Shown piece by piece: positions 1 to 64,000 of a DNA stretch of 64,000 nucleotides (position 1 is its first letter; every line of letters starts with the position of its first letter). Origin of the DNA: an uncultured Lachnospiraceae bacterium (GTDB taxonomy: Bacteria > Bacillota > Clostridia > Lachnospirales > Lachnospiraceae); assembly GCA_947089905.1 (NCBI GenBank), contig CAMUMG010000001.1:310001-374000 (forward strand), written 5' to 3'. The translations under genes were made by a program, and so were the position numbers. The notes under the pieces were generated by a model. That model saw nothing but the letters and a program-made list of their open reading frames with translations. It was not told where the DNA came from and made no database searches.

Positions 1-2
1 CA

Positions 3-284
3 TTTTATTTATTGATTGGATATCTGATTGGATTTAGTAATAAAGTCTACGATAGAGATGATTACATTATGCCAATTACATTTATTGGACTTAGTGAATT
101 TGTTTATAATAATTTATATTATGTAATCAATTTTTTACTGCGGGGAAGATTAGATTATGGATATTATTTAGGACGTATTATGTTGCCACGTACTATATAT
201 ACATTGGCAGTTGGTATTGTATTATATAAATTTTATCATAGTATACATCATTTTTTGCTTCGCTTGGAACAAAAGGAGGAATAA
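3..284 (+). CDS. mreD: MreD, C-terminal part (rod shape-determining membrane protein), cut by window edge
   Basis: The frame is open to the left edge, so only the last 93 residues are visible and the gene starts outside the window. The protein is hydrophobic with at least two membrane segments and ends in a short charged tail (LRLEQKEE). MreD is a polytopic membrane partner of MreB/MreC in the elongation machinery. The assignment rests mainly on position: it sits 3 bases before a PBP2-type gene and upstream of minCDE-rodA, as in many Clostridia. By itself the fragment has no decisive motif. Confidence 0.75.
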   Translation, partial: FYLLIGYLIGFSNKVYDRDDYIMPITFIGLSEFVYNNLYYVINFLLRGRLDYGYYLGRIMLPRTIYTLAVGIVLYKFYHSIHHFLLRLEQKEE

Positions 285-287
285 ACA

Positions 288-3143
288 TTGTTTGATATAT
301 TTTTAGATAAGGTGAAAGCATTATTTTCATCCAGACTGATTCCATTGGCAATGATTTTTGTCACTTTGTTTGTTCTTTTGATCTATCAGGTATTTCAAAT
401 GCAGATTGTACAAGGAGTTGCAGCTGCAGAGGAGGAAGAATATAAAAGCATTGCGGAGAGAGATATTAAAAGTACACGTGGACTGATCTTTGATCGAAAT
501 GGGAATCTTTTAGCTTATAATGAATTAAAGTATGCTGTTGTGATGAGTGATACAGGAGTTTTAACAACAAATGCAGAAAAAAACGCAATGTTATATCGTT
601 TGATAAAATTGTTAGAAAGATATGGAAATGAATTAGAACTAGATTTTTGTATTTATTTAGATGAAAATGGCGAATTGGCATTTAACGTTAGTGGAAATGC
701 AGAATTACGTTTTAAAAAGAATGCCTATTGCCTTACTTCGGTTAATAAATTAACCGAAGAACAACGTAACGCAACTGCACAAGAAGTTTTTGATTTTTTA
801 CGTAATGGAACTGGAATGTTTCAGATATCTGGTAGTTATTCAACTGAAGATATATTAAAGATTATGACAATTCGTTATACAATGATGATACAGCCAAAAG
901 AACAGGCTTACGATCAGTTTACATTAACTTCAAATGTAACAGCGGAAACGGCTGCTGCTATTAAAGAAAATATGTCTGAACTTCCGGGTGTAGAAGTACA
1001 ACAACAGACATATCGTGTTTATAATGATGCAAAGTATTTTGCTCATATCATTGGATATACTGGATTGATTAATACAACAGAACTAGAAACTTATAATGAA
1101 CAATTAGGAACAGAAAAATATAAATCTACCGATGTTGTAGGAAAAAGTGGAATTGAAAAATCCATGGAAGAGTATTTATCTGGAACAAAGGGTGTTGAGT
1201 TACTAACAGTTAATAATTCGAATAAAATTATTGAAACTTCTGTTCAAAAAGAACCTGTTGCTGGATATAATATTTATCTTTCCATTGACAGAGAACAACA
1301 AATTGCCTACTATCATATTTTAGAACGTAATTTAGCAGCGATTTTACTATCGAAATTAAATAATGGATATAATTATGGAACAAAGGGAACAAAGGCTTCA
1401 GGAATTTTAATTCCTATTTATGAAGTTTATAATGCCTTGATTTCGAATAATGTTATAGATATTACACAATTTAAGAAGGCAGATGCAACGGATTTAGAGC
1501 GAACCGTTTACTCCTATTTTGAAGAAAAGAGAGATTCCATTTTTAATCAACTTCAAAAATTGATGGCAGCTAACAGTACAGTAACAAATTCGGCAGCAGG
1601 AGAGGAAATGGAAGAATATCTTGACTATGTTTATCAGTCAATGAAACAAAATGGAGTTGGACTGGTAGTAGATTCAGCAGTCAATAAAACTGATCCAATG
1701 TATTTAGATTATGTAAATAATAAAATTAGTTTAAGTCAGTATCTACAATATGCTATTACACAAAACTGGGTTGATCTATCTGCTCTTGAAACTGGTTCGG
1801 AATTTTTTACTCCTGTAGAATACTATGAAAGAATGTTAGAAAAAACATTTGATTATTTATTAGATGATAAAGAATTTGAAAAAAAGATCTATCGTACTCT
1901 TATATTTACACAAAGATTATCCGGAACTCAAATTTGCCTTTTATTATTTGATCAAGGTGTGTTAGAATATAAAGAAGAAGATTATAACAATTTAAGAAAT
2001 GGAAGAGTGAGTGCGTATTCATTTATTCGAGAGAAATTAACAAATCTTGAAATCACACCAGGACAACTTGCATTAGAACCATATAGTGGTTCCATTGTAG
2101 CAAATAATCCAATGACTGGAAGTGTGGAAGCACTTGTTACGTATCCATCTTATGATAATAACCGTCTTGCTAATAAAATTGATTGGGACTATTATTCTAA
2201 ACTTTTAGAAGATGCCGCTCATCCTTTAATCAATCGTCCAGCCAATCAACAGACACCAGCAGGTTCTACTTTTAAACCTCTTGCATCTATGGCAGGTTTT
2301 GGTGAAAGTATGATTACAACAACCTCTCAAATCAGAGATCTTAGTATCTTTACTTTAGTAGATGATGGAACTCCTCCAAAATGTTGGAAGTATCCGGGAA
2401 GTCACGGAAGTATTAATGTTTCACAGGCATTAATGCACTCTTGTAACTACTTTTTTTATGATGTTGCTTATCGAATGTCTTTAGAAAATGGGAAATATTT
2501 AGACTCAAAAGGAGTTAGAAAAATAGCAGAGTATGCCAAACTATTTGGATTAGGAGATATAAGTGGTATTGAAATAGCAGAGAGTACACCAACCATTTCA
2601 GATAGAGATGCTATTCGTTCTATGATTGGATATTATCATAACTTTTCTCCAGTACAGATTTCAAAGTATATTTCTACTGTAGCTTCAAAAGGAGTTTGTT
2701 ATGATTTTACATTAATTGATAAAATTACTGACAAAGATGGGAATATTATTTCTAAGCAAGAGCCAAAAGTATACAATGAGATTACCATGTTTTCTGTTGA
2801 ACAATGGGATGCGGTACAAAAGGGAATGAATTGGGTAGTAAATACCTCTGCCAATTCTTTAAATAGACTTTACGGAAATCTTGGTGTTACAGTTGCTGGA
2901 AAAACAGGAACTCCTCAGGTTAGCTTAACAAGACCAAGTCATGCACTGTTTACTTCCTTTGCACCATTTTCAGATCCAGAAGTTTGTGTTACAATCGTCA
3001 TACCAAACGGTTATGCTTCTGCAAATGCTGCTCATATTGGTAGGGAAGTGTACGGGTTTTATTTTAAAGGTGAAAATAAAGAAGATCTCCTAAATGGTAA
3101 TGTAAAAGCCGGTACTGCTACAACGATCAGTGTATCAGATTAA
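288..3143 (+). CDS. Penicillin-binding protein 2 (elongasome D,D-transpeptidase), unusually long
   Basis: Class B PBP that cross-links peptidoglycan on the outer face of the membrane with the RodA glycosyltransferase. It starts at TTG 288 behind an AAAGGAGG-type site and has one N-terminal membrane helix (about residues 17-38). The three catalytic motifs are visible: STFK with nucleophile Ser660, SCN at 718-720 and KTGT at 872-875. At 951 residues it is much longer than typical PBP2 (about 600-720). Roughly 240 extra residues lie between the end of the pedestal domain (about 355) and the start of the transpeptidase domain (about 595). mrdA/pbpA-type function is inferred from the mre-min-rodA context. 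Confidence 0.93.
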   Translation: MFDIFLDKVKALFSSRLIPLAMIFVTLFVLLIYQVFQMQIVQGVAAAEEEEYKSIAERDIKSTRGLIFDRNGNLLAYNELKYAVVMSDTGVLTTNAEKNAMLYRLIKLLERYGNELELDFCIYLDENGELAFNVSGNAELRFKKNAYCLTSVNKLTEEQRNATAQEVFDFLRNGTGMFQISGSYSTEDILKIMTIRYTMMIQPKEQAYDQFTLTSNVTAETAAAIKENMSELPGVEVQQQTYRVYNDAKYFAHIIGYTGLINTTELETYNEQLGTEKYKSTDVVGKSGIEKSMEEYLSGTKGVELLTVNNSNKIIETSVQKEPVAGYNIYLSIDREQQIAYYHILERNLAAILLSKLNNGYNYGTKGTKASGILIPIYEVYNALISNNVIDITQFKKADATDLERTVYSYFEEKRDSIFNQLQKLMAANSTVTNSAAGEEMEEYLDYVYQSMKQNGVGLVVDSAVNKTDPMYLDYVNNKISLSQYLQYAITQNWVDLSALETGSEFFTPVEYYERMLEKTFDYLLDDKEFEKKIYRTLIFTQRLSGTQICLLLFDQGVLEYKEEDYNNLRNGRVSAYSFIREKLTNLEITPGQLALEPYSGSIVANNPMTGSVEALVTYPSYDNNRLANKIDWDYYSKLLEDAAHPLINRPANQQTPAGSTFKPLASMAGFGESMITTTSQIRDLSIFTLVDDGTPPKCWKYPGSHGSINVSQALMHSCNYFFYDVAYRMSLENGKYLDSKGVRKIAEYAKLFGLGDISGIEIAESTPTISDRDAIRSMIGYYHNFSPVQISKYISTVASKGVCYDFTLIDKITDKDGNIISKQEPKVYNEITMFSVEQWDAVQKGMNWVVNTSANSLNRLYGNLGVTVAGKTGTPQVSLTRPSHALFTSFAPFSDPEVCVTIVIPNGYASANAAHIGREVYGFYFKGENKEDLLNGNVKAGTATTISVSD

Positions 3144-3168
3144 TGAGATACGAAAGGACGGATAACCT

Positions 3169-3834
3169 ATGAAAAATTCTGTCATCATCAAAGGAACGCC
3201 TCACGGTATTATTGTCGTGTTGGATGACCAGATGGAGTTTTCAGAATTAAAAAAACAGATCGTGGAAAAAATTAAAGAACTATCAAAATTTTTAGGCTCT
3301 GCTCAGATGGCCATCAGTTTTGAAGGACGTACTTTAACAGAAGAACAACAGCGGGAAGTGTTAGATATCATTGCCCAGTATTCCGATCTGCATGTCATTT
3401 GCGTCGTAGAAAATAATCCAGAACTTGATCAGGTATTTGAAAAGGCATTAAATGATAAACTGATGGAATTAAGTAATACAACTGGTCAGTTTGTAAAAGG
3501 GAATCTGCGTTCCGGACAAGTTCTTGAAATGGAAACTAGTATTATTATTATTGGAGATGTCAATCCTGGAGCTAGTATTACCTCAAAAGGAAATATTATT
3601 ATTATTGGCTCTTTAAAGGGCACTGCTTTTGCTGGAGCAGGTGGAAATAATAACGCATTTGTTTTTGCACTGGATATGAATCCAGTGCAGATTCGAATTG
3701 CAGATACGATCGCAAGAGCACCTGATAAACCGAAAAAGGGAGAAAATAAAGAAGCAAAGATTGCATTTTTAGAAGACGGGAATATCTATATTGAATCGGT
3801 AAATAGAAAAGTACTTTCTGATATTCGAATGTAA
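3169..3834 (+). CDS. minC: Septum site-determining protein MinC
   Basis: Inhibitor of FtsZ polymerisation recruited by MinD. It has 221 residues with an N-terminal MinC_N-like domain (1-100) and a C-terminal beta-helix domain. The C-terminal part shows the family signature around LRSGQ (about 115-119), followed by runs of beta-branched residues and GDVNPGA. It has its own ribosome binding site (AAAGGACGG) and lies directly upstream of minD and minE. The presence of a complete minCDE set next to pbp2 and rodA couples septum placement to the elongation operon. Confidence 0.93.
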   Translation: MKNSVIIKGTPHGIIVVLDDQMEFSELKKQIVEKIKELSKFLGSAQMAISFEGRTLTEEQQREVLDIIAQYSDLHVICVVENNPELDQVFEKALNDKLMELSNTTGQFVKGNLRSGQVLEMETSIIIIGDVNPGASITSKGNIIIIGSLKGTAFAGAGGNNNAFVFALDMNPVQIRIADTIARAPDKPKKGENKEAKIAFLEDGNIYIESVNRKVLSDIRM

Positions 3835-3868
3835 CAGAAAGAATAATTTTTTTGGAGGAATGAATATC

Positions 3869-4651
3869 ATGGGTGAAGTAATTGTAATAACATCCGGCAA
3901 AGGCGGTGTAGGAAAAACAACAACAACAGCAAATGTCGGCGCAGGTCTTGCCAAGTTAGATAAAAAAGTTATACTGATTGATACTGATATCGGACTTCGG
4001 AATCTTGATGTTGTACTAGGATTAGAAAATCGTATTGTATATAATCTTGTAGATGTGATTGAAGGAAATTGTCGTATTAAACAGGCATTAATCAAAGATA
4101 AACGATATCCTAGTTTATATCTGCTACCGTCGGCTCAAACCAGAGATAAAACTTCGGTATCACCAGAACAGATGAAAAAACTAGCAGATGAATTAAGGGG
4201 AGAATTTGATTACATATTATTAGATTGTCCTGCTGGAATTGAACAGGGCTTTCAAAATGCTATTGCAGGTGCTGACAGGGCTTTAGTAGTGACAACTCCT
4301 GAAGTATCTGCTGTTAGAGATGCCGATCGTATTATTGGACTGTTAGAAGCTTCTGAGATGAAACAAACACAATTAATTGTCAATCGAATTCGTCCTGATA
4401 TGGTAAAACGGGGAGATATGATGACAAGTCATGATGTAGTTGAGATTTTGGCGATTGATTTAATTGGTGTCGTTCCAGATGATGAAAATATTGTAATTTC
4501 AACGAATCAAGGAGAACCTATTGTTGGTTCAGATGCCATGGCAGGACGGGCATATATGAATATTTGTCATAGACTTTTAGGGGAAGATGTACCTTATTTA
4601 GATTTAACAATAAAAAAAGGTTTCTTTAGTAAATTATTTGGGAAGAATTAA
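3869..4651 (+). CDS. minD: Septum site-determining ATPase MinD
   Basis: Membrane-associated ParA/MinD-family ATPase that positions MinC. The deviant Walker A motif GKGGVGKTT occupies residues 10-18, with signature Lys11 and Lys16. The C-terminus carries the basic/hydrophobic amphipathic membrane-targeting helix (KKGFFSKLFGKN). I chose ATG 3869 rather than the in-frame ATG 3860: GGAGG at 3854-3858 is 10 bases from 3869 but only 1 base from 3860, and the protein then begins MGEVIVITSGKGG as is usual for the family. Length is then 260 residues. Confidence 0.95.
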   Translation: MGEVIVITSGKGGVGKTTTTANVGAGLAKLDKKVILIDTDIGLRNLDVVLGLENRIVYNLVDVIEGNCRIKQALIKDKRYPSLYLLPSAQTRDKTSVSPEQMKKLADELRGEFDYILLDCPAGIEQGFQNAIAGADRALVVTTPEVSAVRDADRIIGLLEASEMKQTQLIVNRIRPDMVKRGDMMTSHDVVEILAIDLIGVVPDDENIVISTNQGEPIVGSDAMAGRAYMNICHRLLGEDVPYLDLTIKKGFFSKLFGKN

Positions 4652-4671
4652 TAGAAAAGGGGGGAGATAAC

Positions 4672-4953
4672 ATGGCGATATTTGATATACTAAAAAGGAG
4701 ATCCTCTAGTACGGTAGCAAAGGATCGGCTCAAACTGGTTCTGGTATCGGATCGTGCTGGATGCTCCCCGGAAATTATGGAACAAATCAAAAATGATATT
4801 ATTGAAGTAATATCAAAATATGTTGAGATGGATACCGAAGGATTAGATATTCGCATTACTCAAACAGAATCAGAAGGGGATAATGGAACCGTTCCCGCTC
4901 TGATTGCCAATATACCTATTAAAGATATGAAGATGAAGCAACATGGAAAATGA
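4672..4953 (+). CDS. minE: Cell division topological specificity factor MinE
   Basis: A 93-residue protein that stimulates MinD ATPase and drives Min patterning. The N-terminal amphipathic segment (AIFDILKRR) and the anti-MinCD helix region containing the conserved AKDRLKLVLVSDRA match MinE, followed by the dimerisation domain with EVISKYVEMD. A purine-rich G-run ribosome binding site precedes ATG 4672. MinE normally implies oscillating Min behaviour as in E. coli, in contrast to the DivIVA/MinJ mode of Bacillus. DivIVA is also encoded in this window, at 12401. Confidence 0.94.
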   Translation: MAIFDILKRRSSSTVAKDRLKLVLVSDRAGCSPEIMEQIKNDIIEVISKYVEMDTEGLDIRITQTESEGDNGTVPALIANIPIKDMKMKQHGK

Positions 4954-4975
4954 ATGATAAGACTGGAAGTAATCA

Positions 4976-6130
4976 ATGTTTAAATTTAAAGAGTATGACT
5001 TTAAGCATTATAAAGTATCAATTTTAGTAATTATATTGTTTTTAGGAAGTATTGGAAGTTATTTGATTCAATATCTTCAAGATTCAGGAGAACAACAATT
5101 TGAAAAACAAATTATAGGTCTTTTAGCAGGTGCTCTAATCGCATTTTTTGTTTCTTTATTCGATTATCACTTTATCTGCAAATTTTTTGGTCTGCTGTAT
5201 TTATTAAATTTAATTTTATTAGTAGCAGTGCAATATTCACCATTTGGAGCATATCATTATGAAGCAAAACGATGGCTGCGTTTTCCAAACGGACAAGTTC
5301 CTTCTACAGAGGCAATTTTTGAGTTTCAGCCTTCAGAGTTGACAAAAATTATTTTAATCTTATTTTTTGCCAAGTTTTTTGATTTGATGTATCGACAGAT
5401 TAACAAATGGTATGTGATTGTTATTTCTGCTATTTTAGCTGGAATTCCTCTCTTGCTAATTTTTAAGCAACCTGACTTGTCAACAACGATTGTTTTGGGT
5501 TGTACGTATATTGCTATTTTATATGCTACTGGACTGTCGTATAAAATTATTGTTCCATCACTTGCGATTGGATTACCTCTGATTATTGCTTTATACTGGT
5601 ATGTTCAACAGCCATTTCAAGGTCTATTAACAGAATATCAACAAAACCGTATTCTTTCAATTAAGTATCCAGAACTTTATCCAAAAGAGATGTGGCAACA
5701 AAATAATGCTGCGAAAGCGATAAAAAGCGGAGGAATGTTAGGAAAGATTTTCACAGAGCATATTAGTAAACTAGAATGTAAGATTATTTCTGCTATTGAA
5801 AGTGATTTTATTTTTACTGCTATTGCAGAAGGATTTGGATTTGTTGGCTGTTGTATTGTAATATTATTATTTCTCCTTCTCATTATGAAATGTTTTGGAA
5901 TTGCAAAAAGAGCAAAAGATAGATTGGGAAAATTGATTGCTATTGGGGTGGCAACCTTAATTATGACACAGGTATTTGTTAATATTGGAGTAGTAACATC
6001 TATATTACCAAATACAGGAATTCCGCTTCCTTTTGTCAGCTCTGGATTAAGTGCATTACTTAGTAACATGCTGATGATTGGAATTTTATTAAATGTAAGC
6101 CTTCAAGGCAAATGGAATAAGGAGGTATAG
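4976..6130 (+). CDS. rodA: RodA-type SEDS peptidoglycan glycosyltransferase
   Basis: SEDS-family polytopic membrane protein (384 residues, roughly ten hydrophobic segments) that polymerises lipid II together with a class B PBP. The C-terminal signature is present: NIGVVTSILPNTGIPLPFVS followed by SGLSALLSNM, and a conserved FQPSE motif lies around residues 119-123. It is placed in the same operon as PBP2 and MinCDE, so RodA is preferred over FtsW. Start is ATG 4976, 22 bases after minE; the ribosome binding site is weak. Confidence 0.93.
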   Translation: MFKFKEYDFKHYKVSILVIILFLGSIGSYLIQYLQDSGEQQFEKQIIGLLAGALIAFFVSLFDYHFICKFFGLLYLLNLILLVAVQYSPFGAYHYEAKRWLRFPNGQVPSTEAIFEFQPSELTKIILILFFAKFFDLMYRQINKWYVIVISAILAGIPLLLIFKQPDLSTTIVLGCTYIAILYATGLSYKIIVPSLAIGLPLIIALYWYVQQPFQGLLTEYQQNRILSIKYPELYPKEMWQQNNAAKAIKSGGMLGKIFTEHISKLECKIISAIESDFIFTAIAEGFGFVGCCIVILLFLLLIMKCFGIAKRAKDRLGKLIAIGVATLIMTQVFVNIGVVTSILPNTGIPLPFVSSGLSALLSNMLMIGILLNVSLQGKWNKEV

Positions 6131-6135
6131 CAAAA

Positions 6136-6534
6136 ATGAATGTAGGGTTTATTGCACATGACGCAAAAAAGAAATTGATGCAAAATTTTTGTATCGCTTA
6201 TCGTGGGATCTTGGCGAAACACACACTTTATGCAACCGGAACTACAGGAAGATTAATTGAAGAAGTGACTAATCTACAAATACACAAATATCTTGCTGGA
6301 CATTTAGGTGGAGAACAGCAAATGGGTGCACAAATTGAACATAATGAAATTGACCTACTAATTTTTTTAAGAGATCCATTTACTCCAAAGTCTCATGAGC
6401 CAGATATTAATACAGTTGTACAGCTTTGTGATACACATAATATTCCACTTGCCACAAATCTTGCAACAGCTGAATTATTGATTAAAGCACTGGATCGAGG
6501 AGATTTAGATTGGAGAGAACTTTATAAATCATGA
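6136..6534 (+). CDS. mgsA: Methylglyoxal synthase
   Basis: Converts dihydroxyacetone phosphate to methylglyoxal and phosphate, a bypass of lower glycolysis. It has 132 residues, close to the Bacillus enzyme. Family signatures are AHD (residues 7-9), the phosphate-binding YATGTTG (32-38), FLRDP and HEPD. The catalytic aspartate in the usual GGDQQ motif (Asp71 in the E. coli protein) is glutamate here (GGEQQ, Glu60). The gene lies between rodA (5-base gap) and a carboxypeptidase gene (4-base ATGA overlap), so it is cotranscribed with wall-synthesis genes. Confidence 0.9.
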   Translation: MNVGFIAHDAKKKLMQNFCIAYRGILAKHTLYATGTTGRLIEEVTNLQIHKYLAGHLGGEQQMGAQIEHNEIDLLIFLRDPFTPKSHEPDINTVVQLCDTHNIPLATNLATAELLIKALDRGDLDWRELYKS

Positions 6535-7544
6535 AAAAATATAAAATGTTTTATCAAGCTGCTGCTTTAATTTTAGCAGCAGTGCTTACAACTGGAATGT
6601 TGTCTGGCTGTACTGTAAAAGATTCTGGAATTCTTATGGCATTTGATGGAACAGATACAGGAAAAAATGCAGATATCGGAATCTATGGAACTGCTACATT
6701 TGCAGCTCTTATTACTTCACAAGTCTGTGCAGTTGCTCCAGAAAATACAAAAATGCAGGATGAAAATATTTTAGCTTCTGCTGCTCTTCGAATTGATTTA
6801 GACACCAATCAAATGATTTATGCCCAAAATATTTATGAACGTGTCTATCCTGCTAGTACAACAAAACTAATGACAGCATTACTCTTGTTAAAATATGGAG
6901 ATTTAAAAGATACGTATACTTTTCAAGAAGATAATGGAGGAATTACAACATTTGGCGCGAAATTGTGCGGATTTCATAAAGGAGATACTGTTTCATTAGA
7001 AGCACTTTTAAATTGTTTATTAATCTATTCTGGAAATGATGCAGGAGTTGCCATTGCTAGATATTTATGTGGTACAGAAGAATCCTTTGTCATGCGAATG
7101 AATGAAGAAGCAAAAAAAATTGGAGCTACAGACACACACTTTGTCAATTCTCATGGACTTCATGATCCAAATCACTATACTACTGCTTATGATATGTATT
7201 TAATCATGAAAGAGTGTGTTCAATATGAAGAATTCGTTAAAGTGATTCGAAAATCTACTTATTCCGCTGGCTATACAAATGCTTCTGGAGAAACGAAACG
7301 GACAAAAAATTATGAAACAACCAATTATTTTTTACTTAATACTGCACAACCTCCAGAGGGAATTACGGTACTTGGTGGAAAAACAGGTAGTACAGGCAGT
7401 GCTGGAAATTGTCTGGTCCTTTTAAGTGAAGATAATAGTCATAAGCGTATTATTACAGCTATTTTTAATGTATCTACTTGGGATAGTTTATTTGCACAAC
7501 ATAGCTATCTTTTAGGGTTAAATTTATCCAGTATTTATGAATAA
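6531..7544 (+). CDS. D-alanyl-D-alanine carboxypeptidase (low-molecular-weight PBP, S11), predicted lipoprotein
   Basis: Trims the terminal D-Ala from peptidoglycan stem peptides outside the membrane. Motifs are STTK with nucleophile Ser109, SGN at 167-169, and KTG at 284-286. The N-terminus is a lipoprotein signal with lipobox LSGC and lipidated Cys27, unlike the two other S11 proteins in this window. At 337 residues it lacks the usual C-terminal beta-domain and membrane-anchor helix of PBP5, which fits anchoring by the lipid instead. Last gene of the mre/min operon; the terminator begins inside its 3' end. Confidence 0.92.
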   Translation: MKKYKMFYQAAALILAAVLTTGMLSGCTVKDSGILMAFDGTDTGKNADIGIYGTATFAALITSQVCAVAPENTKMQDENILASAALRIDLDTNQMIYAQNIYERVYPASTTKLMTALLLLKYGDLKDTYTFQEDNGGITTFGAKLCGFHKGDTVSLEALLNCLLIYSGNDAGVAIARYLCGTEESFVMRMNEEAKKIGATDTHFVNSHGLHDPNHYTTAYDMYLIMKECVQYEEFVKVIRKSTYSAGYTNASGETKRTKNYETTNYFLLNTAQPPEGITVLGGKTGSTGSAGNCLVLLSEDNSHKRIITAIFNVSTWDSLFAQHSYLLGLNLSSIYE

Positions 7545-7579
7545 GTTTTAATTTATTTAAAATACTGGTTGTTTTTTTG
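7528..7579 (+). terminator. Intrinsic terminator of the mreD-dac operon
   Basis: The 9-base arms CCAGTATTT (7528-7536) and AAATACTGG (7560-7568) are perfect complements. An inner AATAA/TTATT pairing shortens the loop, and TTGTTTTTTT follows. The left arm lies inside the last codons of the carboxypeptidase gene. Confidence 0.8.
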
Positions 7580-7597
7580 TTCAAATTATACTATAAT
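7569..7597 (+). promoter_or_regulatory. Sigma-A type promoter for the P-loop gene
   Basis: TTGTTT (7569-7574) and TATAAT (7592-7597) are separated by 17 bases. The -35 element overlaps the T-run of the preceding terminator. A strong AAAGGAGG-type site lies before ATG 7642. Confidence 0.7.
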
Positions 7598-7641
7598 GGA
7601 AGTATCATAATTCTTGACCCATCATAAAGGAGGAGATTACC

Positions 7642-8061
7642 ATGATACAGATTATAGCAGGAGAAAAGGGTAAGGGCAAAACAAAGATTCTTCTTGACAA
7701 GGTTAATGCAGAGATTCAGACAGCCAAAGGCAGCATTATTTATTTGGATAAAAACACGAAACATATGTATGAATTAAATAATAAGATTCGCCTTATTAAT
7801 GTCAGAGATTATTGTGTAGAAGAAGCAAAGGAGTTTGTTGGATTTATCTGTGGTTTAATTTCTCAGGATCATGACTTGGAAAAAGTCTATCTCGATAGTT
7901 TCTTAAAGATCGCTTGTACCAGTGAAGCAGATATTCTTCCCGTTCTTGAAAAATTGGATACGATTTCAACGAAATTTGATGTGGACTTTGTGATTAGTAT
8001 GTCCATTAATAGTGATCTGCTTCCGGAAGAAGTTAAAAAATATGTAATTGTAGCTTTATAA
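7642..8061 (+). CDS. Small P-loop protein of unknown function
   Basis: 139 residues. Residues 7-14 (GEKGKGKT) fit a Walker A motif directly after an initial beta-strand (IQIIA), and IIYLDK (about 34-39) could be a following strand. A hydrophobic strand with FVISMSIN occurs near 113-120. No classical DExx Walker B is evident. It is a single-gene transcription unit with its own promoter and a strong GC-rich terminator. I do not recognise a characterised family; a nucleotide-binding role is inferred from the motif only. Confidence 0.75.
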   Translation: MIQIIAGEKGKGKTKILLDKVNAEIQTAKGSIIYLDKNTKHMYELNNKIRLINVRDYCVEEAKEFVGFICGLISQDHDLEKVYLDSFLKIACTSEADILPVLEKLDTISTKFDVDFVISMSINSDLLPEEVKKYVIVAL

Positions 8062-8087
8062 TTTCTATATAATCTCAGTAAAAATAC

Positions 8088-8126
8088 AAAAGCCCGTCGC
8101 CTATTCATTTAGGAGAGCGGGCTTTT
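8088..8126. terminator. Strong, probably bidirectional terminator
   Basis: AAAAGCCCG (8088-8096) pairs with CGGGCTTTT (8118-8126), with further CCT/AGG pairing inside. A T-run follows on the + strand; the complementary A-run makes it usable for the minus-strand DUF378 gene, with which the upstream gene is convergent. Confidence 0.88.
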
Positions 8127-8143
8127 ATTAAGCGTTTGAAGAT

Positions 8144-8194
8144 TTTATTATGCAGCATTATTTATTATGCAGCATTATTTATTATGCAACATCA
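8144..8194. repeat. Three tandem copies of a 17-base unit at the 3' end of the DUF378 gene
   Basis: TTTATTATGCAGCATTA occurs at 8144-8160 and 8161-8177, and a diverged copy at 8178-8194. The third copy contains the DUF378 stop codon and last codons, so the extra copies look like slippage duplications of the gene's end in the downstream region. Confidence 0.85.
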
Positions 8195-8385
8195 CTTTTT
8201 AGTTTTGCAAAATAACTTAGGGCATAAAGACCGAAAATTCCCACTAGTGCATAAACAATTCTGGATACTAAAGTCATGTCACCAAAAATAAAACGTACTA
8301 GATCGAAGCTAAAAAATCCGATAAGCCCCCAGTTGACTGCACCGACAATGACAAGCATAAGTCCAATATAGTCGAGTACCTTCAT
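8182..8385 (-). CDS. DUF378 family small membrane protein
   Basis: 67 residues with two membrane segments (about 5-25 and 41-60) and the family-typical VGAVNWGLIGFF stretch near the N-terminus. A strong AAGGAGG site precedes the ATG at 8385. The function of DUF378 proteins is not established. It stands alone between two plus-strand operons and is separated from the convergent upstream gene by the terminator at 8088-8126. Confidence 0.85.
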   Translation of the reverse strand: MKVLDYIGLMLVIVGAVNWGLIGFFSFDLVRFIFGDMTLVSRIVYALVGIFGLYALSYFAKLKSDVA

Positions 8386-8541
8386 CGTGTCTGCCTCCTT
8401 CAGTTTTGATATTGGTTAGTATAACCTGAACGAAATGAATTATTCTAATTTCTATCGATTTATAAAAATAGTAGTTAAATTCAATAAATTTATATAGCAA
8501 AATAATTTTAAGTTTTACTTTAAAAATGAAAGAAAATTCAG

Positions 8542-8547
8542 TATAAT
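8542..8547 (+). promoter_or_regulatory. Likely -10 element of the division operon
   Basis: TATAAT at 8542-8547, 35 bases before the first start codon. The -35 region 17 bases upstream (TTTAAA) is poor, so this is a tentative promoter for the long operon starting at 8582. Confidence 0.45.
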
Positions 8548-8581
8548 AGGAGAAAGAAAAGAGGAAAGGAGCAAAAATTTC

Positions 8582-9967
8582 TTGGGAAACAATAGTAAAG
8601 TGATTCGGCTTAAAAAAAGGAAGACAATTAATTTAGGCTTCTTACTATTTTTTATTATATTTCTCTATATTATTGTCTATATTATTGTTTATTTTACAAA
8701 ACCTCATTTGTCTATCTATGAAGTACAAAGAGAAGATTTATCGACAGATAGCCGAGCCACTGGAGTGATTGTAAGAGAAGAAAGTATACAGTATATGCCG
8801 AAAGCAGGTTATGTCAATTATTATCTAAGAGATGGTTCAAGGGTGAAAAAAAATTCTGCCATTTATTCTTTGGATGAAAATAGAAGTATTTATGATGCTT
8901 TGGCGAATTCTGGGAGCGAGCTAACTCTAAATGAAAATGATATTACTTCTGTTAAAAACAAAATTTCATCCTTTCATAAAAATTTTTGTAAGGATTATTC
9001 TATTATTTATTCTTTTCAAGAAGAAATATCTGGAATTATAAGGCAACTTTCAGATATTAATCTTTTTTCTCAGTTACAACAACTTATGGATGAAACAGGA
9101 GTAAGTTCTTCTATACAAACAATATCTTCTAGTCAATCAGGAATTATTTCCTATCATATAGATTCTTTAGATGGTTTAACAGAAAATGAAGTAACAGCTT
9201 CTACATTTGATATGGAAAACTTTACACAAGGATCAGTACGTACAACAGGGGCGAGTGAAGAGGGAAGTAAGGTATATAAATTAATTACTAGTGATATCTG
9301 GTCTTTAGTTGTTCCAGTTTCGGAAGAAATCTATCAATATTATTATGAAAGGACTAGTGCAAAAATTGAAATTATAGAGGATGGTTTTATAACCACCGTT
9401 CCTATTCGTGTTGAATTAAAGGGAGCAGACTATTATGCAGTTCTTACTTTTAATAAATACTTAAATCGATATTTAGACTATCGGTTTCTTACAGTTGACT
9501 TTTTATTTAATCAGGAATCAGGATTAAAGATACCGATTTCTGCAATTACAAAAAAGGAGTTCTTTCGGATTCCTCTACAGTATTTTACTTATGGAGGAGA
9601 CTCTGATAATAAAGGAGTTATTACTGTAACCTATAATAATGCAACTGGTGAACCAAGCTATTCCTTTGTTGAAACAGAAATTTATTATGAAGATGAAGAA
9701 TATGGATATGTAGATAAACATTTATTTAACTTAAATACTTTTTTATTTGATCAAAACACGAACGAACGATTTCGAGTTAGCCTATTTGGTACATTGGAAG
9801 GAGTATTTAATGTAAATAAAGGATATGCTGTTTTTAGAAGGATTGAGAAAATGAAAGAAAATGACGATTATTGTATTATAAAAGAGGGAACGAATGGAGG
9901 AGTAGCACTTTATGATCACATTGCCCTAGATGCTACCACCGCAGTCGAATCTTCTGTTATCTATTAA
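8582..9967 (+). CDS. Membrane-anchored HlyD-like protein of the division cluster
   Basis: 461 residues starting at TTG 8582, 10 bases after AAAGGAG. A basic N-terminus (KVIRLKKRK) is followed by one long membrane helix (about 18-39) and a large extracytoplasmic part. The segment after the helix (TGVIVREE, then a glycine-containing YVNYYLRDGSRVKK) resembles the biotinyl-lipoyl-like part of HlyD/membrane-fusion proteins. No transporter partner is adjacent. It is the first gene of the operon leading to yggS, sepF, yggT, ylmH and divIVA, so an envelope or division role is inferred. Exact function unknown. Confidence 0.7.
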   Translation: MGNNSKVIRLKKRKTINLGFLLFFIIFLYIIVYIIVYFTKPHLSIYEVQREDLSTDSRATGVIVREESIQYMPKAGYVNYYLRDGSRVKKNSAIYSLDENRSIYDALANSGSELTLNENDITSVKNKISSFHKNFCKDYSIIYSFQEEISGIIRQLSDINLFSQLQQLMDETGVSSSIQTISSSQSGIISYHIDSLDGLTENEVTASTFDMENFTQGSVRTTGASEEGSKVYKLITSDIWSLVVPVSEEIYQYYYERTSAKIEIIEDGFITTVPIRVELKGADYYAVLTFNKYLNRYLDYRFLTVDFLFNQESGLKIPISAITKKEFFRIPLQYFTYGGDSDNKGVITVTYNNATGEPSYSFVETEIYYEDEEYGYVDKHLFNLNTFLFDQNTNERFRVSLFGTLEGVFNVNKGYAVFRRIEKMKENDDYCIIKEGTNGGVALYDHIALDATTAVESSVIY

Positions 9968-9981
9968 GGAGAGCATAAAGC

Positions 9982-10671
9982 ATGATTTCAAAGAACATAT
10001 TTGAAGTAGAACAAAGAATCCAACAAGCTTGTCAGCGTTCTAATAGAGATCGAAAGGAGGTGACACTGATTGCAGTTAGTAAAACAAAACCTATAGAATT
10101 AATTAAGGAAGCCATTGCTGCACATATGACCGATTTCGGAGAAAATAAAGTTCAAGAGTTGTGCACAAAAATGGAACAAATTCAAGAACCAGTTCGTTGG
10201 CATATGATTGGACATTTACAGAGAAATAAAGTAAAGTCTATTGTTGGTCAAGTCGCTTGTATTCATTCCGTTGATTCTGTTTCTTTAGCAGAACAAATCA
10301 GTCAGGAGGCAAAGAAAAAACAAGTACAATGTGACATTTTAGTTGAAATTAATATCGCAAAAGAAGCTACGAAATTTGGAATTTTACCAGAAGAAACCGA
10401 AAATTTTTTGCGAAAAATCTCTGTATTCCCAAATATTCGAGTCAGAGGATTCATGACAGTTGCACCATTTACAGAAAGTGCCGAAGAAAATCGAATATAT
10501 TTCAGGCAAATGAAGCAATTAGCTGTTGACATTAGTGCAAAAAACATTGATAATATGACTATAGATATGCTCTCGATGGGGATGACAGGTGATTATGAAG
10601 TTGCAGTTGAAGAGGGAGCAACCCATATCCGTGTTGGAACAGGAATTTTCGGAGAACGTAATTATCATTAA
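9982..10671 (+). CDS. YggS/YlmE-type PLP homeostasis protein
   Basis: Alanine-racemase-N-like single-domain PLP-binding protein (229 residues), known in other bacteria for maintaining vitamin B6 pools. The PLP lysine is in the motif AVSKTKP (about residues 30-36). FGENKVQEL, WHMIGHLQRNK and the C-terminal SMGMTGDYEVA are all family signatures. It precedes sepF, the conserved arrangement in Gram-positive division clusters. Confidence 0.95.
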   Translation: MISKNIFEVEQRIQQACQRSNRDRKEVTLIAVSKTKPIELIKEAIAAHMTDFGENKVQELCTKMEQIQEPVRWHMIGHLQRNKVKSIVGQVACIHSVDSVSLAEQISQEAKKKQVQCDILVEINIAKEATKFGILPEETENFLRKISVFPNIRVRGFMTVAPFTESAEENRIYFRQMKQLAVDISAKNIDNMTIDMLSMGMTGDYEVAVEEGATHIRVGTGIFGERNYH

Positions 10672-10687
10672 GAATGGAGAACGTGAA

Positions 10688-11317
10688 ATGGCAAATATCT
10701 TAAATAATTTATTAAATGCGTTACATGTAACGGATGAAGATGATTTAGATGAAGATTATGATGATTATTTAACTGAGATGGAAGAGAAAGAACGTCGTAA
10801 AGAGGAACGACAGTTGAGAAAACAGACATCTGTAAGAGAACCAAGAGAAGTCAACGTTTCATCTCGTTCCTCTTATCGGGATGAGTATGAAGTGGCTGCT
10901 GTAAATCAAAATGTTGCTGTAAACAGTGGTTATTCAGATTCAAAAAAGGAACGTTCTCAAAAACCAGAGAGAACAGAGCGATTAAATAGTGGAAAGGTAG
11001 TTCCACTTCGTACTACTGCAAAAGGATTTGAGGTTTGTATTATGAAACCAACCAGTTTTGAAGATTCACAAGATATTTGTGATATGTTACTTTCAGGAAG
11101 GGCTGCTGTTATTAACTTAGAGGGATTTGATGTAGATGCTGCACAAAGAGTTATGGATTTTGTTTCTGGCTCTGTCTATGCTGTGAATGGAAGACTCCAT
11201 CAGATTTCAAACTATATTTTCATTATTTCTCCTGAAAGTGTGGATATTTCTGGAGATTACTTAGATATTATCAAACAGGATGGTTTTGGAGTACCAACAT
11301 TAGCTAAAGGATTTTAA
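10688..11317 (+). CDS. sepF: Cell division protein SepF
   Basis: FtsZ-ring component that tethers FtsZ to the membrane. The start was placed at ATG 10688, 8 bases after GGAGA, rather than an in-frame ATG inside yggS; the protein then starts with the membrane-binding amphipathic helix MANILNNLLNAL. An acidic, low-complexity linker follows (about 15-110). The C-terminal SepF domain contains the family stretch RAAVINLEGFD and AQRVMDFVSG. Length 209 residues. Confidence 0.95.
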   Translation: MANILNNLLNALHVTDEDDLDEDYDDYLTEMEEKERRKEERQLRKQTSVREPREVNVSSRSSYRDEYEVAAVNQNVAVNSGYSDSKKERSQKPERTERLNSGKVVPLRTTAKGFEVCIMKPTSFEDSQDICDMLLSGRAAVINLEGFDVDAAQRVMDFVSGSVYAVNGRLHQISNYIFIISPESVDISGDYLDIIKQDGFGVPTLAKGF

Positions 11318-11318
11318 T

Positions 11319-11582
11319 ATGACTATTTTAGTATTAAAAAGTTTATCCGTGCTGATTACAATTTTACAGGGAATGTTGGCTCTTTATATTTTTCTATTTT
11401 TTCTTCCTACATGGGAAAAATTATTTGCTCTGGTAAAAGGATTTGTAATGCCAATTTTACAGCCAGTTCAGTTTTTGTTAGATCATTCTGTATTTGGAAA
11501 ACATATGTCAGATCTTGTACCAGTGATTACATTCCTAGGTTTAGTTTACTTACAACATGTGATTTCGATTGGATTAGGTTAA
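11319..11582 (+). CDS. YggT family membrane protein (YlmG-like)
   Basis: 87 residues with two hydrophobic segments (about 8-30 and 64-84), an internal PxxxPVQFLLD-like stretch and the usual position between sepF and ylmH. The family is associated with division gene clusters; its biochemical role is unsettled. It starts 2 bases after the sepF stop. Confidence 0.88.
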   Translation: MTILVLKSLSVLITILQGMLALYIFLFFLPTWEKLFALVKGFVMPILQPVQFLLDHSVFGKHMSDLVPVITFLGLVYLQHVISIGLG

Positions 11583-11587
11583 ATAGT

Positions 11588-12385
11588 ATGGTATATCAGA
11601 CAAAAGAAGAGCAGATGTTTTTTAAACGAATAAAAGAACTTGCACAATCTGCTTATAATAAAGAAATTTGTACTTTTACTGATTTTTTAACATTACATGA
11701 AATTAACTTGTTTTATCAAATAAAACAAGAACTTGTATCAATATCGTATTCTATGTCTGGTGGTTATCCGGATGCAGAGCGGAAGCTTATCTGCTTTGAC
11801 GGTAGGTCAAATGTAATACAGCCTACCGCAAAAGCAGAAGAGCTTCCGCCGGATTTTTATTATCCAATTTCTTGCTTAAAAATTTATCCTACTGCCAAAA
11901 AATTTGCAGAAGTGTTATCCCATAGAGATTATCTTGGTGCAGTGGTCAATCTTGGATTAGATCGCAGTAAGCTTGGAGATCTTATTTTAAAAGAAAACGA
12001 AGCCTTTTTGTTTTGTAAAAGTCAAGTAATGGACTTTCTTTTAGGGCAGTTAGAGTGGGTTCGTCATACAAAAGTAACAGTAGAACAATTTTTGGTACAA
12101 GAAATTTCTTTTGAACGTAATTATGAAGTCATTCATACTACTGTATCTTCTATTCGTTTAGATTCTGTGATTGCTGCTGCTTTTCATCATTCTCGCAGTA
12201 AAATGGTATCTTCTATTACGCAGGGAAATGTATATGTCAATGGTGTACTCATAACGAATGTCAGCCATGTTTTAAAACAGGAAGATATTATTTCTGTACG
12301 AGGATATGGAAAAGTTAAAGTTGGAGAACAAGGAAATCTATCGAAGAAGGGAAGAATTAATATAACATTGCTAAAATACAGTTAG
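11588..12385 (+). CDS. YlmH, S4-domain RNA-binding protein
   Basis: 265 residues. The C-terminal S4 domain (about 190-250) has LDSVIAAAFHHSRSKMVSSI and VYVNG. In Bacillus, YlmH is linked to ribosome quality control and division. ATG 11588, five bases after the yggT stop, was preferred to upstream in-frame codons that overlap yggT. The segment after AERKLICF looks slightly extended, and its DNA forms a long inverted repeat (separate entry). Confidence 0.9.
   Translation: MVYQTKEEQMFFKRIKELAQSAYNKEICTFTDFLTLHEINLFYQIKQELVSISYSMSGGYPDAERKLICFDGRSNVIQPTAKAEELPPDFYYPISCLKIYPTAKKFAEVLSHRDYLGAVVNLGLDRSKLGDLILKENEAFLFCKSQVMDFLLGQLEWVRHTKVTVEQFLVQEISFERNYEVIHTTVSSIRLDSVIAAAFHHSRSKMVSSITQGNVYVNGVLITNVSHVLKQEDIISVRGYGKVKVGEQGNLSKKGRINITLLKYS
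11766..11858 (+). repeat. Long terminator-like hairpin inside the ylmH coding sequence
   Basis: Nested complementary arms occur in order: ATCCGG 11766-11771 with CCGGAT 11849-11854, GCGGAAGCT 11779-11787 with AGCTTCCGC 11841-11849, TCTGCTTT 11790-11797 with AAAGCAGA 11831-11838, and CGGTAGG 11800-11806 with CCTACCG 11822-11828. The loop is 15 bases. Five T residues (11854-11858) follow directly. CGG-rich arms stand out in this AT-rich DNA. Confidence 0.8.
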
Positions 12386-12400
12386 GAGGAAGAAAAAAAG

Positions 12401-13054
12401 ATGCTTACACCAATTGAAATACAGAGTAAGTCCTTCAAATCTGGTGGATTGGGGTATGATAAACGAGAAGTTGATCAATTTATGAGAGAAGTTTTAAGCG
12501 GTTATGAAGTACTATATCGAGAAAATATGGAATTAAGAGATAAAGTAACCGCGTTAACACAAGGAATTCAATATTATAAAACAATAGAAAAAACTTTACA
12601 AAAAGCATTAGTCTTAGCAGAGAAAACAGCGGAAGATACGAAAGCTGCTGCTGTAAAAAAAGCTCAAAATATAGAAAGTGAAGCCCTGACAAAGTCGCAG
12701 ATTATTTTGTCTGATGCACAAAATGAATTACAACACATTCGTAGTCAGGTTTTCCAACTACTTCAACAATACGAAACATATAAGATTCAGTTTAAAAATC
12801 TTGCTAAAGCACAAATGGAACTTTTAGAAAGCGAAACCTTTGCAATTCATCCTTCATCAATACAAAAAGAACCTTTGATGTCAGAGCCTAAAAAAGAAAA
12901 AGAAGAAATATTGCCACAAGAGCTAGAAATAGATGGATTAACAAATTCATTTGAAGATACTTATGAAGATTCTAGTGTTTTGGAAAAAGAAGAATTGCCA
13001 TCTCAAGAAGAAACAGATGGATTTGAATTTATTGATGTTGAAAATGATGTATAA
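12401..13054 (+). CDS. divIVA: DivIVA domain protein
   Basis: Coiled-coil polar/septal scaffold of 217 residues. The N-terminal domain shows the family pattern LTPIEIQSKSF followed by GGLGYDKREVDQFM (about residues 14-27). Coiled coil covers roughly 30-145, and an acidic C-terminal tail follows. It lies downstream of ylmH as in other Firmicutes. Having both MinE and DivIVA is common in Clostridia. Confidence 0.94.
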   Translation: MLTPIEIQSKSFKSGGLGYDKREVDQFMREVLSGYEVLYRENMELRDKVTALTQGIQYYKTIEKTLQKALVLAEKTAEDTKAAAVKKAQNIESEALTKSQIILSDAQNELQHIRSQVFQLLQQYETYKIQFKNLAKAQMELLESETFAIHPSSIQKEPLMSEPKKEKEEILPQELEIDGLTNSFEDTYEDSSVLEKEELPSQEETDGFEFIDVENDV

Positions 13055-13088
13055 TATTGAATAAAAAGAACGGAAATGAGGATATTTC

Positions 13089-14192
13089 ATGAAAAAAAAT
13101 CGTCTTGCTGTATTATATGAAGGAACACATTGTTATGATATTGTATTAGAGCATCAATTTGAGGGACTAATAGAAGAAATTCAACATTTAGAATTACAAA
13201 ATCGAAAACTTTGTATTGTAACAGACTCTAATATAGCTCCTTTGTATGCAGAGGAACTTTCTAATCTTTTAAAATCTATTTCTAATCAAGTTGTTATCTT
13301 TGAATTAAAAGCCGGAGAGGAAAGTAAAAATTTAGACGTAGTAAAAGAACTCTATCGTTTTCTGATTGAATCTAATTTTGATAGAAAAGATGGTCTAATT
13401 GCATTTGGAGGTGGAGTAGTTGGTGATTTGACAGGTTTTGTTGCAGCAACCTATCTTAGAGGAATCCGTTTTATTCAAGTTCCTACTACTTTATTAGCAA
13501 TGTCAGATTCTAGTATTGGCGGAAAAACAGGTGTAGATTTTGAACGTTACAAAAATATGGTTGGTGCATTTTATATGCCAAAGTTAGTATACATGAATCT
13601 TTCCACGTTAAAATCACTAGATAACAGACAATATATTTCCGGTTTTGGTGAAGTAATCAAACACGGTTTAATTCGGGATGCTGAGTTTTATCATTGGCTT
13701 ATAGAACAGAAAGAAGGAATTTTACAAAAAGAATCGGATTTATTAGAAAAGATGGTTCGAAGAAATTGTGAAATCAAAAGGGAAATTGTACAGGCAGATC
13801 CAAAAGAACAAGGAGAGCGAGCTATATTAAATTTCGGACATACCTTAGGACACGCTATTGAAAAACAGATGAATTTTACATGGTTACATGGAGAATGTGT
13901 AAGTGTTGGGATGATTGCATCTGCTTATATTTCTATGTGTCGAGGAAACATTACACCGATTCAGATGAAAGAATTGATTTTTTTAATTCAGGCATATGGA
14001 CTTCCTGTTTCACTATCTGATCTTATAAGTGAAGAAGTTCTTGAGGCAGTACAAAAAGATAAGAAAAAAGATGGTTCTGTAATTAAATTTATAATTTTAG
14101 ATAAAATTGGGCATGCAGTAATAGATACCTCTGTTTCAAAAGAAGAAATGGAAGAAGCAATTAAATTTTTATTGGGAGAGAAGACATTATGA
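13089..14192 (+). CDS. aroB: 3-dehydroquinate synthase
   Basis: Converts DAHP to 3-dehydroquinate, the second shikimate step, using NAD and a divalent metal. It has 367 residues. The NAD-binding GGGVVGDLTGF (about 100-110), VPTTLLAMSDSSIGGKTGV and metal-ligand FGHTLGHA (about 252-259) motifs are intact. It lies between divIVA and lspA and overlaps lspA by 4 bases, so it is cotranscribed with division genes. The first pathway enzyme, DAHP synthase, is encoded separately at 49698. Confidence 0.96.
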   Translation: MKKNRLAVLYEGTHCYDIVLEHQFEGLIEEIQHLELQNRKLCIVTDSNIAPLYAEELSNLLKSISNQVVIFELKAGEESKNLDVVKELYRFLIESNFDRKDGLIAFGGGVVGDLTGFVAATYLRGIRFIQVPTTLLAMSDSSIGGKTGVDFERYKNMVGAFYMPKLVYMNLSTLKSLDNRQYISGFGEVIKHGLIRDAEFYHWLIEQKEGILQKESDLLEKMVRRNCEIKREIVQADPKEQGERAILNFGHTLGHAIEKQMNFTWLHGECVSVGMIASAYISMCRGNITPIQMKELIFLIQAYGLPVSLSDLISEEVLEAVQKDKKKDGSVIKFIILDKIGHAVIDTSVSKEEMEEAIKFLLGEKTL

Positions 14193-14680
14193 AACGGTTC
14201 TTACATCTTATTTTCCTCTCTTTATTAGTAGCTTTTGATCAGATAACAAAATTGGCAGTTAGAATAAATCTAACAGATGGAAGAGAAATTACTTTAATTC
14301 CCAAAGTACTTAAATTTGTTTTTCATAAAAATGATGGAGCGGTTTGGGGGATTATGAGTGGAAAAACGATTTTATTGACTGTTATTACTATCCTAATTTT
14401 AATTTTAATGGTTTGGTTTTATTTTCGAATTCCAAAAGAACGCAGATTTCTCGCTTTACGGCTTATTCTTATTTTTGTAGCAGCAGGAGCAGTTGGAAAT
14501 TTAATGGATCGTATTACACTAGGTTATGTAACCGATTTTATTTATTTTGAATTGATTGATTTTCCGGTATTTAATATTGCGGATTGCTATATTACAGTAT
14601 CTGCATTTTTATTAGTATTTCTTGTATTGTTTTTTTATAAGGAAGAAGAAATTGATCAAATTTTAAAAATAGGAAAATGA
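14189..14680 (+). CDS. lspA: Lipoprotein signal peptidase (signal peptidase II)
   Basis: Aspartic membrane protease that removes signal peptides of prolipoproteins, such as the carboxypeptidase lipoprotein at 6531. It has 163 residues with four membrane segments. DQITK (about 12-16), GNLMDR (about 108-113, catalytic Asp) and FPVFNIADC (second catalytic Asp) are present. Confidence 0.95.
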   Translation: MKRFLHLIFLSLLVAFDQITKLAVRINLTDGREITLIPKVLKFVFHKNDGAVWGIMSGKTILLTVITILILILMVWFYFRIPKERRFLALRLILIFVAAGAVGNLMDRITLGYVTDFIYFELIDFPVFNIADCYITVSAFLLVFLVLFFYKEEEIDQILKIGK

Positions 14681-14681
14681 T

Positions 14682-15611
14682 ATGAATGGTGAAATGATAG
14701 AACGAGTTGCAGATAAAGAGGCCTCTGGCATAAGAATTGATAAATACCTTTCTATGATAGAAGAGAAATTATCTCGTTCTTATTTGCAAAAACTTATTAC
14801 AGAGGGTCATGTTGTTGTAAATGATAAGATTGTAAAAGCAAATTATCGTCTTTGTGAAGGAGACGAATTTTCTTATTTTATTCCTGCACCAGAAGATGTT
14901 TCGATTCTTCCAGAACCGATTCCATTAAATATTCTCTATGAAGATTCTGATATTATTATAGTTAATAAAGAAAAGGGTATGGTAGTTCATCCAGCAGCTG
15001 GTCATACCAGTGGAACTTTAGTAAATGGTCTACTATATCACTGTAAAGAATCTCTTTCTGGAATTAATGGTGTCTTACGTCCGGGAATTGTACATCGGAT
15101 TGATAAAGATACTACAGGAGTGCTTGTAGTATGTAAAAATGATACCTCACATCAATGTATTGCTCAACAGTTAAAAGTTCATTCGATTACAAGACGCTAT
15201 CAGGCGATCTGTTATCATACTTTTCAAAAGACAGAAGGAAGAATTGATCTTCCAATAGGAAGACATCCGACAGATCGAAAAAAAATGGCAGTCAACTTAA
15301 CACATGGAAAACCAGCAATTACAAATTATCGAGTTTTAGAAAATTTATCAAATCAATACTCCTATATTGAATGTTCCTTAGAAACTGGACGTACTCATCA
15401 AATTCGTGTACATTTAAGCTTTATGGGACATCCACTGCTTGGAGATACTGTCTATGGTTCATCTAAAAATGAATGGCATCTGCAAGGTCAGACATTACAT
15501 GCTGGACTGCTTGGCTTTTTACATCCGTCTACTGGAAAGTATATGGAATTTGAAGCACCACTTCCAAACTATTTTGAAAATTTGTTGCTTCAGTTGAGAA
15601 AGAAGGGATAA
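14682..15611 (+). CDS. RluD/RluA-family 23S rRNA pseudouridine synthase
   Basis: 309 residues: N-terminal S4 RNA-binding domain (about 15-70) followed by the catalytic domain. The catalytic aspartate is in HRIDKDTTG, and GRTHQIRVH and HPLLGDTVYG are the other signatures. It follows lspA by one base, the normal lspA-rluD pairing. The ribosome binding site is weak; ATG 14694 is a possible alternative start. Confidence 0.94.
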   Translation: MNGEMIERVADKEASGIRIDKYLSMIEEKLSRSYLQKLITEGHVVVNDKIVKANYRLCEGDEFSYFIPAPEDVSILPEPIPLNILYEDSDIIIVNKEKGMVVHPAAGHTSGTLVNGLLYHCKESLSGINGVLRPGIVHRIDKDTTGVLVVCKNDTSHQCIAQQLKVHSITRRYQAICYHTFQKTEGRIDLPIGRHPTDRKKMAVNLTHGKPAITNYRVLENLSNQYSYIECSLETGRTHQIRVHLSFMGHPLLGDTVYGSSKNEWHLQGQTLHAGLLGFLHPSTGKYMEFEAPLPNYFENLLLQLRKKG

Positions 15612-15615
15612 AAAT

Positions 15616-16878
15616 TTGAAACGAAAGGCAGTTCATCAATTAATAAATTGGAAAAGTCATAGTACACAACATCCACTTTGCATTTCTGGTCCAAAAGGCA
15701 TTGGAAAAACCTATTTGGTCTTAGATTTTGCAAAGTCTTTTTTTGAAGGAAATCTTTATATTAACTTTGAAACGAACGCAAAATTATGTTATTTTTTTGA
15801 GCAACATAGAACAGAGGACTTTTTAAAAAACCTAAAATCTTATTATCAACTTCCAGAACTTTTATCAGATGTTGTATATCTTATTGATGAACTTTGGGCT
15901 TGTCCTTGTGCGTATCATTCATTTTTAGAATTTCTTCGTACAAATCCCTCAATTTCTATTATATTAATTACCAGTAAAGAAGGAATTTTTTCAGAAATAG
16001 GATGTGAGTCTATAGAGCATCTACCATTATTTCCGATGGATTTTGAAGAGTTTTTAATAGCAAATGGAGCAGAGTGGTATACAGAAATTATTCGTGGACA
16101 TTGTATGACAGGAAAAAAGATACCAGAAATTGTTCATCGAGAGTTATTAAAATTATTTGAAGATTATTTAGAAGTAGGTGGGATGCCAGCAGCAGTGAAA
16201 GAATATTTAAATTTTGAATCAACAGAAAATGTTATGGAAATTCATCGTATTCTATATCAGAGTATGTGTTCCCAAATTAAAAAAATGTATCCAGAACAAG
16301 AGGCATTTAAAATGAATCAAATTTTAGATATTTTGGTTAAACAGCTTTTAAAAGAAAATCCTAAATTCCAATATTGTCTGATTCGAAAAGGTGCTACTAG
16401 AACCATCTACGAAACAGCAATGAACTGTTTAGAACAAAACAGAATTATATATAGCTGCAAAAAAATAAAAGAAAAAGACAAAATCGATTTGACAAATAAA
16501 CAGCTTTATTATATGGATACAGGTATTTTTTATACGATGTTATTTAGTAATTCTGATAACTGTCATATAACAGAAAATATAAAGAAAAAAGCCGTTTTAA
16601 AAAACTTTGTTGCACAGACACTTGCAAAAAATTTAATTCCTTTTTATTATTGGGAATCTGATGGAAAAGCCAGACTTCATTTTATTGTTAAAAGAAAAGA
16701 AGAGTTTCTTCCAATAGAACTATATACACAAGAACATATGTATTCAAAAAGTACAAATATATTCCGTCGACATTTTTTGGTACCTTTTTCTATTTCTCTA
16801 TCGAAAAAAAACTTTGAAATTTCTAATGAGATAAAACAATATCCATATTATTCGCTATCTTATCTTTTAGAGAGATAA
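15616..16878 (+). CDS. AAA ATPase with C-terminal DUF4143-like domain
   Basis: 420 residues, TTG start 4 bases after rluD. Walker A is GPKGIGKT (about residues 24-31). VVYLIDELWA (about 90-99) serves as Walker B, followed by the sensor-like IILITSKEG. The later stretches LPLFPMDFEEFL and LEVGGMPAAVKEY match the AAA_14/DUF4143 ATPase group. The C-terminal part is less conserved. These proteins are widespread and largely uncharacterised. Its position as the last gene of a division operon is notable; function unknown. Confidence 0.82.
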   Translation: MKRKAVHQLINWKSHSTQHPLCISGPKGIGKTYLVLDFAKSFFEGNLYINFETNAKLCYFFEQHRTEDFLKNLKSYYQLPELLSDVVYLIDELWACPCAYHSFLEFLRTNPSISIILITSKEGIFSEIGCESIEHLPLFPMDFEEFLIANGAEWYTEIIRGHCMTGKKIPEIVHRELLKLFEDYLEVGGMPAAVKEYLNFESTENVMEIHRILYQSMCSQIKKMYPEQEAFKMNQILDILVKQLLKENPKFQYCLIRKGATRTIYETAMNCLEQNRIIYSCKKIKEKDKIDLTNKQLYYMDTGIFYTMLFSNSDNCHITENIKKKAVLKNFVAQTLAKNLIPFYYWESDGKARLHFIVKRKEEFLPIELYTQEHMYSKSTNIFRRHFLVPFSISLSKKNFEISNEIKQYPYYSLSYLLER

Positions 16879-16891
16879 GATATGTTAAAAC

Positions 16892-16925
16892 AACACTTCG
16901 CTAAATCTGAGTTTAACGAAGTGTT
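16892..16925. terminator. Hairpin after the AAA ATPase gene
   Basis: AACACTTCG-C-TAAA (16892-16905) and TTTAACGAAGTGTT (16912-16925) form a 14-base stem with one mismatch and a six-base loop. No T-run follows on the + strand, so it may act as a factor-dependent terminator or RNA 3' stabiliser rather than a classical terminator. Confidence 0.55.
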
Positions 16926-16938
16926 AATAAACACAATA

Positions 16939-16967
16939 TTGAAATAAGAAAATAAAAGGATTATAAT
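16939..16967 (+). promoter_or_regulatory. Promoter of the recombinase gene
   Basis: TTGAAA (16939-16944) and TATAAT (16962-16967) with a 17-base spacer, close to the sigma-A consensus, followed by AAGGGGG at 16975-16981. Confidence 0.82.
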
Positions 16968-16989
16968 AAAAATAAAGGGGGTCTATTTG

Positions 16990-18057
16990 TTGGAATCTAA
17001 AACATATCATGAACAAAAAGACATACAAAATACTAAAAAACTTCGCCAGCTTCGAAATTTTCTTCCGCAGTTTTTAGGGATGTATTTTCGTGGTATAGAA
17101 CATACTACTGCATCGAATACTAGACTTGCCTATGCGATTGATTTAAAGACTTTTTTTGAATTTATTTCTAAAACCAATCCTTTATATAAAGATATACCTA
17201 TTTCTGAGTATCCACTTCAACTACTCGATGAAGTCACAGCTCAGGATATTGAAGAATATATGGAATATCTAAAATTATATCAAAACGAAAATGGAAAAGA
17301 TATAACAAATGATGAACGTGCAATTAAACGTAAACTTGCTGCGTTACGTTCTATGTATCAGTACTATCAAAAAAATCAAATGGTAAAAGTGAATCCTTGT
17401 CTTTTGGTCAGTGTTCCAAAACTTAGAGATAAAGCAATTATTCGTTTAGATACCAATGAAATTTCAACTCTTCTCGATTCTGTAGAATCGGGGAATAAAT
17501 TGACAAAAAAACAGAAACAGATACATAAAAAAAATCAAAAGCGTGATTTAGCTCTTATGACTTTAATGTTAGGAACAGGGGTTCGTGTTTCAGAATGTGT
17601 AGGATTGGATTTACAAGATATCGATTTGGCAAATGATCGGATTAAAGTGATAAGAAAAGGAGGTTATGAATCTTTTGTATATTTTGGAGATGAAGTAAAA
17701 GAGGCACTACTACCCTACTTAGAACAGCGAAATTCTATTCAAGATATTGTTAAAGGACATGAAAATGCTTTGTTTTTATCGGATCGAAAACAGCGACTTA
17801 GTGTACGAAGTGTTGAGATTTTGGTAAAAAAATATGCACAGACTGTTACTACTCTTAAAAAAATCACCCCCCATAAACTACGGAGTACATATGGTACTGC
17901 ATTATATCGTCAGACAAATGATATCTATTTAGTGGCAGATGTTCTTGGACATAAAGATGTTAATACAACAAAAAAACATTATGCAGCTATGGACGAAGAA
18001 CATAAACGTCAGGCAAGAAATAAGGTTATTTTAAGGGGAAAGGAAAATGAAACGTAA
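16990..18057 (+). CDS. Tyrosine recombinase, XerC/XerD type
   Basis: 355 residues. The N-terminal SAM-like domain (to about 135) contains TTASNTRLAYAIDLKTFFEF. The catalytic domain shows Arg in GTGVRVSECVGLDL, HKLRSTYGTALY (H-x-x-R), LGHKDVNTTKKHY with the nucleophile Tyr. Start TTG 16990 lies 8 bases after AAGGGGG; TTG 16987 is equally in frame. No phage genes, att repeats or excisionase are adjacent, so a chromosomal Xer-like protein is more likely than a mobile-element integrase. Confidence 0.88.
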   Translation: MESKTYHEQKDIQNTKKLRQLRNFLPQFLGMYFRGIEHTTASNTRLAYAIDLKTFFEFISKTNPLYKDIPISEYPLQLLDEVTAQDIEEYMEYLKLYQNENGKDITNDERAIKRKLAALRSMYQYYQKNQMVKVNPCLLVSVPKLRDKAIIRLDTNEISTLLDSVESGNKLTKKQKQIHKKNQKRDLALMTLMLGTGVRVSECVGLDLQDIDLANDRIKVIRKGGYESFVYFGDEVKEALLPYLEQRNSIQDIVKGHENALFLSDRKQRLSVRSVEILVKKYAQTVTTLKKITPHKLRSTYGTALYRQTNDIYLVADVLGHKDVNTTKKHYAAMDEEHKRQARNKVILRGKENET

Positions 18058-18835
18058 ACGGTCAAATAATATACCTATGAACTGGAAGTTAAGTAATGAA
18101 GATTATACCTTTTTAGGTGAAATCAACCGTAATTCCAAAAATAGAAAGAAAAAACAGTCAAATCAGATTATCTTTGGATATATTTTGGGATATATTCTTA
18201 TGATAATAATAGCAATATTTTTGCTGCTTTTTTTCCTTCCAGATAATATAAAGACTATTTTTTGTTTTTTAATAATAGGAAATTTTTTTATAATATGGAG
18301 TTTTTTAATCTATTTTTTAATACGGCTTCCTGATTTTGAAAAATTCGATTCTAAAATCGCCCGCTGCCATTTTTTTCTTTTGCTATTGACTACAATAGTT
18401 AATCTATCTATATCAAAAAGAAATACAATATTAGATTCTACTCTTGGTATATTAATTATTATTTTTTTGATTCTCTGTCTGCTTTTTTTTCTTAGAATTA
18501 TAAAAGAAATCAAATATCATAAAGTTTGGTTAACACAGTTTTTTTTTATTCCATTCTTAACATTTGCACTTTATAGTTGTATTCTTGCCATAAATATTAC
18601 CTTCGATCGTTCAGAATCAACTATTTCTGAGGCAGTTGTTTTTTCAAAAGACTATACCAGTTCCTATAAATCATCGAGCAGTTATTATGTATATGTATTT
18701 GAAGAAAACCAAGATACATATAAGAAATACCGTGTACCATCGACACTTTATAAGAGATTAAATTCAAACGACCGTGTTTTTGTTCTTCGGCATAATGGAC
18801 TTTTTCATATTAAATGGGCTGAAATAAAAAAATAA
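18047..18835 (+). CDS. Membrane protein of unknown function
   Basis: 262 residues overlapping the recombinase gene by 11 bases, so translationally coupled. A basic cytoplasmic N-terminus (about 40 residues) is followed by about five hydrophobic segments (near 41-63, 68-88, 103-118, 128-150, 158-183) and a soluble C-terminal portion of about 75 residues rich in Ser/Tyr. I do not recognise a family. Base composition is even more AT-rich than neighbours, expected for membrane segments. Confidence 0.7.
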   Translation: MKRKRSNNIPMNWKLSNEDYTFLGEINRNSKNRKKKQSNQIIFGYILGYILMIIIAIFLLLFFLPDNIKTIFCFLIIGNFFIIWSFLIYFLIRLPDFEKFDSKIARCHFFLLLLTTIVNLSISKRNTILDSTLGILIIIFLILCLLFFLRIIKEIKYHKVWLTQFFFIPFLTFALYSCILAINITFDRSESTISEAVVFSKDYTSSYKSSSSYYVYVFEENQDTYKKYRVPSTLYKRLNSNDRVFVLRHNGLFHIKWAEIKK

Positions 18836-18875
18836 ACAAAGGGAGATATAAATAACCTCCCTTTGTTTATTTTTT
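18826..18875. terminator. Bidirectional terminator between convergent genes
   Basis: AATAAACAAAGGGAG (18831-18845) and CTCCCTTTGTTTATT (18857-18871) are perfectly complementary 15-base arms. An A-run before and a T-run after serve both the membrane protein (+) and the amidase (-). Confidence 0.92.
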
Positions 18876-18876
18876 A

Positions 18877-21594
18877 CTAATTAGAACGACTTGTAGGATA
18901 TGTTTCAAACAATTCTACAATAATATTATAAATAGTCTTTGCTGCTTTTTTCTGATAAGTTTCGTTGGTAAGTTTTTTAAAATCGTTTGTATTTGTCAAA
19001 AATCCAAGCTCAATTAAAACTGCTGGTACTTTAGTTTCACGAACGACAACAAAATTAGCTGTTAAAGGACCATTATTTTTTGTATTAAGTGCAGAAGATA
19101 ATCCATTTACAAAAATCCCTGCCATCTTTTTACTTGTCAAACCTCCTTCATTTATAGAAGGATTTAAAGTAGAATAATAAACTCCTGTTCCATTAGAAAG
19201 GCTAGAAGTACTGGAATTCATATGTAAACTAACAAATAGATCTGCATCTATTTCGGTAGAATAATCTGCTCTATCATATAGATCCACTAAAATATCGGAA
19301 GTTCTGGTAAAGTAGACTTTGATATCTGAGTTTTTAAAATACTCGGCTGTATATTGGTTTAAAATCTTAAAATTCAGATCTTTTTCATTTACACCATTTT
19401 TGACTGCTCCGGGATCACTTCCGCCATGCCCTGCGTCTAATACAACAATTTTGTTATAAAATTTACTTGGAGTATCCATAATTAAATGTACATACCCTTC
19501 ACCATACTCCAAAAAATATGCCTGTACTTTATCAGTTGTAATGGTAATAATAGTACTCCAATCATCAACTGATATATCAATAGAAGATACTATATCACAA
19601 GTATTACGAATTGGATGTTCTTCATAAAACGAAGAATGATCCCCTGGAAGAGTTAAAACAATCTGACGATTATAATATCGATCCTCATCTAAAATTTCCT
19701 GAACTGCTACTTCTTGTGGAATATCAATGGAGAGATATCGTTCACTACTTTCAAATTGAAAGATATCTGGAGTAATGTCAGGGGTAATATCAGGTATAAT
19801 GTCAGGTATGATAGGATTAGGTGTTGGTTGTAAATCTTTCGATAAGAGTAAGGTAAAGGTATTATTACTGGTTTCCGTAGTAAGAATTAGATCAGAGTCA
19901 TTTTTATTCACTACAAACTGACAATAATTTAATTGAGGAGAACTTAAAATAGCAGAACTAATCTCCTTCCCTTCCTCAAAATAATAATCTGTATTAGATA
20001 ATAAATTTACCATATAAGGAAATTCTATCATAATAATATTATCTAAATTGATTATTTCTGCATCAATAGGAAAATATCCTTCAAATGTAATATAAATATC
20101 TCCATTATCTAATCTTCCTGAACTAATCTTATTTAGTTCATTATTATAAATAGTAAGAATCAATGACAGATGATCGTCAGAAATTTTCAAGTCATAAGTC
20201 AAACGATCGGATGAAAGTTGAAACTTTACTTGTGCTGTAGAATCTTCTATATTTCCAGTAGAAATATAAGTCATTAATGTTCCATTTAGATTATAAAATC
20301 TAGTAGGTGATGAAATATTTGGAAACTGTAAAATTAATTCATTATTTTCATCAAATCCAAGATTTTCAACCTGATAGATAGGTCCTGTAAAACTAATATA
20401 ATAAGTTTCTTTTTCATAGTCAGAAGCAAGTTCATCCTTAAAAATTGTATTTAAGTAAGTAAACTCAGGATTTTCCCCTACTTTAATAGAATCTTGTGTA
20501 ATAGTTGGAACTTCCTTTAAAATAGATGGAGTCCATGAAAAAAATTCTTCTGCCAGACTGCTGCCGTTTGTTTCTAAAACTTCATCGGAATCTGTAATTT
20601 CACCAGATTCTTCGGGAATAAAAATCTCATCGGAATCTTGTGTATATTGTGTTGGAAGAATGATTGCCGTTTTGGTTGTACCATCCCATTCATACTCATA
20701 ACCAAATACACTTGCCACAAAATATGCAGGTAATAAAACAGCATATTCATCGGTATCTTTATAATATATCAATTCAGGTGCAACTCCACAGTCTGCAGTT
20801 TCTCCATTCACATATACAACTGTACTTCCTAATATCATTTCTAACGAAATATTACCTTTTGAAAGAATAATCGTTTCATCTTCTTCATTATAAAAATAGT
20901 CAAGTCCAACAATTTCTCCAAAAAATTCTTCCCCATGTACCATTGCAGTGTTTGAAAGGATAACATTTGGAGCAGTAAATGACTCAAATACAGTTCCATT
21001 ATAACTTGCTCTACAAAAAAGTCCTGAATAAGAGATATCCTTTCCACCATAATTTAATGTAATAGAACGTGTCATACTAGCAGTAGAAAGACCGCTTGTC
21101 CAAGAATATCGAATTCCCATACTTTCTGCTACAAATCTTGTTGGAACTAAATACTTTGTAATTCCATTTGCAGTATATTTTATTTTAGTAGGAGCAACTG
21201 TCATTGTTTGCGTTTTTCCATTTAATACTGCCTTTTTACTCCCTAATGTTAAAACAAGTTTATTTCCATGATATGTAATCGTAAGCTTTTCCCCATTTTT
21301 ACTTAAAGAACAATCCATCCCATAGGTATTTTGGAAAATATCCTCATATGGTCCAAGAGCAACCCCATCTACAATAATTCCCGGAGTTCCCGGTAAACTG
21401 ACAGCAACTCCATTACATACATACTTTACTTGTTTCCCAGTATAAGTACTTGTTTTTCCTGTAGTATAATTATATAATTTAATTCCAGAAGCTGCTGGTA
21501 CAAAAATACTTGGGAAAATTATAGTAAAGCAAAAACTAAACAAAAGTAAAAGCCCAATTGGTTTCATCAGATATGTACGAAATTTGTATCTCAT
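18877..21594 (-). CDS. Secreted N-acetylmuramoyl-L-alanine amidase with copper-amine-oxidase-like repeats
   Basis: Zinc amidase that cleaves the MurNAc-L-Ala bond. Start was set at 21594, behind GGGAGGG, giving 905 residues with a signal peptide (about 10-35); a longer in-frame ORF has no such site. Two Cu-amine-oxidase-N1-type stalk domains occupy about 50-190 and 200-335, then an AMIN-like beta region, then a short PDI(I/T) repeat linker, and the Amidase_3 domain. Catalytic residues are His723 (DAGHGG), Glu737, His791 and Glu862 (LIELGF). Large multidomain form; role in daughter-cell separation or wall turnover is inferred. Confidence 0.93.
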   Translation of the reverse strand: MRYKFRTYLMKPIGLLLLFSFCFTIIFPSIFVPAASGIKLYNYTTGKTSTYTGKQVKYVCNGVAVSLPGTPGIIVDGVALGPYEDIFQNTYGMDCSLSKNGEKLTITYHGNKLVLTLGSKKAVLNGKTQTMTVAPTKIKYTANGITKYLVPTRFVAESMGIRYSWTSGLSTASMTRSITLNYGGKDISYSGLFCRASYNGTVFESFTAPNVILSNTAMVHGEEFFGEIVGLDYFYNEEDETIILSKGNISLEMILGSTVVYVNGETADCGVAPELIYYKDTDEYAVLLPAYFVASVFGYEYEWDGTTKTAIILPTQYTQDSDEIFIPEESGEITDSDEVLETNGSSLAEEFFSWTPSILKEVPTITQDSIKVGENPEFTYLNTIFKDELASDYEKETYYISFTGPIYQVENLGFDENNELILQFPNISSPTRFYNLNGTLMTYISTGNIEDSTAQVKFQLSSDRLTYDLKISDDHLSLILTIYNNELNKISSGRLDNGDIYITFEGYFPIDAEIINLDNIIMIEFPYMVNLLSNTDYYFEEGKEISSAILSSPQLNYCQFVVNKNDSDLILTTETSNNTFTLLLSKDLQPTPNPIIPDIIPDITPDITPDIFQFESSERYLSIDIPQEVAVQEILDEDRYYNRQIVLTLPGDHSSFYEEHPIRNTCDIVSSIDISVDDWSTIITITTDKVQAYFLEYGEGYVHLIMDTPSKFYNKIVVLDAGHGGSDPGAVKNGVNEKDLNFKILNQYTAEYFKNSDIKVYFTRTSDILVDLYDRADYSTEIDADLFVSLHMNSSTSSLSNGTGVYYSTLNPSINEGGLTSKKMAGIFVNGLSSALNTKNNGPLTANFVVVRETKVPAVLIELGFLTNTNDFKKLTNETYQKKAAKTIYNIIVELFETYPTSRSN

Positions 21595-21736
21595 ATTCTT
21601 CCCTCCCGTGTAGTTAAAATAAGTCCGTTCTTGTAGGATAAGTCCAATCCTATCGGATAAAGATGGTACAAATGTGTCATAAATATGAAAAACCTTTGTC
21701 TTTTTGAAGAAGTAATGTGAAAAAGAGTACAAGGAA

Positions 21737-21765
21737 TTGACCATTTTTTAATGGTATGATAAAAT
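21737..21765 (+). promoter_or_regulatory. Promoter of the TtcA-like gene
   Basis: TTGACC (21737-21742), 17-base spacer, TAAAAT (21760-21765). GGAGG at 21782-21786 follows, then ATG 21792. It lies in the 197-base divergent region shared with the amidase gene. Confidence 0.75.
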
Positions 21766-21791
21766 CGGTTCAAAACATTTTGGAGGTAATT

Positions 21792-22505
21792 ATGAAATTA
21801 CAGCAGCTATTAAGTTATGTAAGAAAAGCGATAGATGATTATCAGATGATACAAGAAAATGATGTTATTGCAGTTGGAATATCTGGCGGAAAAGATAGTC
21901 TTACTTTATTATATGCACTTCATGGACTGCAAAAGTTTTATCCGAAAAAGTTTACTATACAAGCAATTACAGTAGATCTTGGATTTCCAAATTTTTATAC
22001 TGATAAAATTGCCGCTCTTTGCAGTCAAATGCAAATTCCATATACTATAGTTTCTACACAAATTTCAGAAATAATATTTCAAATTCGAGAAGAAAGTAAT
22101 CCCTGTTCTTTATGTGCAAAAATGAGAAAGGGAGCATTTAATGAAAAAGCCAAAGAACTTGGATGTAATAAATCAGCATATGCCCATCATAGAGATGATG
22201 TGATAGAGACTTCTCTATTATCTTTATTATATGAAGGAAGATATAATTGTTTCTCTCCTGTCACCTATCTAGATCGTATGGATATTACCTTAATCCGACC
22301 TATGATTTATGTAGAAGAATGTGATATTATTGGATTTCAGTCTAAATATAGTCTTCCTGTAATTAGGAAACTTTGTCCAGTAGATGGATATACCAGAAGG
22401 GAATATATTAAAAATTTAATTCGAACTTTAAATAAAGAAAATGGAGGAGTAAAAGAACGTCTCTTTCATGCAGTTACTCAATTACCAAATTGGATAATCC
22501 AATAA
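21792..22505 (+). CDS. TtcA-like PP-loop tRNA-thiolation protein
   Basis: 237 residues. The ATP pyrophosphatase PP-loop SGGKDS is at 31-36. A CxxC pair in NPCSLCAKMRKG and a third cysteine in KLCPVDG match the iron-sulfur ligands of TtcA, which makes 2-thiocytidine in tRNA. Start ATG 21792 was chosen for its GGAGG site. Several TtcA-related subfamilies exist, so the exact target is not certain. Confidence 0.85.
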   Translation: MKLQQLLSYVRKAIDDYQMIQENDVIAVGISGGKDSLTLLYALHGLQKFYPKKFTIQAITVDLGFPNFYTDKIAALCSQMQIPYTIVSTQISEIIFQIREESNPCSLCAKMRKGAFNEKAKELGCNKSAYAHHRDDVIETSLLSLLYEGRYNCFSPVTYLDRMDITLIRPMIYVEECDIIGFQSKYSLPVIRKLCPVDGYTRREYIKNLIRTLNKENGGVKERLFHAVTQLPNWIIQ

Positions 22506-22519
22506 AAAAAAGTATTTTT

Positions 22520-22560
22520 CGAACATAGATTTTGATTTTTTAAATAATGTATGTTATAAT
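22520..22560 (+). promoter_or_regulatory. lexA promoter with a possible SOS half-site
   Basis: TTGATT (22532-22537), 17-base spacer, TATAAT (22555-22560). CGAAC at 22520-22524, just upstream of the -35 element, matches half of the Gram-positive SOS box (CGAACNNNNGTTCG), but the second half is not recognisable. The promoter is well supported; autoregulation through this half-site is speculative. Confidence 0.7.
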
Positions 22561-22585
22561 TAAAAAAACGATCGGAGGTAAGATA

Positions 22586-23203
22586 ATGGCATACGGAAAA
22601 ATTAGTGTAAAACAAAAGGAAATTTTAGATTACATGAAAAATCAGATTCTCAATAGGGGTTTTCCACCATCTGTAAGAGAAATTTGTGAAGCAGTACATT
22701 TAAAATCTACTTCTTCGGTTCATTCTCATTTAGAAACACTTGAAAAAAATGGATATATTCGTAGAGATCCTTCTAAACCAAGAGCGATTGAGATTGTAGA
22801 TGATAACTTTAACATAATACGTAGAGAGATTGTCAATGTTCCAGTTATTGGAACAGTAACTGCTGGACAACCAATTTTAGCAGTAGAAAATATTGATGGA
22901 TATTTTCCAATTCCTGTAGAATTTATGCCAAACGAACAAACCTTTATGTTAAAAGTTCGTGGGGAAAGTATGATTAAAGCAGGAATTTGTGATGGAGATC
23001 GCATCCTTGTTCAACAACAATCCCATGCTGAAAATGGAGATTTTGTAGTAGCTATGTTAGACGATTCTGTTACAGTAAAAACATTTTATAAAGAGGAAGA
23101 TCATTATCGTTTACAACCAGAAAATGATTTTATGAATCCAATTATTGTAGAAAAGGTAGAAATTCTTGGAAAGGTTATCGGCTTATTCCGTATGTTTGCT
23201 TAA
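22586..23203 (+). CDS. lexA: LexA, SOS repressor
   Basis: 205 residues, normal for the family, with start ATG 22586 behind GGAGG. The N-terminal winged-helix domain includes FPPSVREICEAVHLKSTSSV. Autocleavage site is Ala93-Gly94, and the Ser-Lys dyad is Ser128 (GESM) and Lys165 (TVKTF). It represses DNA-damage genes and self-cleaves with RecA. Confidence 0.97.
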   Translation: MAYGKISVKQKEILDYMKNQILNRGFPPSVREICEAVHLKSTSSVHSHLETLEKNGYIRRDPSKPRAIEIVDDNFNIIRREIVNVPVIGTVTAGQPILAVENIDGYFPIPVEFMPNEQTFMLKVRGESMIKAGICDGDRILVQQQSHAENGDFVVAMLDDSVTVKTFYKEEDHYRLQPENDFMNPIIVEKVEILGKVIGLFRMFA

Positions 23204-23215
23204 TAGTTTATTTTT

Positions 23216-23270
23216 GGAGCTATTGTATTAAGAAAATTTCTGTATATTTATTTCTTAGTACAACAGCTCC
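23216..23270. terminator. Hairpin between convergent lexA and rsfS
   Basis: The 20-base arms 23216-23235 and 23251-23270 (GGAGCT...AAGAAA and its complement) pair with two non-Watson-Crick positions around a 15-base loop. No clean T-run follows on either side, but the site lies exactly between convergent genes. It shares the 12-mer CTGTTGTACTAA with the hairpin at 36568. Confidence 0.7.
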
Positions 23271-23278
23271 TACTCTAT

Positions 23279-23632
23279 TTAAAATAATGCTGTATCTACT
23301 TCTTTTCCATCTCTCCAAATTCTTTCTAAATCGTAAAATAGACGATCTTCTTTTGAAAAAATATGGATTACTACATCACCATAATCCATTAAAACCCAGC
23401 CGCAGGATTTCACTCCTTCCACTCGTTTGGTTTCATATCCAGACCTTGCAAGCTCTTCTTGAACAGAATCTACCATTGCATCTACTTGAGCTGGACTATT
23501 TCCATGAGCAATTATAAAGTAATCTGCAATAACAGAAATTGTTCCAATTTCAATAATTTTAATATCTTCTGCTTTTTTTTCATTTAAAGCATGATATGCT
23601 ATTTTTACAATTTCTTTCGCCTGATTTTCCAT
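23279..23632 (-). CDS. rsfS: Ribosomal silencing factor RsfS
   Basis: 117 residues; binds L14 on the 50S subunit and blocks subunit joining when nutrients are scarce. The signature stretches are ADYFIIAHGNSPAQVDAM and GWVLMDYGDVVIHIF. It follows yqeK and nadD in the usual order of this conserved cluster. Confidence 0.95.
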   Translation of the reverse strand: MENQAKEIVKIAYHALNEKKAEDIKIIEIGTISVIADYFIIAHGNSPAQVDAMVDSVQEELARSGYETKRVEGVKSCGWVLMDYGDVVIHIFSKEDRLFYDLERIWRDGKEVDTALF

Positions 23633-23652
23633 ATCATTCTCCTTTCTATTCT

Positions 23653-24252
23653 TTACGAATTAACTAAATTTTTATAAAATTGTAATGTGGCTACGGTAGT
23701 TTGATCAATTTCTCCCTTTTTGCTTTGTAAATACTCTATTGTATTTTTTAATACTAGATAAGTTGTCTGATTTATATCTCGAAATACCATAGAACGTAGT
23801 ACAGAAAGTGGTGGAGAAGTTTCTTGTGTTCGAAATAATTCCAAATAATCAGCTAAAAAAATAATCTTTTCTAACATAGTCATATCGGGCTTTCCAGTTG
23901 TATGATAGGTAATAGCGGATAAAATTTGAGGATCTTGGATTCGATATTTGTGTTTTGCATAATATGCACCTAATTTTCCATGTAATAAAAATGGACTCTT
24001 TTTTTCTGTTTGACTAATAGGAAGTTGATATTTCTCACATTCTTTTAATATCTCCTTATCAGAAAGATACTTTGCACAGTCATGTAAAATCCCCGCAATC
24101 AAGGCGGCTTTTTCATCTACATGCTCATAACACATTGCAATAGAAGCTGCTAAATATGCTACACTCAACGAGTGCTCATAACGTTTTGGAGAAAGCAACT
24201 TTTCTAATGACTTCTTTAACTGAATAACCTGCTCTTCAAATAAGATATCCAT
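23653..24252 (-). CDS. YqeK-family HD hydrolase (Ap4A hydrolase type)
   Basis: 199 residues. The HD motif appears in AGILHDCAKYLS, with the upstream metal histidine in RYEHSLSVAYLA and further residues in HGKLGAYYA and TYHTTGKPDM. The family includes symmetrical diadenosine tetraphosphate hydrolases. It sits between nadD and rsfS, as in Bacillus. Confidence 0.92.
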   Translation of the reverse strand: MDILFEEQVIQLKKSLEKLLSPKRYEHSLSVAYLAASIAMCYEHVDEKAALIAGILHDCAKYLSDKEILKECEKYQLPISQTEKKSPFLLHGKLGAYYAKHKYRIQDPQILSAITYHTTGKPDMTMLEKIIFLADYLELFRTQETSPPLSVLRSMVFRDINQTTYLVLKNTIEYLQSKKGEIDQTTVATLQFYKNLVNS

Positions 24253-24264
24253 TTCTTTTCACTC

Positions 24265-24867
24265 CTATTTTTGATATAGCTTGTGTTCCCTAATATAAAA
24301 AAGTACAGCTTCTGGAAGAAGATATCGAATAGAATGTCCGAGAGAAACTCGTTTTCTTAACATACTAGAAGAAATATCGAGATAAGGAGTATTTAAAAGA
24401 GTAATCTTTGCTCCATATTTTTTTCTTAACTCTTGTGCTCTTTTCTCTAATGCTAAAATTCCATCCTGTTGACGTACTGCTGCCGCTAAATGACATAATT
24501 TCATAACCTTTTCACATTCTTTCCATTGTTCTATTTGGAATAGGGAGTCTCCACCTAAAATAAAATAATAGTCTGCTTTGTTTTTCTGATGTAATTCTTC
24601 TAAAGTATCTATTGTATACGTAGGTCCTTTTCGTTCTAATTCCAAAGTAGAAACATAAAAGGAAGAGTTTCCTTTTATAGCAGCTTGAACCATAGCTAAT
24701 CTATCCGCATCAGGAGCAATTTCATTCTGCTCTTTATAAGCAGGATATCCTGAGGGCAAAAACATAATTTCATCTAAGGCACACTGTTGTAAAGCATTTT
24801 CAGCAAGAATAAGATGAGCAAAATGGATTGGGTTAAATGTTCCGCCCATTATTCCTATTTTTTTCAT
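24265..24867 (-). CDS. nadD: Nicotinate-nucleotide adenylyltransferase
   Basis: Makes deamido-NAD from nicotinate mononucleotide and ATP. Nucleotidyltransferase motifs GGTFNPIHFAHL at the N-terminus and ISSSMLRKRV near the C-terminus are present. ATG 24867 lies 10 bases after AGGAAAG and is preferred to the upstream GTG 24876; length 200 residues. Confidence 0.95.
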   Translation of the reverse strand: MKKIGIMGGTFNPIHFAHLILAENALQQCALDEIMFLPSGYPAYKEQNEIAPDADRLAMVQAAIKGNSSFYVSTLELERKGPTYTIDTLEELHQKNKADYYFILGGDSLFQIEQWKECEKVMKLCHLAAAVRQQDGILALEKRAQELRKKYGAKITLLNTPYLDISSSMLRKRVSLGHSIRYLLPEAVLFYIREHKLYQK

Positions 24868-24887
24868 TTTAGTCACACTTTCCTAAT

Positions 24888-25178
24888 TTATATTGGAAAT
24901 TCAATTCGTTTCTTTTCTTTTGACTGCCGATATAATATAACTTTTCTTCCTATTACTTGTACAATCTCTGCATGGGTTCGATCTGCAAGAATTTGTGCAA
25001 CCTCTTTTGGATCTTCTAAACAATTTTTTAAAATATTTATTTTAATTAATTCTCTTGCTTCTAAGGCTTCATCAATCCCAGAGGTAAATTCAGGAGTTAG
25101 ACCGGATTTACCAATCTGAAAAATAGAAGGTAGATTCATGGCAAGCCCTTTTAAATAGGCACGTTGTTTACTTGTCAT
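24888..25178 (-). CDS. YhbY-type CRM-domain RNA-binding protein
   Basis: 96 residues; binds pre-50S particles in related bacteria. The start MTSKQRAYLKGLAMNL and the GxxG-like IGKSGLT match the CRM fold. It is in the obg-yhbY-nadD order typical of Firmicutes. Confidence 0.93.
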   Translation of the reverse strand: MTSKQRAYLKGLAMNLPSIFQIGKSGLTPEFTSGIDEALEARELIKINILKNCLEDPKEVAQILADRTHAEIVQVIGRKVILYRQSKEKKRIEFPI

Positions 25179-25190
25179 AGGTTCTCCTCT

Positions 25191-26480
25191 TTATTTATAA
25201 TAATCAAATTCCAGACCATACATCCGAACAGTATCTCCATCACAAATTCCAAGAGCTTCAAGTTCTTCTAAGATTCCATTGGTCTTTAAGAAATTCTGAA
25301 AGAATTCAAAACCTTTTTCTGAATCGATATTCGTATAACCTAACATTCTTTCAATTCTAGGTCCTTCTACAACATAGACTTTTTCTTTTTGGTTATAGGA
25401 AACAGAGTAAGGTTCCTGTAAAACAGTATTCTGTTCTACATATTCTGGCTCAAAAACAATAGGAGCAGTATTGATTGTTTTTAGTAAATCGTTTACTGCA
25501 TATAATAACTCTTTTACTCCTGCTCCACTTACTGCAGAAATTGGAAAGACAGGATAATTTTCTTTTGAAAATGCCTCTCTAATTCGTTCAATCACTTGAT
25601 CTCCCTCATCTTCATAGAAAATATCCATTTTATTTGCAGCAATAATTTGGGGTTTTTTTAATAGATCACAATTATAAGAAGCTAACTCCAAATTTATTTT
25701 TTTAATATCTTCAATAGGATCTCTTCCCTCACTGGATGCAGCATCTACTAAATGGATGAGAACTTTTGTCCGTTCAATGTGTCTTAAAAATTCATGTCCA
25801 AGTCCAACACCTTCGCTTGCTCCTTCAATTAATCCTGGAATATCTGCAATCACAAATCCATCTGCACCTTCTAAATCTACAACTCCAAGATTTGGATTTA
25901 ACGTAGTAAAAGGATAATTTGCAATCTTTGGCTTTGCGTTTGTTACACTAGATAATAACGTAGATTTTCCTACATTCGGAAATCCAATTAATCCAACATC
26001 TGCAATTACTTTTAATTCTAAGATTACTGTAAGCTCTTTTGCTGCCTGTCCAGGTTGAGCATATTTTGGAATCTGCATAGTTGCAGTCGCATAGTGTTGA
26101 TTTCCCTTTCCTCCTCTGCCTCCCTTTAATACAGTAACTCTACGGTTTTCATGAGAAAGATCTGCGATTACTTTTCCACTTTCCGCTTCTAAAATAACAG
26201 TTCCTTCTGGAACTTGAAGAACTAAATCTGCTCCATCTTTGCCAGAACATCGCTTTGTTCCACCATCTTCTCCATTGCTGGCACAATACTTTTTATGAAA
26301 TCTAAAATCTGCTAAAGTATTTAATCCTTCATTTACCTCAAAGATAATATCTCCGCCACGCCCTCCATCTCCGCCATCTGGTCCTCCGGCTGGTACATAC
26401 ATTTCTCTTCGAAAACTAACATGTCCATCTCCGCCCTTACCAGAACGTATATATATGGTTGCTCGATCGGCAAATGCCAT
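25191..26480 (-). CDS. obgE: Obg GTPase (ribosome assembly, stringent response)
   Basis: 429 residues: glycine-rich Obg domain (about 1-158, with GGDGHVSFRRE and GGDGGRGGD), G domain with GFPNVGKST (G1), DIPGLIEGA (G3) and NKMD (G4), and a C-terminal OCT domain as in the longer Firmicutes form. It follows rpmA after a hairpin. Confidence 0.96.
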   Translation of the reverse strand: MAFADRATIYIRSGKGGDGHVSFRREMYVPAGGPDGGDGGRGGDIIFEVNEGLNTLADFRFHKKYCASNGEDGGTKRCSGKDGADLVLQVPEGTVILEAESGKVIADLSHENRRVTVLKGGRGGKGNQHYATATMQIPKYAQPGQAAKELTVILELKVIADVGLIGFPNVGKSTLLSSVTNAKPKIANYPFTTLNPNLGVVDLEGADGFVIADIPGLIEGASEGVGLGHEFLRHIERTKVLIHLVDAASSEGRDPIEDIKKINLELASYNCDLLKKPQIIAANKMDIFYEDEGDQVIERIREAFSKENYPVFPISAVSGAGVKELLYAVNDLLKTINTAPIVFEPEYVEQNTVLQEPYSVSYNQKEKVYVVEGPRIERMLGYTNIDSEKGFEFFQNFLKTNGILEELEALGICDGDTVRMYGLEFDYYK

Positions 26481-26514
26481 ATAGCTTCACCTCTTTTCTT
26501 CTCTTCTTTGCGAA

Positions 26515-26544
26515 AGAAGGAGCTGTTTAAAAACAGCTCCTTCT
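26515..26544 (-). terminator. Hairpin between rpmA and obg
   Basis: AGAAGGAGCTGTTT (26515-26528) and AAACAGCTCCTTCT (26531-26544) are perfect complements. On the minus strand TTCG and then a purine-rich stretch follow. It probably attenuates transcription from the ribosomal protein genes into obg. Confidence 0.75.
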
Positions 26545-26551
26545 AAAAAAC

Positions 26552-26839
26552 TTATTCAGCGCTAACAGGATAAACACAAGCTTGTTTCTTATCTCTGCCC
26601 TTTCTCTCAAATCTTAAAACGCCATCCTTTAATGCAAATAAAGTATCATCACCGCCAATACCTACATTTACACCTGGATGAATCTTTGTACCACGCTGTC
26701 TATAAAGAATATTACCTGCTAAAACGAACTGTCCATCGGCTCTTTTAGCACCAAGTCTTTTAGACTCAGAATCTCTTCCATTCTTTGTAGAACCAACACC
26801 CTTTTTATGAGCAAATAATTGAAGGTTCATCTGAAACAT
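26552..26839 (-). CDS. rpmA: 50S ribosomal protein L27 with cleavable leader
   Basis: 95 residues. The mature protein begins at Ala10 ([15 protein letters not shown]). Residues 1-9, ending LQLF, form the N-terminal extension removed by the Prp protease in Firmicutes; the predicted cut is Phe9/Ala10. The ATG at 26839 is 8 bases after GGAGG. Confidence 0.97.
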
Positions 26840-26842
26840 CTT

Positions 26843-27169
26843 TTACACCTCCTTATCAAATTGAACAAAGTCACTGCCATAATCTTGTTCTAGGTTATGC
26901 AGTGCCAGTACTAAAGACTGAATCAACAGCAAAGCATCTTTACTTGGCTTAGAAGTTAGTTTAAAATCTAAAAATCCACCTTCCTCTGCCATATCACAAA
27001 CAAATTGATCTGTAGTAAAAGCTTCTATGGAATTTATTGTACTTAACATCAAAACAGAAACTGCTGCACAGACAATATCTTGTCCTGCTTCATCATATTC
27101 TGCATGACCTTCACAGCAGACTCCAATACAATCGTTAAACTCATTCTTATGAACAGATACCCGTATCAT
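26843..27169 (-). CDS. prp: Ribosomal-processing cysteine protease Prp
   Basis: 108 residues; cleaves the L27 leader. The catalytic pair is His22 (GHA) and Cys34 (IVCAAVS). Located between rplU and rpmA, with start and stop nearly touching both, as in other Firmicutes. Confidence 0.96.
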   Translation of the reverse strand: MIRVSVHKNEFNDCIGVCCEGHAEYDEAGQDIVCAAVSVLMLSTINSIEAFTTDQFVCDMAEEGGFLDFKLTSKPSKDALLLIQSLVLALHNLEQDYGSDFVQFDKEV

Positions 27170-27477
27170 TAGGCATTAATTTTATTAATTGTTACTTTAG
27201 AATAGGTCTGTCTGTGACCGTTTTTCTTATGATATCCGGTCTTTCTTTTATATTTGTAAACAATAACCTTTTTCGCTTTTCTCTCTGCTACAACAGTTGC
27301 AGAAACACTTGCACCTTCTACAGTTGGAGTTCCAACTTTAACTTCACCATTATTTACCAAAAGAACCTGATCAAATGAAACGGTTTCTCCTGCTTTTACA
27401 CCGAGCTTTTCAACAAAAATCGTATCTCCTTCGGATACCTTGTACTGTTTACCACCTGTTACAATAATTGCGTACAT
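27169..27477 (-). CDS. rplU: 50S ribosomal protein L21
   Basis: 102 residues with the family pattern [14 protein letters not shown] at the start and the [14 protein letters not shown] segment near the C-terminus. First gene of the rplU-prp-rpmA unit, behind a strong GGAGGTG site and a structured leader. Confidence 0.97.
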
Positions 27478-27552
27478 GACAGCACCTCCTTAATCCTAAT
27501 ACTCGCCAGCTATGGTGTCCTTTTGGAACTTATACCTCGCTGTGCGGCACAC
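27478..27552 (-). ncRNA. Probable L21 leader RNA (autoregulatory 5' region)
   Basis: Between the mapped promoter and rplU lies a GC-richer, structured-looking 75-base leader beginning AAGTGTGCCGCACAGCGAGG and containing AGCTGGCGAGTA just upstream of the ribosome binding site. It resembles the Rfam L21_leader family of Firmicutes, by memory of its conserved elements. A covariance search would settle it. Confidence 0.6.
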
Positions 27553-27558
27553 TTAAAT

Positions 27559-27587
27559 AGTATATCATTCGTGGTATGTTTTGTCAA
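27559..27587 (-). promoter_or_regulatory. Promoter of rplU-prp-rpmA
   Basis: On the minus strand TTGACA (27587-27582), 17-base spacer, TATACT (27564-27559). The -35 box overlaps the stop codon of the RNase G-like gene. Confidence 0.88.
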
Positions 27588-28804
27588 TCTTTTTTTATTG
27601 GATTTACTATCGTACGTTCCACTTGTTCGTAGAGTGGACGACGTTCTTTTTTTCTTGTCAATTCTACTAATGATAATGCGGTCATGTCGATCACTGTTGT
27701 TTTTACAGGATCTTGCTTTACAAATTCTTTTAATATATAAAGTAAATCTTCCCTTGCTTTTTCTTCCTGCATATTAATAAAATCAATGATAATAATACCC
27801 GATATATTTCTTAGTCGAATCTGTTTTGCAATTTCCTTTGCTGCTTCTACATTGATTTGAAAAAATGTTTCCTGTACATTTTTCTTTTTTGTTACAGCCT
27901 TTCCAGTATTTACATCGATTACTGTTAAGGCTTCTGTTGGTTCAATGACTAAATAACCGCCTGATTTTAGCCAGACCTTTTTTTGTAATGCTTCATTTAA
28001 TTGTAGACTGATTCGGTATACTCTATCAAGAGAAATAGAAGAATCTTCTGGCATACGAAGCTTTTGTAAATCCTCTGGCTGGTAGCAGGTTAAATATTCT
28101 TTAATTTGTTGGTAGAGAATAGGATCATCCGTTATGATTTCTGATAAGCTTTCATTATCTCTATCTCTAATAGTACAAAGATAGGCTGGAAACATCTGAA
28201 AAATTTTAGAAAAGCGATTTTGATACTTTCCGTCCCTTTTTAATTGTAAATAACGACTTACTAATGCTTTTGCCTCTTGAATTAAATAATTTTCTTCTAC
28301 ATTTTTAGAATTCGTACGTACAATAAATCCATATTCCTCTGTCACATATGGCTCAATACTCTTCTTTAACTCCTGTCTACGTTTCGGATCTTCTATTTTA
28401 GAGGAAACACAAGCGATAGGTTTTCCATATACTAAAACGAGATACTTTCCGGGAATACTTAACTTTGTTGTAGCGACAGGAGCTTTTGTCTTTACATCTT
28501 CCTTGATAATCTGAACTAATAGTTCTTCACCTTGTAAAAGTTTATGGTTTGTATTTTCTGTTCTTCGAAGAAGGTTTAAATCTTCTGTAATAGGTAGATA
28601 ACATACCTTTTTATCTGAAATTTCCACAAAAGCAGCATTAATGTTTTTTACAATATTTTGAACTTTTCCAATATAGATATTTCCAAGAATAGATTCTTCC
28701 TCTACTTTATCACAATGGAGTTCTAATAATTCCTTTCCTAAAAACAATGTAGATAAAATTTGATCGTTCCACCGAACAATAACTAACCGTTGATTATTCT
28801 GCAT
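27584..28804 (-). CDS. RNase E/G-family ribonuclease, short form
   Basis: 406 residues. An S1-like N-terminal region (GNIYIGKVQNIVKNINAAFV) and the catalytic magnesium aspartates in VIDVNTGK and IIIIDFINM are present. The protein stops soon after TRKKERRPL, so the CPxC zinc-link of RNase E/G, which helps dimerisation, is missing. Its stop overlaps the rplU promoter. It overlaps the upstream gene by 11 bases. Confidence 0.9.
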   Translation of the reverse strand: MQNNQRLVIVRWNDQILSTLFLGKELLELHCDKVEEESILGNIYIGKVQNIVKNINAAFVEISDKKVCYLPITEDLNLLRRTENTNHKLLQGEELLVQIIKEDVKTKAPVATTKLSIPGKYLVLVYGKPIACVSSKIEDPKRRQELKKSIEPYVTEEYGFIVRTNSKNVEENYLIQEAKALVSRYLQLKRDGKYQNRFSKIFQMFPAYLCTIRDRDNESLSEIITDDPILYQQIKEYLTCYQPEDLQKLRMPEDSSISLDRVYRISLQLNEALQKKVWLKSGGYLVIEPTEALTVIDVNTGKAVTKKKNVQETFFQINVEAAKEIAKQIRLRNISGIIIIDFINMQEEKAREDLLYILKEFVKQDPVKTTVIDMTALSLVELTRKKERRPLYEQVERTIVNPIKKD

Positions 28805-29630
28805 ATATCATTTCCTCTTTTTCTTTCTGACAAATCAAAGGAATAAAAGAATTTGTTGTATCTTTTTTATATAACTCCATACGATGTTGCTGTATGAAAA
28901 AGTCTGGGTGCGTAAATCCATATTGATTCATAAAAGTCTCTATTACTAATTCTGGTTTAATATTTTTTATACTTCCTGCTGCCAATCTCAGATAAATAGA
29001 AAAGGTATCTCCATAGTCCGTTGCATGAAGTTCCATTTTTTCGATTTCATCAAGTGAGATACTATTCTTTTCTGAAAATTCATTAGAAGAAAAACTATAT
29101 GAAAAAATATAAGGGCGTAAATCTATTAACTGTTCTTCTTTTTTTGTATTCTTTTGAATAAAAATACATTCCTGATTCATAAATTCTAAAAAACATTTCT
29201 GTAATTCTTTTATTTTAACAACTGTTTTATTTTTTAAAACACAGTCAAAACGTTTTAAAGATAATTTATAATCAGCGGCAGCTACTTGCGACATTGCCGT
29301 TTCTTTTTTTTGATTTGGTTTTGGATCAGGAAATGTAACAATATCTGTGATGAAAAACCCTTCTGTCATTTGTCGGTTTAAACAATCTAAAAACTCCTCT
29401 TTAGTAGCAAAATCATAAGAAGAAAGTTCAATATCCATATATTCTCCATCGCTGGTAATTCCTATTCCAAGTGGAGCAGCAAAGGACATAATCTGGTGAG
29501 GACTAAATCCTTTTGAATACGCAATATCAATTCCAGATCGACGAATCGCTTTTTGAAAAAAACGCATCACATCCAGATGTCCTATAAATTTTAATATTCC
29601 ATATTTTGAAAATTTTACTCGTATTCTCAT
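28794..29630 (-). CDS. DUF2344 protein, TIGR03936 type (radical-SAM partner)
   Basis: 278 residues beginning MRIRVKFSKYGILKFIGHLD, with RRSGIDIAYSKGFSPHQIMS, the signatures of this family. It is nearly always encoded next to the TIGR03960 radical SAM protein and the RNase E/G gene, as here. Its role is probably RNA modification or processing, but is not established. Confidence 0.9.
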   Translation of the reverse strand: MRIRVKFSKYGILKFIGHLDVMRFFQKAIRRSGIDIAYSKGFSPHQIMSFAAPLGIGITSDGEYMDIELSSYDFATKEEFLDCLNRQMTEGFFITDIVTFPDPKPNQKKETAMSQVAAADYKLSLKRFDCVLKNKTVVKIKELQKCFLEFMNQECIFIQKNTKKEEQLIDLRPYIFSYSFSSNEFSEKNSISLDEIEKMELHATDYGDTFSIYLRLAAGSIKNIKPELVIETFMNQYGFTHPDFFIQQHRMELYKKDTTNSFIPLICQKEKEEMIYAE

Positions 29631-29644
29631 ATGAATTCACCTCT

Positions 29645-31579
29645 CTACAAAACGGTAACTGAGCCTGAATAAAGACTTTCACCTTCTTCATTTCTGGCTT
29701 CTGTACAAACACCGCCTCCAAATATACCTGCCCCACAGCCTGAACAATGCTTTCTACAATTTAAAGTTACCTGTTCCTTTTTAGACAGTTCGTACTGATT
29801 CCACAAAAATGTTCTAGTAACTCCTACATCAATAAAGTCCCATGGTAGCAACTCTTCTTTTTTTCTTTCTCGTTGGGTGTAAAATTCTATAGAAATATTC
29901 TCTTCTTTAAAGGCTTCTTCCCATTTCTCTGGATCAAAATATTCTGTCCAAGCATCAAAGATACAACCCTTTTGATAAGCATTTACTAATACTTTTGAAA
30001 GTTTTCGATCTCCCCTAGCGAAAACACCTTCTAAGACAGAAGTTTTTGCATCATGCCAGTTATAACGAATAGATTTAGAATTCAGTTGTTCTCTGATAGT
30101 ATCTTTTAAAAATTGTTGTTTTTCTTGATAGCTTTCTTTGGAATCCATTGCTGCCCATTGAAAAGGAGTAAATGGCTTTGGAACAAAAAAGGAGGTACTA
30201 GCAGTAATCTGTACTCTTCCATTTCTCTTTTCTTTAGGAATCGAATAGTATTCTTTTGCAATTTCATTACAAAGAAGAGCAATCCCTTTTACATCTTCCT
30301 TTGTCTCAGTTGGAAGCCCTAACATAAAATATAATTTCACTTTATTCCATCCACTTTCAAATGCGTCTTTTGCCCCCTTTAAAATTACTTCCTCAGAAAG
30401 TCCTTTATTAATCACATCGCGTAGACGCTGAGAACCCGCTTCTGGTGCAAAAGTAAGACTGCTTTTTTTGATGTCTTGAACTTTTGCCATAACATTTAAA
30501 GAAAAAGCATCAATTCGTAGAGATGGAAGACAAATATTGATACCTTTTCCTTTAAATTCATCAATTAGATAATAAACTAATTCTTCTAAATGGGAATAAT
30601 CACTAGAACTCAAAGAACTAAGTGTAATCTCTTCTTGTCCTGTACTTTCTAACATTTTTTTTGCTAACTCTTTTAAATAGTCTAAACTGCGTTCTCGAAT
30701 AGGTCGATATACCATTCCTGCCTGACAAAAACGACAACCACGAATACATCCCCTCTGAATTTCAAGAACAACTCTATCTTGTACCGTTTTGATATAGGGA
30801 ACAAGTGGTCTTTCTGGATAATACGTATCACTTAACTGCATTTCTACTTGTTTTCTAATTTTCGTTTTAGCATTTGAATGTAGTGGAGTAAACGCTTCTA
30901 ATGTTCCATCTTTATGATATGAGGGTTTGTAAAGACTTGGAACATACATCCCTTCTATTGTTGCGACCTGTTCTAAATACTGTTTTTTGCTCTTTTTAGC
31001 AGCTTTATTTTCTTTATATAAATCTAGTAGCTTTCGATATACTGTTTCTGCTTCTCCTAAATAGAAAAAATCAAAAAAGTCAGCGATTGGCTCTGGATTA
31101 TAAGCACAAGGGCCACCTCCTATCACAATAGGATCATCTTCTGTTCTATCTATAGCATACAGTGGAATATTAGAAAGATCTAAGATTTGAAGAATATTTG
31201 TATAACACATTTCATATTGAAGAGTAATTCCTAAAAAATCAAATTTTTTAATAGGATCTTGAGATTCTAAAGCAAATAAAGGAATATGCTCTTTTCGTAA
31301 TATCTGATCTAAATCTGGCCAAGGAGAATAGACTCTCTCACAATACGTATCCTCCCAACGGTTGAACATATCATAAATAATCTGAATTCCCAAATGTGAC
31401 ATACCAACTTCGTAGACATCTGGAAAACACATAGCAAAACGAATATCCACTGTAGAAAGGTCTTTCATAACTGAGTTATATTCACCCCCTATATAGCGGG
31501 CAGGCTTTTCTACACTCATCAAAATTTCATCACTTAATGCTAAATTTCTTTCTTTTTTTAAATTATTTTGTGATGCCAT
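29645..31579 (-). CDS. TIGR03960-family radical SAM protein with B12-binding-like domain
   Basis: 644 residues from an ATG at 31579 that lies 6-7 bases after AGGAG; the longer reading frame begins inside that site. The N-terminal half resembles a B12-binding fold (EVGMSHLGIQIIYD). The radical SAM cluster motif is RGCIRGCRFCQAG (CxxxCxxC). A C-terminal cysteine cluster CRKHCSGCGAGIF may bind a second cluster. Function unknown; strongly linked to the DUF2344 gene. Confidence 0.92.
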   Translation of the reverse strand: MASQNNLKKERNLALSDEILMSVEKPARYIGGEYNSVMKDLSTVDIRFAMCFPDVYEVGMSHLGIQIIYDMFNRWEDTYCERVYSPWPDLDQILRKEHIPLFALESQDPIKKFDFLGITLQYEMCYTNILQILDLSNIPLYAIDRTEDDPIVIGGGPCAYNPEPIADFFDFFYLGEAETVYRKLLDLYKENKAAKKSKKQYLEQVATIEGMYVPSLYKPSYHKDGTLEAFTPLHSNAKTKIRKQVEMQLSDTYYPERPLVPYIKTVQDRVVLEIQRGCIRGCRFCQAGMVYRPIRERSLDYLKELAKKMLESTGQEEITLSSLSSSDYSHLEELVYYLIDEFKGKGINICLPSLRIDAFSLNVMAKVQDIKKSSLTFAPEAGSQRLRDVINKGLSEEVILKGAKDAFESGWNKVKLYFMLGLPTETKEDVKGIALLCNEIAKEYYSIPKEKRNGRVQITASTSFFVPKPFTPFQWAAMDSKESYQEKQQFLKDTIREQLNSKSIRYNWHDAKTSVLEGVFARGDRKLSKVLVNAYQKGCIFDAWTEYFDPEKWEEAFKEENISIEFYTQRERKKEELLPWDFIDVGVTRTFLWNQYELSKKEQVTLNCRKHCSGCGAGIFGGGVCTEARNEEGESLYSGSVTVL

Positions 31580-31637
31580 CAACATTCTCCTCTCAGACAT
31601 CTAACTTTCTCTTAATTTAACTTAGTCACACTAAAAT

Positions 31638-31646
31638 AGTATAACA
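31638..31646 (-). promoter_or_regulatory. Extended -10 promoter for the radical SAM operon
   Basis: Minus strand TGTTATACT (31646-31638), an extended -10 element, about 60 bases before the start codon; no good -35 is visible. Confidence 0.5.
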
Positions 31647-31720
31647 CAAACCACTGTTTTTGGCTACTTTAATCTACCATCTAAGGTCAATAGGATGGCT
31701 AGTCTTATTGCAAGTATTAA

Positions 31721-32725
31721 TTAAATATTATTTTCTACAAATTCCATTAATCTTTCTCTCAGTTTATCTACAAATTGATTTGAGTAAAAAATTTTTCTAA
31801 ATTCCTGTTTATTAACCCAACAAAATGCCGTTGTTTCTCCTATTTGAAGTTGTATATCTTCTTTAAAAATATCAGTTATACATAAATATCCTTCATATAT
31901 TGTTGTATCTGTAACAACATAATAAATACTTTTTAAGTCATCATTTACAACAATTCCTGTTTCTTCTAAAAGTTCTCTTTTAGCCCCTTCCATAATAGAT
32001 TCTCCTTTTAATACAGAACCACCAGCACCACTTTCCCAAAAACCTGGATAGTTTGATTTATTAAAATCTCTCTGCATGAGAAGAATAGAACCATCTTTAT
32101 GTATAACAAAAACTTCTGCCACTGCATGTTTTAATCCATTCGGAATTTTTTCACCTCGAATCAAATCACATCCAGCTAATATTCCATTTGTATCATACGC
32201 ATCCCATAATTCTATATTATGTCTACAAGCCATATTTTTTTCGTCAATCATCTTTTCCATATACCCACAGGTAAAAGGAAAAAAGTTAAATTTTTTAACA
32301 CCAATATGATTTGCACCTAACCTTTCATACCATATCCGAAGTTTAGTATTTTCTTCTACAATACTAATATTTATTTTTTTACAACCTATATTAGATGCTA
32401 TTGTAACGGCATGAAAAAACAAAACTTCTCCAATATGTTTATGCCGATGTTCTGGTAAAACACATAAGTTATTTAATTCACACACTTCTTTTTCTAATCT
32501 ATACAGCGAATAGTATCCCAAAATTAAATTATTATCATCAAAATATCCATACATAGGTCTACGTTCATCATACTGCCAGCTAAGTTTTTCAAATGTAACT
32601 GAGAATGCTGTAAAGCGAGGAGCATTTTCTTGTGTGAGTCCATATTCGTATGCAACTGTCAAGAAACTTTTTTTAATCACTTCAACACATTTTTCAATCT
32701 CGCATCTTTTAATAGAACGAATCAT
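31721..32725 (-). CDS. GNAT acetyltransferase fused to a Nudix hydrolase
   Basis: 334 residues. Residues 1-155 resemble GNAT N-acetyltransferases, with VLPEHRHKHIGEVLFFHAV as the acetyl-CoA loop. Residues about 165-330 are a Nudix domain: AEVFVIHKDGSILLMQRD, then a complete Nudix box from GSVLKGE through RELLEETGI. The pair could act on one small molecule or nucleotide-linked substrate; no substrate can be read from sequence. Good AAGGAG site before the ATG. Monocistronic. Confidence 0.85.
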   Translation of the reverse strand: MIRSIKRCEIEKCVEVIKKSFLTVAYEYGLTQENAPRFTAFSVTFEKLSWQYDERRPMYGYFDDNNLILGYYSLYRLEKEVCELNNLCVLPEHRHKHIGEVLFFHAVTIASNIGCKKINISIVEENTKLRIWYERLGANHIGVKKFNFFPFTCGYMEKMIDEKNMACRHNIELWDAYDTNGILAGCDLIRGEKIPNGLKHAVAEVFVIHKDGSILLMQRDFNKSNYPGFWESGAGGSVLKGESIMEGAKRELLEETGIVVNDDLKSIYYVVTDTTIYEGYLCITDIFKEDIQLQIGETTAFCWVNKQEFRKIFYSNQFVDKLRERLMEFVENNI

Positions 32726-32775
32726 ATTACAATCTCCTTTTTTGTCCTATTACTAGTATAGTAGAAGATCAATCT

Positions 32776-33102
32776 TTACTTTTTTATTAAAATATAATCC
32801 CCTAGTGATAAGATTAATTGAGAACCGTCATCCTTTTTATATTCTTCCCAAAATGCAATATCATCTGTTTCGTTATCAATCGCTATACGATAATACGTAA
32901 ATCCCCCTCTTCCTTCAATAAAAGGCAATGCTTCAAAGTTATATTTGTTAGCTCTGTCGAGTTGTTTTTCTTCTAACAAGCGTAGCCATCCTAATGCTTT
33001 ATCCAACTGTTGCAAATCATTCAACCGTTCTTTCTGACCATCTTTAAGTGCAGATATAATAGACAATCGTTCTAATTCTAAAATCTTTATGGCATATTCC
33101 AT
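32776..33102 (-). CDS. Hypothetical protein, 108 residues
   Basis: Starts at ATG 33102 after AGAGG. The N-terminal half (to about 55) is predicted helical and charged; the C-terminal half (GGFTYYRIAIDN onward) is strand-like and ends LSLGDYILIKK. No recognised family, signal peptide or membrane segment. It lies among accessory genes, 50 bases upstream of the GNAT-Nudix gene on the same strand. Confidence 0.6.
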   Translation of the reverse strand: MEYAIKILELERLSIISALKDGQKERLNDLQQLDKALGWLRLLEEKQLDRANKYNFEALPFIEGRGGFTYYRIAIDNETDDIAFWEEYKKDDGSQLILSLGDYILIKK

Positions 33103-33219
33103 ATTTTTTCCTCTTATTTATTTCCCGATTTATTGCAAAACTATATTTCTATTATACTACAAATTTAAGAACAAGGAAATAGTGGATTTCCTAGCCAATT
33201 TCCTATATGGAAGATATAT

Positions 33220-33543
33220 TTGTACTTTAGATCAGTTTACAAAGAACCACACCTAAAATTCTTTCCATGCTCTCAAATTTGTAATATAATGGACATGTCC
33301 AAAGGGAATTATTATACAAGTGTCTCCATTGAAACTGTCATTACGTCTGCAATCGTATGTATTGAACTGGGACCTATGTTGGAAGCTCACAAATATAATG
33401 AAAAGGTGACACATTGTATGTGTCTTATTCGTGATGATGAAAACTCTCCATATAGGGTATTATTACCATGTGGCATTTGTCAAAAAAGATTACGGTATCA
33501 TTGGACAAAAGCCTACCCAGCTAACTTAGAAATATTTATCTAG
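33220..33543 (+). pseudogene. Decayed cytidine deaminase-like gene
   Basis: The open frame keeps the core of a zinc-dependent cytidine/blasticidin-type deaminase: YYTSVSIETV, the first zinc cysteine with glutamate (VCIELG), KVTHCMCLIRDDENSPY and the second cysteine pair (LPCGICQKRL). RL is followed directly by YHWTKAYPANLE, which in relatives lies about 30 residues further on, so an in-frame internal deletion is inferred. The N-terminus is unrelated sequence after a TTG, and the 3' end overlaps the convergent peptidase gene by 18 bases. Probably non-functional. Confidence 0.6.
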
Positions 33544-35121
33544 CATTTTTTGTGCATATTCTTTTTGGCTTTCAGAATCATCTGTATTTTCTGTAACATC
33601 TTTAAAATAGCTATAAGCCTTTTTCATATCCTTTTCTACCAATTCACCATTTAAATATATATATCCTAACATATTCTTCGCATAGAAATTGCCTAGTTCG
33701 CTTGCTCTTTCATACCATATAACCGCCTTAGGATCTTTCTCTTCATAAAACAAATCAGCTAAATTTATGGCAGCAGTTCGTTTATTACTCTCAGATGCGC
33801 TTTCATTTTCAAAAACTTCCGTAAAATAGACACAGGCTTTTTGGATATCCTTTTCTACAAGTTCACCTTTAAAATAAAAATACCCTAACATATTTTTTGC
33901 ATGAAAATTGCCTAGTTCCTCTGCTTTTTTATACCATATAACTGCTTCAGGATCTTTTTCTTTATAAAATAAATTGCCTAAACTCATCATGGCACGAATA
34001 GATTGAGAAGTAAGTACTCCTATTTTTTCATCTAATTTAATCGCATATTTATAATTAGATATTGCTTGTTGAAGAGGCATATCTTCTATATATCCATTTA
34101 AAACCATATCACCCATTATATTACTGGCATAGGCACTATTTGTTGTTTCTGAAGCCACAACTTTATTATAAAGTTTATAAGCTTTTTGATAATCTTTTTC
34201 GTCTAAATAGCCATAGTAATAATAGTCTGCTATTCTTCTAATAGCATAGTTCGTATAACCTTCTGTTTTCCCAAATTCAACCGCCTTTTGGTAATACTCT
34301 AAAGCTTTTGTATAATCAGGTTCACCACCATATCCATAAAAATAATAATCTGCTAATTTTGTAATATTCGCTAAATTCGACTGAGAAAGCAGATAGTTTT
34401 CTATAGAAGGTAATGTCTCTCCAGAATATTCTTTCCATAAATCAGAAAGCGATTGTCCTGTCAATATCTCAAAGGTTTCATTTTGTATTTTCCCTTCCTG
34501 CATACAGCGGTGTAACTTCATAACAATATCAGTATAATCTTTATCTTCCTCAAGCCATATCAGAAAACCGGCAGTTGTTAAATAGCCAGAATAAAGACTA
34601 CCGCCGTTATATTGTTTTGGTATAAGTGAACGTTTATGTTCCGAATATTCAGCAGCAATATAATCGGCAATTCCTTCTGTAAGCCATGAGAAAGTTTTTG
34701 TATTCTGATATTCTTGTACAATATGTGTTAATTCATGGACAATAAGATCTACTGCATAGCCGTTTAAACGGGAAAAGTTATTTTCTCTAAAAGCAATTCG
34801 ACCATTTCCTATTTCAACTGCGCTAGCACCATCCACAATAAGGTTAGAGTCTATAATAAATGTAATCACAGGACATTCATTAGAATATCCATATTTATCC
34901 CACATTTTTTTAAAAACATCATTAAAAACATTTTTAATAAATTCTTTTTGTTCTGTATTTAAAATATTGTGGGGATCTTTGATGATACACTGTGCATCCG
35001 AAGAATATGTACTACTTTCTGTTTTAGCATATACTATTGTTTTAGCATTTACGGCAGTGGAACTTAGAGCTATCAAACTGGCAACATAGAAACAAAAAAG
35101 TTTTTTAATAAAGTTTTTCAT
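33526..35121 (-). CDS. Secreted BSP-like zinc metallopeptidase with Sel1 repeats
   Basis: 531 residues. Signal peptide about 1-26 ending STAVNA. The peptidase part carries HELTH (His129, Glu130, His133) followed by WLTEGIADYI, matching basic-secretory-protein/gluzincin-like enzymes. From about residue 250 there are Sel1/TPR-type repeats (YYFYGYGGEPDYTKALEYY and others). The last two long repeats are near-duplicates with a 219-base period. A very good AAAGGAGG site precedes the ATG. A secreted or wall-associated role is likely; substrate unknown. Confidence 0.85.
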   Translation of the reverse strand: MKNFIKKLFCFYVASLIALSSTAVNAKTIVYAKTESSTYSSDAQCIIKDPHNILNTEQKEFIKNVFNDVFKKMWDKYGYSNECPVITFIIDSNLIVDGASAVEIGNGRIAFRENNFSRLNGYAVDLIVHELTHIVQEYQNTKTFSWLTEGIADYIAAEYSEHKRSLIPKQYNGGSLYSGYLTTAGFLIWLEEDKDYTDIVMKLHRCMQEGKIQNETFEILTGQSLSDLWKEYSGETLPSIENYLLSQSNLANITKLADYYFYGYGGEPDYTKALEYYQKAVEFGKTEGYTNYAIRRIADYYYYGYLDEKDYQKAYKLYNKVVASETTNSAYASNIMGDMVLNGYIEDMPLQQAISNYKYAIKLDEKIGVLTSQSIRAMMSLGNLFYKEKDPEAVIWYKKAEELGNFHAKNMLGYFYFKGELVEKDIQKACVYFTEVFENESASESNKRTAAINLADLFYEEKDPKAVIWYERASELGNFYAKNMLGYIYLNGELVEKDMKKAYSYFKDVTENTDDSESQKEYAQKMLDKYF

Positions 35122-35148
35122 TTTGTAACCTCCTTTATATTTTTTAAT

Positions 35149-35157
35149 ATTATATCA
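35149..35157 (-). promoter_or_regulatory. Extended -10 promoter of the metallopeptidase gene
   Basis: Minus strand TGATATAAT (35157-35149), an extended -10 element 28 bases before the start codon. Confidence 0.55.
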
Positions 35158-35258
35158 TTTAAAGATAAAAATTTCTATTATTTTATATATATTATGTAGA
35201 AATAGGTGTATTTTGTATAGTCATTAAGTGTGTTGTTATTTTTAGTACATAAACATAC

Positions 35259-35312
35259 TGTATATAAAATATAAACTTTATTAGTATTATAACATACTGC
35301 ATACAGTATGTT
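35259..35312. repeat. Repeated CATACTG palindromes (operator-like)
   Basis: A perfect inverted repeat AACATACTG-CATA-CAGTATGTT occupies 35291-35312. A related AAACATACTGTAT lies about 30 bases upstream (35261-35273). It sits between the metallopeptidase promoter and the 3' end of the 57-residue gene. It could be a repressor binding site or a transcript hairpin. Confidence 0.6.
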
Positions 35313-35370
35313 TGAAAAAATTTTTTTAATTTCTATATAGTTTTTGAAAAATTTTTTTAATTAAAAATAA

Positions 35371-35544
35371 TTACCAAGGCAGAGGCAATTTTTCTTCTGC
35401 AAGTATTTTTTGAATCCATTCTGCATCTATCGGAAGAAATTGTGGATGAAAAGTTACAATTAAATAGACAATTAAAAATAAAATACAGGCAACAGTAAGT
35501 CGAATTAAAAAATCTTTTAATATAGATTTTGTTTCCTTTTTCAT
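35371..35544 (-). CDS. 57-residue single-pass membrane protein (unlisted small gene)
   Basis: ATG 35544 to TAA 35371. Charged start MKKETKSILKDFLIR, one membrane helix (about residues 14-32, LIRLTVACILFLIVYLIV), then HPQFLPIDAEWIQKILAE and an end LPLPW. GAGG lies 4 bases before the ATG. A different frame over the same DNA gives an uncharged, cysteine/asparagine-rich product that looks like a shadow. Its leader can fold as a pseudoknot. Function unknown. Confidence 0.65.
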   Translation of the reverse strand: MKKETKSILKDFLIRLTVACILFLIVYLIVTFHPQFLPIDAEWIQKILAEEKLPLPW

Positions 35545-35555
35545 TTTTCCTCATT

Positions 35556-35612
35556 TCTGCATGGCTTTTTTGTATATATCAAGTTTGTGGAAGCCATACA
35601 GACACAAACTTG
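35556..35612 (-). ncRNA. Candidate H-type pseudoknot in the leader of the 57-residue gene
   Basis: Minus-strand RNA: stem 1 is CAAGUUUGUG (35612-35603) with CACAAACUUG (35589-35580), 10 perfect pairs. The 13-base loop UCUGUAUGGCUUC (35602-35590) can pair over 12 bases with AAGCCAUGCAGA (35567-35556), with a single G-U. A 12-base A/U linker lies between. The 3' strand of stem 2 ends 3 bases before GAGG and 11 bases before the start codon. The one variant position pairs only on the minus strand (G-U versus A-C), supporting that orientation. Confidence 0.55.
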
Positions 35613-35660
35613 TGATTTGAAAATTTCAATTATGATAATACAAATTTTCTCAGAAAAACA

Positions 35661-35689
35661 TTGAAAAAAAATTTTTTCTTCGTTATAAT
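35661..35689 (+). promoter_or_regulatory. Promoter of the zinc-ribbon membrane protein gene
   Basis: TTGAAA (35661-35666), 17-base spacer, TATAAT (35684-35689); near-consensus sigma-A type, followed by GGGAGG before ATG 35734. Confidence 0.88.
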
Positions 35690-35733
35690 GAGATTGTTTA
35701 CTTTATTAAATTGTATTTTGGGAGGAAATTTTT

Positions 35734-36558
35734 ATGCCTTGGTGTCCAAAATGTAAAATGGAATATAAAGAAAGTGTAACTATTTGTCCAGATTGTGGTG
35801 TTGAGTTAGTCAAAGAACTTGTAGAGGATAAAATATTGCTTCCAGTTGCAGATTTAGAAGAAGAGGAAGCAGCAAATCGATTGGTAGAATTTCTTGCCTC
35901 TGAACAATTAGATAGCACAATAGAATATTCTAAAGATACAAATTCTTTCTTGGTCAATGTTCCACAAGAACAGATAGAAAGAGCAAAAAAGTGTGTACAT
36001 GCTTTTTTTCAAGTAGAACAGGAAACAAAAGTAAAGTCTAATTCTAATGAAGTTTTAGAGGCTTTAGAAGCTGCCAAAAAGGAAATGGAAAATACCTCTT
36101 CTTCTCCTTATATTAAAAGAGCAGAAAAAAGTAAAGACTTAAAATCTTCCGCGATTACATTTATTTCTTTTAGTATTATTGGAATAATTTTTGTAGCCCT
36201 TAATATCGCTGGTGTTTTTTCTTATTTGAATAATCTTTTATCCTATTTGGTTATTGGAGGTATGTTTCTTGCTTTCTTATGGATTGGAATATCCTCTTTT
36301 CGGATGTCAAAAAAAGCGGCAGAAGAAGCTTTAGAGGAAGAAGCAGTCACAAAAAGACTAACTGATTGGTTAAAAGAAAACGTCACACCTGAACTTTTAG
36401 ACTCTTTTTCCGATCCTTCTCTATCTGGAGAAATAAATTTTATGAGACAGATGGAAGGAATAAAGGAACAGATTACACAAATATTTGGAGAAATGGACGA
36501 CTCTTATTTAGATCTTATTGTAGAAGAATTTTATAATGAAACTTTTGAAACAAAATAA
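35734..36558 (+). CDS. Zinc-ribbon membrane protein with DUF2007-like domain
   Basis: 274 residues. The N-terminal zinc ribbon has CPKC (4-7) and CPDC (18-21). A DUF2007-like region (about 40-90, AANRLVEFLASEQLDSTIEY) follows, then two membrane helices (about 142-160 and 166-185) and a soluble C-terminus. Such proteins are common in Clostridia and uncharacterised. Monocistronic with its own strong promoter. Confidence 0.8.
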   Translation: MPWCPKCKMEYKESVTICPDCGVELVKELVEDKILLPVADLEEEEAANRLVEFLASEQLDSTIEYSKDTNSFLVNVPQEQIERAKKCVHAFFQVEQETKVKSNSNEVLEALEAAKKEMENTSSSPYIKRAEKSKDLKSSAITFISFSIIGIIFVALNIAGVFSYLNNLLSYLVIGGMFLAFLWIGISSFRMSKKAAEEALEEEAVTKRLTDWLKENVTPELLDSFSDPSLSGEINFMRQMEGIKEQITQIFGEMDDSYLDLIVEEFYNETFETK

Positions 36559-36567
36559 TTAATAAAT

Positions 36568-36677
36568 AGAAAAGAAACTGTTGTACTAAAAATTGAATAT
36601 ACAAAATATTGTATTGATATCGAATTAAATTTTACAATATCTTGTATCTGATTTTTCCCTACGACAGTTCCTTTTCT
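36568..36677. terminator. Long imperfect hairpin between convergent genes
   Basis: Outer arms 36568-36585 and 36660-36677 (AGAAAAG...TTGTA and its near complement) and inner arms 36599-36613 and 36633-36647 (ATACAA...ATTGTA) are nested, giving about 46-base arms overall with few mismatches. It lies between the zinc-ribbon gene (+) and the SNF2 helicase gene (-) and contains CTGTTGTACTAA, shared with the lexA/rsfS hairpin. Confidence 0.7.
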
Positions 36678-36689
36678 ATTTTCTATAAT

Positions 36690-39600
36690 TTACCGAAAGA
36701 TATCTTCTAATTCCTCTCTGCTTAACATATTAATAAAAATTTCTTTTGCTTGAATTACGGAATTTGATAATTCTTGTTTCTTTTTTTGTAGCTTATAAAT
36801 TTTTTCTTCAATCGTTCCTTTTGTTAAAAGTTTAATTACATACACATTTTTTTCCTGACCAATACGATAAGCCCGATCGGTTGCTTGTTCTTCTACTGCT
36901 GGATTCCACCAAGGATCATAATGAATTACCATATCTGCTCCTGTCAGATTTAGTCCTGTCCCTCCTGCTTTTAATGAAATTAAAAAAATGTGTCCCTCTC
37001 CTGCATTAAAACGTCGTACATATTCACTACGTTCTTCCATAGCTGTTGCACCTTCAATATAAAAATAGGCAATCTTTTTCTTTTCTAACTCCTTTGCGAT
37101 AATTCCAAGCATAGAAGTAAACTGAGAAAACAGCAAAATTCTATGTTGATTTGCAATCGCTTTATCTAATAATTCAAACAATAGATCCATTTTACCACTG
37201 CTGCCATAATAGTTATTTAAAAATGTAGCTGGATGGCAACAGATTTGACGTAGTCTTGTCAGAGCAGCGAGAATTTTCATTTGATTTTTTTCTACTGGCG
37301 TATGTTCTAAATCCAGATTAGAACGAATATTTTCCATATAAGAAAGATATATTTTCTTTTGCTCTTCTGTCATTTCTGTTAAAATTTTTTCTTCTATTTT
37401 TTGTGGCAATTCCTTTAAAACATCCTTTTTCATACGTCTAAGTACAAATGGATGAACTCTACGGTTTAATTCTTCTAAAGCATGTACATCTTCCTTTAAA
37501 ATTAGTTTTTCATATCGTTTCATAAATTTTGTATGACTCATCAAATAGTTTGGCATAATAAAATCAAAGATTGACCAGAGTTCAGAAAGAGAATTTTCTA
37601 TCGGTGTTCCTGTCAGCGCAAATCGATGTTTTGCCTTTAATAATTTTACAGATTGCGCATTTAATGATGCTGCGTTTTTAATAAATTGTGCTTCATCAAT
37701 AAATACTGTATCAAATTCTATTTGCTGATATTGCAGAATATCTCTTCGAATTAAAGGATAAGATGTGATAAAGACTGGAATATTTTCTGAATGTTCAATC
37801 AATTCCTGCCGTTCTGTCGGAGTTCCCGCAATGACAACAGCACGAATTTGTGGAGCAAAATTTTCAAATTCATCTAACCAATTATAGACTAGAGATGTGG
37901 GACATATAATCATAAAATGTCTTCCCTGTTCTATTTTAGATACAATATATACAATAGACTGTAATGTTTTACCAAGGCCCATATCATCTGCTAGGATTCC
38001 TCCTAAACTGTTTTCTGCAAGCATGCGAAGCCATTCATATCCTGTTACTTGATATGGTCGAAGTAATGCTGTAATTTTTTCGGGGATTGGATAATTTTGT
38101 TGTTTTGGAAGTAAAATGCGATTGATTAATTGAGTAAATTCTTCATTTTTTGACACTATAAGGGAAGTTTCCTTTAAAGTATCTTCTAAATAAAATGCAC
38201 TACTTTTAGAAAGTTTTATACTTTCTGAGTTGATATTTTTAGGTAAAACATTTAATCCCTCTAAAATATTAGCTAACTCTTGAATTGGTTTTTCTTTTAA
38301 ATCAATAAAGCTTCCATCTTTTAAACGGAAGTATTTCTTTTTTAATTGATAGGAACGAAACAAATCTTTCAATTCTTCTCTTGGAATATCATCATAATCT
38401 AATTCCATCTCTAAAAGATCAATTTCTGAATTGGCACGTAAACCAACTTGAAATTTTCCACCAGATCGAATCGAAATCTTTTTAAAATGTTCTGAATAAA
38501 ATAATTGACAGACTTTTTTGAGCTTATCTATACCGTTTGTTAAAAATTCAAAAATACTATTATCATTTTTTAACAAGTAGAACTTAGAGTGTGCCTCAAA
38601 ATCTAACCCTTCTAATAGCTGCATAACCTCATATTCTTTTTCTTTATCCCGGATAATAATATAACTTTCAACTCTTGGATCTTCAAAGCAATTAAATTCA
38701 TATTCTCCATATTGAAAATGTAATTCTGCTTTAATCGCATTGTTGTATTTATCAAAATAAATTTTTGAAGTTAATGGCAAAGTGAGATATCTTTCCTTTA
38801 GTTGTTCTGGGATTGCAATATCTAGTATTTCATGAAGTTTTGGCAAAACCTCCTCTAAAAAACGCTTTTTATTTTCTCCTCGAAAAGCTAAAGGTTTTTT
38901 TTCGCCGCCAAGACTATTATAAAAAGGAACATAATTTCGAATGAATCGCTGTTCTGGTAAGTAAACTCCGCCATTATAATAGAGCATATCCCCATTTTCA
39001 GAAAGTGAAATAACTGGTTCTTTTTGATGATAATCTAATAAAATAGCATCTTCAAAAATATCTAAATCATATTGAATCTTAGGATTACCATTCATAAATC
39101 GAACCATTTCATATAATTTTCCATATAACTCTAATGTAAAATTATTTTTTCCAATGGCTAAAAACAATTTTCTCAGCATATTTTTTGTTAAAACCATCTG
39201 TGCTCTTGAAAATAGTTTTGAATAAAAAGTCTTATCTATTAATTCTTGAATTTCATAAACTTCTAATAAAAAATCTAAAAGTTCTTTGGATTCTCGATCA
39301 AATTCACTCTCTCCTGCAATAAATTTAAACTCTTTTCCTAATACAATATTCTCTTTATTATAGTAATCCATCAAAAATTTGCGAAGAGATTGAATTTTAT
39401 ACATACGATTTACACCTGCCATTAGAGAAACATAAGCTTTGCTCTCTGTTCCCCTTAAAATGGCAGGAATAAAAATAATGGCTTCAATATGAAAAATTTC
39501 TCCTTGTGCTTTTGTTTCTTCCTGATTTGCAAAGTATTCTAATACTTGAAATGCCTTTTTTTCTTCTGGACTTTGCGGTTCTTCCATCAATGATTTCTCC

Positions 39601-39884
39601 TGATATTTTAAAATAAAAAGCAAAGCCGCTACTACGTGTTTACAAGCTCCTTTTTCCTTAACATGAGCTGGACAATTACAAAAATGCTCAAAAGAGCCAT
39701 CTTTATTTTCTGTTATAATAACGGAATAGTTATAGCTGCCACGCACTGTCAGCTTATATTGTCCGGATAGTTTAGAAAATGCTGCGTTTACTACTCTATT
39801 GCTTTTATAATATTGTAATCCCCTAGAATATATGAGATCACTAGACGCCAGATTTCTAATTCCGGTTCTTGACAAGCGAAGCAT
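36690..39884 (-). CDS. SWIM-domain SNF2-family helicase
   Basis: 1064 residues. An N-terminal SWIM zinc finger (FCNCPAHVKEKGACKHVVAA, about 65-85) is followed by a bacterial SNF2-associated region. The DNA-translocase core contains DDMGLGKT (Lys639), DEAQ (motif II), ALTGTPIENSLSELW and the C-terminal helicase domain with LISLKAGGTGLNLT and DRAYRIGQ. Acts as a DNA translocase; bacterial members are poorly characterised, possibly affecting transcription or repair. Confidence 0.95.
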   Translation of the reverse strand: MLRLSRTGIRNLASSDLIYSRGLQYYKSNRVVNAAFSKLSGQYKLTVRGSYNYSVIITENKDGSFEHFCNCPAHVKEKGACKHVVAALLFILKYQEKSLMEEPQSPEEKKAFQVLEYFANQEETKAQGEIFHIEAIIFIPAILRGTESKAYVSLMAGVNRMYKIQSLRKFLMDYYNKENIVLGKEFKFIAGESEFDRESKELLDFLLEVYEIQELIDKTFYSKLFSRAQMVLTKNMLRKLFLAIGKNNFTLELYGKLYEMVRFMNGNPKIQYDLDIFEDAILLDYHQKEPVISLSENGDMLYYNGGVYLPEQRFIRNYVPFYNSLGGEKKPLAFRGENKKRFLEEVLPKLHEILDIAIPEQLKERYLTLPLTSKIYFDKYNNAIKAELHFQYGEYEFNCFEDPRVESYIIIRDKEKEYEVMQLLEGLDFEAHSKFYLLKNDNSIFEFLTNGIDKLKKVCQLFYSEHFKKISIRSGGKFQVGLRANSEIDLLEMELDYDDIPREELKDLFRSYQLKKKYFRLKDGSFIDLKEKPIQELANILEGLNVLPKNINSESIKLSKSSAFYLEDTLKETSLIVSKNEEFTQLINRILLPKQQNYPIPEKITALLRPYQVTGYEWLRMLAENSLGGILADDMGLGKTLQSIVYIVSKIEQGRHFMIICPTSLVYNWLDEFENFAPQIRAVVIAGTPTERQELIEHSENIPVFITSYPLIRRDILQYQQIEFDTVFIDEAQFIKNAASLNAQSVKLLKAKHRFALTGTPIENSLSELWSIFDFIMPNYLMSHTKFMKRYEKLILKEDVHALEELNRRVHPFVLRRMKKDVLKELPQKIEEKILTEMTEEQKKIYLSYMENIRSNLDLEHTPVEKNQMKILAALTRLRQICCHPATFLNNYYGSSGKMDLLFELLDKAIANQHRILLFSQFTSMLGIIAKELEKKKIAYFYIEGATAMEERSEYVRRFNAGEGHIFLISLKAGGTGLNLTGADMVIHYDPWWNPAVEEQATDRAYRIGQEKNVYVIKLLTKGTIEEKIYKLQKKKQELSNSVIQAKEIFINMLSREELEDIFR

Positions 39885-39941
39885 ACCTTTATTCCTCCTC
39901 TATCTGTTCCTTCTTATTTCTTCTTAAATTATATCATAATC

Positions 39942-41261
39942 TTAGAGTTGGATTAATACAAAAATATCATAAATTGCCTTAATCGCTGCTTCAAAGTCTT
40001 GATTTCTAACTCCAATAATGATATTTAATTCACTAGAACCCTGATCAATCATCTTTACATTGATATTGGCATGTGCTAATGCAGAAAAAATTCTTCCTGC
40101 TGTTCCTTTGGATGCTCTCATTCCTCTTCCAACTACAGCAATTAATGCCAGATCAGATTCCATTTCAATAGAATCTGGTTCTGCTAGACGATGGATTTCA
40201 GAGAGAACTTGTTGTTCTTTTCCCTCAAACTCTGGTTGATGCACAAATACTGTTAAAGTATCAATTCCTGAAGGCACATGTTCAAAAGAAATTCCATACT
40301 TTTCAAATGCGGAAAGTATTTTTCTTCCAAAACCTATTTCTGCATTCATCATATCTTTTTCAACATTGATTGCTACAAATCCCTTCTTACCAGCAATTCC
40401 CGTAATCGTATATTTTGGTTTACGACAAGTACTTTCTACGATCATGGTTCCTTCATCTTGTGGGCGATTTGTATTACGAATATTGATTGGAATTCCCGCT
40501 TTTCTAACTGGAAAAATGGCATCTTCATGTAAAACAGTAGCTCCCATATAGGAAAGTTCTCTTAATTCTTTATAGGTAATTGTAGTAATTGCTTCTGGAT
40601 TCTCAATAATTCTAGGATCTGCAATCAAAAATCCAGAAACATCGGTCCAGTTTTCATATAGGTCTGCTTTTACTGCCCTAGCCACAATCGAACCTGTAAT
40701 ATCTGATCCTCCTCTAGAAAATGTCTTTATTGTACCATCTGGAAGAGAACCATAAAATCCCGGAATGACTGCCCGTTCTACTGTTTCTAAACGCTGACTT
40801 AAAATCTGATTCGTTTTTTTAGCATCAAACGCTCCCTTTTCATCAAAAAAGATCACTTCTGCTGCATCAATAAACTCATATCCAAGATAATTTGCAAGAA
40901 GAATTCCATTAAGATACTCTCCTCTAGAAGCTGCATAGTCACTTCCCGCTTTTTCTAAAAACAATTTTTCTATCGTTTCAAATTCCTGATCTAAATTCAA
41001 ATTCAAAGAAAGTCCCTGAATAATTTCAAGATACCTGTCTTTGATTTTCTTTAATAGATCTTGAAATCTTTTTCCGTTTTGTGCAGTATCATAACATTGA
41101 TACAACATATCGGTCACTTTTGTATCAGTCGAAAACCTCTTGCCAGGTGCTGATGGAACTACATATCTTCTTGAATCGTCTGCTTGAATAATATTTGCTA
41201 CTTTCTTAAACTGATCTGATCCTGCTAAAGAACTACCGCCAAATTTCACTATCTTTTTCAT
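39942..41261 (-). CDS. Aspartate kinase
   Basis: Phosphorylates aspartate, first step toward lysine, threonine and methionine. It has 439 residues, start MKKIVKFGGSSLAGSDQF. Kinase motifs FSRGGSDITGSIVARA and ENWTDVSGFLIADPRI are clear, followed by two ACT domains (about 295-435) for amino-acid feedback. Monofunctional. The leader contains a hairpin but no lysine riboswitch. Confidence 0.95.
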   Translation of the reverse strand: MKKIVKFGGSSLAGSDQFKKVANIIQADDSRRYVVPSAPGKRFSTDTKVTDMLYQCYDTAQNGKRFQDLLKKIKDRYLEIIQGLSLNLNLDQEFETIEKLFLEKAGSDYAASRGEYLNGILLANYLGYEFIDAAEVIFFDEKGAFDAKKTNQILSQRLETVERAVIPGFYGSLPDGTIKTFSRGGSDITGSIVARAVKADLYENWTDVSGFLIADPRIIENPEAITTITYKELRELSYMGATVLHEDAIFPVRKAGIPINIRNTNRPQDEGTMIVESTCRKPKYTITGIAGKKGFVAINVEKDMMNAEIGFGRKILSAFEKYGISFEHVPSGIDTLTVFVHQPEFEGKEQQVLSEIHRLAEPDSIEMESDLALIAVVGRGMRASKGTAGRIFSALAHANINVKMIDQGSSELNIIIGVRNQDFEAAIKAIYDIFVLIQL

Positions 41262-41307
41262 TCGAGATTCCTCCGTATTTATAGAAGTTCAGTTGCAGTT
41301 ATATCTT

Positions 41308-41345
41308 ATTTTATGCCAAACATCATATACTGTGCCGCATAAAAT
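41308..41345 (-). promoter_or_regulatory. Leader hairpin upstream of aspartate kinase
   Basis: ATTTTATGC (41308-41316) and GCATAAAAT (41337-41345) are perfect 9-base complements around a 20-base loop, 47 bases before the start codon. No T-run follows. Confidence 0.5.
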
Positions 41346-41378
41346 AACGATCACTGCAGTACATATATTTCTATATAT

Positions 41379-41406
41379 AAAATACACGATTTTTTAAGAT
41401 TATCAA
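41379..41406 (-). promoter_or_regulatory. Candidate promoter of aspartate kinase
   Basis: Minus strand TTGATA (41406-41401), 16-base spacer, TATTTT (41384-41379). Confidence 0.45.
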
Positions 41407-41439
41407 GTATTTTTTTAATATAGATTGAAAAAAATACTT
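41405..41439 (-). terminator. AT-rich hairpin after the HAD gene
   Basis: AAGTATTTTTTT (41405-41416) pairs with AAAAAAATACTT (41428-41439) around an 11-base loop. It probably ends transcription of the upstream HAD gene, although the stem is very AT-rich. Confidence 0.5.
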
Positions 41440-41487
41440 TTTTGTTGTTTCTCATGTACGAAATCTACAAAAGAAATGAAAAGAAAA

Positions 41488-42207
41488 TTAGGCAAGATAG
41501 TTTAATACCTCTTCTATTTTTTGAATACATTTACATCTTTGCGGAAGTCGTCCAAAACTCTTTGAAAATTCTCCAGTATAAAAATAGATACTGTCGATCC
41601 CAAACTTTGTAGCTGCTACAATATCACAGTCAAAATCATTTCCAATCATAACAGATTCTTCCTTATTTAATTGATAGTTAGTAAACAGAGTTTGAAAAAA
41701 TTCCAAAGATGGCTTTTTCACTCCTACATCAGAAGAATATAAAATTCCATCAAAATAATTATTTAAAGAAAATAGGTATATTTCTGGTTCTGTAAAAACT
41801 CTCTGTGCATTAGAAAGCAAATAAATTTTGCGCCCTGATTTTTTTAATCCCTCTAATGTCTTTAAAACACCTGAAATCAAACTCAATCTTTCAATAGACA
41901 TAGTACGAAATATCTGTGCCGTTGTTTTAGCAAGTTCTGCTGCATCTTCAAGCTGATATTCTGTAAACATAAGATAAAAAATTTCTTCTATTTTGATTTC
42001 TGGAAATTCTCGACCTGTTTTCTTTTTTGCCTCTTTTTCTAAATCTTCACAGAGGATATAATATCGGCTCTTTAAAGCAGAGGGGGTATATGGTGCTCCT
42101 TTTAAACTATACCATAAAGATAATTTTTTCCAAAGATAAGGTTTGGTTTCATTTGTATAAATATCAATTAATGTTCCATATAAATCAAAAATAAAATTAT
42201 TGTACAC
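41488..42207 (-). CDS. HAD-superfamily hydrolase (DxYGT type)
   Basis: 239 residues. Motif I is FDLYGTL near the N-terminus: the nucleophile Asp is present, but the second Asp of DxDxT is Tyr, as in haloacid-dehalogenase and some YjjG-like proteins. Motif II is LLSNAQ, motif III lysine in VGVKKPSLEFF, motif IV GNDFDCDI. Substrate not predictable. Confidence 0.85.
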   Translation of the reverse strand: MYNNFIFDLYGTLIDIYTNETKPYLWKKLSLWYSLKGAPYTPSALKSRYYILCEDLEKEAKKKTGREFPEIKIEEIFYLMFTEYQLEDAAELAKTTAQIFRTMSIERLSLISGVLKTLEGLKKSGRKIYLLSNAQRVFTEPEIYLFSLNNYFDGILYSSDVGVKKPSLEFFQTLFTNYQLNKEESVMIGNDFDCDIVAATKFGIDSIYFYTGEFSKSFGRLPQRCKCIQKIEEVLNYLA

Positions 42208-42279
42208 TACTTTTTTCTCCTTTTTTCGTATTTTTTTTATGATTTATCCATTTATTTTATCATAATTGTAATTAAAATT

Positions 42280-43545
42280 CTATCTTAAATTTTGAAAGAA
42301 AAACCAATTTAAAATACAATCCATACAATAAGAATAATCCATCTGTTTTACTGTGTATTTTACAGTAATTGGAATACTTTGATATAATATTTTATTTATG
42401 TAAATTTTTGCTTCACCAACCTTTTCACCTGCTGTCACTGGAGCATTCAACTGTTCTGGAAGTTCAAATTCTACTTGTACAAAGTCATTATCACATAACA
42501 AAAGAGAAACTTCTTCATTTACTTGTGTCATAGTATCTGCAAGAATTCCTCCATGTATAGCAACTGAACGATACTCAGGAATAGGAGAAAAAACAACCTG
42601 TTCTGTATAATTCTTTAACCCTAATTCCATCAGTTTTTTAGTATCTGCCCATTTATAATTTTTATTCGGAGGCCACCCACTCCCTAAAACTACACTGACA
42701 AAATTTTTTCCGTCATGTCTTAATGCCCCTACAAAACAATATCCCGCCTTTCCAGTAAAGCCCGTTTTTATTCCAATTGCACCTTCCATCATATATAAAA
42801 ATCGATCTTTATTATTGACAGTGAAAGAACGTCCTGTTGTAATTTCATTGAATTGATGTGTTTGTGTTGTAATAATTTTTACAAATTCTTCATTTTTAAT
42901 AGCATAACTTCCGATTAAAGCAAGATCTGATGCTGTCGTATAGTGTCCATCTGCATCTAGCCCATTCGGTGTTTCAAATCTCGTTTGCAATGCCCCAATG
43001 GATTTTGCCTTTTTTGTCATCATATCGCAAAATACCTCTACACTTCCACCGACATGTTCTGCGATTGCTACAGCCGTATCATTATGGCTTTCTAACATTA
43101 AAGAGTACACTAAATCCTTTAAATAATACTGATCTCCTGTATTCATGTTAAGCTGAACATCTGGCTGTTTTGCAGCATTAGAAGAAACTGTGACAACATC
43201 ATTTAAGTTAGCATTTTCCAATGTGACAAGTAGTGTCATAATTTTAGTGGTACTTGCCATAGGCATTTGTTGATTTGCATCTTTTGAATAGAGCACTCTA
43301 CCATTTGAGGCATCCATTAAACAGGCAGAAAGTGCATAAAGGTTTAGTATTTCTTTATCGTTTTCATCCTCAAATGGCTGTTTTGGTATATCTTCTGATT
43401 CTTTGTTCTGCTCTTTTGTTACTGTTTTTCCTTTGGCATAAATATACTCTTTAGAAAGAATTCCATAAATCTCTTGATACTGTAAATTTCCAACTGTTAA
43501 AATAATTCCTGCCAGAAGAAAAATTATCACAACCTTTTGTTTCAT
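42280..43545 (-). CDS. D-alanyl-D-alanine carboxypeptidase (S11) with PBP5-type C-terminal domain
   Basis: 421 residues with an N-terminal membrane/signal segment (about 2-23). Motifs are STTK (in MASTTKIMTLL), SHN (in LESHNDTAVA) and KTG (in GIKTGFTGKAGY). The C-terminal beta-domain (from about 305) is present, with a short tail ILNWFFFQNLR that could associate with the membrane. One of three S11 enzymes here. Located upstream of scpB on the same strand, 60 bases away. Confidence 0.93.
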   Translation of the reverse strand: MKQKVVIIFLLAGIILTVGNLQYQEIYGILSKEYIYAKGKTVTKEQNKESEDIPKQPFEDENDKEILNLYALSACLMDASNGRVLYSKDANQQMPMASTTKIMTLLVTLENANLNDVVTVSSNAAKQPDVQLNMNTGDQYYLKDLVYSLMLESHNDTAVAIAEHVGGSVEVFCDMMTKKAKSIGALQTRFETPNGLDADGHYTTASDLALIGSYAIKNEEFVKIITTQTHQFNEITTGRSFTVNNKDRFLYMMEGAIGIKTGFTGKAGYCFVGALRHDGKNFVSVVLGSGWPPNKNYKWADTKKLMELGLKNYTEQVVFSPIPEYRSVAIHGGILADTMTQVNEEVSLLLCDNDFVQVEFELPEQLNAPVTAGEKVGEAKIYINKILYQSIPITVKYTVKQMDYSYCMDCILNWFFFQNLR

Positions 43546-43605
43546 AGCTCGTTCCTATAATTTTTATCCTTACAATGTATGTTTTAACCTTTATTTTATT
43601 CGGAC

Positions 43606-44178
43606 TTATACCTCAAGTTTTAAGGAAATCTCTTTTTGTGCCTCCTGTTTAAAATCTTCTATACGCTCCATACTTACGATAGGAAGATCTTTTAAGGATA
43701 CAATCCCAAAACAACGCAAAAATTCTTCGGTTGTCCCAAATAAAATCGGTCGCCCTGGTGCATCTAATCTTCCGACTTCGCAGATTAAATTATATTCTAT
43801 TAATCTATTAACTGCATGATCTGTTTTTACCCCCCGAATAGCTTCAATTTCCTGTTTAGTAATCGGCTGTTTATAGGCAATAATTGAGAGTGTTTCTAAT
43901 AAAATATCAGTTAATATATATTTTTTGGGTATATTAGTAATTTTTAATATCGTTTCATACATAGAAGGTTTTGTACAAAGTTGAAAGGAACCATCTAATT
44001 CAATCAGCCAGATTCCTCTATCTTCTAGCGTATACTTTTTAGAGAGATCTAAAATAACTTTTTGTAAAGCTTCCTCACTAATTTCTAAAGCTGCTGCCAA
44101 TCGTTTTTTCTCTACTGCTTCTCCCATCGTAAATAAAATTGCTTCTATTTTTGCCTCTAATTCGCTTTGTTTATTCAT
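43606..44178 (-). CDS. scpB: Segregation and condensation protein ScpB
   Basis: 190 residues, tandem winged-helix protein of the SMC complex. Typical are EAKIEAILFTMGEAV at the start and KQPITKQEIEAIRGV near the second domain. Start overlaps the scpA stop by 4 bases. Confidence 0.96.
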   Translation of the reverse strand: MNKQSELEAKIEAILFTMGEAVEKKRLAAALEISEEALQKVILDLSKKYTLEDRGIWLIELDGSFQLCTKPSMYETILKITNIPKKYILTDILLETLSIIAYKQPITKQEIEAIRGVKTDHAVNRLIEYNLICEVGRLDAPGRPILFGTTEEFLRCFGIVSLKDLPIVSMERIEDFKQEAQKEISLKLEV

Positions 44179-44951
44179 AACGCTACTTCCTCCACCAAAA
44201 CAATATCATCTGCAAGATATTTGATTTCTAAATCCTCAAATAATTCCTGCTGCTGCACTTCTAGCCGTCCCATCTTCATTAATTCAAGAACCCCTAAAAA
44301 TGTTACAATAATATCCATCTTTTCTGGTTTGGTTGATAAAAGAGAAGTAAATAAAAATTTTCGATGAGAAAGACCAAATTGCTGAATATTCAATACAGTC
44401 TTTGACAATGTTATTACTTCCTTTTCAATTTTTCCAAATTTGCTGCGAACTGGATCCATCTTATCTTCTCTTCGTTTCATAACAGTTTCAAAAATTTCTT
44501 GAAGTTTGGGCAGAGAAATATCTTTTAACAATTCTTGTGGAGAAATCTGTTTTGGAATATTTTTTAATTCATTTGGAATAGATGGTTCTTTAAACACTTC
44601 TTTTTCTGCGTCTATCTGCATATCTTTTAATTTTATAGAAACATACCGATACATTTTATATTCTAAAAGACGTTCTACCAATTCAGCTCGAGGATCAGCT
44701 TGGTCTTTCTCCTCTTTCTTTTCTTCTCTTGGTAAAAGCATCTGAGATTTAATTTTAAGTAATGTGGCCGCCATCACTAAAAATTCACTCATAACCTCTA
44801 AATCTTTTTCCTGCATGGAATGAATATAATCTAAATACTGCTCGGTTATCTCTACAATCGGAATATCAAAAATATTCATCTTATTTTTATCAATTAAATG
44901 TAAAAGAAGATCAAAAGATCCTTCAAAAGACTGTAGTTTTACCGGAAGCAT
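44175..44951 (-). CDS. scpA: Segregation and condensation protein ScpA
   Basis: Kleisin of the SMC condensin, 258 residues from ATG 44951 (7 bases after AAAGGAG; the upstream GTG at 44957 abuts that site). The N-terminal LQSFEGSFDLLLHLIDKNKM and C-terminal winged-helix region with VTFLGVLELMK are typical. Confidence 0.96.
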   Translation of the reverse strand: MLPVKLQSFEGSFDLLLHLIDKNKMNIFDIPIVEITEQYLDYIHSMQEKDLEVMSEFLVMAATLLKIKSQMLLPREEKKEEKDQADPRAELVERLLEYKMYRYVSIKLKDMQIDAEKEVFKEPSIPNELKNIPKQISPQELLKDISLPKLQEIFETVMKRREDKMDPVRSKFGKIEKEVITLSKTVLNIQQFGLSHRKFLFTSLLSTKPEKMDIIVTFLGVLELMKMGRLEVQQQELFEDLEIKYLADDIVLVEEVAL

Positions 44952-44963
44952 ACTCACTCTCCT

Positions 44964-45575
44964 TTACATCAATACTGTAATCAAACGGATTCCTATTGTA
45001 GGAATCAGCCTAATCAGTACCAAAAACAGCCAAACTGCTTTTGTCATATAATCCATTTTCACTAAAGGCAAAAAGCGATCTGGACGCACCCCTGCAATTA
45101 CTAATGCCATATCATTTGTTGACATGGGAAACAGATTGGTTAGGAACATTCCGAGGCTAAATACTGCCAGATAAAAGAATAATAGATTTAAAAACTGTAC
45201 TACCATTCCCTGTGAAGTTATAATAATTAAAGAATCATCCATATGAAATCCTAGACGAAGAACGATTATAGATATAAAGAATGAAACAATTAACGCAATC
45301 CATCCTGTTAATCCAACCAATAGATTACTATGTCGTTCCCTAAAACGTATTAGATATGGTCTACTAAATCCTGCACTTCCAATTATTAAAAAAAACAACC
45401 CCAAGCCGTCTAAATACTCTTTAAACCGAAAAATTTCCCGAAATCGAAATAGTGCTTTATGATACATTTTTTTATCCATCCGGTACGTTAAAAATGCTTT
45501 GGGGAATTCATGAAAAATCATTACTAAACATCCGGAAAAGATTGCTGCTATTGTTTCAATCAGCCAATTTTTCAC
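44964..45575 (-). CDS. Degenerate M50/site-2-protease-like membrane protein
   Basis: 203 residues, about five membrane segments. It aligns by eye with the short M50 proteases often found beside scpA: first helix ends IFHEFPKA (His22, Glu23), where active enzymes have HExxH; position 26 is Lys, so the second zinc histidine is missing. The later NLFPMSTND corresponds to the N-P-D-G region. Likely a pseudoprotease. It overlaps the phosphoesterase gene by 20 bases. Confidence 0.65.
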   Translation of the reverse strand: MKNWLIETIAAIFSGCLVMIFHEFPKAFLTYRMDKKMYHKALFRFREIFRFKEYLDGLGLFFLIIGSAGFSRPYLIRFRERHSNLLVGLTGWIALIVSFFISIIVLRLGFHMDDSLIIITSQGMVVQFLNLLFFYLAVFSLGMFLTNLFPMSTNDMALVIAGVRPDRFLPLVKMDYMTKAVWLFLVLIRLIPTIGIRLITVLM

Positions 45576-46464
45576 CTTCTATACTCCTTTTCTGCCTCTT
45601 TAGCTCAATCCCAACTAATTCTGGTCGATTAAAAATTCGGATTGGAATGGTATGAGTTCCAAGTCCTCTCGATAAAATCAACCTAGATTCCTTTTCTTGA
45701 AAACATCCATAATCATATACAGGAAAGAGTTCATACTGTGGAGAAATAACTCCTCCCAGCTTTGGCAAAATTACAATTCCCCCATGTACATGTCCTGAAA
45801 GTACTAAATCAGCTCCCCACCCTGCATATTCTTTAAAATAAGCTGGCATATGTGCCAATAAAATCTGATATCCTCCATGAAAAGCTGTTCCTATTAAACC
45901 GTTTAATTCTTCTTTGCTTAGACTTGGACGTTTTCCTCTTTTATAATAAAAGGACAGAGGAAGTGTCAATCCTGTAATAGTTACAATCGCTTCTCCCTTT
46001 TGAAGTGTAATAGAAGTATTATCTAAAAAAAATACTCCTGCTTTTTCTAATTGTATTTTAAACTCTTCAAATGATACTTTTGTCTGTCTTCCGGATAATT
46101 CAAACTGCTTCCATTTTTCTTCATGGTTTCCCAATGAATAATAGACTGGATAATTTTTCGCCAGTTCTAATATAAAATGAAGCCCTTTTTGTGCTTTTTT
46201 TAATTTATTTGCTGTAATCAAATCTCCAGATAGACAGACAATATCAGGGTTTAGACATTTTAATCTCTGAAGCAGCTTGGTATTATCTTTTCCATATTGA
46301 TTGTTGTGAAGATCCGTTAGAAGAGCAATTCGAAATCCGTCTAACTCTTGTGGAAGTTTCGTTTGATAAAGTTGATAGTTGGACACCTCTAATTTTTTAT
46401 TTTCAAAAATAAAATATCCAATCAATAATAAAAAGAAAATTAATCCAATACATAGCAGCTTCAT
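45556..46464 (-). CDS. Membrane-anchored metallophosphoesterase
   Basis: 302 residues with an N-terminal membrane helix (1-20). Calcineurin-like metal motifs: LLTDLHNN (D, H), SGDLI, LGNHEEK, HMPAY and SGHVHGG. Resembles YkuE/YaeI-type phosphoesterases acting at the outer membrane face; substrate unproven. Confidence 0.9.
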   Translation of the reverse strand: MKLLCIGLIFFLLLIGYFIFENKKLEVSNYQLYQTKLPQELDGFRIALLTDLHNNQYGKDNTKLLQRLKCLNPDIVCLSGDLITANKLKKAQKGLHFILELAKNYPVYYSLGNHEEKWKQFELSGRQTKVSFEEFKIQLEKAGVFFLDNTSITLQKGEAIVTITGLTLPLSFYYKRGKRPSLSKEELNGLIGTAFHGGYQILLAHMPAYFKEYAGWGADLVLSGHVHGGIVILPKLGGVISPQYELFPVYDYGCFQEKESRLILSRGLGTHTIPIRIFNRPELVGIELKRQKRSIEGEKLAD

Positions 46465-46537
46465 TCTCTTTCCCTTCTCTTACTTTTTTATTACATTTAA
46501 GACTTCTCTATTACTATACAGACAACCATACTCTCTG

Positions 46538-47737
46538 TCAATATAAATACTCATATAATAATTTTTCAAGATAATCCAGATATTTTGCCTTTTCTATCTC
46601 TTCCTCTGCGTATAATGCCACTCTTCCAAGTTCTGCTCCATTTCGTTCATAAATAATATTTCCAATTATAGTTTCCTTTGTTATGGGAGCCTTTACTTCT
46701 TTTAATAGTTCAAATCGTCGGCTGATTTCAGAAGGAGTCACCCCTTTTAAACAAACGTAAGAAAAAGTATCCCTAATTATTGGCATAACTTCTTCCTTTA
46801 CCCCTCCTCGTACAGATACCGGTGAAAAATCAAAACCTTCTGCATTATCTCTATAAATACTACAATTAGCAAATCCATAGTTTAATAAAGTTGCTGCTTC
46901 TGAAAATCTCGTTTTCGTATCTGGAGCTGCCATAATTACTGCAATTAAATCCATATCATTTCTTCTTGCCGTTGCGGATAAACAATATTTTGCCAATCCA
47001 GTTGAACCTGTTTTTAAACCAGTAATTCCTTCATAGGAACGAATCAGTTTATTTGTATTTGTAAGCCCAAATTCAGTCTGTCCTTTTTTGGTTGTATGTA
47101 TAAAAGTGTCCATCCAGACCGTTGAATAATTACTGATCTGGGGATGATGGATTATTAATTCTCTAGACATTTTTGCAACATCTAGGGCACAAGAATAATG
47201 ACTATCTGTGTCTAATCCATAACAGTTGACAAAATGAGTATGTTCCATTCCAAGCTCTTTTGCACGTTCATTCATACGTACTACAAATGCTTCCTCTGAT
47301 CCTGCGAGAAATTCCGCCATAGCAACACTTGCATCATTTGCACTGGCAATACTGATACATTTAATCATCGTATTGACATCCTGTGTTTCATATGGTTCTA
47401 AATAAACTTGAGATCCTCCCATTCCCGCTGCATGTTCACTGACAGGAACTTTATCTGTCAATGTAATCTTTCCTTCCTCTAATGCCTCAAAAATCAACAG
47501 TAAAGTCATAATTTTTGTGATACTTGCTGGTCGTAGTTGTTTCGTTTCATTCTTCGAATAAATCACTTCGCCTGTTGAACCTTCCATTAAAACTGCTGCC
47601 TCACAGGTAAGTGTAATATCCTGCGAATTCTTAGAGGTATCTGGTTCTGCTGTAATGATAACAGGTTTTGTACATGTACTAAACAGAATCATTCCTCCGA
47701 GCATTTTCGCCAGAGTCTTTTTGAATGATGACTTCAT
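46538..47737 (-). CDS. D-alanyl-D-alanine carboxypeptidase (S11), DacF-like
   Basis: 399 residues with a signal peptide (about 1-30). Motifs SITK, SAN (SANDASVAMAE) and KTG (LKTGSTGLAKY) are present, with a C-terminal PBP5-type domain. Its position near pdp, a SpoIIM-like gene and nudF recalls the Bacillus dacF neighbourhood, suggesting a sporulation-linked form. A 10-base palindrome GGCATATGCC lies 18 bases before the start. Confidence 0.92.
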   Translation of the reverse strand: MKSSFKKTLAKMLGGMILFSTCTKPVIITAEPDTSKNSQDITLTCEAAVLMEGSTGEVIYSKNETKQLRPASITKIMTLLLIFEALEEGKITLTDKVPVSEHAAGMGGSQVYLEPYETQDVNTMIKCISIASANDASVAMAEFLAGSEEAFVVRMNERAKELGMEHTHFVNCYGLDTDSHYSCALDVAKMSRELIIHHPQISNYSTVWMDTFIHTTKKGQTEFGLTNTNKLIRSYEGITGLKTGSTGLAKYCLSATARRNDMDLIAVIMAAPDTKTRFSEAATLLNYGFANCSIYRDNAEGFDFSPVSVRGGVKEEVMPIIRDTFSYVCLKGVTPSEISRRFELLKEVKAPITKETIIGNIIYERNGAELGRVALYAEEEIEKAKYLDYLEKLLYEYLY

Positions 47738-47813
47738 CCTGATCTACCTTCTATGGCATATGCCGCTTGTTTTATTATCATTGTATGGAAAAGTGTCCAA
47801 AATATACCTCTTG

Positions 47814-48173
47814 TCAAGAATCCACTACTCGAATTCTACAGTTAAATTTCATATTGTGATAACTTGCACAAATAATTACAACTCCTGTCCGTTTTGCATA
47901 AACAATACCACTTCGATTAACAGATGCTACTTTAAAATCACTTGTAGAATATTGTATCCTTACATTTTTTGCTTTGACTTTTAAGCGAATCTTTTCCCCT
48001 ACTGTTAAAGTATATTCTGTTTTTACAAAACCATTTGTATTAGATATAGGAAACCAGATTATTGATGTTGATGAATAAGGTAATAATACACGAACTAGTA
48101 AACAAAAGGCGATTAGGTAAAATAAAATAGAAAACGGATTAAAAGTTGTTTTTCTTTTTTTAAAAAAAGACAT
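47814..48173 (-). CDS. Membrane-anchored BIG2 (Ig-like) domain protein
   Basis: 119 residues: cytoplasmic basic start (KKRKTT), one membrane helix (about 13-32), and an extracytoplasmic segment (about 50-118) resembling a bacterial Ig-like BIG2 domain (LTVGEKIRLKV, YSTSDFKVASVNRSGIVYAK, GVVIICAS). Probably wall-facing. No enzymatic domain. Confidence 0.75.
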   Translation of the reverse strand: MSFFKKRKTTFNPFSILFYLIAFCLLVRVLLPYSSTSIIWFPISNTNGFVKTEYTLTVGEKIRLKVKAKNVRIQYSTSDFKVASVNRSGIVYAKRTGVVIICASYHNMKFNCRIRVVDS

Positions 48174-48201
48174 AACTCTCTCCTAGTTTTCCTCTTCTAT
48201 A

Positions 48202-49557
48202 TTATAATACGAAATCTTTTTCTATTGTTTCCGCTTCTTGGTATCCTTTTTCTGTTATAATTCCATACCAGTGTTTTGGAGGCTTTTTGAACTCTTTTGA
48301 AATCTGAACAGCATGAAAAAAGCGTTCCTTTGCCCTCTCTAACTTTTCTTTTGAATTAGCGTAAAATACTGCTAAAGGTTCTCCTTTTTTTACTGGATCT
48401 CCAAGTTTTTTCTTTAACCAAAATCCAACTGCTGGATCAATCGAATCTTCTTTTTTAGTTCTTCCTCCTCCTAATATTAAAGAAACCATTCCTAACTCAC
48501 CAGTAGAAAAAGATGTGACAAATCCATCTTCTTTTGAAGTTACTTCTTGTATAATAGATGCAGGTGCAAGCAGGTTAATATCTCGAATGGTATGGAGATC
48601 TCCTCCTTGTGCCATAACCAATTCTTCAAATTTTTCATATGCTTTTCCTGATGTAATTGTTTCCATCAATAATTTTTTTGCTTCTTTTAGACTTGTCGCT
48701 CGTTTTGCACCATAAACTAAGTAAGAGCCTAAAATGAAGCAGTCTTCTAAAAGATCTTTTGCACCTATCTCTCCGCGTAATATTCCTACTGCTTCTTTTA
48801 CTTCCAGTGCATTTCCCACTGCATAACCAAGTGGCTGATTCATATCTGTGATTACTGCATAGGTAGTCCGTCCCGCTTTTATTCCAATGCTTGTCATTTC
48901 CTGTGCTAAATGAATGGCCTCCTGTTGTGTTTTCATAAATGCACCACTTCCTGTTTTTACATCTAGTACTAATACATCTGCTCCTGCTGCAAGCTTTTTA
49001 CTCATAATACTACTTGCAATGAGTGGTAGACTGTCTACCGTAGCTGTAACATCTCTAAGAGCATATAGTTTTTTATCTGCGGGAGCAAGTGTCTTCGTTT
49101 GACTTGTAACAGCAATCTTTATCCTTTCCACTTGATCTAAAAATTCTTTTTCGGAAAGGGCTGTTTTTAATCCGGGAATACTTTCTAATTTATCAATTGT
49201 ACCCCCTGTATACCCAAGTCCCCTTCCTGACATTTTTATCATGGGAATTCCCAGTGCTGCAACCATTGGAGCTAAAATTAATGTTGTTTTATCCCCAACA
49301 CCGCCTGTACTGTGTTTATCTACTTTATATCCTGAAATTTTCGAAAGATCTAAACATTCTCCACTTTCTGCTATAGCCATAGTAAAATCTAATAGTTCTC
49401 TTTCTGTCATTCCTTGAAAACAAACTGCCATTAAAAAAGCAGACATTTGATAATCTGGAATTTCTTCCCTTACATATCCATTAACCAGAGCATAAAGTTC
49501 TTGTTTTGTCAACTCTCTTTTTTCTTTCTTTTTTTCAATCAAATCATACATAAACAT
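48202..49557 (-). CDS. pdp: Pyrimidine-nucleoside phosphorylase
   Basis: Phosphorolysis of uridine, thymidine or deoxyuridine. ATG 49557 lies 8-10 bases after AGAGG, giving 451 residues; the longer frame runs through the promoter region. Signatures: KHSTGGVGDKTTLILAP (phosphate site), MSGRGLGYTGGTIDKL, and a C-terminal domain. It is next to the dacF-like and BIG2 genes. Confidence 0.95.
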   Translation of the reverse strand: MFMYDLIEKKKEKRELTKQELYALVNGYVREEIPDYQMSAFLMAVCFQGMTERELLDFTMAIAESGECLDLSKISGYKVDKHSTGGVGDKTTLILAPMVAALGIPMIKMSGRGLGYTGGTIDKLESIPGLKTALSEKEFLDQVERIKIAVTSQTKTLAPADKKLYALRDVTATVDSLPLIASSIMSKKLAAGADVLVLDVKTGSGAFMKTQQEAIHLAQEMTSIGIKAGRTTYAVITDMNQPLGYAVGNALEVKEAVGILRGEIGAKDLLEDCFILGSYLVYGAKRATSLKEAKKLLMETITSGKAYEKFEELVMAQGGDLHTIRDINLLAPASIIQEVTSKEDGFVTSFSTGELGMVSLILGGGRTKKEDSIDPAVGFWLKKKLGDPVKKGEPLAVFYANSKEKLERAKERFFHAVQISKEFKKPPKHWYGIITEKGYQEAETIEKDFVL

Positions 49558-49591
49558 TACTATCATTCCTCTCATCAGAGCTTTTTCTTTC

Positions 49592-49620
49592 AGTATAATC
49601 AAAAAGTGAAATTCAAACAA
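49592..49620 (-). promoter_or_regulatory. Promoter of pdp
   Basis: Minus strand TTGTTT (49620-49615), 17-base spacer, TATACT (49597-49592). Back to back with the DAHP synthase promoter. Confidence 0.7.
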
Positions 49621-49628
49621 GTGAAATC

Positions 49629-49657
49629 TTGACGGATTTAGAAAAAAACGATACAAT
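49629..49657 (+). promoter_or_regulatory. Promoter of DAHP synthase
   Basis: TTGACG (49629-49634), 17-base spacer, TACAAT (49652-49657). This lies within what would be the 5' end of the longest possible ORF, arguing against translation from TTG 49629. Confidence 0.85.
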
Positions 49658-49697
49658 AGAACATAGTGCACAAATTTTAGGAAAGGGTACAAGATTT

Positions 49698-50729
49698 ATG
49701 AGTTTTCAATATGTACAAAAGGTTGTTTCTCCAGATGAATTAAAGGACATGCTTCCTATGAGTGAATTTGGTATAAAGGTAAAAAAAGAACGAGATGCTG
49801 CGATTCGAGAGGTTTTTACTGGAGAATCAAATAAATTTTTAGTAATTATCGGACCTTGTTCCGCAGATAACGAAGAGGCTGTTTGTGATTATCTAACTCG
49901 ATTAGCAGCTACAGCAGAGAAAGTAAAAGATAAATTGATTATTATTCCACGTATTTATACAAATAAACCACGTACTACTGGCGAGGGTTATAAAGGAATT
50001 GTCCATCAACCAGATCCAGAAAAAGCTCCTGATTTAAAAGAAGGATTAATTGCAATGCGTAAAATGCACCTGCGAGCAATTAATGAAACTGGCCTGACTG
50101 CTGCAGATGAAATGCTTTATCCAGAAAACTGGCCATATGTTGAGGACATTCTCTCCTATGTTGCTGTCGGAGCACGTTCTGTAGAGGATCAACAGCACCG
50201 ACTTACTATCAGTGGTATCGATGTTCCTGCAGGCATGAAAAATCCCACCAGTGGAGATCTCTCTGTTATGTTAAATTCCTGTATCGCTGCTCAAGGTCAT
50301 CACGCTTTTCTCTATCGTCAATGGGAAGTTCACACTACAGGTAATCCACTCACCCATACGATCCTTAGAGGGGCAGTAAATAAACGGGGGCAGTCTATTC
50401 CAAATTATCACTATGAAGATTTAATTCGACTTCATGAAATGTATCAAGAACACCCTCAACTTAAAAATCCGGCAGTTATTATTGATACAAATCACGCAAA
50501 TTCGAATAAGATGTACCAAGAACAGCCAAGAATTGTAAATGAAGTTTTACACAGTCGACGTGTTAATCCAGAGCTTGCAAAATTAGTAAAAGGAGTAATG
50601 GTTGAAAGTTATTTAGAATCCGGAAATCAAAAGGTAGGCGGCCATATTTATGGAAAATCAATTACAGATGCCTGTCTAGGTTGGGAAGAATCCAAACGAT
50701 TAATCGATACGATTGCAGAATGGATTTAA
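49698..50729 (+). CDS. 3-deoxy-7-phosphoheptulonate (DAHP) synthase, type I
   Basis: First enzyme of the shikimate pathway. ATG 49698 follows AGGAAAGGG by 9 bases and a promoter at 49629, giving 343 residues starting MSFQYVQKV. Motifs LVIIGPCSADN, IIPRIYTNKPRTTG, ARSVEDQQHR and DTNHANSNK are present. No ACT or chorismate mutase domain; feedback type not assigned. Ends in TTAA shared with the convergent gene's stop. Confidence 0.96.
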   Translation: MSFQYVQKVVSPDELKDMLPMSEFGIKVKKERDAAIREVFTGESNKFLVIIGPCSADNEEAVCDYLTRLAATAEKVKDKLIIIPRIYTNKPRTTGEGYKGIVHQPDPEKAPDLKEGLIAMRKMHLRAINETGLTAADEMLYPENWPYVEDILSYVAVGARSVEDQQHRLTISGIDVPAGMKNPTSGDLSVMLNSCIAAQGHHAFLYRQWEVHTTGNPLTHTILRGAVNKRGQSIPNYHYEDLIRLHEMYQEHPQLKNPAVIIDTNHANSNKMYQEQPRIVNEVLHSRRVNPELAKLVKGVMVESYLESGNQKVGGHIYGKSITDACLGWEESKRLIDTIAEWI

Positions 50730-51346
50730 GTATTTCCCTTCTCTATCCATTGTAATGCCCAATTAAGCACTGGCTGCCCAAACCATGCAGCTAGTGCTGC
50801 ATCAAAAGCAGATAACAATAGAGTTAATAAAATCCAAGGGATATACTTTTTTAAAAGAATACCCCCATTTCCATGAAAAGACTGTCCATTTTGAGTTTCT
50901 GTTAAAAATCTGAATCCAAATTTTAGGCACAGATAATATAAAGGAATTAATGCAATCAATTCAGGAAAATAATTACAAATTCCGATAAAAATTCCTTTTA
51001 TTTTATATTGTATGATAAAGGCTCCAAATAAAAAACTGATCTGAAAACTTTTTTTTACAATACAAAATAGATAATAGGGCAATCCAAATATGGTAAAATC
51101 TAAAAGCCAAAAGATCAAAACTTTTTTGGCTTTTTCTAAAAAGATATATCCAAAAAATTCGAATACATTCATAATATCTGCTGCCGCTTCTCTTTTATAA
51201 CCTGTATAAAACCGAATTAGTGTTTCTGGAAACCATTTTTTCATTCCCTGTACTACTAATTGACCAAGAATAATTCCCAATATTGCCAAAAACATTGGCA
51301 ATATTAAAAAACTTCTCTTTTGTTGATCTACAATTTTTTTGCCCAT
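50726..51346 (-). CDS. SpoIIM-like membrane protein
   Basis: 206 residues, five or so membrane segments. The middle region (VLIFWLLDFTIFGLPYYL followed by a long hydrophobic stretch and FPELIALIPLYYL) resembles SpoIIM, a component of the SpoIIDMP engulfment complex. nudF next door and pdp/dacF nearby match the Bacillus nudF-spoIIM region. Identification by family resemblance and context. Confidence 0.75.
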   Translation of the reverse strand: MGKKIVDQQKRSFLILPMFLAILGIILGQLVVQGMKKWFPETLIRFYTGYKREAAADIMNVFEFFGYIFLEKAKKVLIFWLLDFTIFGLPYYLFCIVKKSFQISFLFGAFIIQYKIKGIFIGICNYFPELIALIPLYYLCLKFGFRFLTETQNGQSFHGNGGILLKKYIPWILLTLLLSAFDAALAAWFGQPVLNWALQWIEKGNT

Positions 51347-51406
51347 AATGCCTCTTTAGACAACCTTTGTTATCCCTACTCTATGAGCGGCACAGAAAAA
51401 ATATTC

Positions 51407-51937
51407 TCAAAGCTTCTTGTTTTTATATGCTAACAGGGCAGCAATTGTTTTCGCGTCCATAATCTCTCCACGGTAAATCATTTCAATCAGATCTTGTAAT
51501 GGATATCTTTCTACTTCTACATATTCATCTTCATCTAAATGCTGTTTCGACGGCTGTAATTGTTCTGTATAATAAATTCCTATCTTTTCATTACAATATG
51601 CTACAGTAGTATATAGATCTAATAAATGTTCTATCCGCTCTGAGCGGTATCCAGTTTCTTCTTCTAATTCCCTTGCTGCTGCCGTTTTTGTATCCTCTCC
51701 TGGATTTAGTCCTCCTGCTGGAATTTCTAATGTAAAACGATTGATTGCATTTCTATACTGTCGAACCATAATAATTTTTCCATCGGAATCTACAGGCAAT
51801 ATTGCTGCTGCTCCTTTATGATTGATAAAGTCATAAAAAGCTTCTTTTCTATCCGGCAGTTCTAAAGTATCTTCATAATATTCAAAAATATGTCCTTTTC
51901 TTATTAATTTTCTATCTTTTCTCTTTAATTGTTCCAT
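51407..51937 (-). CDS. nudF: ADP-ribose pyrophosphatase (Nudix)
   Basis: 176 residues from ATG 51937, 5 bases after GGAGG. Nudix box from GLNPGED through RELEEETGY; the typical GEIMDAKTIAALLAYK end is present. Hydrolyses ADP-ribose to AMP and ribose 5-phosphate. Located between a SpoIIM-like gene and proC. Confidence 0.93.
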   Translation of the reverse strand: MEQLKRKDRKLIRKGHIFEYYEDTLELPDRKEAFYDFINHKGAAAILPVDSDGKIIMVRQYRNAINRFTLEIPAGGLNPGEDTKTAAARELEEETGYRSERIEHLLDLYTTVAYCNEKIGIYYTEQLQPSKQHLDEDEYVEVERYPLQDLIEMIYRGEIMDAKTIAALLAYKNKKL

Positions 51938-51953
51938 TTCATCCTCCAAACAG

Positions 51954-52763
51954 TTATAAGTTTCCTTCTTTTAACTGAATTGCTCTTTGATAACAGGCAT
52001 CTGTAGCTGCAATTATGGCACTGCGAAATCCCTTTTGTTCTAATGCTAAAACTCCTGAAATTGTAGTTCCGCCTGGTGAACATACGGCATCTTTTAGTAC
52101 TCCTGGATGAAGTCCCGTTTCTAATACCATCTTTGCTGCTCCAAGTACCGTTTGTGCTGCCATTTCATATGCGGTTTTTCGCGGAATCCCATATTTAACT
52201 GCACTATCTGCAAGTGCTTCTATAAATAAATACACATATGCTGGAGAACTTCCACTTGCACATACCGCAGCATCCATTAATTTCTCTGGTATAATACAAA
52301 AATGTCCAAAGGAAGTTAATAGTGTTTCTATTATAGTCTGCTCCTCTTTTGTAAACTCATCATCGGAATAACAAAGCTCTGTCATACCTTCCTTTACCAT
52401 AGCAGGTGTATTTGGCATAATCCGCACAACACGAGTTTTTTCTTTAAGACGTTGTTTTATATCCTTTATTGTCAATGAAACAATACAAGAAATTATAATC
52501 TGTTCTTTTTTTAAATGTCCCTCTAGCTTTTTAGCTACCTCTTCAAAATGCTGTGGCTTTACTGCTAAAACAAGAATTTGGCAGTTTTGAATTAATTTTT
52601 GTAACTCTATTATATAATCCACTCCGGTCTTTTCTTTGATTTCCTGCATATGTTTTAAAGTTGCCGATGTATAAGTTACCTCATCTATTCCAAAAGCTTT
52701 AATCGCACCACACAACATAGGATATCCCATATTCCCAATTCCAATAAAACCAATCTTTTTCAT
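51954..52763 (-). CDS. proC: Pyrroline-5-carboxylate reductase
   Basis: Last step of proline synthesis. ATG 52763 follows one base after the aminotransferase stop (TAAGATG), suggesting translational coupling; length 269 residues. Rossmann motif GFIGIGNMG, VRIMPNTPAMV and the C-terminal SPGGTTISGVLALE are intact. proB and proA are 7-9 kb away on the same strand. Confidence 0.95.
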   Translation of the reverse strand: MKKIGFIGIGNMGYPMLCGAIKAFGIDEVTYTSATLKHMQEIKEKTGVDYIIELQKLIQNCQILVLAVKPQHFEEVAKKLEGHLKKEQIIISCIVSLTIKDIKQRLKEKTRVVRIMPNTPAMVKEGMTELCYSDDEFTKEEQTIIETLLTSFGHFCIIPEKLMDAAVCASGSSPAYVYLFIEALADSAVKYGIPRKTAYEMAAQTVLGAAKMVLETGLHPGVLKDAVCSPGGTTISGVLALEQKGFRSAIIAATDACYQRAIQLKEGNL

Positions 52764-52764
52764 C

Positions 52765-53967
52765 TTAATTTGTACATTCTCCAATCAAAGAGGCAATCCG
52801 ATCAAGTCCTTTTTCAATCTGTTCCATAGAAATCGCATAGGATAGACGAATATGATCGTCAAATCCAAAGTCCTCGCAAGGAACAACGGCAACTTGATAA
52901 TCCTCTATTAAAATTTTTGCAAGCTGTGCTGCGGTTTTTATCGTTTTATTTTTGTATTTCATGGATAATAATTCGCTTACATCTATAAAGACATAAAATG
53001 CCCCTTGTGGCATAATAGTAGAGATATGAGGTATTTCTAAAATTTTTTGGTACATATAGTTTCTTCTGCGATCAAACTCCTGGCGCATCTGTTCTACATT
53101 CCTTTGTTCTCCTGTCAACGCTTCAATTGCCGCTTTTTGAGCGATTGAATTCGGATTTGAAGTCTGATGGCTTTGAACGTTTCCCATAAGTTTAGCAATT
53201 TCCTTTGAAGATCCTGTATATCCGATTCTCCATCCAGTCATAGAATAACTTTTTGAAACTCCGCTACATGTAATAGTTCGTTCATAAATCTCTTTTCCAA
53301 GAGAAGCAATGCTAACAAATGGCTGATTTGTATAAACTAAATGTTCATATATTTCATCCGCAATAATATAGAAATCCTTCTCTATGGCAACTTTTGCAAT
53401 TTCCTCTAATTCCTCTTTTGTATAAAGTGCTCCTGTTGGATTTCCCGGATTATTTAGTATAAAAGCTTTTGTTTTTTCTGTAACAGCATCTAAAAGTTGT
53501 TTTGCAGTTACTTTATAGTCTTTCGATTTTTCACAGCGAATAAAGACAGGAATCCCATCTGCAAGTTTTACAATCTCTGGATAACTCAACCAGTAAGGAG
53601 ATGGAATTAATACCTCATCGAAAGGATTTAAAATAGCACTGAAAATATTGGTTAGAGAATGTTTTGCTCCATTACTAATTACAATCTGATTCGGTTCATA
53701 ATGGATATGATTAAAACTTTTAAATTTTTTGCAAACCGCTTCCTTTAATTCTGACATTCCTGAAGCAGCAGTATACTTTGTAAAACCAGAATGTATTGCT
53801 TGTACTGCTGCCTCATTAATGTGATTTGGAGTATTAAAATCTGGTTCTCCTGCTCCAAATCCAATAACATCCATTCCCTGTGCCCTTAATTCTTTTGCTT
53901 TTGCTGTAATAGCTAATGTAGAGGAAGGTTTTACTCCCTGTGCTTTTCTTGATAATATTAGAGACAT
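52765..53967 (-). CDS. Class I aspartate-type aminotransferase
   Basis: PLP enzyme, 400 residues from ATG 53967 behind GGAGA. FGAGEPDFNTP, NNPGNPTGALY, DEIYEHL and the PLP-lysine segment SGVSKSYSMTGWRIGY match aspartate aminotransferases of the AspB/PatA type. Substrate preference is inferred. Confidence 0.93.
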   Translation of the reverse strand: MSLILSRKAQGVKPSSTLAITAKAKELRAQGMDVIGFGAGEPDFNTPNHINEAAVQAIHSGFTKYTAASGMSELKEAVCKKFKSFNHIHYEPNQIVISNGAKHSLTNIFSAILNPFDEVLIPSPYWLSYPEIVKLADGIPVFIRCEKSKDYKVTAKQLLDAVTEKTKAFILNNPGNPTGALYTKEELEEIAKVAIEKDFYIIADEIYEHLVYTNQPFVSIASLGKEIYERTITCSGVSKSYSMTGWRIGYTGSSKEIAKLMGNVQSHQTSNPNSIAQKAAIEALTGEQRNVEQMRQEFDRRRNYMYQKILEIPHISTIMPQGAFYVFIDVSELLSMKYKNKTIKTAAQLAKILIEDYQVAVVPCEDFGFDDHIRLSYAISMEQIEKGLDRIASLIGECTN

Positions 53968-54084
53968 ATTCGTTCTCCTTATTCTACATTTATATCTTGC
54001 AAAATATCTCATCTATTTTAATATACTTTATGTGTAATTGCAAGGAAAAGTTAAAAGGAAGACAGAAATGTATTTTTAATAAAA

Positions 54085-54134
54085 ATAGGATCACTATTAA
54101 ACCAAATTTTAAATTTGTCTAATAATAATCCTAT
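54085..54134 (-). terminator. Terminator after rny
   Basis: ATAGGAT (54085-54091) pairs with ATCCTAT (54128-54134), with inner TATTA/TAATA and CAAATTT/AAATTTG pairing. On the minus strand TTTTTATT follows. Confidence 0.8.
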
Positions 54135-54147
54135 GAATTTTCTTTAC

Positions 54148-55701
54148 TTATTTTGCATAATCAGTTACTCTTGATTCTCTAATGACATTCACTTTAATCT
54201 GACCTGGATATTCTAGTTCACTTTCAATTTTTTTAGAAATATCATGTGCTAATAAAACCATATCGTCATCTCCAATTTGATCTGGTACTACCATAACACG
54301 TACTTCCCTACCAGCTTGAATAGCAAACGATTTATCGACTCCCTTAAAGCTACTTGTGATATCTTCTAACTGTTTCAGCCGGTTTGTATATGTTTCAAGC
54401 GTTTCTCTTCTTGCACCTGGTCTAGCGGCAGAAATGGTATCTGCTGCCTGAACAATACAAGCAATTAGAGATTGGAACTCTACATCTCCATGATGGGCCT
54501 CCACTGCATTAATGACGATTTGGGATTCTTTATACTTTCTGCAAAGATCGACACCAATTTGGACATGAGTTCCTTCCATCTCATGATCAACACTCTTGCC
54601 GATGTCATGTAACAGACCAGCTCTTTTGGCAGTTCTAACATCTACGCCAATCTCGCCAGCCAATAAACCGGATAAAATTGCTACCTCAATGGAATGTTTC
54701 AACGCATTTTGTCCATAGCTTGTACGGAATTTCATCTTGCCTAAAAGTCTAACTAATTCTGGATGAATTCCATGAACTCCAACTTCAAGCGTTGCTGCTT
54801 CACCTTCCTCACGGATCATAGTTTCCACTTCTTTTTGAGCTTTTTCTACCATTTCTTCAATCCGTGCTGGATGAATTCTGCCATCCACTATTAATTTTTC
54901 CAAAGCTATTCTTGCTACTTCTCTCTTAATCGGATCAAAGCAGGAAAGAATAACTGCCTCTGGAGTATCATCAATAATTAAATCAACTCCTGTTGCAGTT
55001 TCTAATGTGCGAATATTGCGACCTTCTCTACCGATAATTCTGCCTTTCATTTCATCATTTGGCAGTTGTACAACCGAAATCGTAGCCTCTGCTACATAGT
55101 CTGCTGCACACTTTTGAATTGCCGTTACTACAAGATCCTTTGCCTTTTTATCCGCCTCTTCCTTTGCTTTACTTTCCAGATCTTTGATGAGCACTGCTGT
55201 TTCATGCTTTACTTCATCCTCAACCGTTTTAATAAGATATTCCTTCGCTTGTTCGGAGGTCAATCCAGAGATTTTTTCAAGCTCGTCCACTTGCTGCTGA
55301 TGCGCTTCTTCCACTTCAGCATGGAGCCTATCTAATTCCTGCTCTTTTGTGGCAAGTTTGGATTCTCTTTTTTCCAGTGTTTCCATCTTTCTGTCTAACG
55401 TTTCTTCCTTTTGTAAGACACGTTTTTCGTAACGTTGTACTTCCGCTCTACGCTCTTTTGCTTCCCTCTCTAGTTCATTTTTCGTCTTAATTGACTCTTC
55501 TTTTGCTTCGAGTAAAGCTTCTCTTTTCTTAGTTTCCGCTGTCTTTACTGCTTCATCTATGATTTCTCTTGCCTTTTCTTCTGCACTTCCTACCTTTGCC
55601 TCCACCACTTTTTGATGGTAAGAAATGGCCGTTTTCCAGGCAATCGGAGCTACTATTACCGCAGTAACCACGATAGCTACGACAACATACAATACTTCCA
55701 C
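54148..55701 (-). CDS. rny: Ribonuclease Y
   Basis: Membrane-bound endoribonuclease of 517 residues: N-terminal helix (about 1-22), long coiled coil (about 30-200), KH domain with [17 protein letters not shown], and HD domain with [12 protein letters not shown]. Ends with the typical [10 protein letters not shown]. Main mRNA-decay initiator in many Firmicutes. Confidence 0.97.
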
Positions 55702-55754
55702 ACAGGAACACCTCCTTTATTCTATTTTCATTGTACATAAAATACAACATATAA

Positions 55755-55783
55755 ATTTTATACTGTTTTCATGATTATGTCAA
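55755..55783 (-). promoter_or_regulatory. Promoter of rny
   Basis: Minus strand TTGACA (55783-55778), 17-base spacer, TAAAAT (55760-55755). Confidence 0.85.
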
Positions 55784-55866
55784 GTAGAGAGTAGAATATT
55801 TTATACATTTTGTAGACAAAAAAAGAAAAAGTGGGAAAATTGTTCAGAATTTCTATTAATATAGCA

Positions 55867-55927
55867 AAAATCGAAATTTTTCGCAGTGTCATACTATATA
55901 ATATTCAGACATTTAGCAGACACTGCG
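55867..55927 (-). terminator. Terminator after miaB
   Basis: CGCAGTGTC (55882-55890) pairs with GACACTGCG (55919-55927). Directly beyond on the minus strand a second small hairpin AAAAAT-TTCG-ATTTTT (55882-55867) ends in T5, so the pair likely terminates the miaB transcript. Confidence 0.7.
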
Positions 55928-55945
55928 TCATTTTAAACTCTTTTG

Positions 55946-57391
55946 TTAGTAATTGAGTTCTCCAAAGTAATAAAATCCTTTACATTCTGTTAATTTTACA
56001 TTGTGAAGTTGTCCTATCAAACTCTTTTCTCCCGGAAAATGGACTAAAAGATTGTTGTCAAGACGTCCCGTAAGATATCCTGCTTGTTGATTATCTTGTT
56101 CTTCCACTAAAACTTGTTGTACTGTTCCTGTAAGTTCTTTTAAACGCTTACTAGAAGTTTCTTGTATCACTTCTAAAAGACGTTGAAATCTTTCTTTTGC
56201 AATTTGTGGCTCTATTTGCTCTTTCAACTGTGCTGCGGGAGTACCACTTCGCTTTGAATATAAGAATGTATATGCACTATCATAACATACTCTGCGAACA
56301 ATATCTAGTGTTTCTTCAAAGTCCTGTTCTGTTTCTCCAGGAAATCCTACAATAATATCTGTTGTTAGAGAGATATCTGGTATAGCATTTCGAATTCGTT
56401 CTACTAAATGAAGATAATCTTCTTTTGTATATTTTCGATTCATCTGTTGTAAAATTCTAGTGCTTCCAGACTGTACTGGTAAATGTAGATGTCTACAGAT
56501 TTTTTTTGAATTTTTCATCACTTCAATGAGTTCATCTGATAGATCTTTTGGGTGTGAAGTCATAAAACGAATTCGCCTGATTTTTTCTATTTGTTCTACT
56601 TGCTGTAAAAGTTTTGCAAATGTAATCGGAACTTGTAATGTTTTTCCGTATGAATTGACATTTTGTCCAAGCAACATTACTTCGATTACTCCTTGATCTG
56701 TTAAACGTTTTACTTCATCCAAAATATCTTCCATTCGTCTGGAACGTTCTCTTCCTCTTACATAAGGAACAATACAATAGCTACAAAAATTATTACAGCC
56801 AAACATAATATTAACGCCTGCTTTGAAGCTATATTTAATTTCACTTGGCAGTTCTTCTACAATTTGATCTGTTTTTTCCCAAATTTCAATTACTCTCTTT
56901 TTTGTTATCATTCTTTGATAGAGAAGTTCTGCAAGTCTGAAAATATTATGTGTTCCAAAAATAATATCTACAAAAGGATAACTTTTTTTAATTTTTTCTA
57001 TCACTTGTTCTTCCTGCATCATACAGCCACATAGAGCAATCATCATTTCTGGATGTTTCTTTTTTAAACTTCCAAGATATCCAATTCTTCCATAGACTTT
57101 TGTATTCGCATTTTCTCTTACTGTACAGGTATTATAAATAACGACGGTTGCCTCTTCACTTTCTGATGGCATAAATCCCGCTATTTCTAAAATTCCTGAC
57201 AACTTTTCAGAATCTTTTGAATTCATCTGACATCCAAAAGTTACGGTAGCATAAGTCGGAGGATGTCCCCATTTTTTACTCAGTTTTTGTACATACTCTC
57301 TACACTTTGCCATGAAATAATATTGTCTTTCTGGCTCATGCTCTGGAGGCTGTCCTGTCAGATCTATTTTATCTAAATCTATTTCGTACAT
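55946..57391 (-). CDS. miaB: tRNA-2-methylthio-N6-dimethylallyladenosine synthase MiaB
   Basis: Radical SAM methylthiotransferase for A37 of tRNAs. ATG 57391 was chosen because AAAGGA precedes it by 6 bases; 481 residues. First cluster cysteines in TFGCQMN, NTCTV and LCGCMM; radical SAM CNNFCSYC. C-terminal TRAM domain from about residue 410. Confidence 0.95.
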   Translation of the reverse strand: MYEIDLDKIDLTGQPPEHEPERQYYFMAKCREYVQKLSKKWGHPPTYATVTFGCQMNSKDSEKLSGILEIAGFMPSESEEATVVIYNTCTVRENANTKVYGRIGYLGSLKKKHPEMMIALCGCMMQEEQVIEKIKKSYPFVDIIFGTHNIFRLAELLYQRMITKKRVIEIWEKTDQIVEELPSEIKYSFKAGVNIMFGCNNFCSYCIVPYVRGRERSRRMEDILDEVKRLTDQGVIEVMLLGQNVNSYGKTLQVPITFAKLLQQVEQIEKIRRIRFMTSHPKDLSDELIEVMKNSKKICRHLHLPVQSGSTRILQQMNRKYTKEDYLHLVERIRNAIPDISLTTDIIVGFPGETEQDFEETLDIVRRVCYDSAYTFLYSKRSGTPAAQLKEQIEPQIAKERFQRLLEVIQETSSKRLKELTGTVQQVLVEEQDNQQAGYLTGRLDNNLLVHFPGEKSLIGQLHNVKLTECKGFYYFGELNY

Positions 57392-57428
57392 TTCAAATCC
57401 TTTCTTCATTTTTTCAATATATTTAAAA

Positions 57429-59432
57429 TTAATATGCGATCATTGGAATTGATTTTGCTTTTTCTTTGCATCTATTAAGCTTTCCATCTGCTATCTCATA
57501 AATTCTGCTGCTGGATTCTCTAATGTGTTCCATCATTTCTGGATAGATACAAGAACAAATATCAAAAAGACCAATATTATAATTTTCTCCATCAAAACGC
57601 CCTAATGTAAACTGATCATAACATTGGAAATAATGACATCCTACTCCATTTGGATGTGCTGCCACACTCTCACAATAATACCGATAAGCAAGACCTCTAT
57701 CTTTTTGGCTCTCTACTCCTTCTAATCCTGTAGCAGGCAGTCCTGCATCTAAAGCTCCGAAATGGAATTCTCCTATCATAACAGGTAAATCCACTCCCAA
57801 ATCAACAACATGTTGGATCTTATCCGTTGGATCTAGTGCATAACAGTTAATCGAAAATACATCAAAATTCTCCCATCCTGTCACTAGATCTGGATTCGAT
57901 ATCCATGCCCATCTCATACCCAGAATCATATGATTTGGATCTGCTTTTCTGCACTCCCTTACAGGAATTTCAACATATGCTTTTAACATATATCTGGAAA
58001 ATTCCTGCATGTCTTCTTTCGAAGTTTCTGACCATTTTGATACATCTTTTTGTGACTGATATAGACTTTCAAAGCTTTTTAGATTACTATTCCAAGCACG
58101 ATTTAATCTCTCAATCGTCTGATAGCGTTCTATTAAAAAAGCAATCAACTTTTCTTTCGTGTAAGTCTTTGCTGGATTATATAGTACTTCATCTGCAAGT
58201 ACCAAATTATCCACAAATGCCCATGATGGTTCATTACGTAAAAAATATCCAATCATGAGGGAATCTTTTGCACGCTTTTCTAATGCCTTTGCACATCTTT
58301 TTGCCTGTAAAACATATTCTTCACTAAATACATCTGGAAAATCACGAAAAATAGTTTGTGAAGTTGAAGGAAACTCTGGAAGTGATGTCACATATGGAAT
58401 ATTTATTTTTCCTAAAAGACTTTCATCACTCCAATTTCCCAATGTATTCATACCATACTTTTTAAGCTGACTGCAAACCATCTTTTCCCACTTTTCACGC
58501 CATGACTGTCCAAATACTCTATATAAATTTGCTTTGAGAAAAGAAAATGTAAGCATTTGACGGCGTTTTGCCTGATGTTTTGGTTTAGAAAACATTTCTT
58601 TAAAGAATACATCTTCCCTATCTGGTAGCCAGTCCAGCCATTTTTCTACACCATCTATTCTACATTCTCCTCCAATTCCTACACAATCTGGACCTATACT
58701 AAAATACGCAAAGCCAAGAGGATCTGTCAACCACCATCTTCCATCCTTTTTGTATTTTGAAAAATAACCTGTTCCCTCATGAAGCTTTTTCTTCTTCCAT
58801 CCTCCATAAACAGACCACTCTTCAAAAGGATAATTGATATCGCTTTCTTCTATCTGTTTTTGTAACTTTCTCTTTAAATCCTCTATATCCTTTGTTTTTC
58901 CCTCCCAGTCTTTCCATTTACTTTGACCCAAACAGTCTACTAGCTTTTTATCTGGTAATACTGGCTGATTTGGATATTCGTCTGTTAATATTATATCTGT
59001 AATTCTGCATGTTACATCGTGAAAAGAAGCCATAGAAGATAATACCACTTTTGAAATCTCCTTTTTCTCTACCCGTCTTCCATGACATACAATTTTTAAA
59101 ACTCCGGGCAGTGCTTCTGGAAATAGCTCTTTGGCATCTATCCAGTCTAAATTAAGACAGACCATAGTATCTACTTTAGGCAAAAGTCCAAACCGAATAG
59201 TAAATGCAGGTTCTTCTTCTCCCTGAACATACACCAATAAGGTCATGGCAAGACTATGCTCTTCTAATATCTCAATATGAAAGGTCAGAAAATGTTCTCT
59301 ACAGTTTAAAATCTGAGGAAGCAAAAAACCTGCACCCGATTTTGAAAATTTGAATAAATATCTGTCATTTTCCTTTTCTTGAAGAATTGTTCCCTCAGTT
59401 AAAAAGTTTTGATCTATTTTTATTTTCTGCAT
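57429..59432 (-). CDS. Clan GH-A glycoside hydrolase, agarase/GH50-like
   Basis: 667 residues from ATG 59432, behind AAAGGAG; the longer frame overlaps proA. The region DGRWWLTDPLGFAYFSIG and the putative acid/base RNEPSW (Glu401) and nucleophile GEFHFG (Glu555) suggest a retaining (beta/alpha)8 glycoside hydrolase. The N-terminal ~180 residues look like a beta-sandwich. No signal peptide, so cytoplasmic. Family placement and substrate are uncertain. Confidence 0.75.
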   Translation of the reverse strand: MQKIKIDQNFLTEGTILQEKENDRYLFKFSKSGAGFLLPQILNCREHFLTFHIEILEEHSLAMTLLVYVQGEEEPAFTIRFGLLPKVDTMVCLNLDWIDAKELFPEALPGVLKIVCHGRRVEKKEISKVVLSSMASFHDVTCRITDIILTDEYPNQPVLPDKKLVDCLGQSKWKDWEGKTKDIEDLKRKLQKQIEESDINYPFEEWSVYGGWKKKKLHEGTGYFSKYKKDGRWWLTDPLGFAYFSIGPDCVGIGGECRIDGVEKWLDWLPDREDVFFKEMFSKPKHQAKRRQMLTFSFLKANLYRVFGQSWREKWEKMVCSQLKKYGMNTLGNWSDESLLGKINIPYVTSLPEFPSTSQTIFRDFPDVFSEEYVLQAKRCAKALEKRAKDSLMIGYFLRNEPSWAFVDNLVLADEVLYNPAKTYTKEKLIAFLIERYQTIERLNRAWNSNLKSFESLYQSQKDVSKWSETSKEDMQEFSRYMLKAYVEIPVRECRKADPNHMILGMRWAWISNPDLVTGWENFDVFSINCYALDPTDKIQHVVDLGVDLPVMIGEFHFGALDAGLPATGLEGVESQKDRGLAYRYYCESVAAHPNGVGCHYFQCYDQFTLGRFDGENYNIGLFDICSCIYPEMMEHIRESSSRIYEIADGKLNRCKEKAKSIPMIAY

Positions 59433-59445
59433 TCTATCGCTCCTT

Positions 59446-60693
59446 TTATGATCGAGTCTGTCCATTCCCTAAAATGACAAATTTCGATGTTGTCAGTGCT
59501 TTTAATCCCATTGGTCCTCTTGCATGAAGTTTTTGTGTACTAATTCCGATTTCTGCTCCTAATCCAAATTCATTTCCATCCGTAAATCTGGTAGAAGCAT
59601 TGACATAAACTGCTGCCGCATCTACTTCTTCTGTAAATTTCATTGCACTTTGATAACAATTTGTAACTATTGTTTCAGAGTGTCCCGTATTATATTGATT
59701 GATATGTGTAATTGCCTCTTCTATAGAATCGACAATTTTTAAAGAAATAAAACGATCTAAGTATTCCGTGGCAAAATCTTCTTCTGTTGCTGCCTCCATA
59801 ACAGGACAGATTTCTCTTGCTTTTTCGTCTGCTCGAAAAACAATTTTTTTTGCTGTTAATCGATCATAGAGTGAAGGAAGAAATTCTTTTGCAATTTCTG
59901 AATGTACTACTAAAGACTCGCAGGCATTACATACACCAAGTCTTTGCGTTTTTGCATTTTCAATAATATTTAATGCCATCTTTTGATCGGCATCTTTATC
60001 TACATACACATGACAGTTTCCAGTACCGGTTTCAATTACTGGCACAGTACTGTTTTCTACAACTGTACGAATTAATCCTGCCCCTCCCCTTGGAATTAAT
60101 ACATCTATATAGTCATTTAATCGCATCAAATTGAGTGCCATTTCTCTTGTGGTGTCAGAAAGCAATGAAATAGAATTTTCTGGTAAATTAGCACGCTGTA
60201 AAGCAGTCTTTAATAGACGGACAATCGCCTTATTCGATTCTATAGCATCTTTTCCTCCACGTAAAATGACAGCGTTTCCAGTTTTAAAGCATAATCCAAA
60301 CGCATCTACTGTAACATTTGGGCGAGACTCATAAATAATTCCAATTACTCCTAAAGGAACTCTTTTTTCTATAATCTGTAGTCCATTTGGTCTTTTCTCC
60401 ATTGAGATAAGTTCCCCGATTGGATCTTTTAAAGAGGCAATCTGGCGCAGACCATCTGCCATTGCCTCTATTCTCTCTTGTGTAAGTGTCAGTCTGTCAA
60501 TTAAGGATTCTTTCATTTCATTTTTTTTGGCAAGAGAAATATCTTTTTCATTCGCAGTTAGTATTTCTTTTTTTGCATCTAATAAAGTATCTGCTGCCAA
60601 AACAAGAAATTGATTCTTTTCCTTCTGTCCAAGTTTATTTAACTCCTTTGCTGCTGTTTTTGCTCCTTTTCCAATAGAAATAAGCTCTTCCAT
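59446..60693 (-). CDS. proA: Gamma-glutamyl phosphate reductase
   Basis: Second step of proline synthesis, 415 residues. Catalytic cysteine in [36 protein letters not shown] and the end [15 protein letters not shown] are conserved. AAGGGG precedes the ATG. Confidence 0.97.
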
Positions 60694-60721
60694 ACACTAT
60701 CTGCCCCTTTTTACTTTCATT

Positions 60722-61306
60722 TTATACTTTGTGATAAATTTGTTTTGGAGTAACAATACCATCTAATGTCTGATCTAGTGTATCTGCTGGAATTTTTGCA
60801 AAGATCTGTTCCTCAAAAGCAAGTCCAAACGATAGATATGGACATTTCATCTGTCTTATTTTTTGTAAATAGCGATCGTAATAACCACCGCCATATCCCA
60901 AACGATATCCTCTATAGTCAAAGGCAAGCCCCGGTACAAGAATTAGAATTGGATCTATTTGTCTTTCTGGAATAAATTTTTCTCTTTCTATAGGCTCTGG
61001 AATATGAAATTTACCGTAGACTAATTCACTTCTCGAGTACACTACATAAAATTCTATCTTTCCGCTCTCCTTTACTTTTGGTGCAAATACCTTTTTCCCA
61101 CAAGAAAGTGCCTGCTCGAAAAGCAATTTCGTTTCTACTTCTGATCCAATAGAAATATACAAAAGCAATTTTTTACAATTTATATACTCTTTTTGTGTTA
61201 TAATTTGTTTTTGTATTTCCTGTGAATCTTGTTTTCGTTTCTGTAGTGAAATCTCATTTCTTAAAATTTTCATTTTCTGTCGCCACTGTTGTTTCTCCTG
61301 ACTCAT
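60722..61306 (-). CDS. 5-formyltetrahydrofolate cyclo-ligase
   Basis: 194 residues; converts 5-formyl-THF to 5,10-methenyl-THF. YRLGYGGGYYDRYL and ILVPGLAFDYRG are the family signatures. It sits inside the proB-proA unit and overlaps proB by 4 bases. Confidence 0.94.
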   Translation of the reverse strand: MSQEKQQWRQKMKILRNEISLQKRKQDSQEIQKQIITQKEYINCKKLLLYISIGSEVETKLLFEQALSCGKKVFAPKVKESGKIEFYVVYSRSELVYGKFHIPEPIEREKFIPERQIDPILILVPGLAFDYRGYRLGYGGGYYDRYLQKIRQMKCPYLSFGLAFEEQIFAKIPADTLDQTLDGIVTPKQIYHKV

Positions 61307-62163
61307 TTTTCTTCCTTTTGATACTGTTTTGTTGTAATATAATCCATCAAATAAAACTCTGGATTTTTATGTGCTAAAAAGATCGTTCCACAATTTTCTC
61401 CATCTAAAATCTGGCGGAGAATTGAAACTTTTTCTCCATTCGCAACAACCATATCTGCTCCTGAATCATTGGCAATTCTTGCGGCTGAGATTTTTGTTGC
61501 CATTCCTCCTGTTCCAAATTTACTTCCTGCTCCTTTTGCCATACCGAGAATTTTTTCATCAATTCGTTCCACTGTAGTAATAAATTCAGCATTTGGATTT
61601 ATTCTTGGATTATCTGTATAAAGACCATCAATATCAGAAAGTAAGATCAAAAGATCTGCATCGATTAAAGCTGTGACAATAGCAGAAAGTGTGTCATTAT
61701 CTCCAAATTCAATTTCATCTGTAGATACGGTATCATTTTCATTCACAATCGGAATTACTCGCATATGAAATAATTCTTCAAAGGTATTTCTTGCATTTTT
61801 ACGGCTGATTGTATTGAGCATAGTATCTTTTGTCATTAAAATTTGTGCAGGAGTCTGACCATATTCTGCGAATAATTTCTGATATACCATCATTAATTTT
61901 GCCTGTCCTATTGCCGCACAGGCCTGTTTTACAGAAGAATTTATTGGATTTTCCAATATTCCGACACTTTTTCTTCCAACTGCAACTGCTCCTGAAGAAA
62001 CTAGAACAACATCTTTTCCTTCATTACGAAGATCGGTTAAAATTCGGATTAACTGCTCCATTTTTGTTAAATTGAGATCTCCTGTTGCTGTATGAGTTAA
62101 GGAAGAAGAGCCAATTTTAATTACAATCCTTTTTTTCTTCTTTAGACACTCCCTAATCTGCAT
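61303..62163 (-). CDS. proB: Glutamate 5-kinase without PUA domain
   Basis: First step of proline synthesis. 286 residues: amino acid kinase domain only, without the C-terminal PUA domain of E. coli ProB. Motifs IVIKIGSSSLTH, LVSSGAVAVGRK, NENDTVSTDEIEFGDND and SKFGTGGMATKI are intact. Overlaps both neighbours. Confidence 0.95.
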   Translation of the reverse strand: MQIRECLKKKKRIVIKIGSSSLTHTATGDLNLTKMEQLIRILTDLRNEGKDVVLVSSGAVAVGRKSVGILENPINSSVKQACAAIGQAKLMMVYQKLFAEYGQTPAQILMTKDTMLNTISRKNARNTFEELFHMRVIPIVNENDTVSTDEIEFGDNDTLSAIVTALIDADLLILLSDIDGLYTDNPRINPNAEFITTVERIDEKILGMAKGAGSKFGTGGMATKISAARIANDSGADMVVANGEKVSILRQILDGENCGTIFLAHKNPEFYLMDYITTKQYQKEEK

Positions 62164-63800
62164 TATTTTATCCCCTTTTCCTTCGTATTTAATGGAGGTA
62201 ATCTATGTTTTAAAATCGCTTCAAATATTTTTAATCCATCTACTGCAGCAGAAGTAATACCTCCTGCATATCCTGCTCCTTCTCCACAAGGATATAATCC
62301 CTTTAAAGAAATACTTTGATAGGACTCATCTCTTACTATCCGAATTGGCGAAGATGTACGCATTTCAACTCCACTTAAAACTGCTTCCGCATCTGCAAAT
62401 CCTGCAATCTTTTGATCAAATGCAGTAATTCCTTCTATAAGATCTAAAATTAGGAATTTTGGTAGACATTCTGATAAATCTGCCAGACGATAATTTCCTC
62501 GAATCTGTGGTAAGATATGCCCTATTGTAACACTTCTTTTTCCTTCTAACAAGTCTCCAAATAATTGTACTGGAACAGCACCCTGTCCTGTCTTATAGGC
62601 AAGTTCTTCCCATTTTCTTTGATAATACATCCCACACAGAGGAGTATTATTTTTCATTTCTTTCATAAAATCATCTGGTGTTACTGTCACTACTATTGCA
62701 CTGTTTGCATTTTTTCCTTCACGGGCATGATTACTCATTCCATTAACCACAAGTCTGCCATTTTCAGAAGAAGCATTCACTACAAATCCTCCCGGACACA
62801 TACAAAATGTATAAACCCCTCTTTTATCTGTACAGGTATGTGTTAATTTATAATCTGCTGGTGCAAGATCATAAAAAGCCGATTTATATTGCTGCCGGCT
62901 GATCATTTCCTGATTATGTTCTATTCGTACCCCCACGGCAAATGATTTTGCTTCTATCTTAATCTTTGATTGATAGAGTTGTTCAAATGTATCTCTTGCA
63001 CTATGTCCAATAGCTAATATTAATGTATCACAAGGCAGTTCTTGCAATTCTTTTTTCTTTTCTACAACAATAGAAGAAACTGCATTATCTTTAACATGAA
63101 TTTCTGTTAACTTCGTTCCAAACTTTACTTCTCCACCTAATGAAAGAATATGTTCTCTCATATTTTTAACGATATTTTGAAGAAAATCTGTTCCGATATG
63201 TGGCTTATTGATATACAAAATTTCCTCTGGTGCACCGTGTTCTACAAATGTCTTTAACACTTCTTCGATTCTTCCAGATGAATCTTTTACCATTGTATTT
63301 AACTTGCCGTCTGAAAATGTTCCTGCTCCTCCTTCTCCAAATTGAACATTGGATTCTGGATTTAAAATTCCTGTTTTCCAAAAGGTTTGTACTGTCTTTA
63401 TTCTGTTTTCTACTGCTTCGCCTCGTTCTATTAAAATTGGTCTGTAACCACATTTTGCTAAATAATAGGCACAAAATAAACCTGCTGGACCACATCCTAC
63501 AATAACAGGACGATATTCCATAGGTCTATCTGCTTTTTTTTCATAATGATAGGAAGTATATTCTGCTTTTGTAATTGTCTTTTTTTTATTTTTCTGTAAA
63601 AACTGTGCTTCTTTTTTTATTGCTACATCTACGGTATAACTATAATAGATTTCCTCTTTTTTTCTTGCATCAATACTTTTTTTTCTTATAATAATTTCTA
63701 AGAGTTCTTCTGGTTGTTTTTTTAGTTTTTGTGCAACTGCAAACTGTAATTGTTCTTTTGTATGATGAAGCGGTAGCTTTAATTGGCTAATTCTAATCAT
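62163..63800 (-). CDS. FAD-dependent oxidoreductase (NAD(FAD)-utilising dehydrogenase family)
   Basis: 545 residues. N-terminal extension of about 95 residues, then the dinucleotide-binding VGCGPAGLFCAYYLA, NVQFGEGGAGTFSDGKLNT, and C-terminal PCGEGAGYAGGI. Belongs to a widespread uncharacterised flavoprotein group. Good GGAGG site; stop overlaps the proB start by one base. Confidence 0.88.
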   Translation of the reverse strand: MIRISQLKLPLHHTKEQLQFAVAQKLKKQPEELLEIIIRKKSIDARKKEEIYYSYTVDVAIKKEAQFLQKNKKKTITKAEYTSYHYEKKADRPMEYRPVIVGCGPAGLFCAYYLAKCGYRPILIERGEAVENRIKTVQTFWKTGILNPESNVQFGEGGAGTFSDGKLNTMVKDSSGRIEEVLKTFVEHGAPEEILYINKPHIGTDFLQNIVKNMREHILSLGGEVKFGTKLTEIHVKDNAVSSIVVEKKKELQELPCDTLILAIGHSARDTFEQLYQSKIKIEAKSFAVGVRIEHNQEMISRQQYKSAFYDLAPADYKLTHTCTDKRGVYTFCMCPGGFVVNASSENGRLVVNGMSNHAREGKNANSAIVVTVTPDDFMKEMKNNTPLCGMYYQRKWEELAYKTGQGAVPVQLFGDLLEGKRSVTIGHILPQIRGNYRLADLSECLPKFLILDLIEGITAFDQKIAGFADAEAVLSGVEMRTSSPIRIVRDESYQSISLKGLYPCGEGAGYAGGITSAAVDGLKIFEAILKHRLPPLNTKEKGIK

Positions 63801-63812
63801 TACTTTCCTCCA

Positions 63813-64000
63813 TCAAACTGCATTTCCAGCAGTTTGCCCGCTTGTCCAAGCCCATTGTAAATTATAGCCTCCACAAGTTCCATCTACATCTAAAATTTCA
63901 CCTGCAAAATATAGACCTTCTACAATTTTAGATTCTAACGTTTCTTCTTTAACCTCACAAATATCAATTCCTCCTGCCATTACCTGTGCCTGTTCAAATC
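63813..64000 (-). CDS. HI0933/BaiN-like flavoprotein, C-terminal end only
   Basis: Not in a full ORF, but the minus-strand frame is open from the edge to TGA at 63815-63813. The visible 62 residues include QVMAGGIDICEV, GLYFAGEILDVDGTCGGYNL and WAWTSGQTAG, typical of the C-terminus of aminoacetone-oxidase/HI0933-like FAD enzymes. Cut by the window edge. Confidence 0.88.
   Translation of the reverse strand, partial: FEQAQVMAGGIDICEVKEETLESKIVEGLYFAGEILDVDGTCGGYNLQWAWTSGQTAGNAV

Follow-up and report, generated by a model that had tools for sequence, protein, structure and literature searches.

The leader of the 57-residue ORF

The window, meaning the whole analyzed stretch of 64,000 nucleotides, carries on its minus strand an ORF of 57 amino acids (35371–35544) with one hydrophobic, membrane-like stretch and without a Pfam match. 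No convincing relatives of this ORF were found among 145 genomes; hence, a gene-centered comparison is impossible. Upstream of it, on the same strand, lies a perfect 10-bp hairpin with the arms CAAGTTTGTG (35612–35603) and CACAAACTTG (35589–35580). Its 13-nt loop, TCTGTATGGCTTC, is complementary over 12 bases, one G-U pair included, to the segment AAGCCATGCAGA (35567–35556, minus strand), and just 3′ of this segment follow GAGG (35552–35549) and the ATG (35544). These elements underlay the original prediction of a pseudoknot adjoining a ribosome-binding site (RBS), and direct rereading of the sequence confirmed both the complementarity and its placement. Only one site in the window combines a perfect 10-bp hairpin and a loop of 8 to 17 nt with 10 or more complementary bases in the 44 that follow. 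No such site exists in 30 dinucleotide-preserving shuffles scanned on both strands; each shuffle contains about 5.5 hairpins of 10 bp as such.

The predicted fold consists of stem S1 with 10 bp, loop L1 with 3 nt, stem S2 with 7 bp, loop L2 with 3 nt, and loop L3 with typically 13 to 14 nt, which is a normal H-type geometry. In the window copy, the 5′ arm of S1 is followed by L1 (35600–35602), the 5′ strand of S2, GTATGGC (35593–35599), and L2, TTC (35590–35592). The 3′ arm of S1 is then linked by the A-rich L3, ATATATACAAAAAA (35566–35579), to the 3′ strand of S2, GCCATGC (35559–35565); other copies tolerate a small additional hairpin in L3. L1 reads UCU, of which U and C are conserved and the third base is free. 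This UCN does not covary with the opposing AGA, and in the pseudoknot it would run across S2 on the side of the deep groove. A second helix of 12 bp, as originally predicted, was rejected. It would leave a first loop of zero length, which is sterically implausible for an H-type pseudoknot, and its three outermost pairs show no covariation. The pseudoknot itself stands, with a second helix of 7 bp after a 3-nt loop.

The conserved box AGAAAUGAGG is the putative new Shine–Dalgarno (SD) sequence that the element brings along. In the window, it corresponds to AGAAATGAGG (35549–35558), which is identical in 146 of 286 copies and possibly represents an extended SD. Apart from one base, AGAAATGAGG is similar to the complement of the 3′ tail that 16S rRNA usually has in Firmicutes, which ends in ...CCUCCUUUCU, and the AGAAA part of AGAAAUGAGG fits this tail as well. 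A pattern search for the 16S tail of these genomes gave no match, so that the idea of an extended SD is based on the general Firmicute tail. The predicted SD duplex amounts to −9.9 kcal/mol for the element and to −11.1 kcal/mol for the native SDs at sites lacking it; these energies do not indicate an SD stronger than the native one. From the comparison of copies, the complete unit, here termed cassette, is predicted to span about 75 to 130 nt and to comprise an upstream AT-rich hairpin (P0), the H-type pseudoknot (S1/S2) and the AGAAAUGAGG SD. P0 is clear in 101 of 298 copies; the window copy retains a weak remnant, ATTGAAATTTTCAAAT (35615–35630), and no native SD is visible there.

Further downstream, a palindrome, CATACTGTATGCAGTATG (35293–35310), with a half-like sequence, ACAGTATG, close by lies 5′ of a Sel1/BSP-peptidase gene (33526–35121), of which it is possibly the operator.

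Copies, covariation and insertion sites

When the leader was searched against its own genome, 15 matches were found on many contigs, nearly all directly 5′ of the start codons of different genes. For the covariance search over related leaders that had been proposed along with the prediction, a model was built that detected about 12 strong and about 10 weaker copies in the own genome and had matches in 77 of 397 Lachnospiraceae genomes, many of them multi-copy. Six Lachnospiraceae genomes contain 6 to 35 copies each (E ≤ 1e-6), and the 37 species of the genus of genome G318 contain 0 to 43 (E ≤ 1e-7). In a class-wide sample of 391 genomes, the only two with matches belong to the Lachnospiraceae. 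Scanning named genomes for a DNA pattern revealed at least 117 stretches; among the matches listed, most bear the label Lachnospiraceae or the name of one of its genera. No plasmid match was found, and the viral sequences contributed one contig. The 14 'phage' records with a cassette are fecal fragments, and several of the five examined carry chromosomal genes, e.g., dnaB; phage or plasmid carriage was rejected on these grounds. The fecal GenBank entries L470–L474 (MT837110, MT836618, MT838238, MT836374, and MT837311), labeled 'Bacteriophage sp.' and bearing the cassette before genes including dnaB, look like fragments of bacterial chromosomes.

In the first 15 copies, pairing amounted to 97% in S1 and 90% in S2, and compensatory changes were present. 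A further 90 loci were retrieved with a pattern that fixed part of S1 and CAGAAA and left the variable part of S2 free. Their alignment was fitted to S1 only, and S2 thus constitutes an independent test. The seven pairs of S2 were 97.5% paired in these copies, and 62 both-side changes were observed versus 23.5 ± 3.1 in shuffled and at most 8 in slid alignments; the covariation exceeds 500 shuffles and all slides. Among 298 copies accepted by a parser that retained only those with at least 5/7 pairs in S2, 255 form all seven pairs and 31 form six. In the alignments, 96 to 97% of the S1 cells are paired, again with compensatory changes. All six standard pair types are present at one S2 pair. The loop pairs with its 3′ flank, and both helices covary, as in an H-type pseudoknot. 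Summed by hand over the seven S2 pairs of the 298 copies, 98 G-U cells face 13 A-C cells. Because G-U is far more frequent than A-C, the folding RNA is the sense strand, in agreement with the minus-strand RNA that had been proposed for the window. Strict conservation outside base pairs comprises little beyond UC, AAA, and the SD box.

In 276 of the 298 copies, an ORF starts at the right distance, and in 245 of these, the start codon lies 15 to 17 nt after S2; tandem copies, contig ends, and apparent pseudogenes are among the cases without an ORF start. The downstream genes, assigned by eye from sequence, include dnaK, groEL, clpX, rpoZ, alaS, yebC, secE, secG, and rpmJ, as well as pyk, purC, purF, carB, hom, and genes of flagellin, a microcompartment shell protein, transporters, and lipoproteins. 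Many genes, several of them normally essential, hence appear to be translated through a cassette. They serve many unrelated functions and have no metabolic theme, i.e., not the shared pathway of a riboswitch regulon. On contig 16 of G398, several near-identical cassettes (L073, L196, L266, and L267) precede consecutive genes within a single gene cluster. At L080, a T-box leader (RF00230; 6–233) lies 5′ of a gene that carries a cassette.

Orthologous loci lacking the cassette demonstrate how it is positioned. In the genus of G318, the empty site L325 (gcataaaaATGGAGGAGTAGTTATG) has an ordinary SD and spacer at the place where L271 is occupied, and L321 is empty versus the occupied L272. For purC, nearly all of 28 sister loci are empty versus L276, and L309 is also occupied; for pyk, 12 of 13 loci are empty versus L274, and the thirteenth, L323, resembles a decayed copy. 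Empty sites also exist for hom and carB, and within one genome, the same gene occurs twice, empty at L467 (ctttatgtaaaGGGGGAAAAGTGATG) and occupied at L413. Several cassette-free purC leaders of sister species, namely L293, L297, L300, L307, L308, L310, and L319, have a simple GC hairpin directly 5′ of GGAATGGAGG-ATG; such an unadorned stem in front of the SD may serve a comparable purpose.

At occupied sites, the native leader extends to just past the native SD, where the cassette begins. An SD-like motif lies just 5′ of P0 in 63 to 70% of the P0-bearing copies versus 10 to 13% further away, and in copies without P0, it is found at background level only. In tandem arrangements (L121, L155, L198, and L205), the second cassette starts just after the SD of the first; those of L121, L155, and L198 are spaced about 95 to 110 nt from each other before one gene. 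Both insertion flanks are SD-like and non-identical, no inverted repeat joins the element ends by inspection, and divergence blurs the exact boundaries and any target duplication. Being short, non-coding and multi-copy, with both occupied and empty orthologous sites, the cassette resembles a dispersed non-autonomous (MITE-like) element. The original view that the leader belongs specifically to the gene of a small membrane protein is not supported, since copies are dispersed before unrelated genes and the sites of sister species are empty. A Y1 transposase (PF01797) is absent from two copy-rich genomes, G251 and G219, and the element adjoins none of ten Y1 loci checked; this enzyme, the one transposase family covered, thus finds no support as the source of mobility. 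An assignment to REP/RAYT palindromes was likewise dropped, as no Y1 transposase in the genomes and loci checked is flanked by a cassette.

Maintenance and proposed function

Copies with P0 are closer to the consensus in sequence than copies without (identity of S1a 9.44/10 versus 8.19/10), and the pairing is nearly the same with 9.34 versus 9.28 pairs in S1 and 6.86 versus 6.77 in S2. P0 similarity is 0.647 within genomes and 0.478 between them (outer flanks: 0.263 versus 0.267). Nine orthologous sites that are shared contain 33 changed pairs, of which 15 are compensatory double changes, 14 are one-sided and still paired, and 4 are broken; before the same gene, S2 reads TACGGC/GCCGTG in G318 versus TGGGGC/GCCCCG in G452. 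Some shared sites may have arisen through separate insertions upstream of the same gene. Since older copies pair equally well despite their drift and changes at orthologous sites are compensated, the pseudoknot is kept after insertion, unlike P0 and the native SD. This pattern is most simply explained if the retained pseudoknot matters for translation of the downstream gene.

The feature in the window is probably a copy of a Lachnospiraceae-specific, (formerly) mobile, self-folding RBS cassette that was retained as a translation-initiation leader. As the comparison of sites shows, the cassette is inserted in sense orientation a few nucleotides 3′ of the native SD of a gene; its copies would spread via a transposition-like process. 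The start codon then adjoins the SD of the cassette, which replaces the native one. Over time, the native SD and P0 decay, with compensatory changes maintaining the pseudoknot. The pseudoknot may pack the upstream part of the cassette into a self-contained fold, the last pair of which lies 6 nt before GAGG. This fold would hold the SD single-stranded and insulated from upstream sequence, and it may set the rate of 30S loading. With an SD kept accessible in this way, insertion would be tolerated even before essential genes. Because the cassette precedes normally essential genes, constitutive shut-off is unlikely; presentation and insulation of the SD is the more probable role of the fold. Whether the cassettes in addition represent a new class of mobile elements is evenly balanced. 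Such a class would target the interval between SD and start codon and restore translation with a pseudoknot-capped SD before dozens of genes per genome, placing these genes under a shared, possibly jointly regulated translation-initiation module.

The same sequence traces would be expected from insulation and from a regulated switch. In an alternative fold of the window copy that lacks S1 and hence the pseudoknot (predicted −17.2 kcal/mol), part of the SD is paired, which leaves room for a switch. In a global translational switch, the pseudoknot would control SD access in response to a small molecule, an ion, a general RNA-binding protein, or temperature, which would place a large scattered regulon under one signal. 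The compensated pairs at orthologous sites, the position of the cassette 15 to 17 nt before the ATG, the existence of tandem copies and the recurrence of cassettes before dnaK, clpX, hom, secE, and abfA in several genera are consistent with such a switch. However, the genes have no common theme, sister-species sites are mostly empty, copy numbers vary widely within one genus, and strict conservation beyond base pairs is sparse, which makes a switch possible yet rather unlikely. The preQ1, SAM-II, and similar riboswitches are translational H-type pseudoknots with a short L1 and an A-rich L3 and adjoin the SD. The cassette shares the H-type fold, the short L1, and the A-rich L3 near the SD. In these riboswitches, the SD is part of a helix, whereas that of the cassette lies beyond the helix, and the cassette differs further by its dispersal with empty sites and by lacking a gene theme and an Rfam match. 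None of 4227 Rfam models matches the window, its close-up (E up to 10), or 20 family members, except for the unrelated T-box at L080, which shows that the search works; the assignment outside the Rfam classes thereby holds. That the element would evidently be a riboswitch is not supported, given the unrelated genes and the ordinary SDs at the empty sites of sister species.

A purely selfish element, the structures of which are tolerated by the host and serve only a mobility machinery that recognizes single-stranded DNA or folded RNA, would explain the dispersal, the genome-specific amplification, the patchy copy number, and the decay of P0 after insertion. Copies without P0 and native SD, however, retain S1 and S2 pairing with compensation at orthologous sites, and placement is nearly exclusively before start codons, so that this explanation is doubtful. 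Leader-peptide attenuation, in which a short ORF initiated by the native SD and an NTG in P0 would be translated and thereby remodel the pseudoknot, draws on the 56 of 101 P0-bearing copies with both this NTG and an upstream SD-like motif. It is very improbable, as stop positions vary among copies, with lengths of 7 to 49 codons, the two main P0 types use different frames, and an SD before P0 is missing in the window copy. A chance complementarity or a common intrinsic terminator of the divergent gene, conceivable in an AT-rich region with many hairpins, is practically negligible considering the shuffles, the hundreds of covarying copies, the lack of a U-run in AUAUAUAC after S1, and a terminator scan without a match here.

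Related repeats and leaders

Bacterial repeats are known to carry promoters, terminators, or in-frame peptides. The bcr1 and related bcr repeats of the Bacillus cereus group are described, in the parts of the source consulted, as short dispersed chromosomal repeats of mobile-element character, often located in UTRs, and some families have a conserved RNA structure (PMC3446304). They resemble the cassette in all these respects except for insertion between SD and start codon and a replacement SD, neither of which is described in those parts (PMC3446304). Rickettsia palindromic elements, repeats of about 150 bp, insert in functional parts of genes and, according to the consulted portion of a review, are tolerated like the cassette since the inserted sequence itself provides what is required by the gene (PMC10969869). 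They lie in-frame within ORFs and encode a peptide, whereas the cassette occupies the ribosome-binding region and provides an RNA fold and an SD (PMC10969869). Within the literature as consulted, the nearest kinds are thus RNA-structured mobile repeats (bcr, PMC3446304) and gene-tolerated repeats (Rickettsia palindromic elements, PMC10969869). Some structured mRNAs load on the 30S subunit before unfolding, e.g., a pseudoknot leader studied with ribosomal protein S1, as stated in the consulted part of that work (PMC3858243). Like the cassette, this leader has a structure near the SD that has to be accommodated during initiation, but it belongs to one gene, whereas the cassette is dispersed (PMC3858243).

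The words "ribosome" and "Shine" are absent from a 2024 review of prokaryotic MITEs. No description of the cassette was found in the open literature or the passages of RNA-discovery papers covered, and a prior listing under another name is possible. In the parts of the literature examined, a repeat that inserts at the RBS and swaps in a folded RBS is not among the described repeats. If the proposed reading is true, translation initiation of many genes of gut Lachnospiraceae, including normally essential ones, uses one shared RNA fold. The cassettes would then allow RBS insulation to be tested in nature and would point to a possible common switch and to an insertion machinery specific for the SD.

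The arms of S1 also occur in a different context. In L028 (G008), a tandem array at about 1340–1606 with a unit of about 67 bp contains hairpins with the arms CAAGTTTGTG..CACAAACTTG. These hairpins have a short loop and are devoid of pseudoknot and RBS, and the units are separated by cactgtgtatacc.
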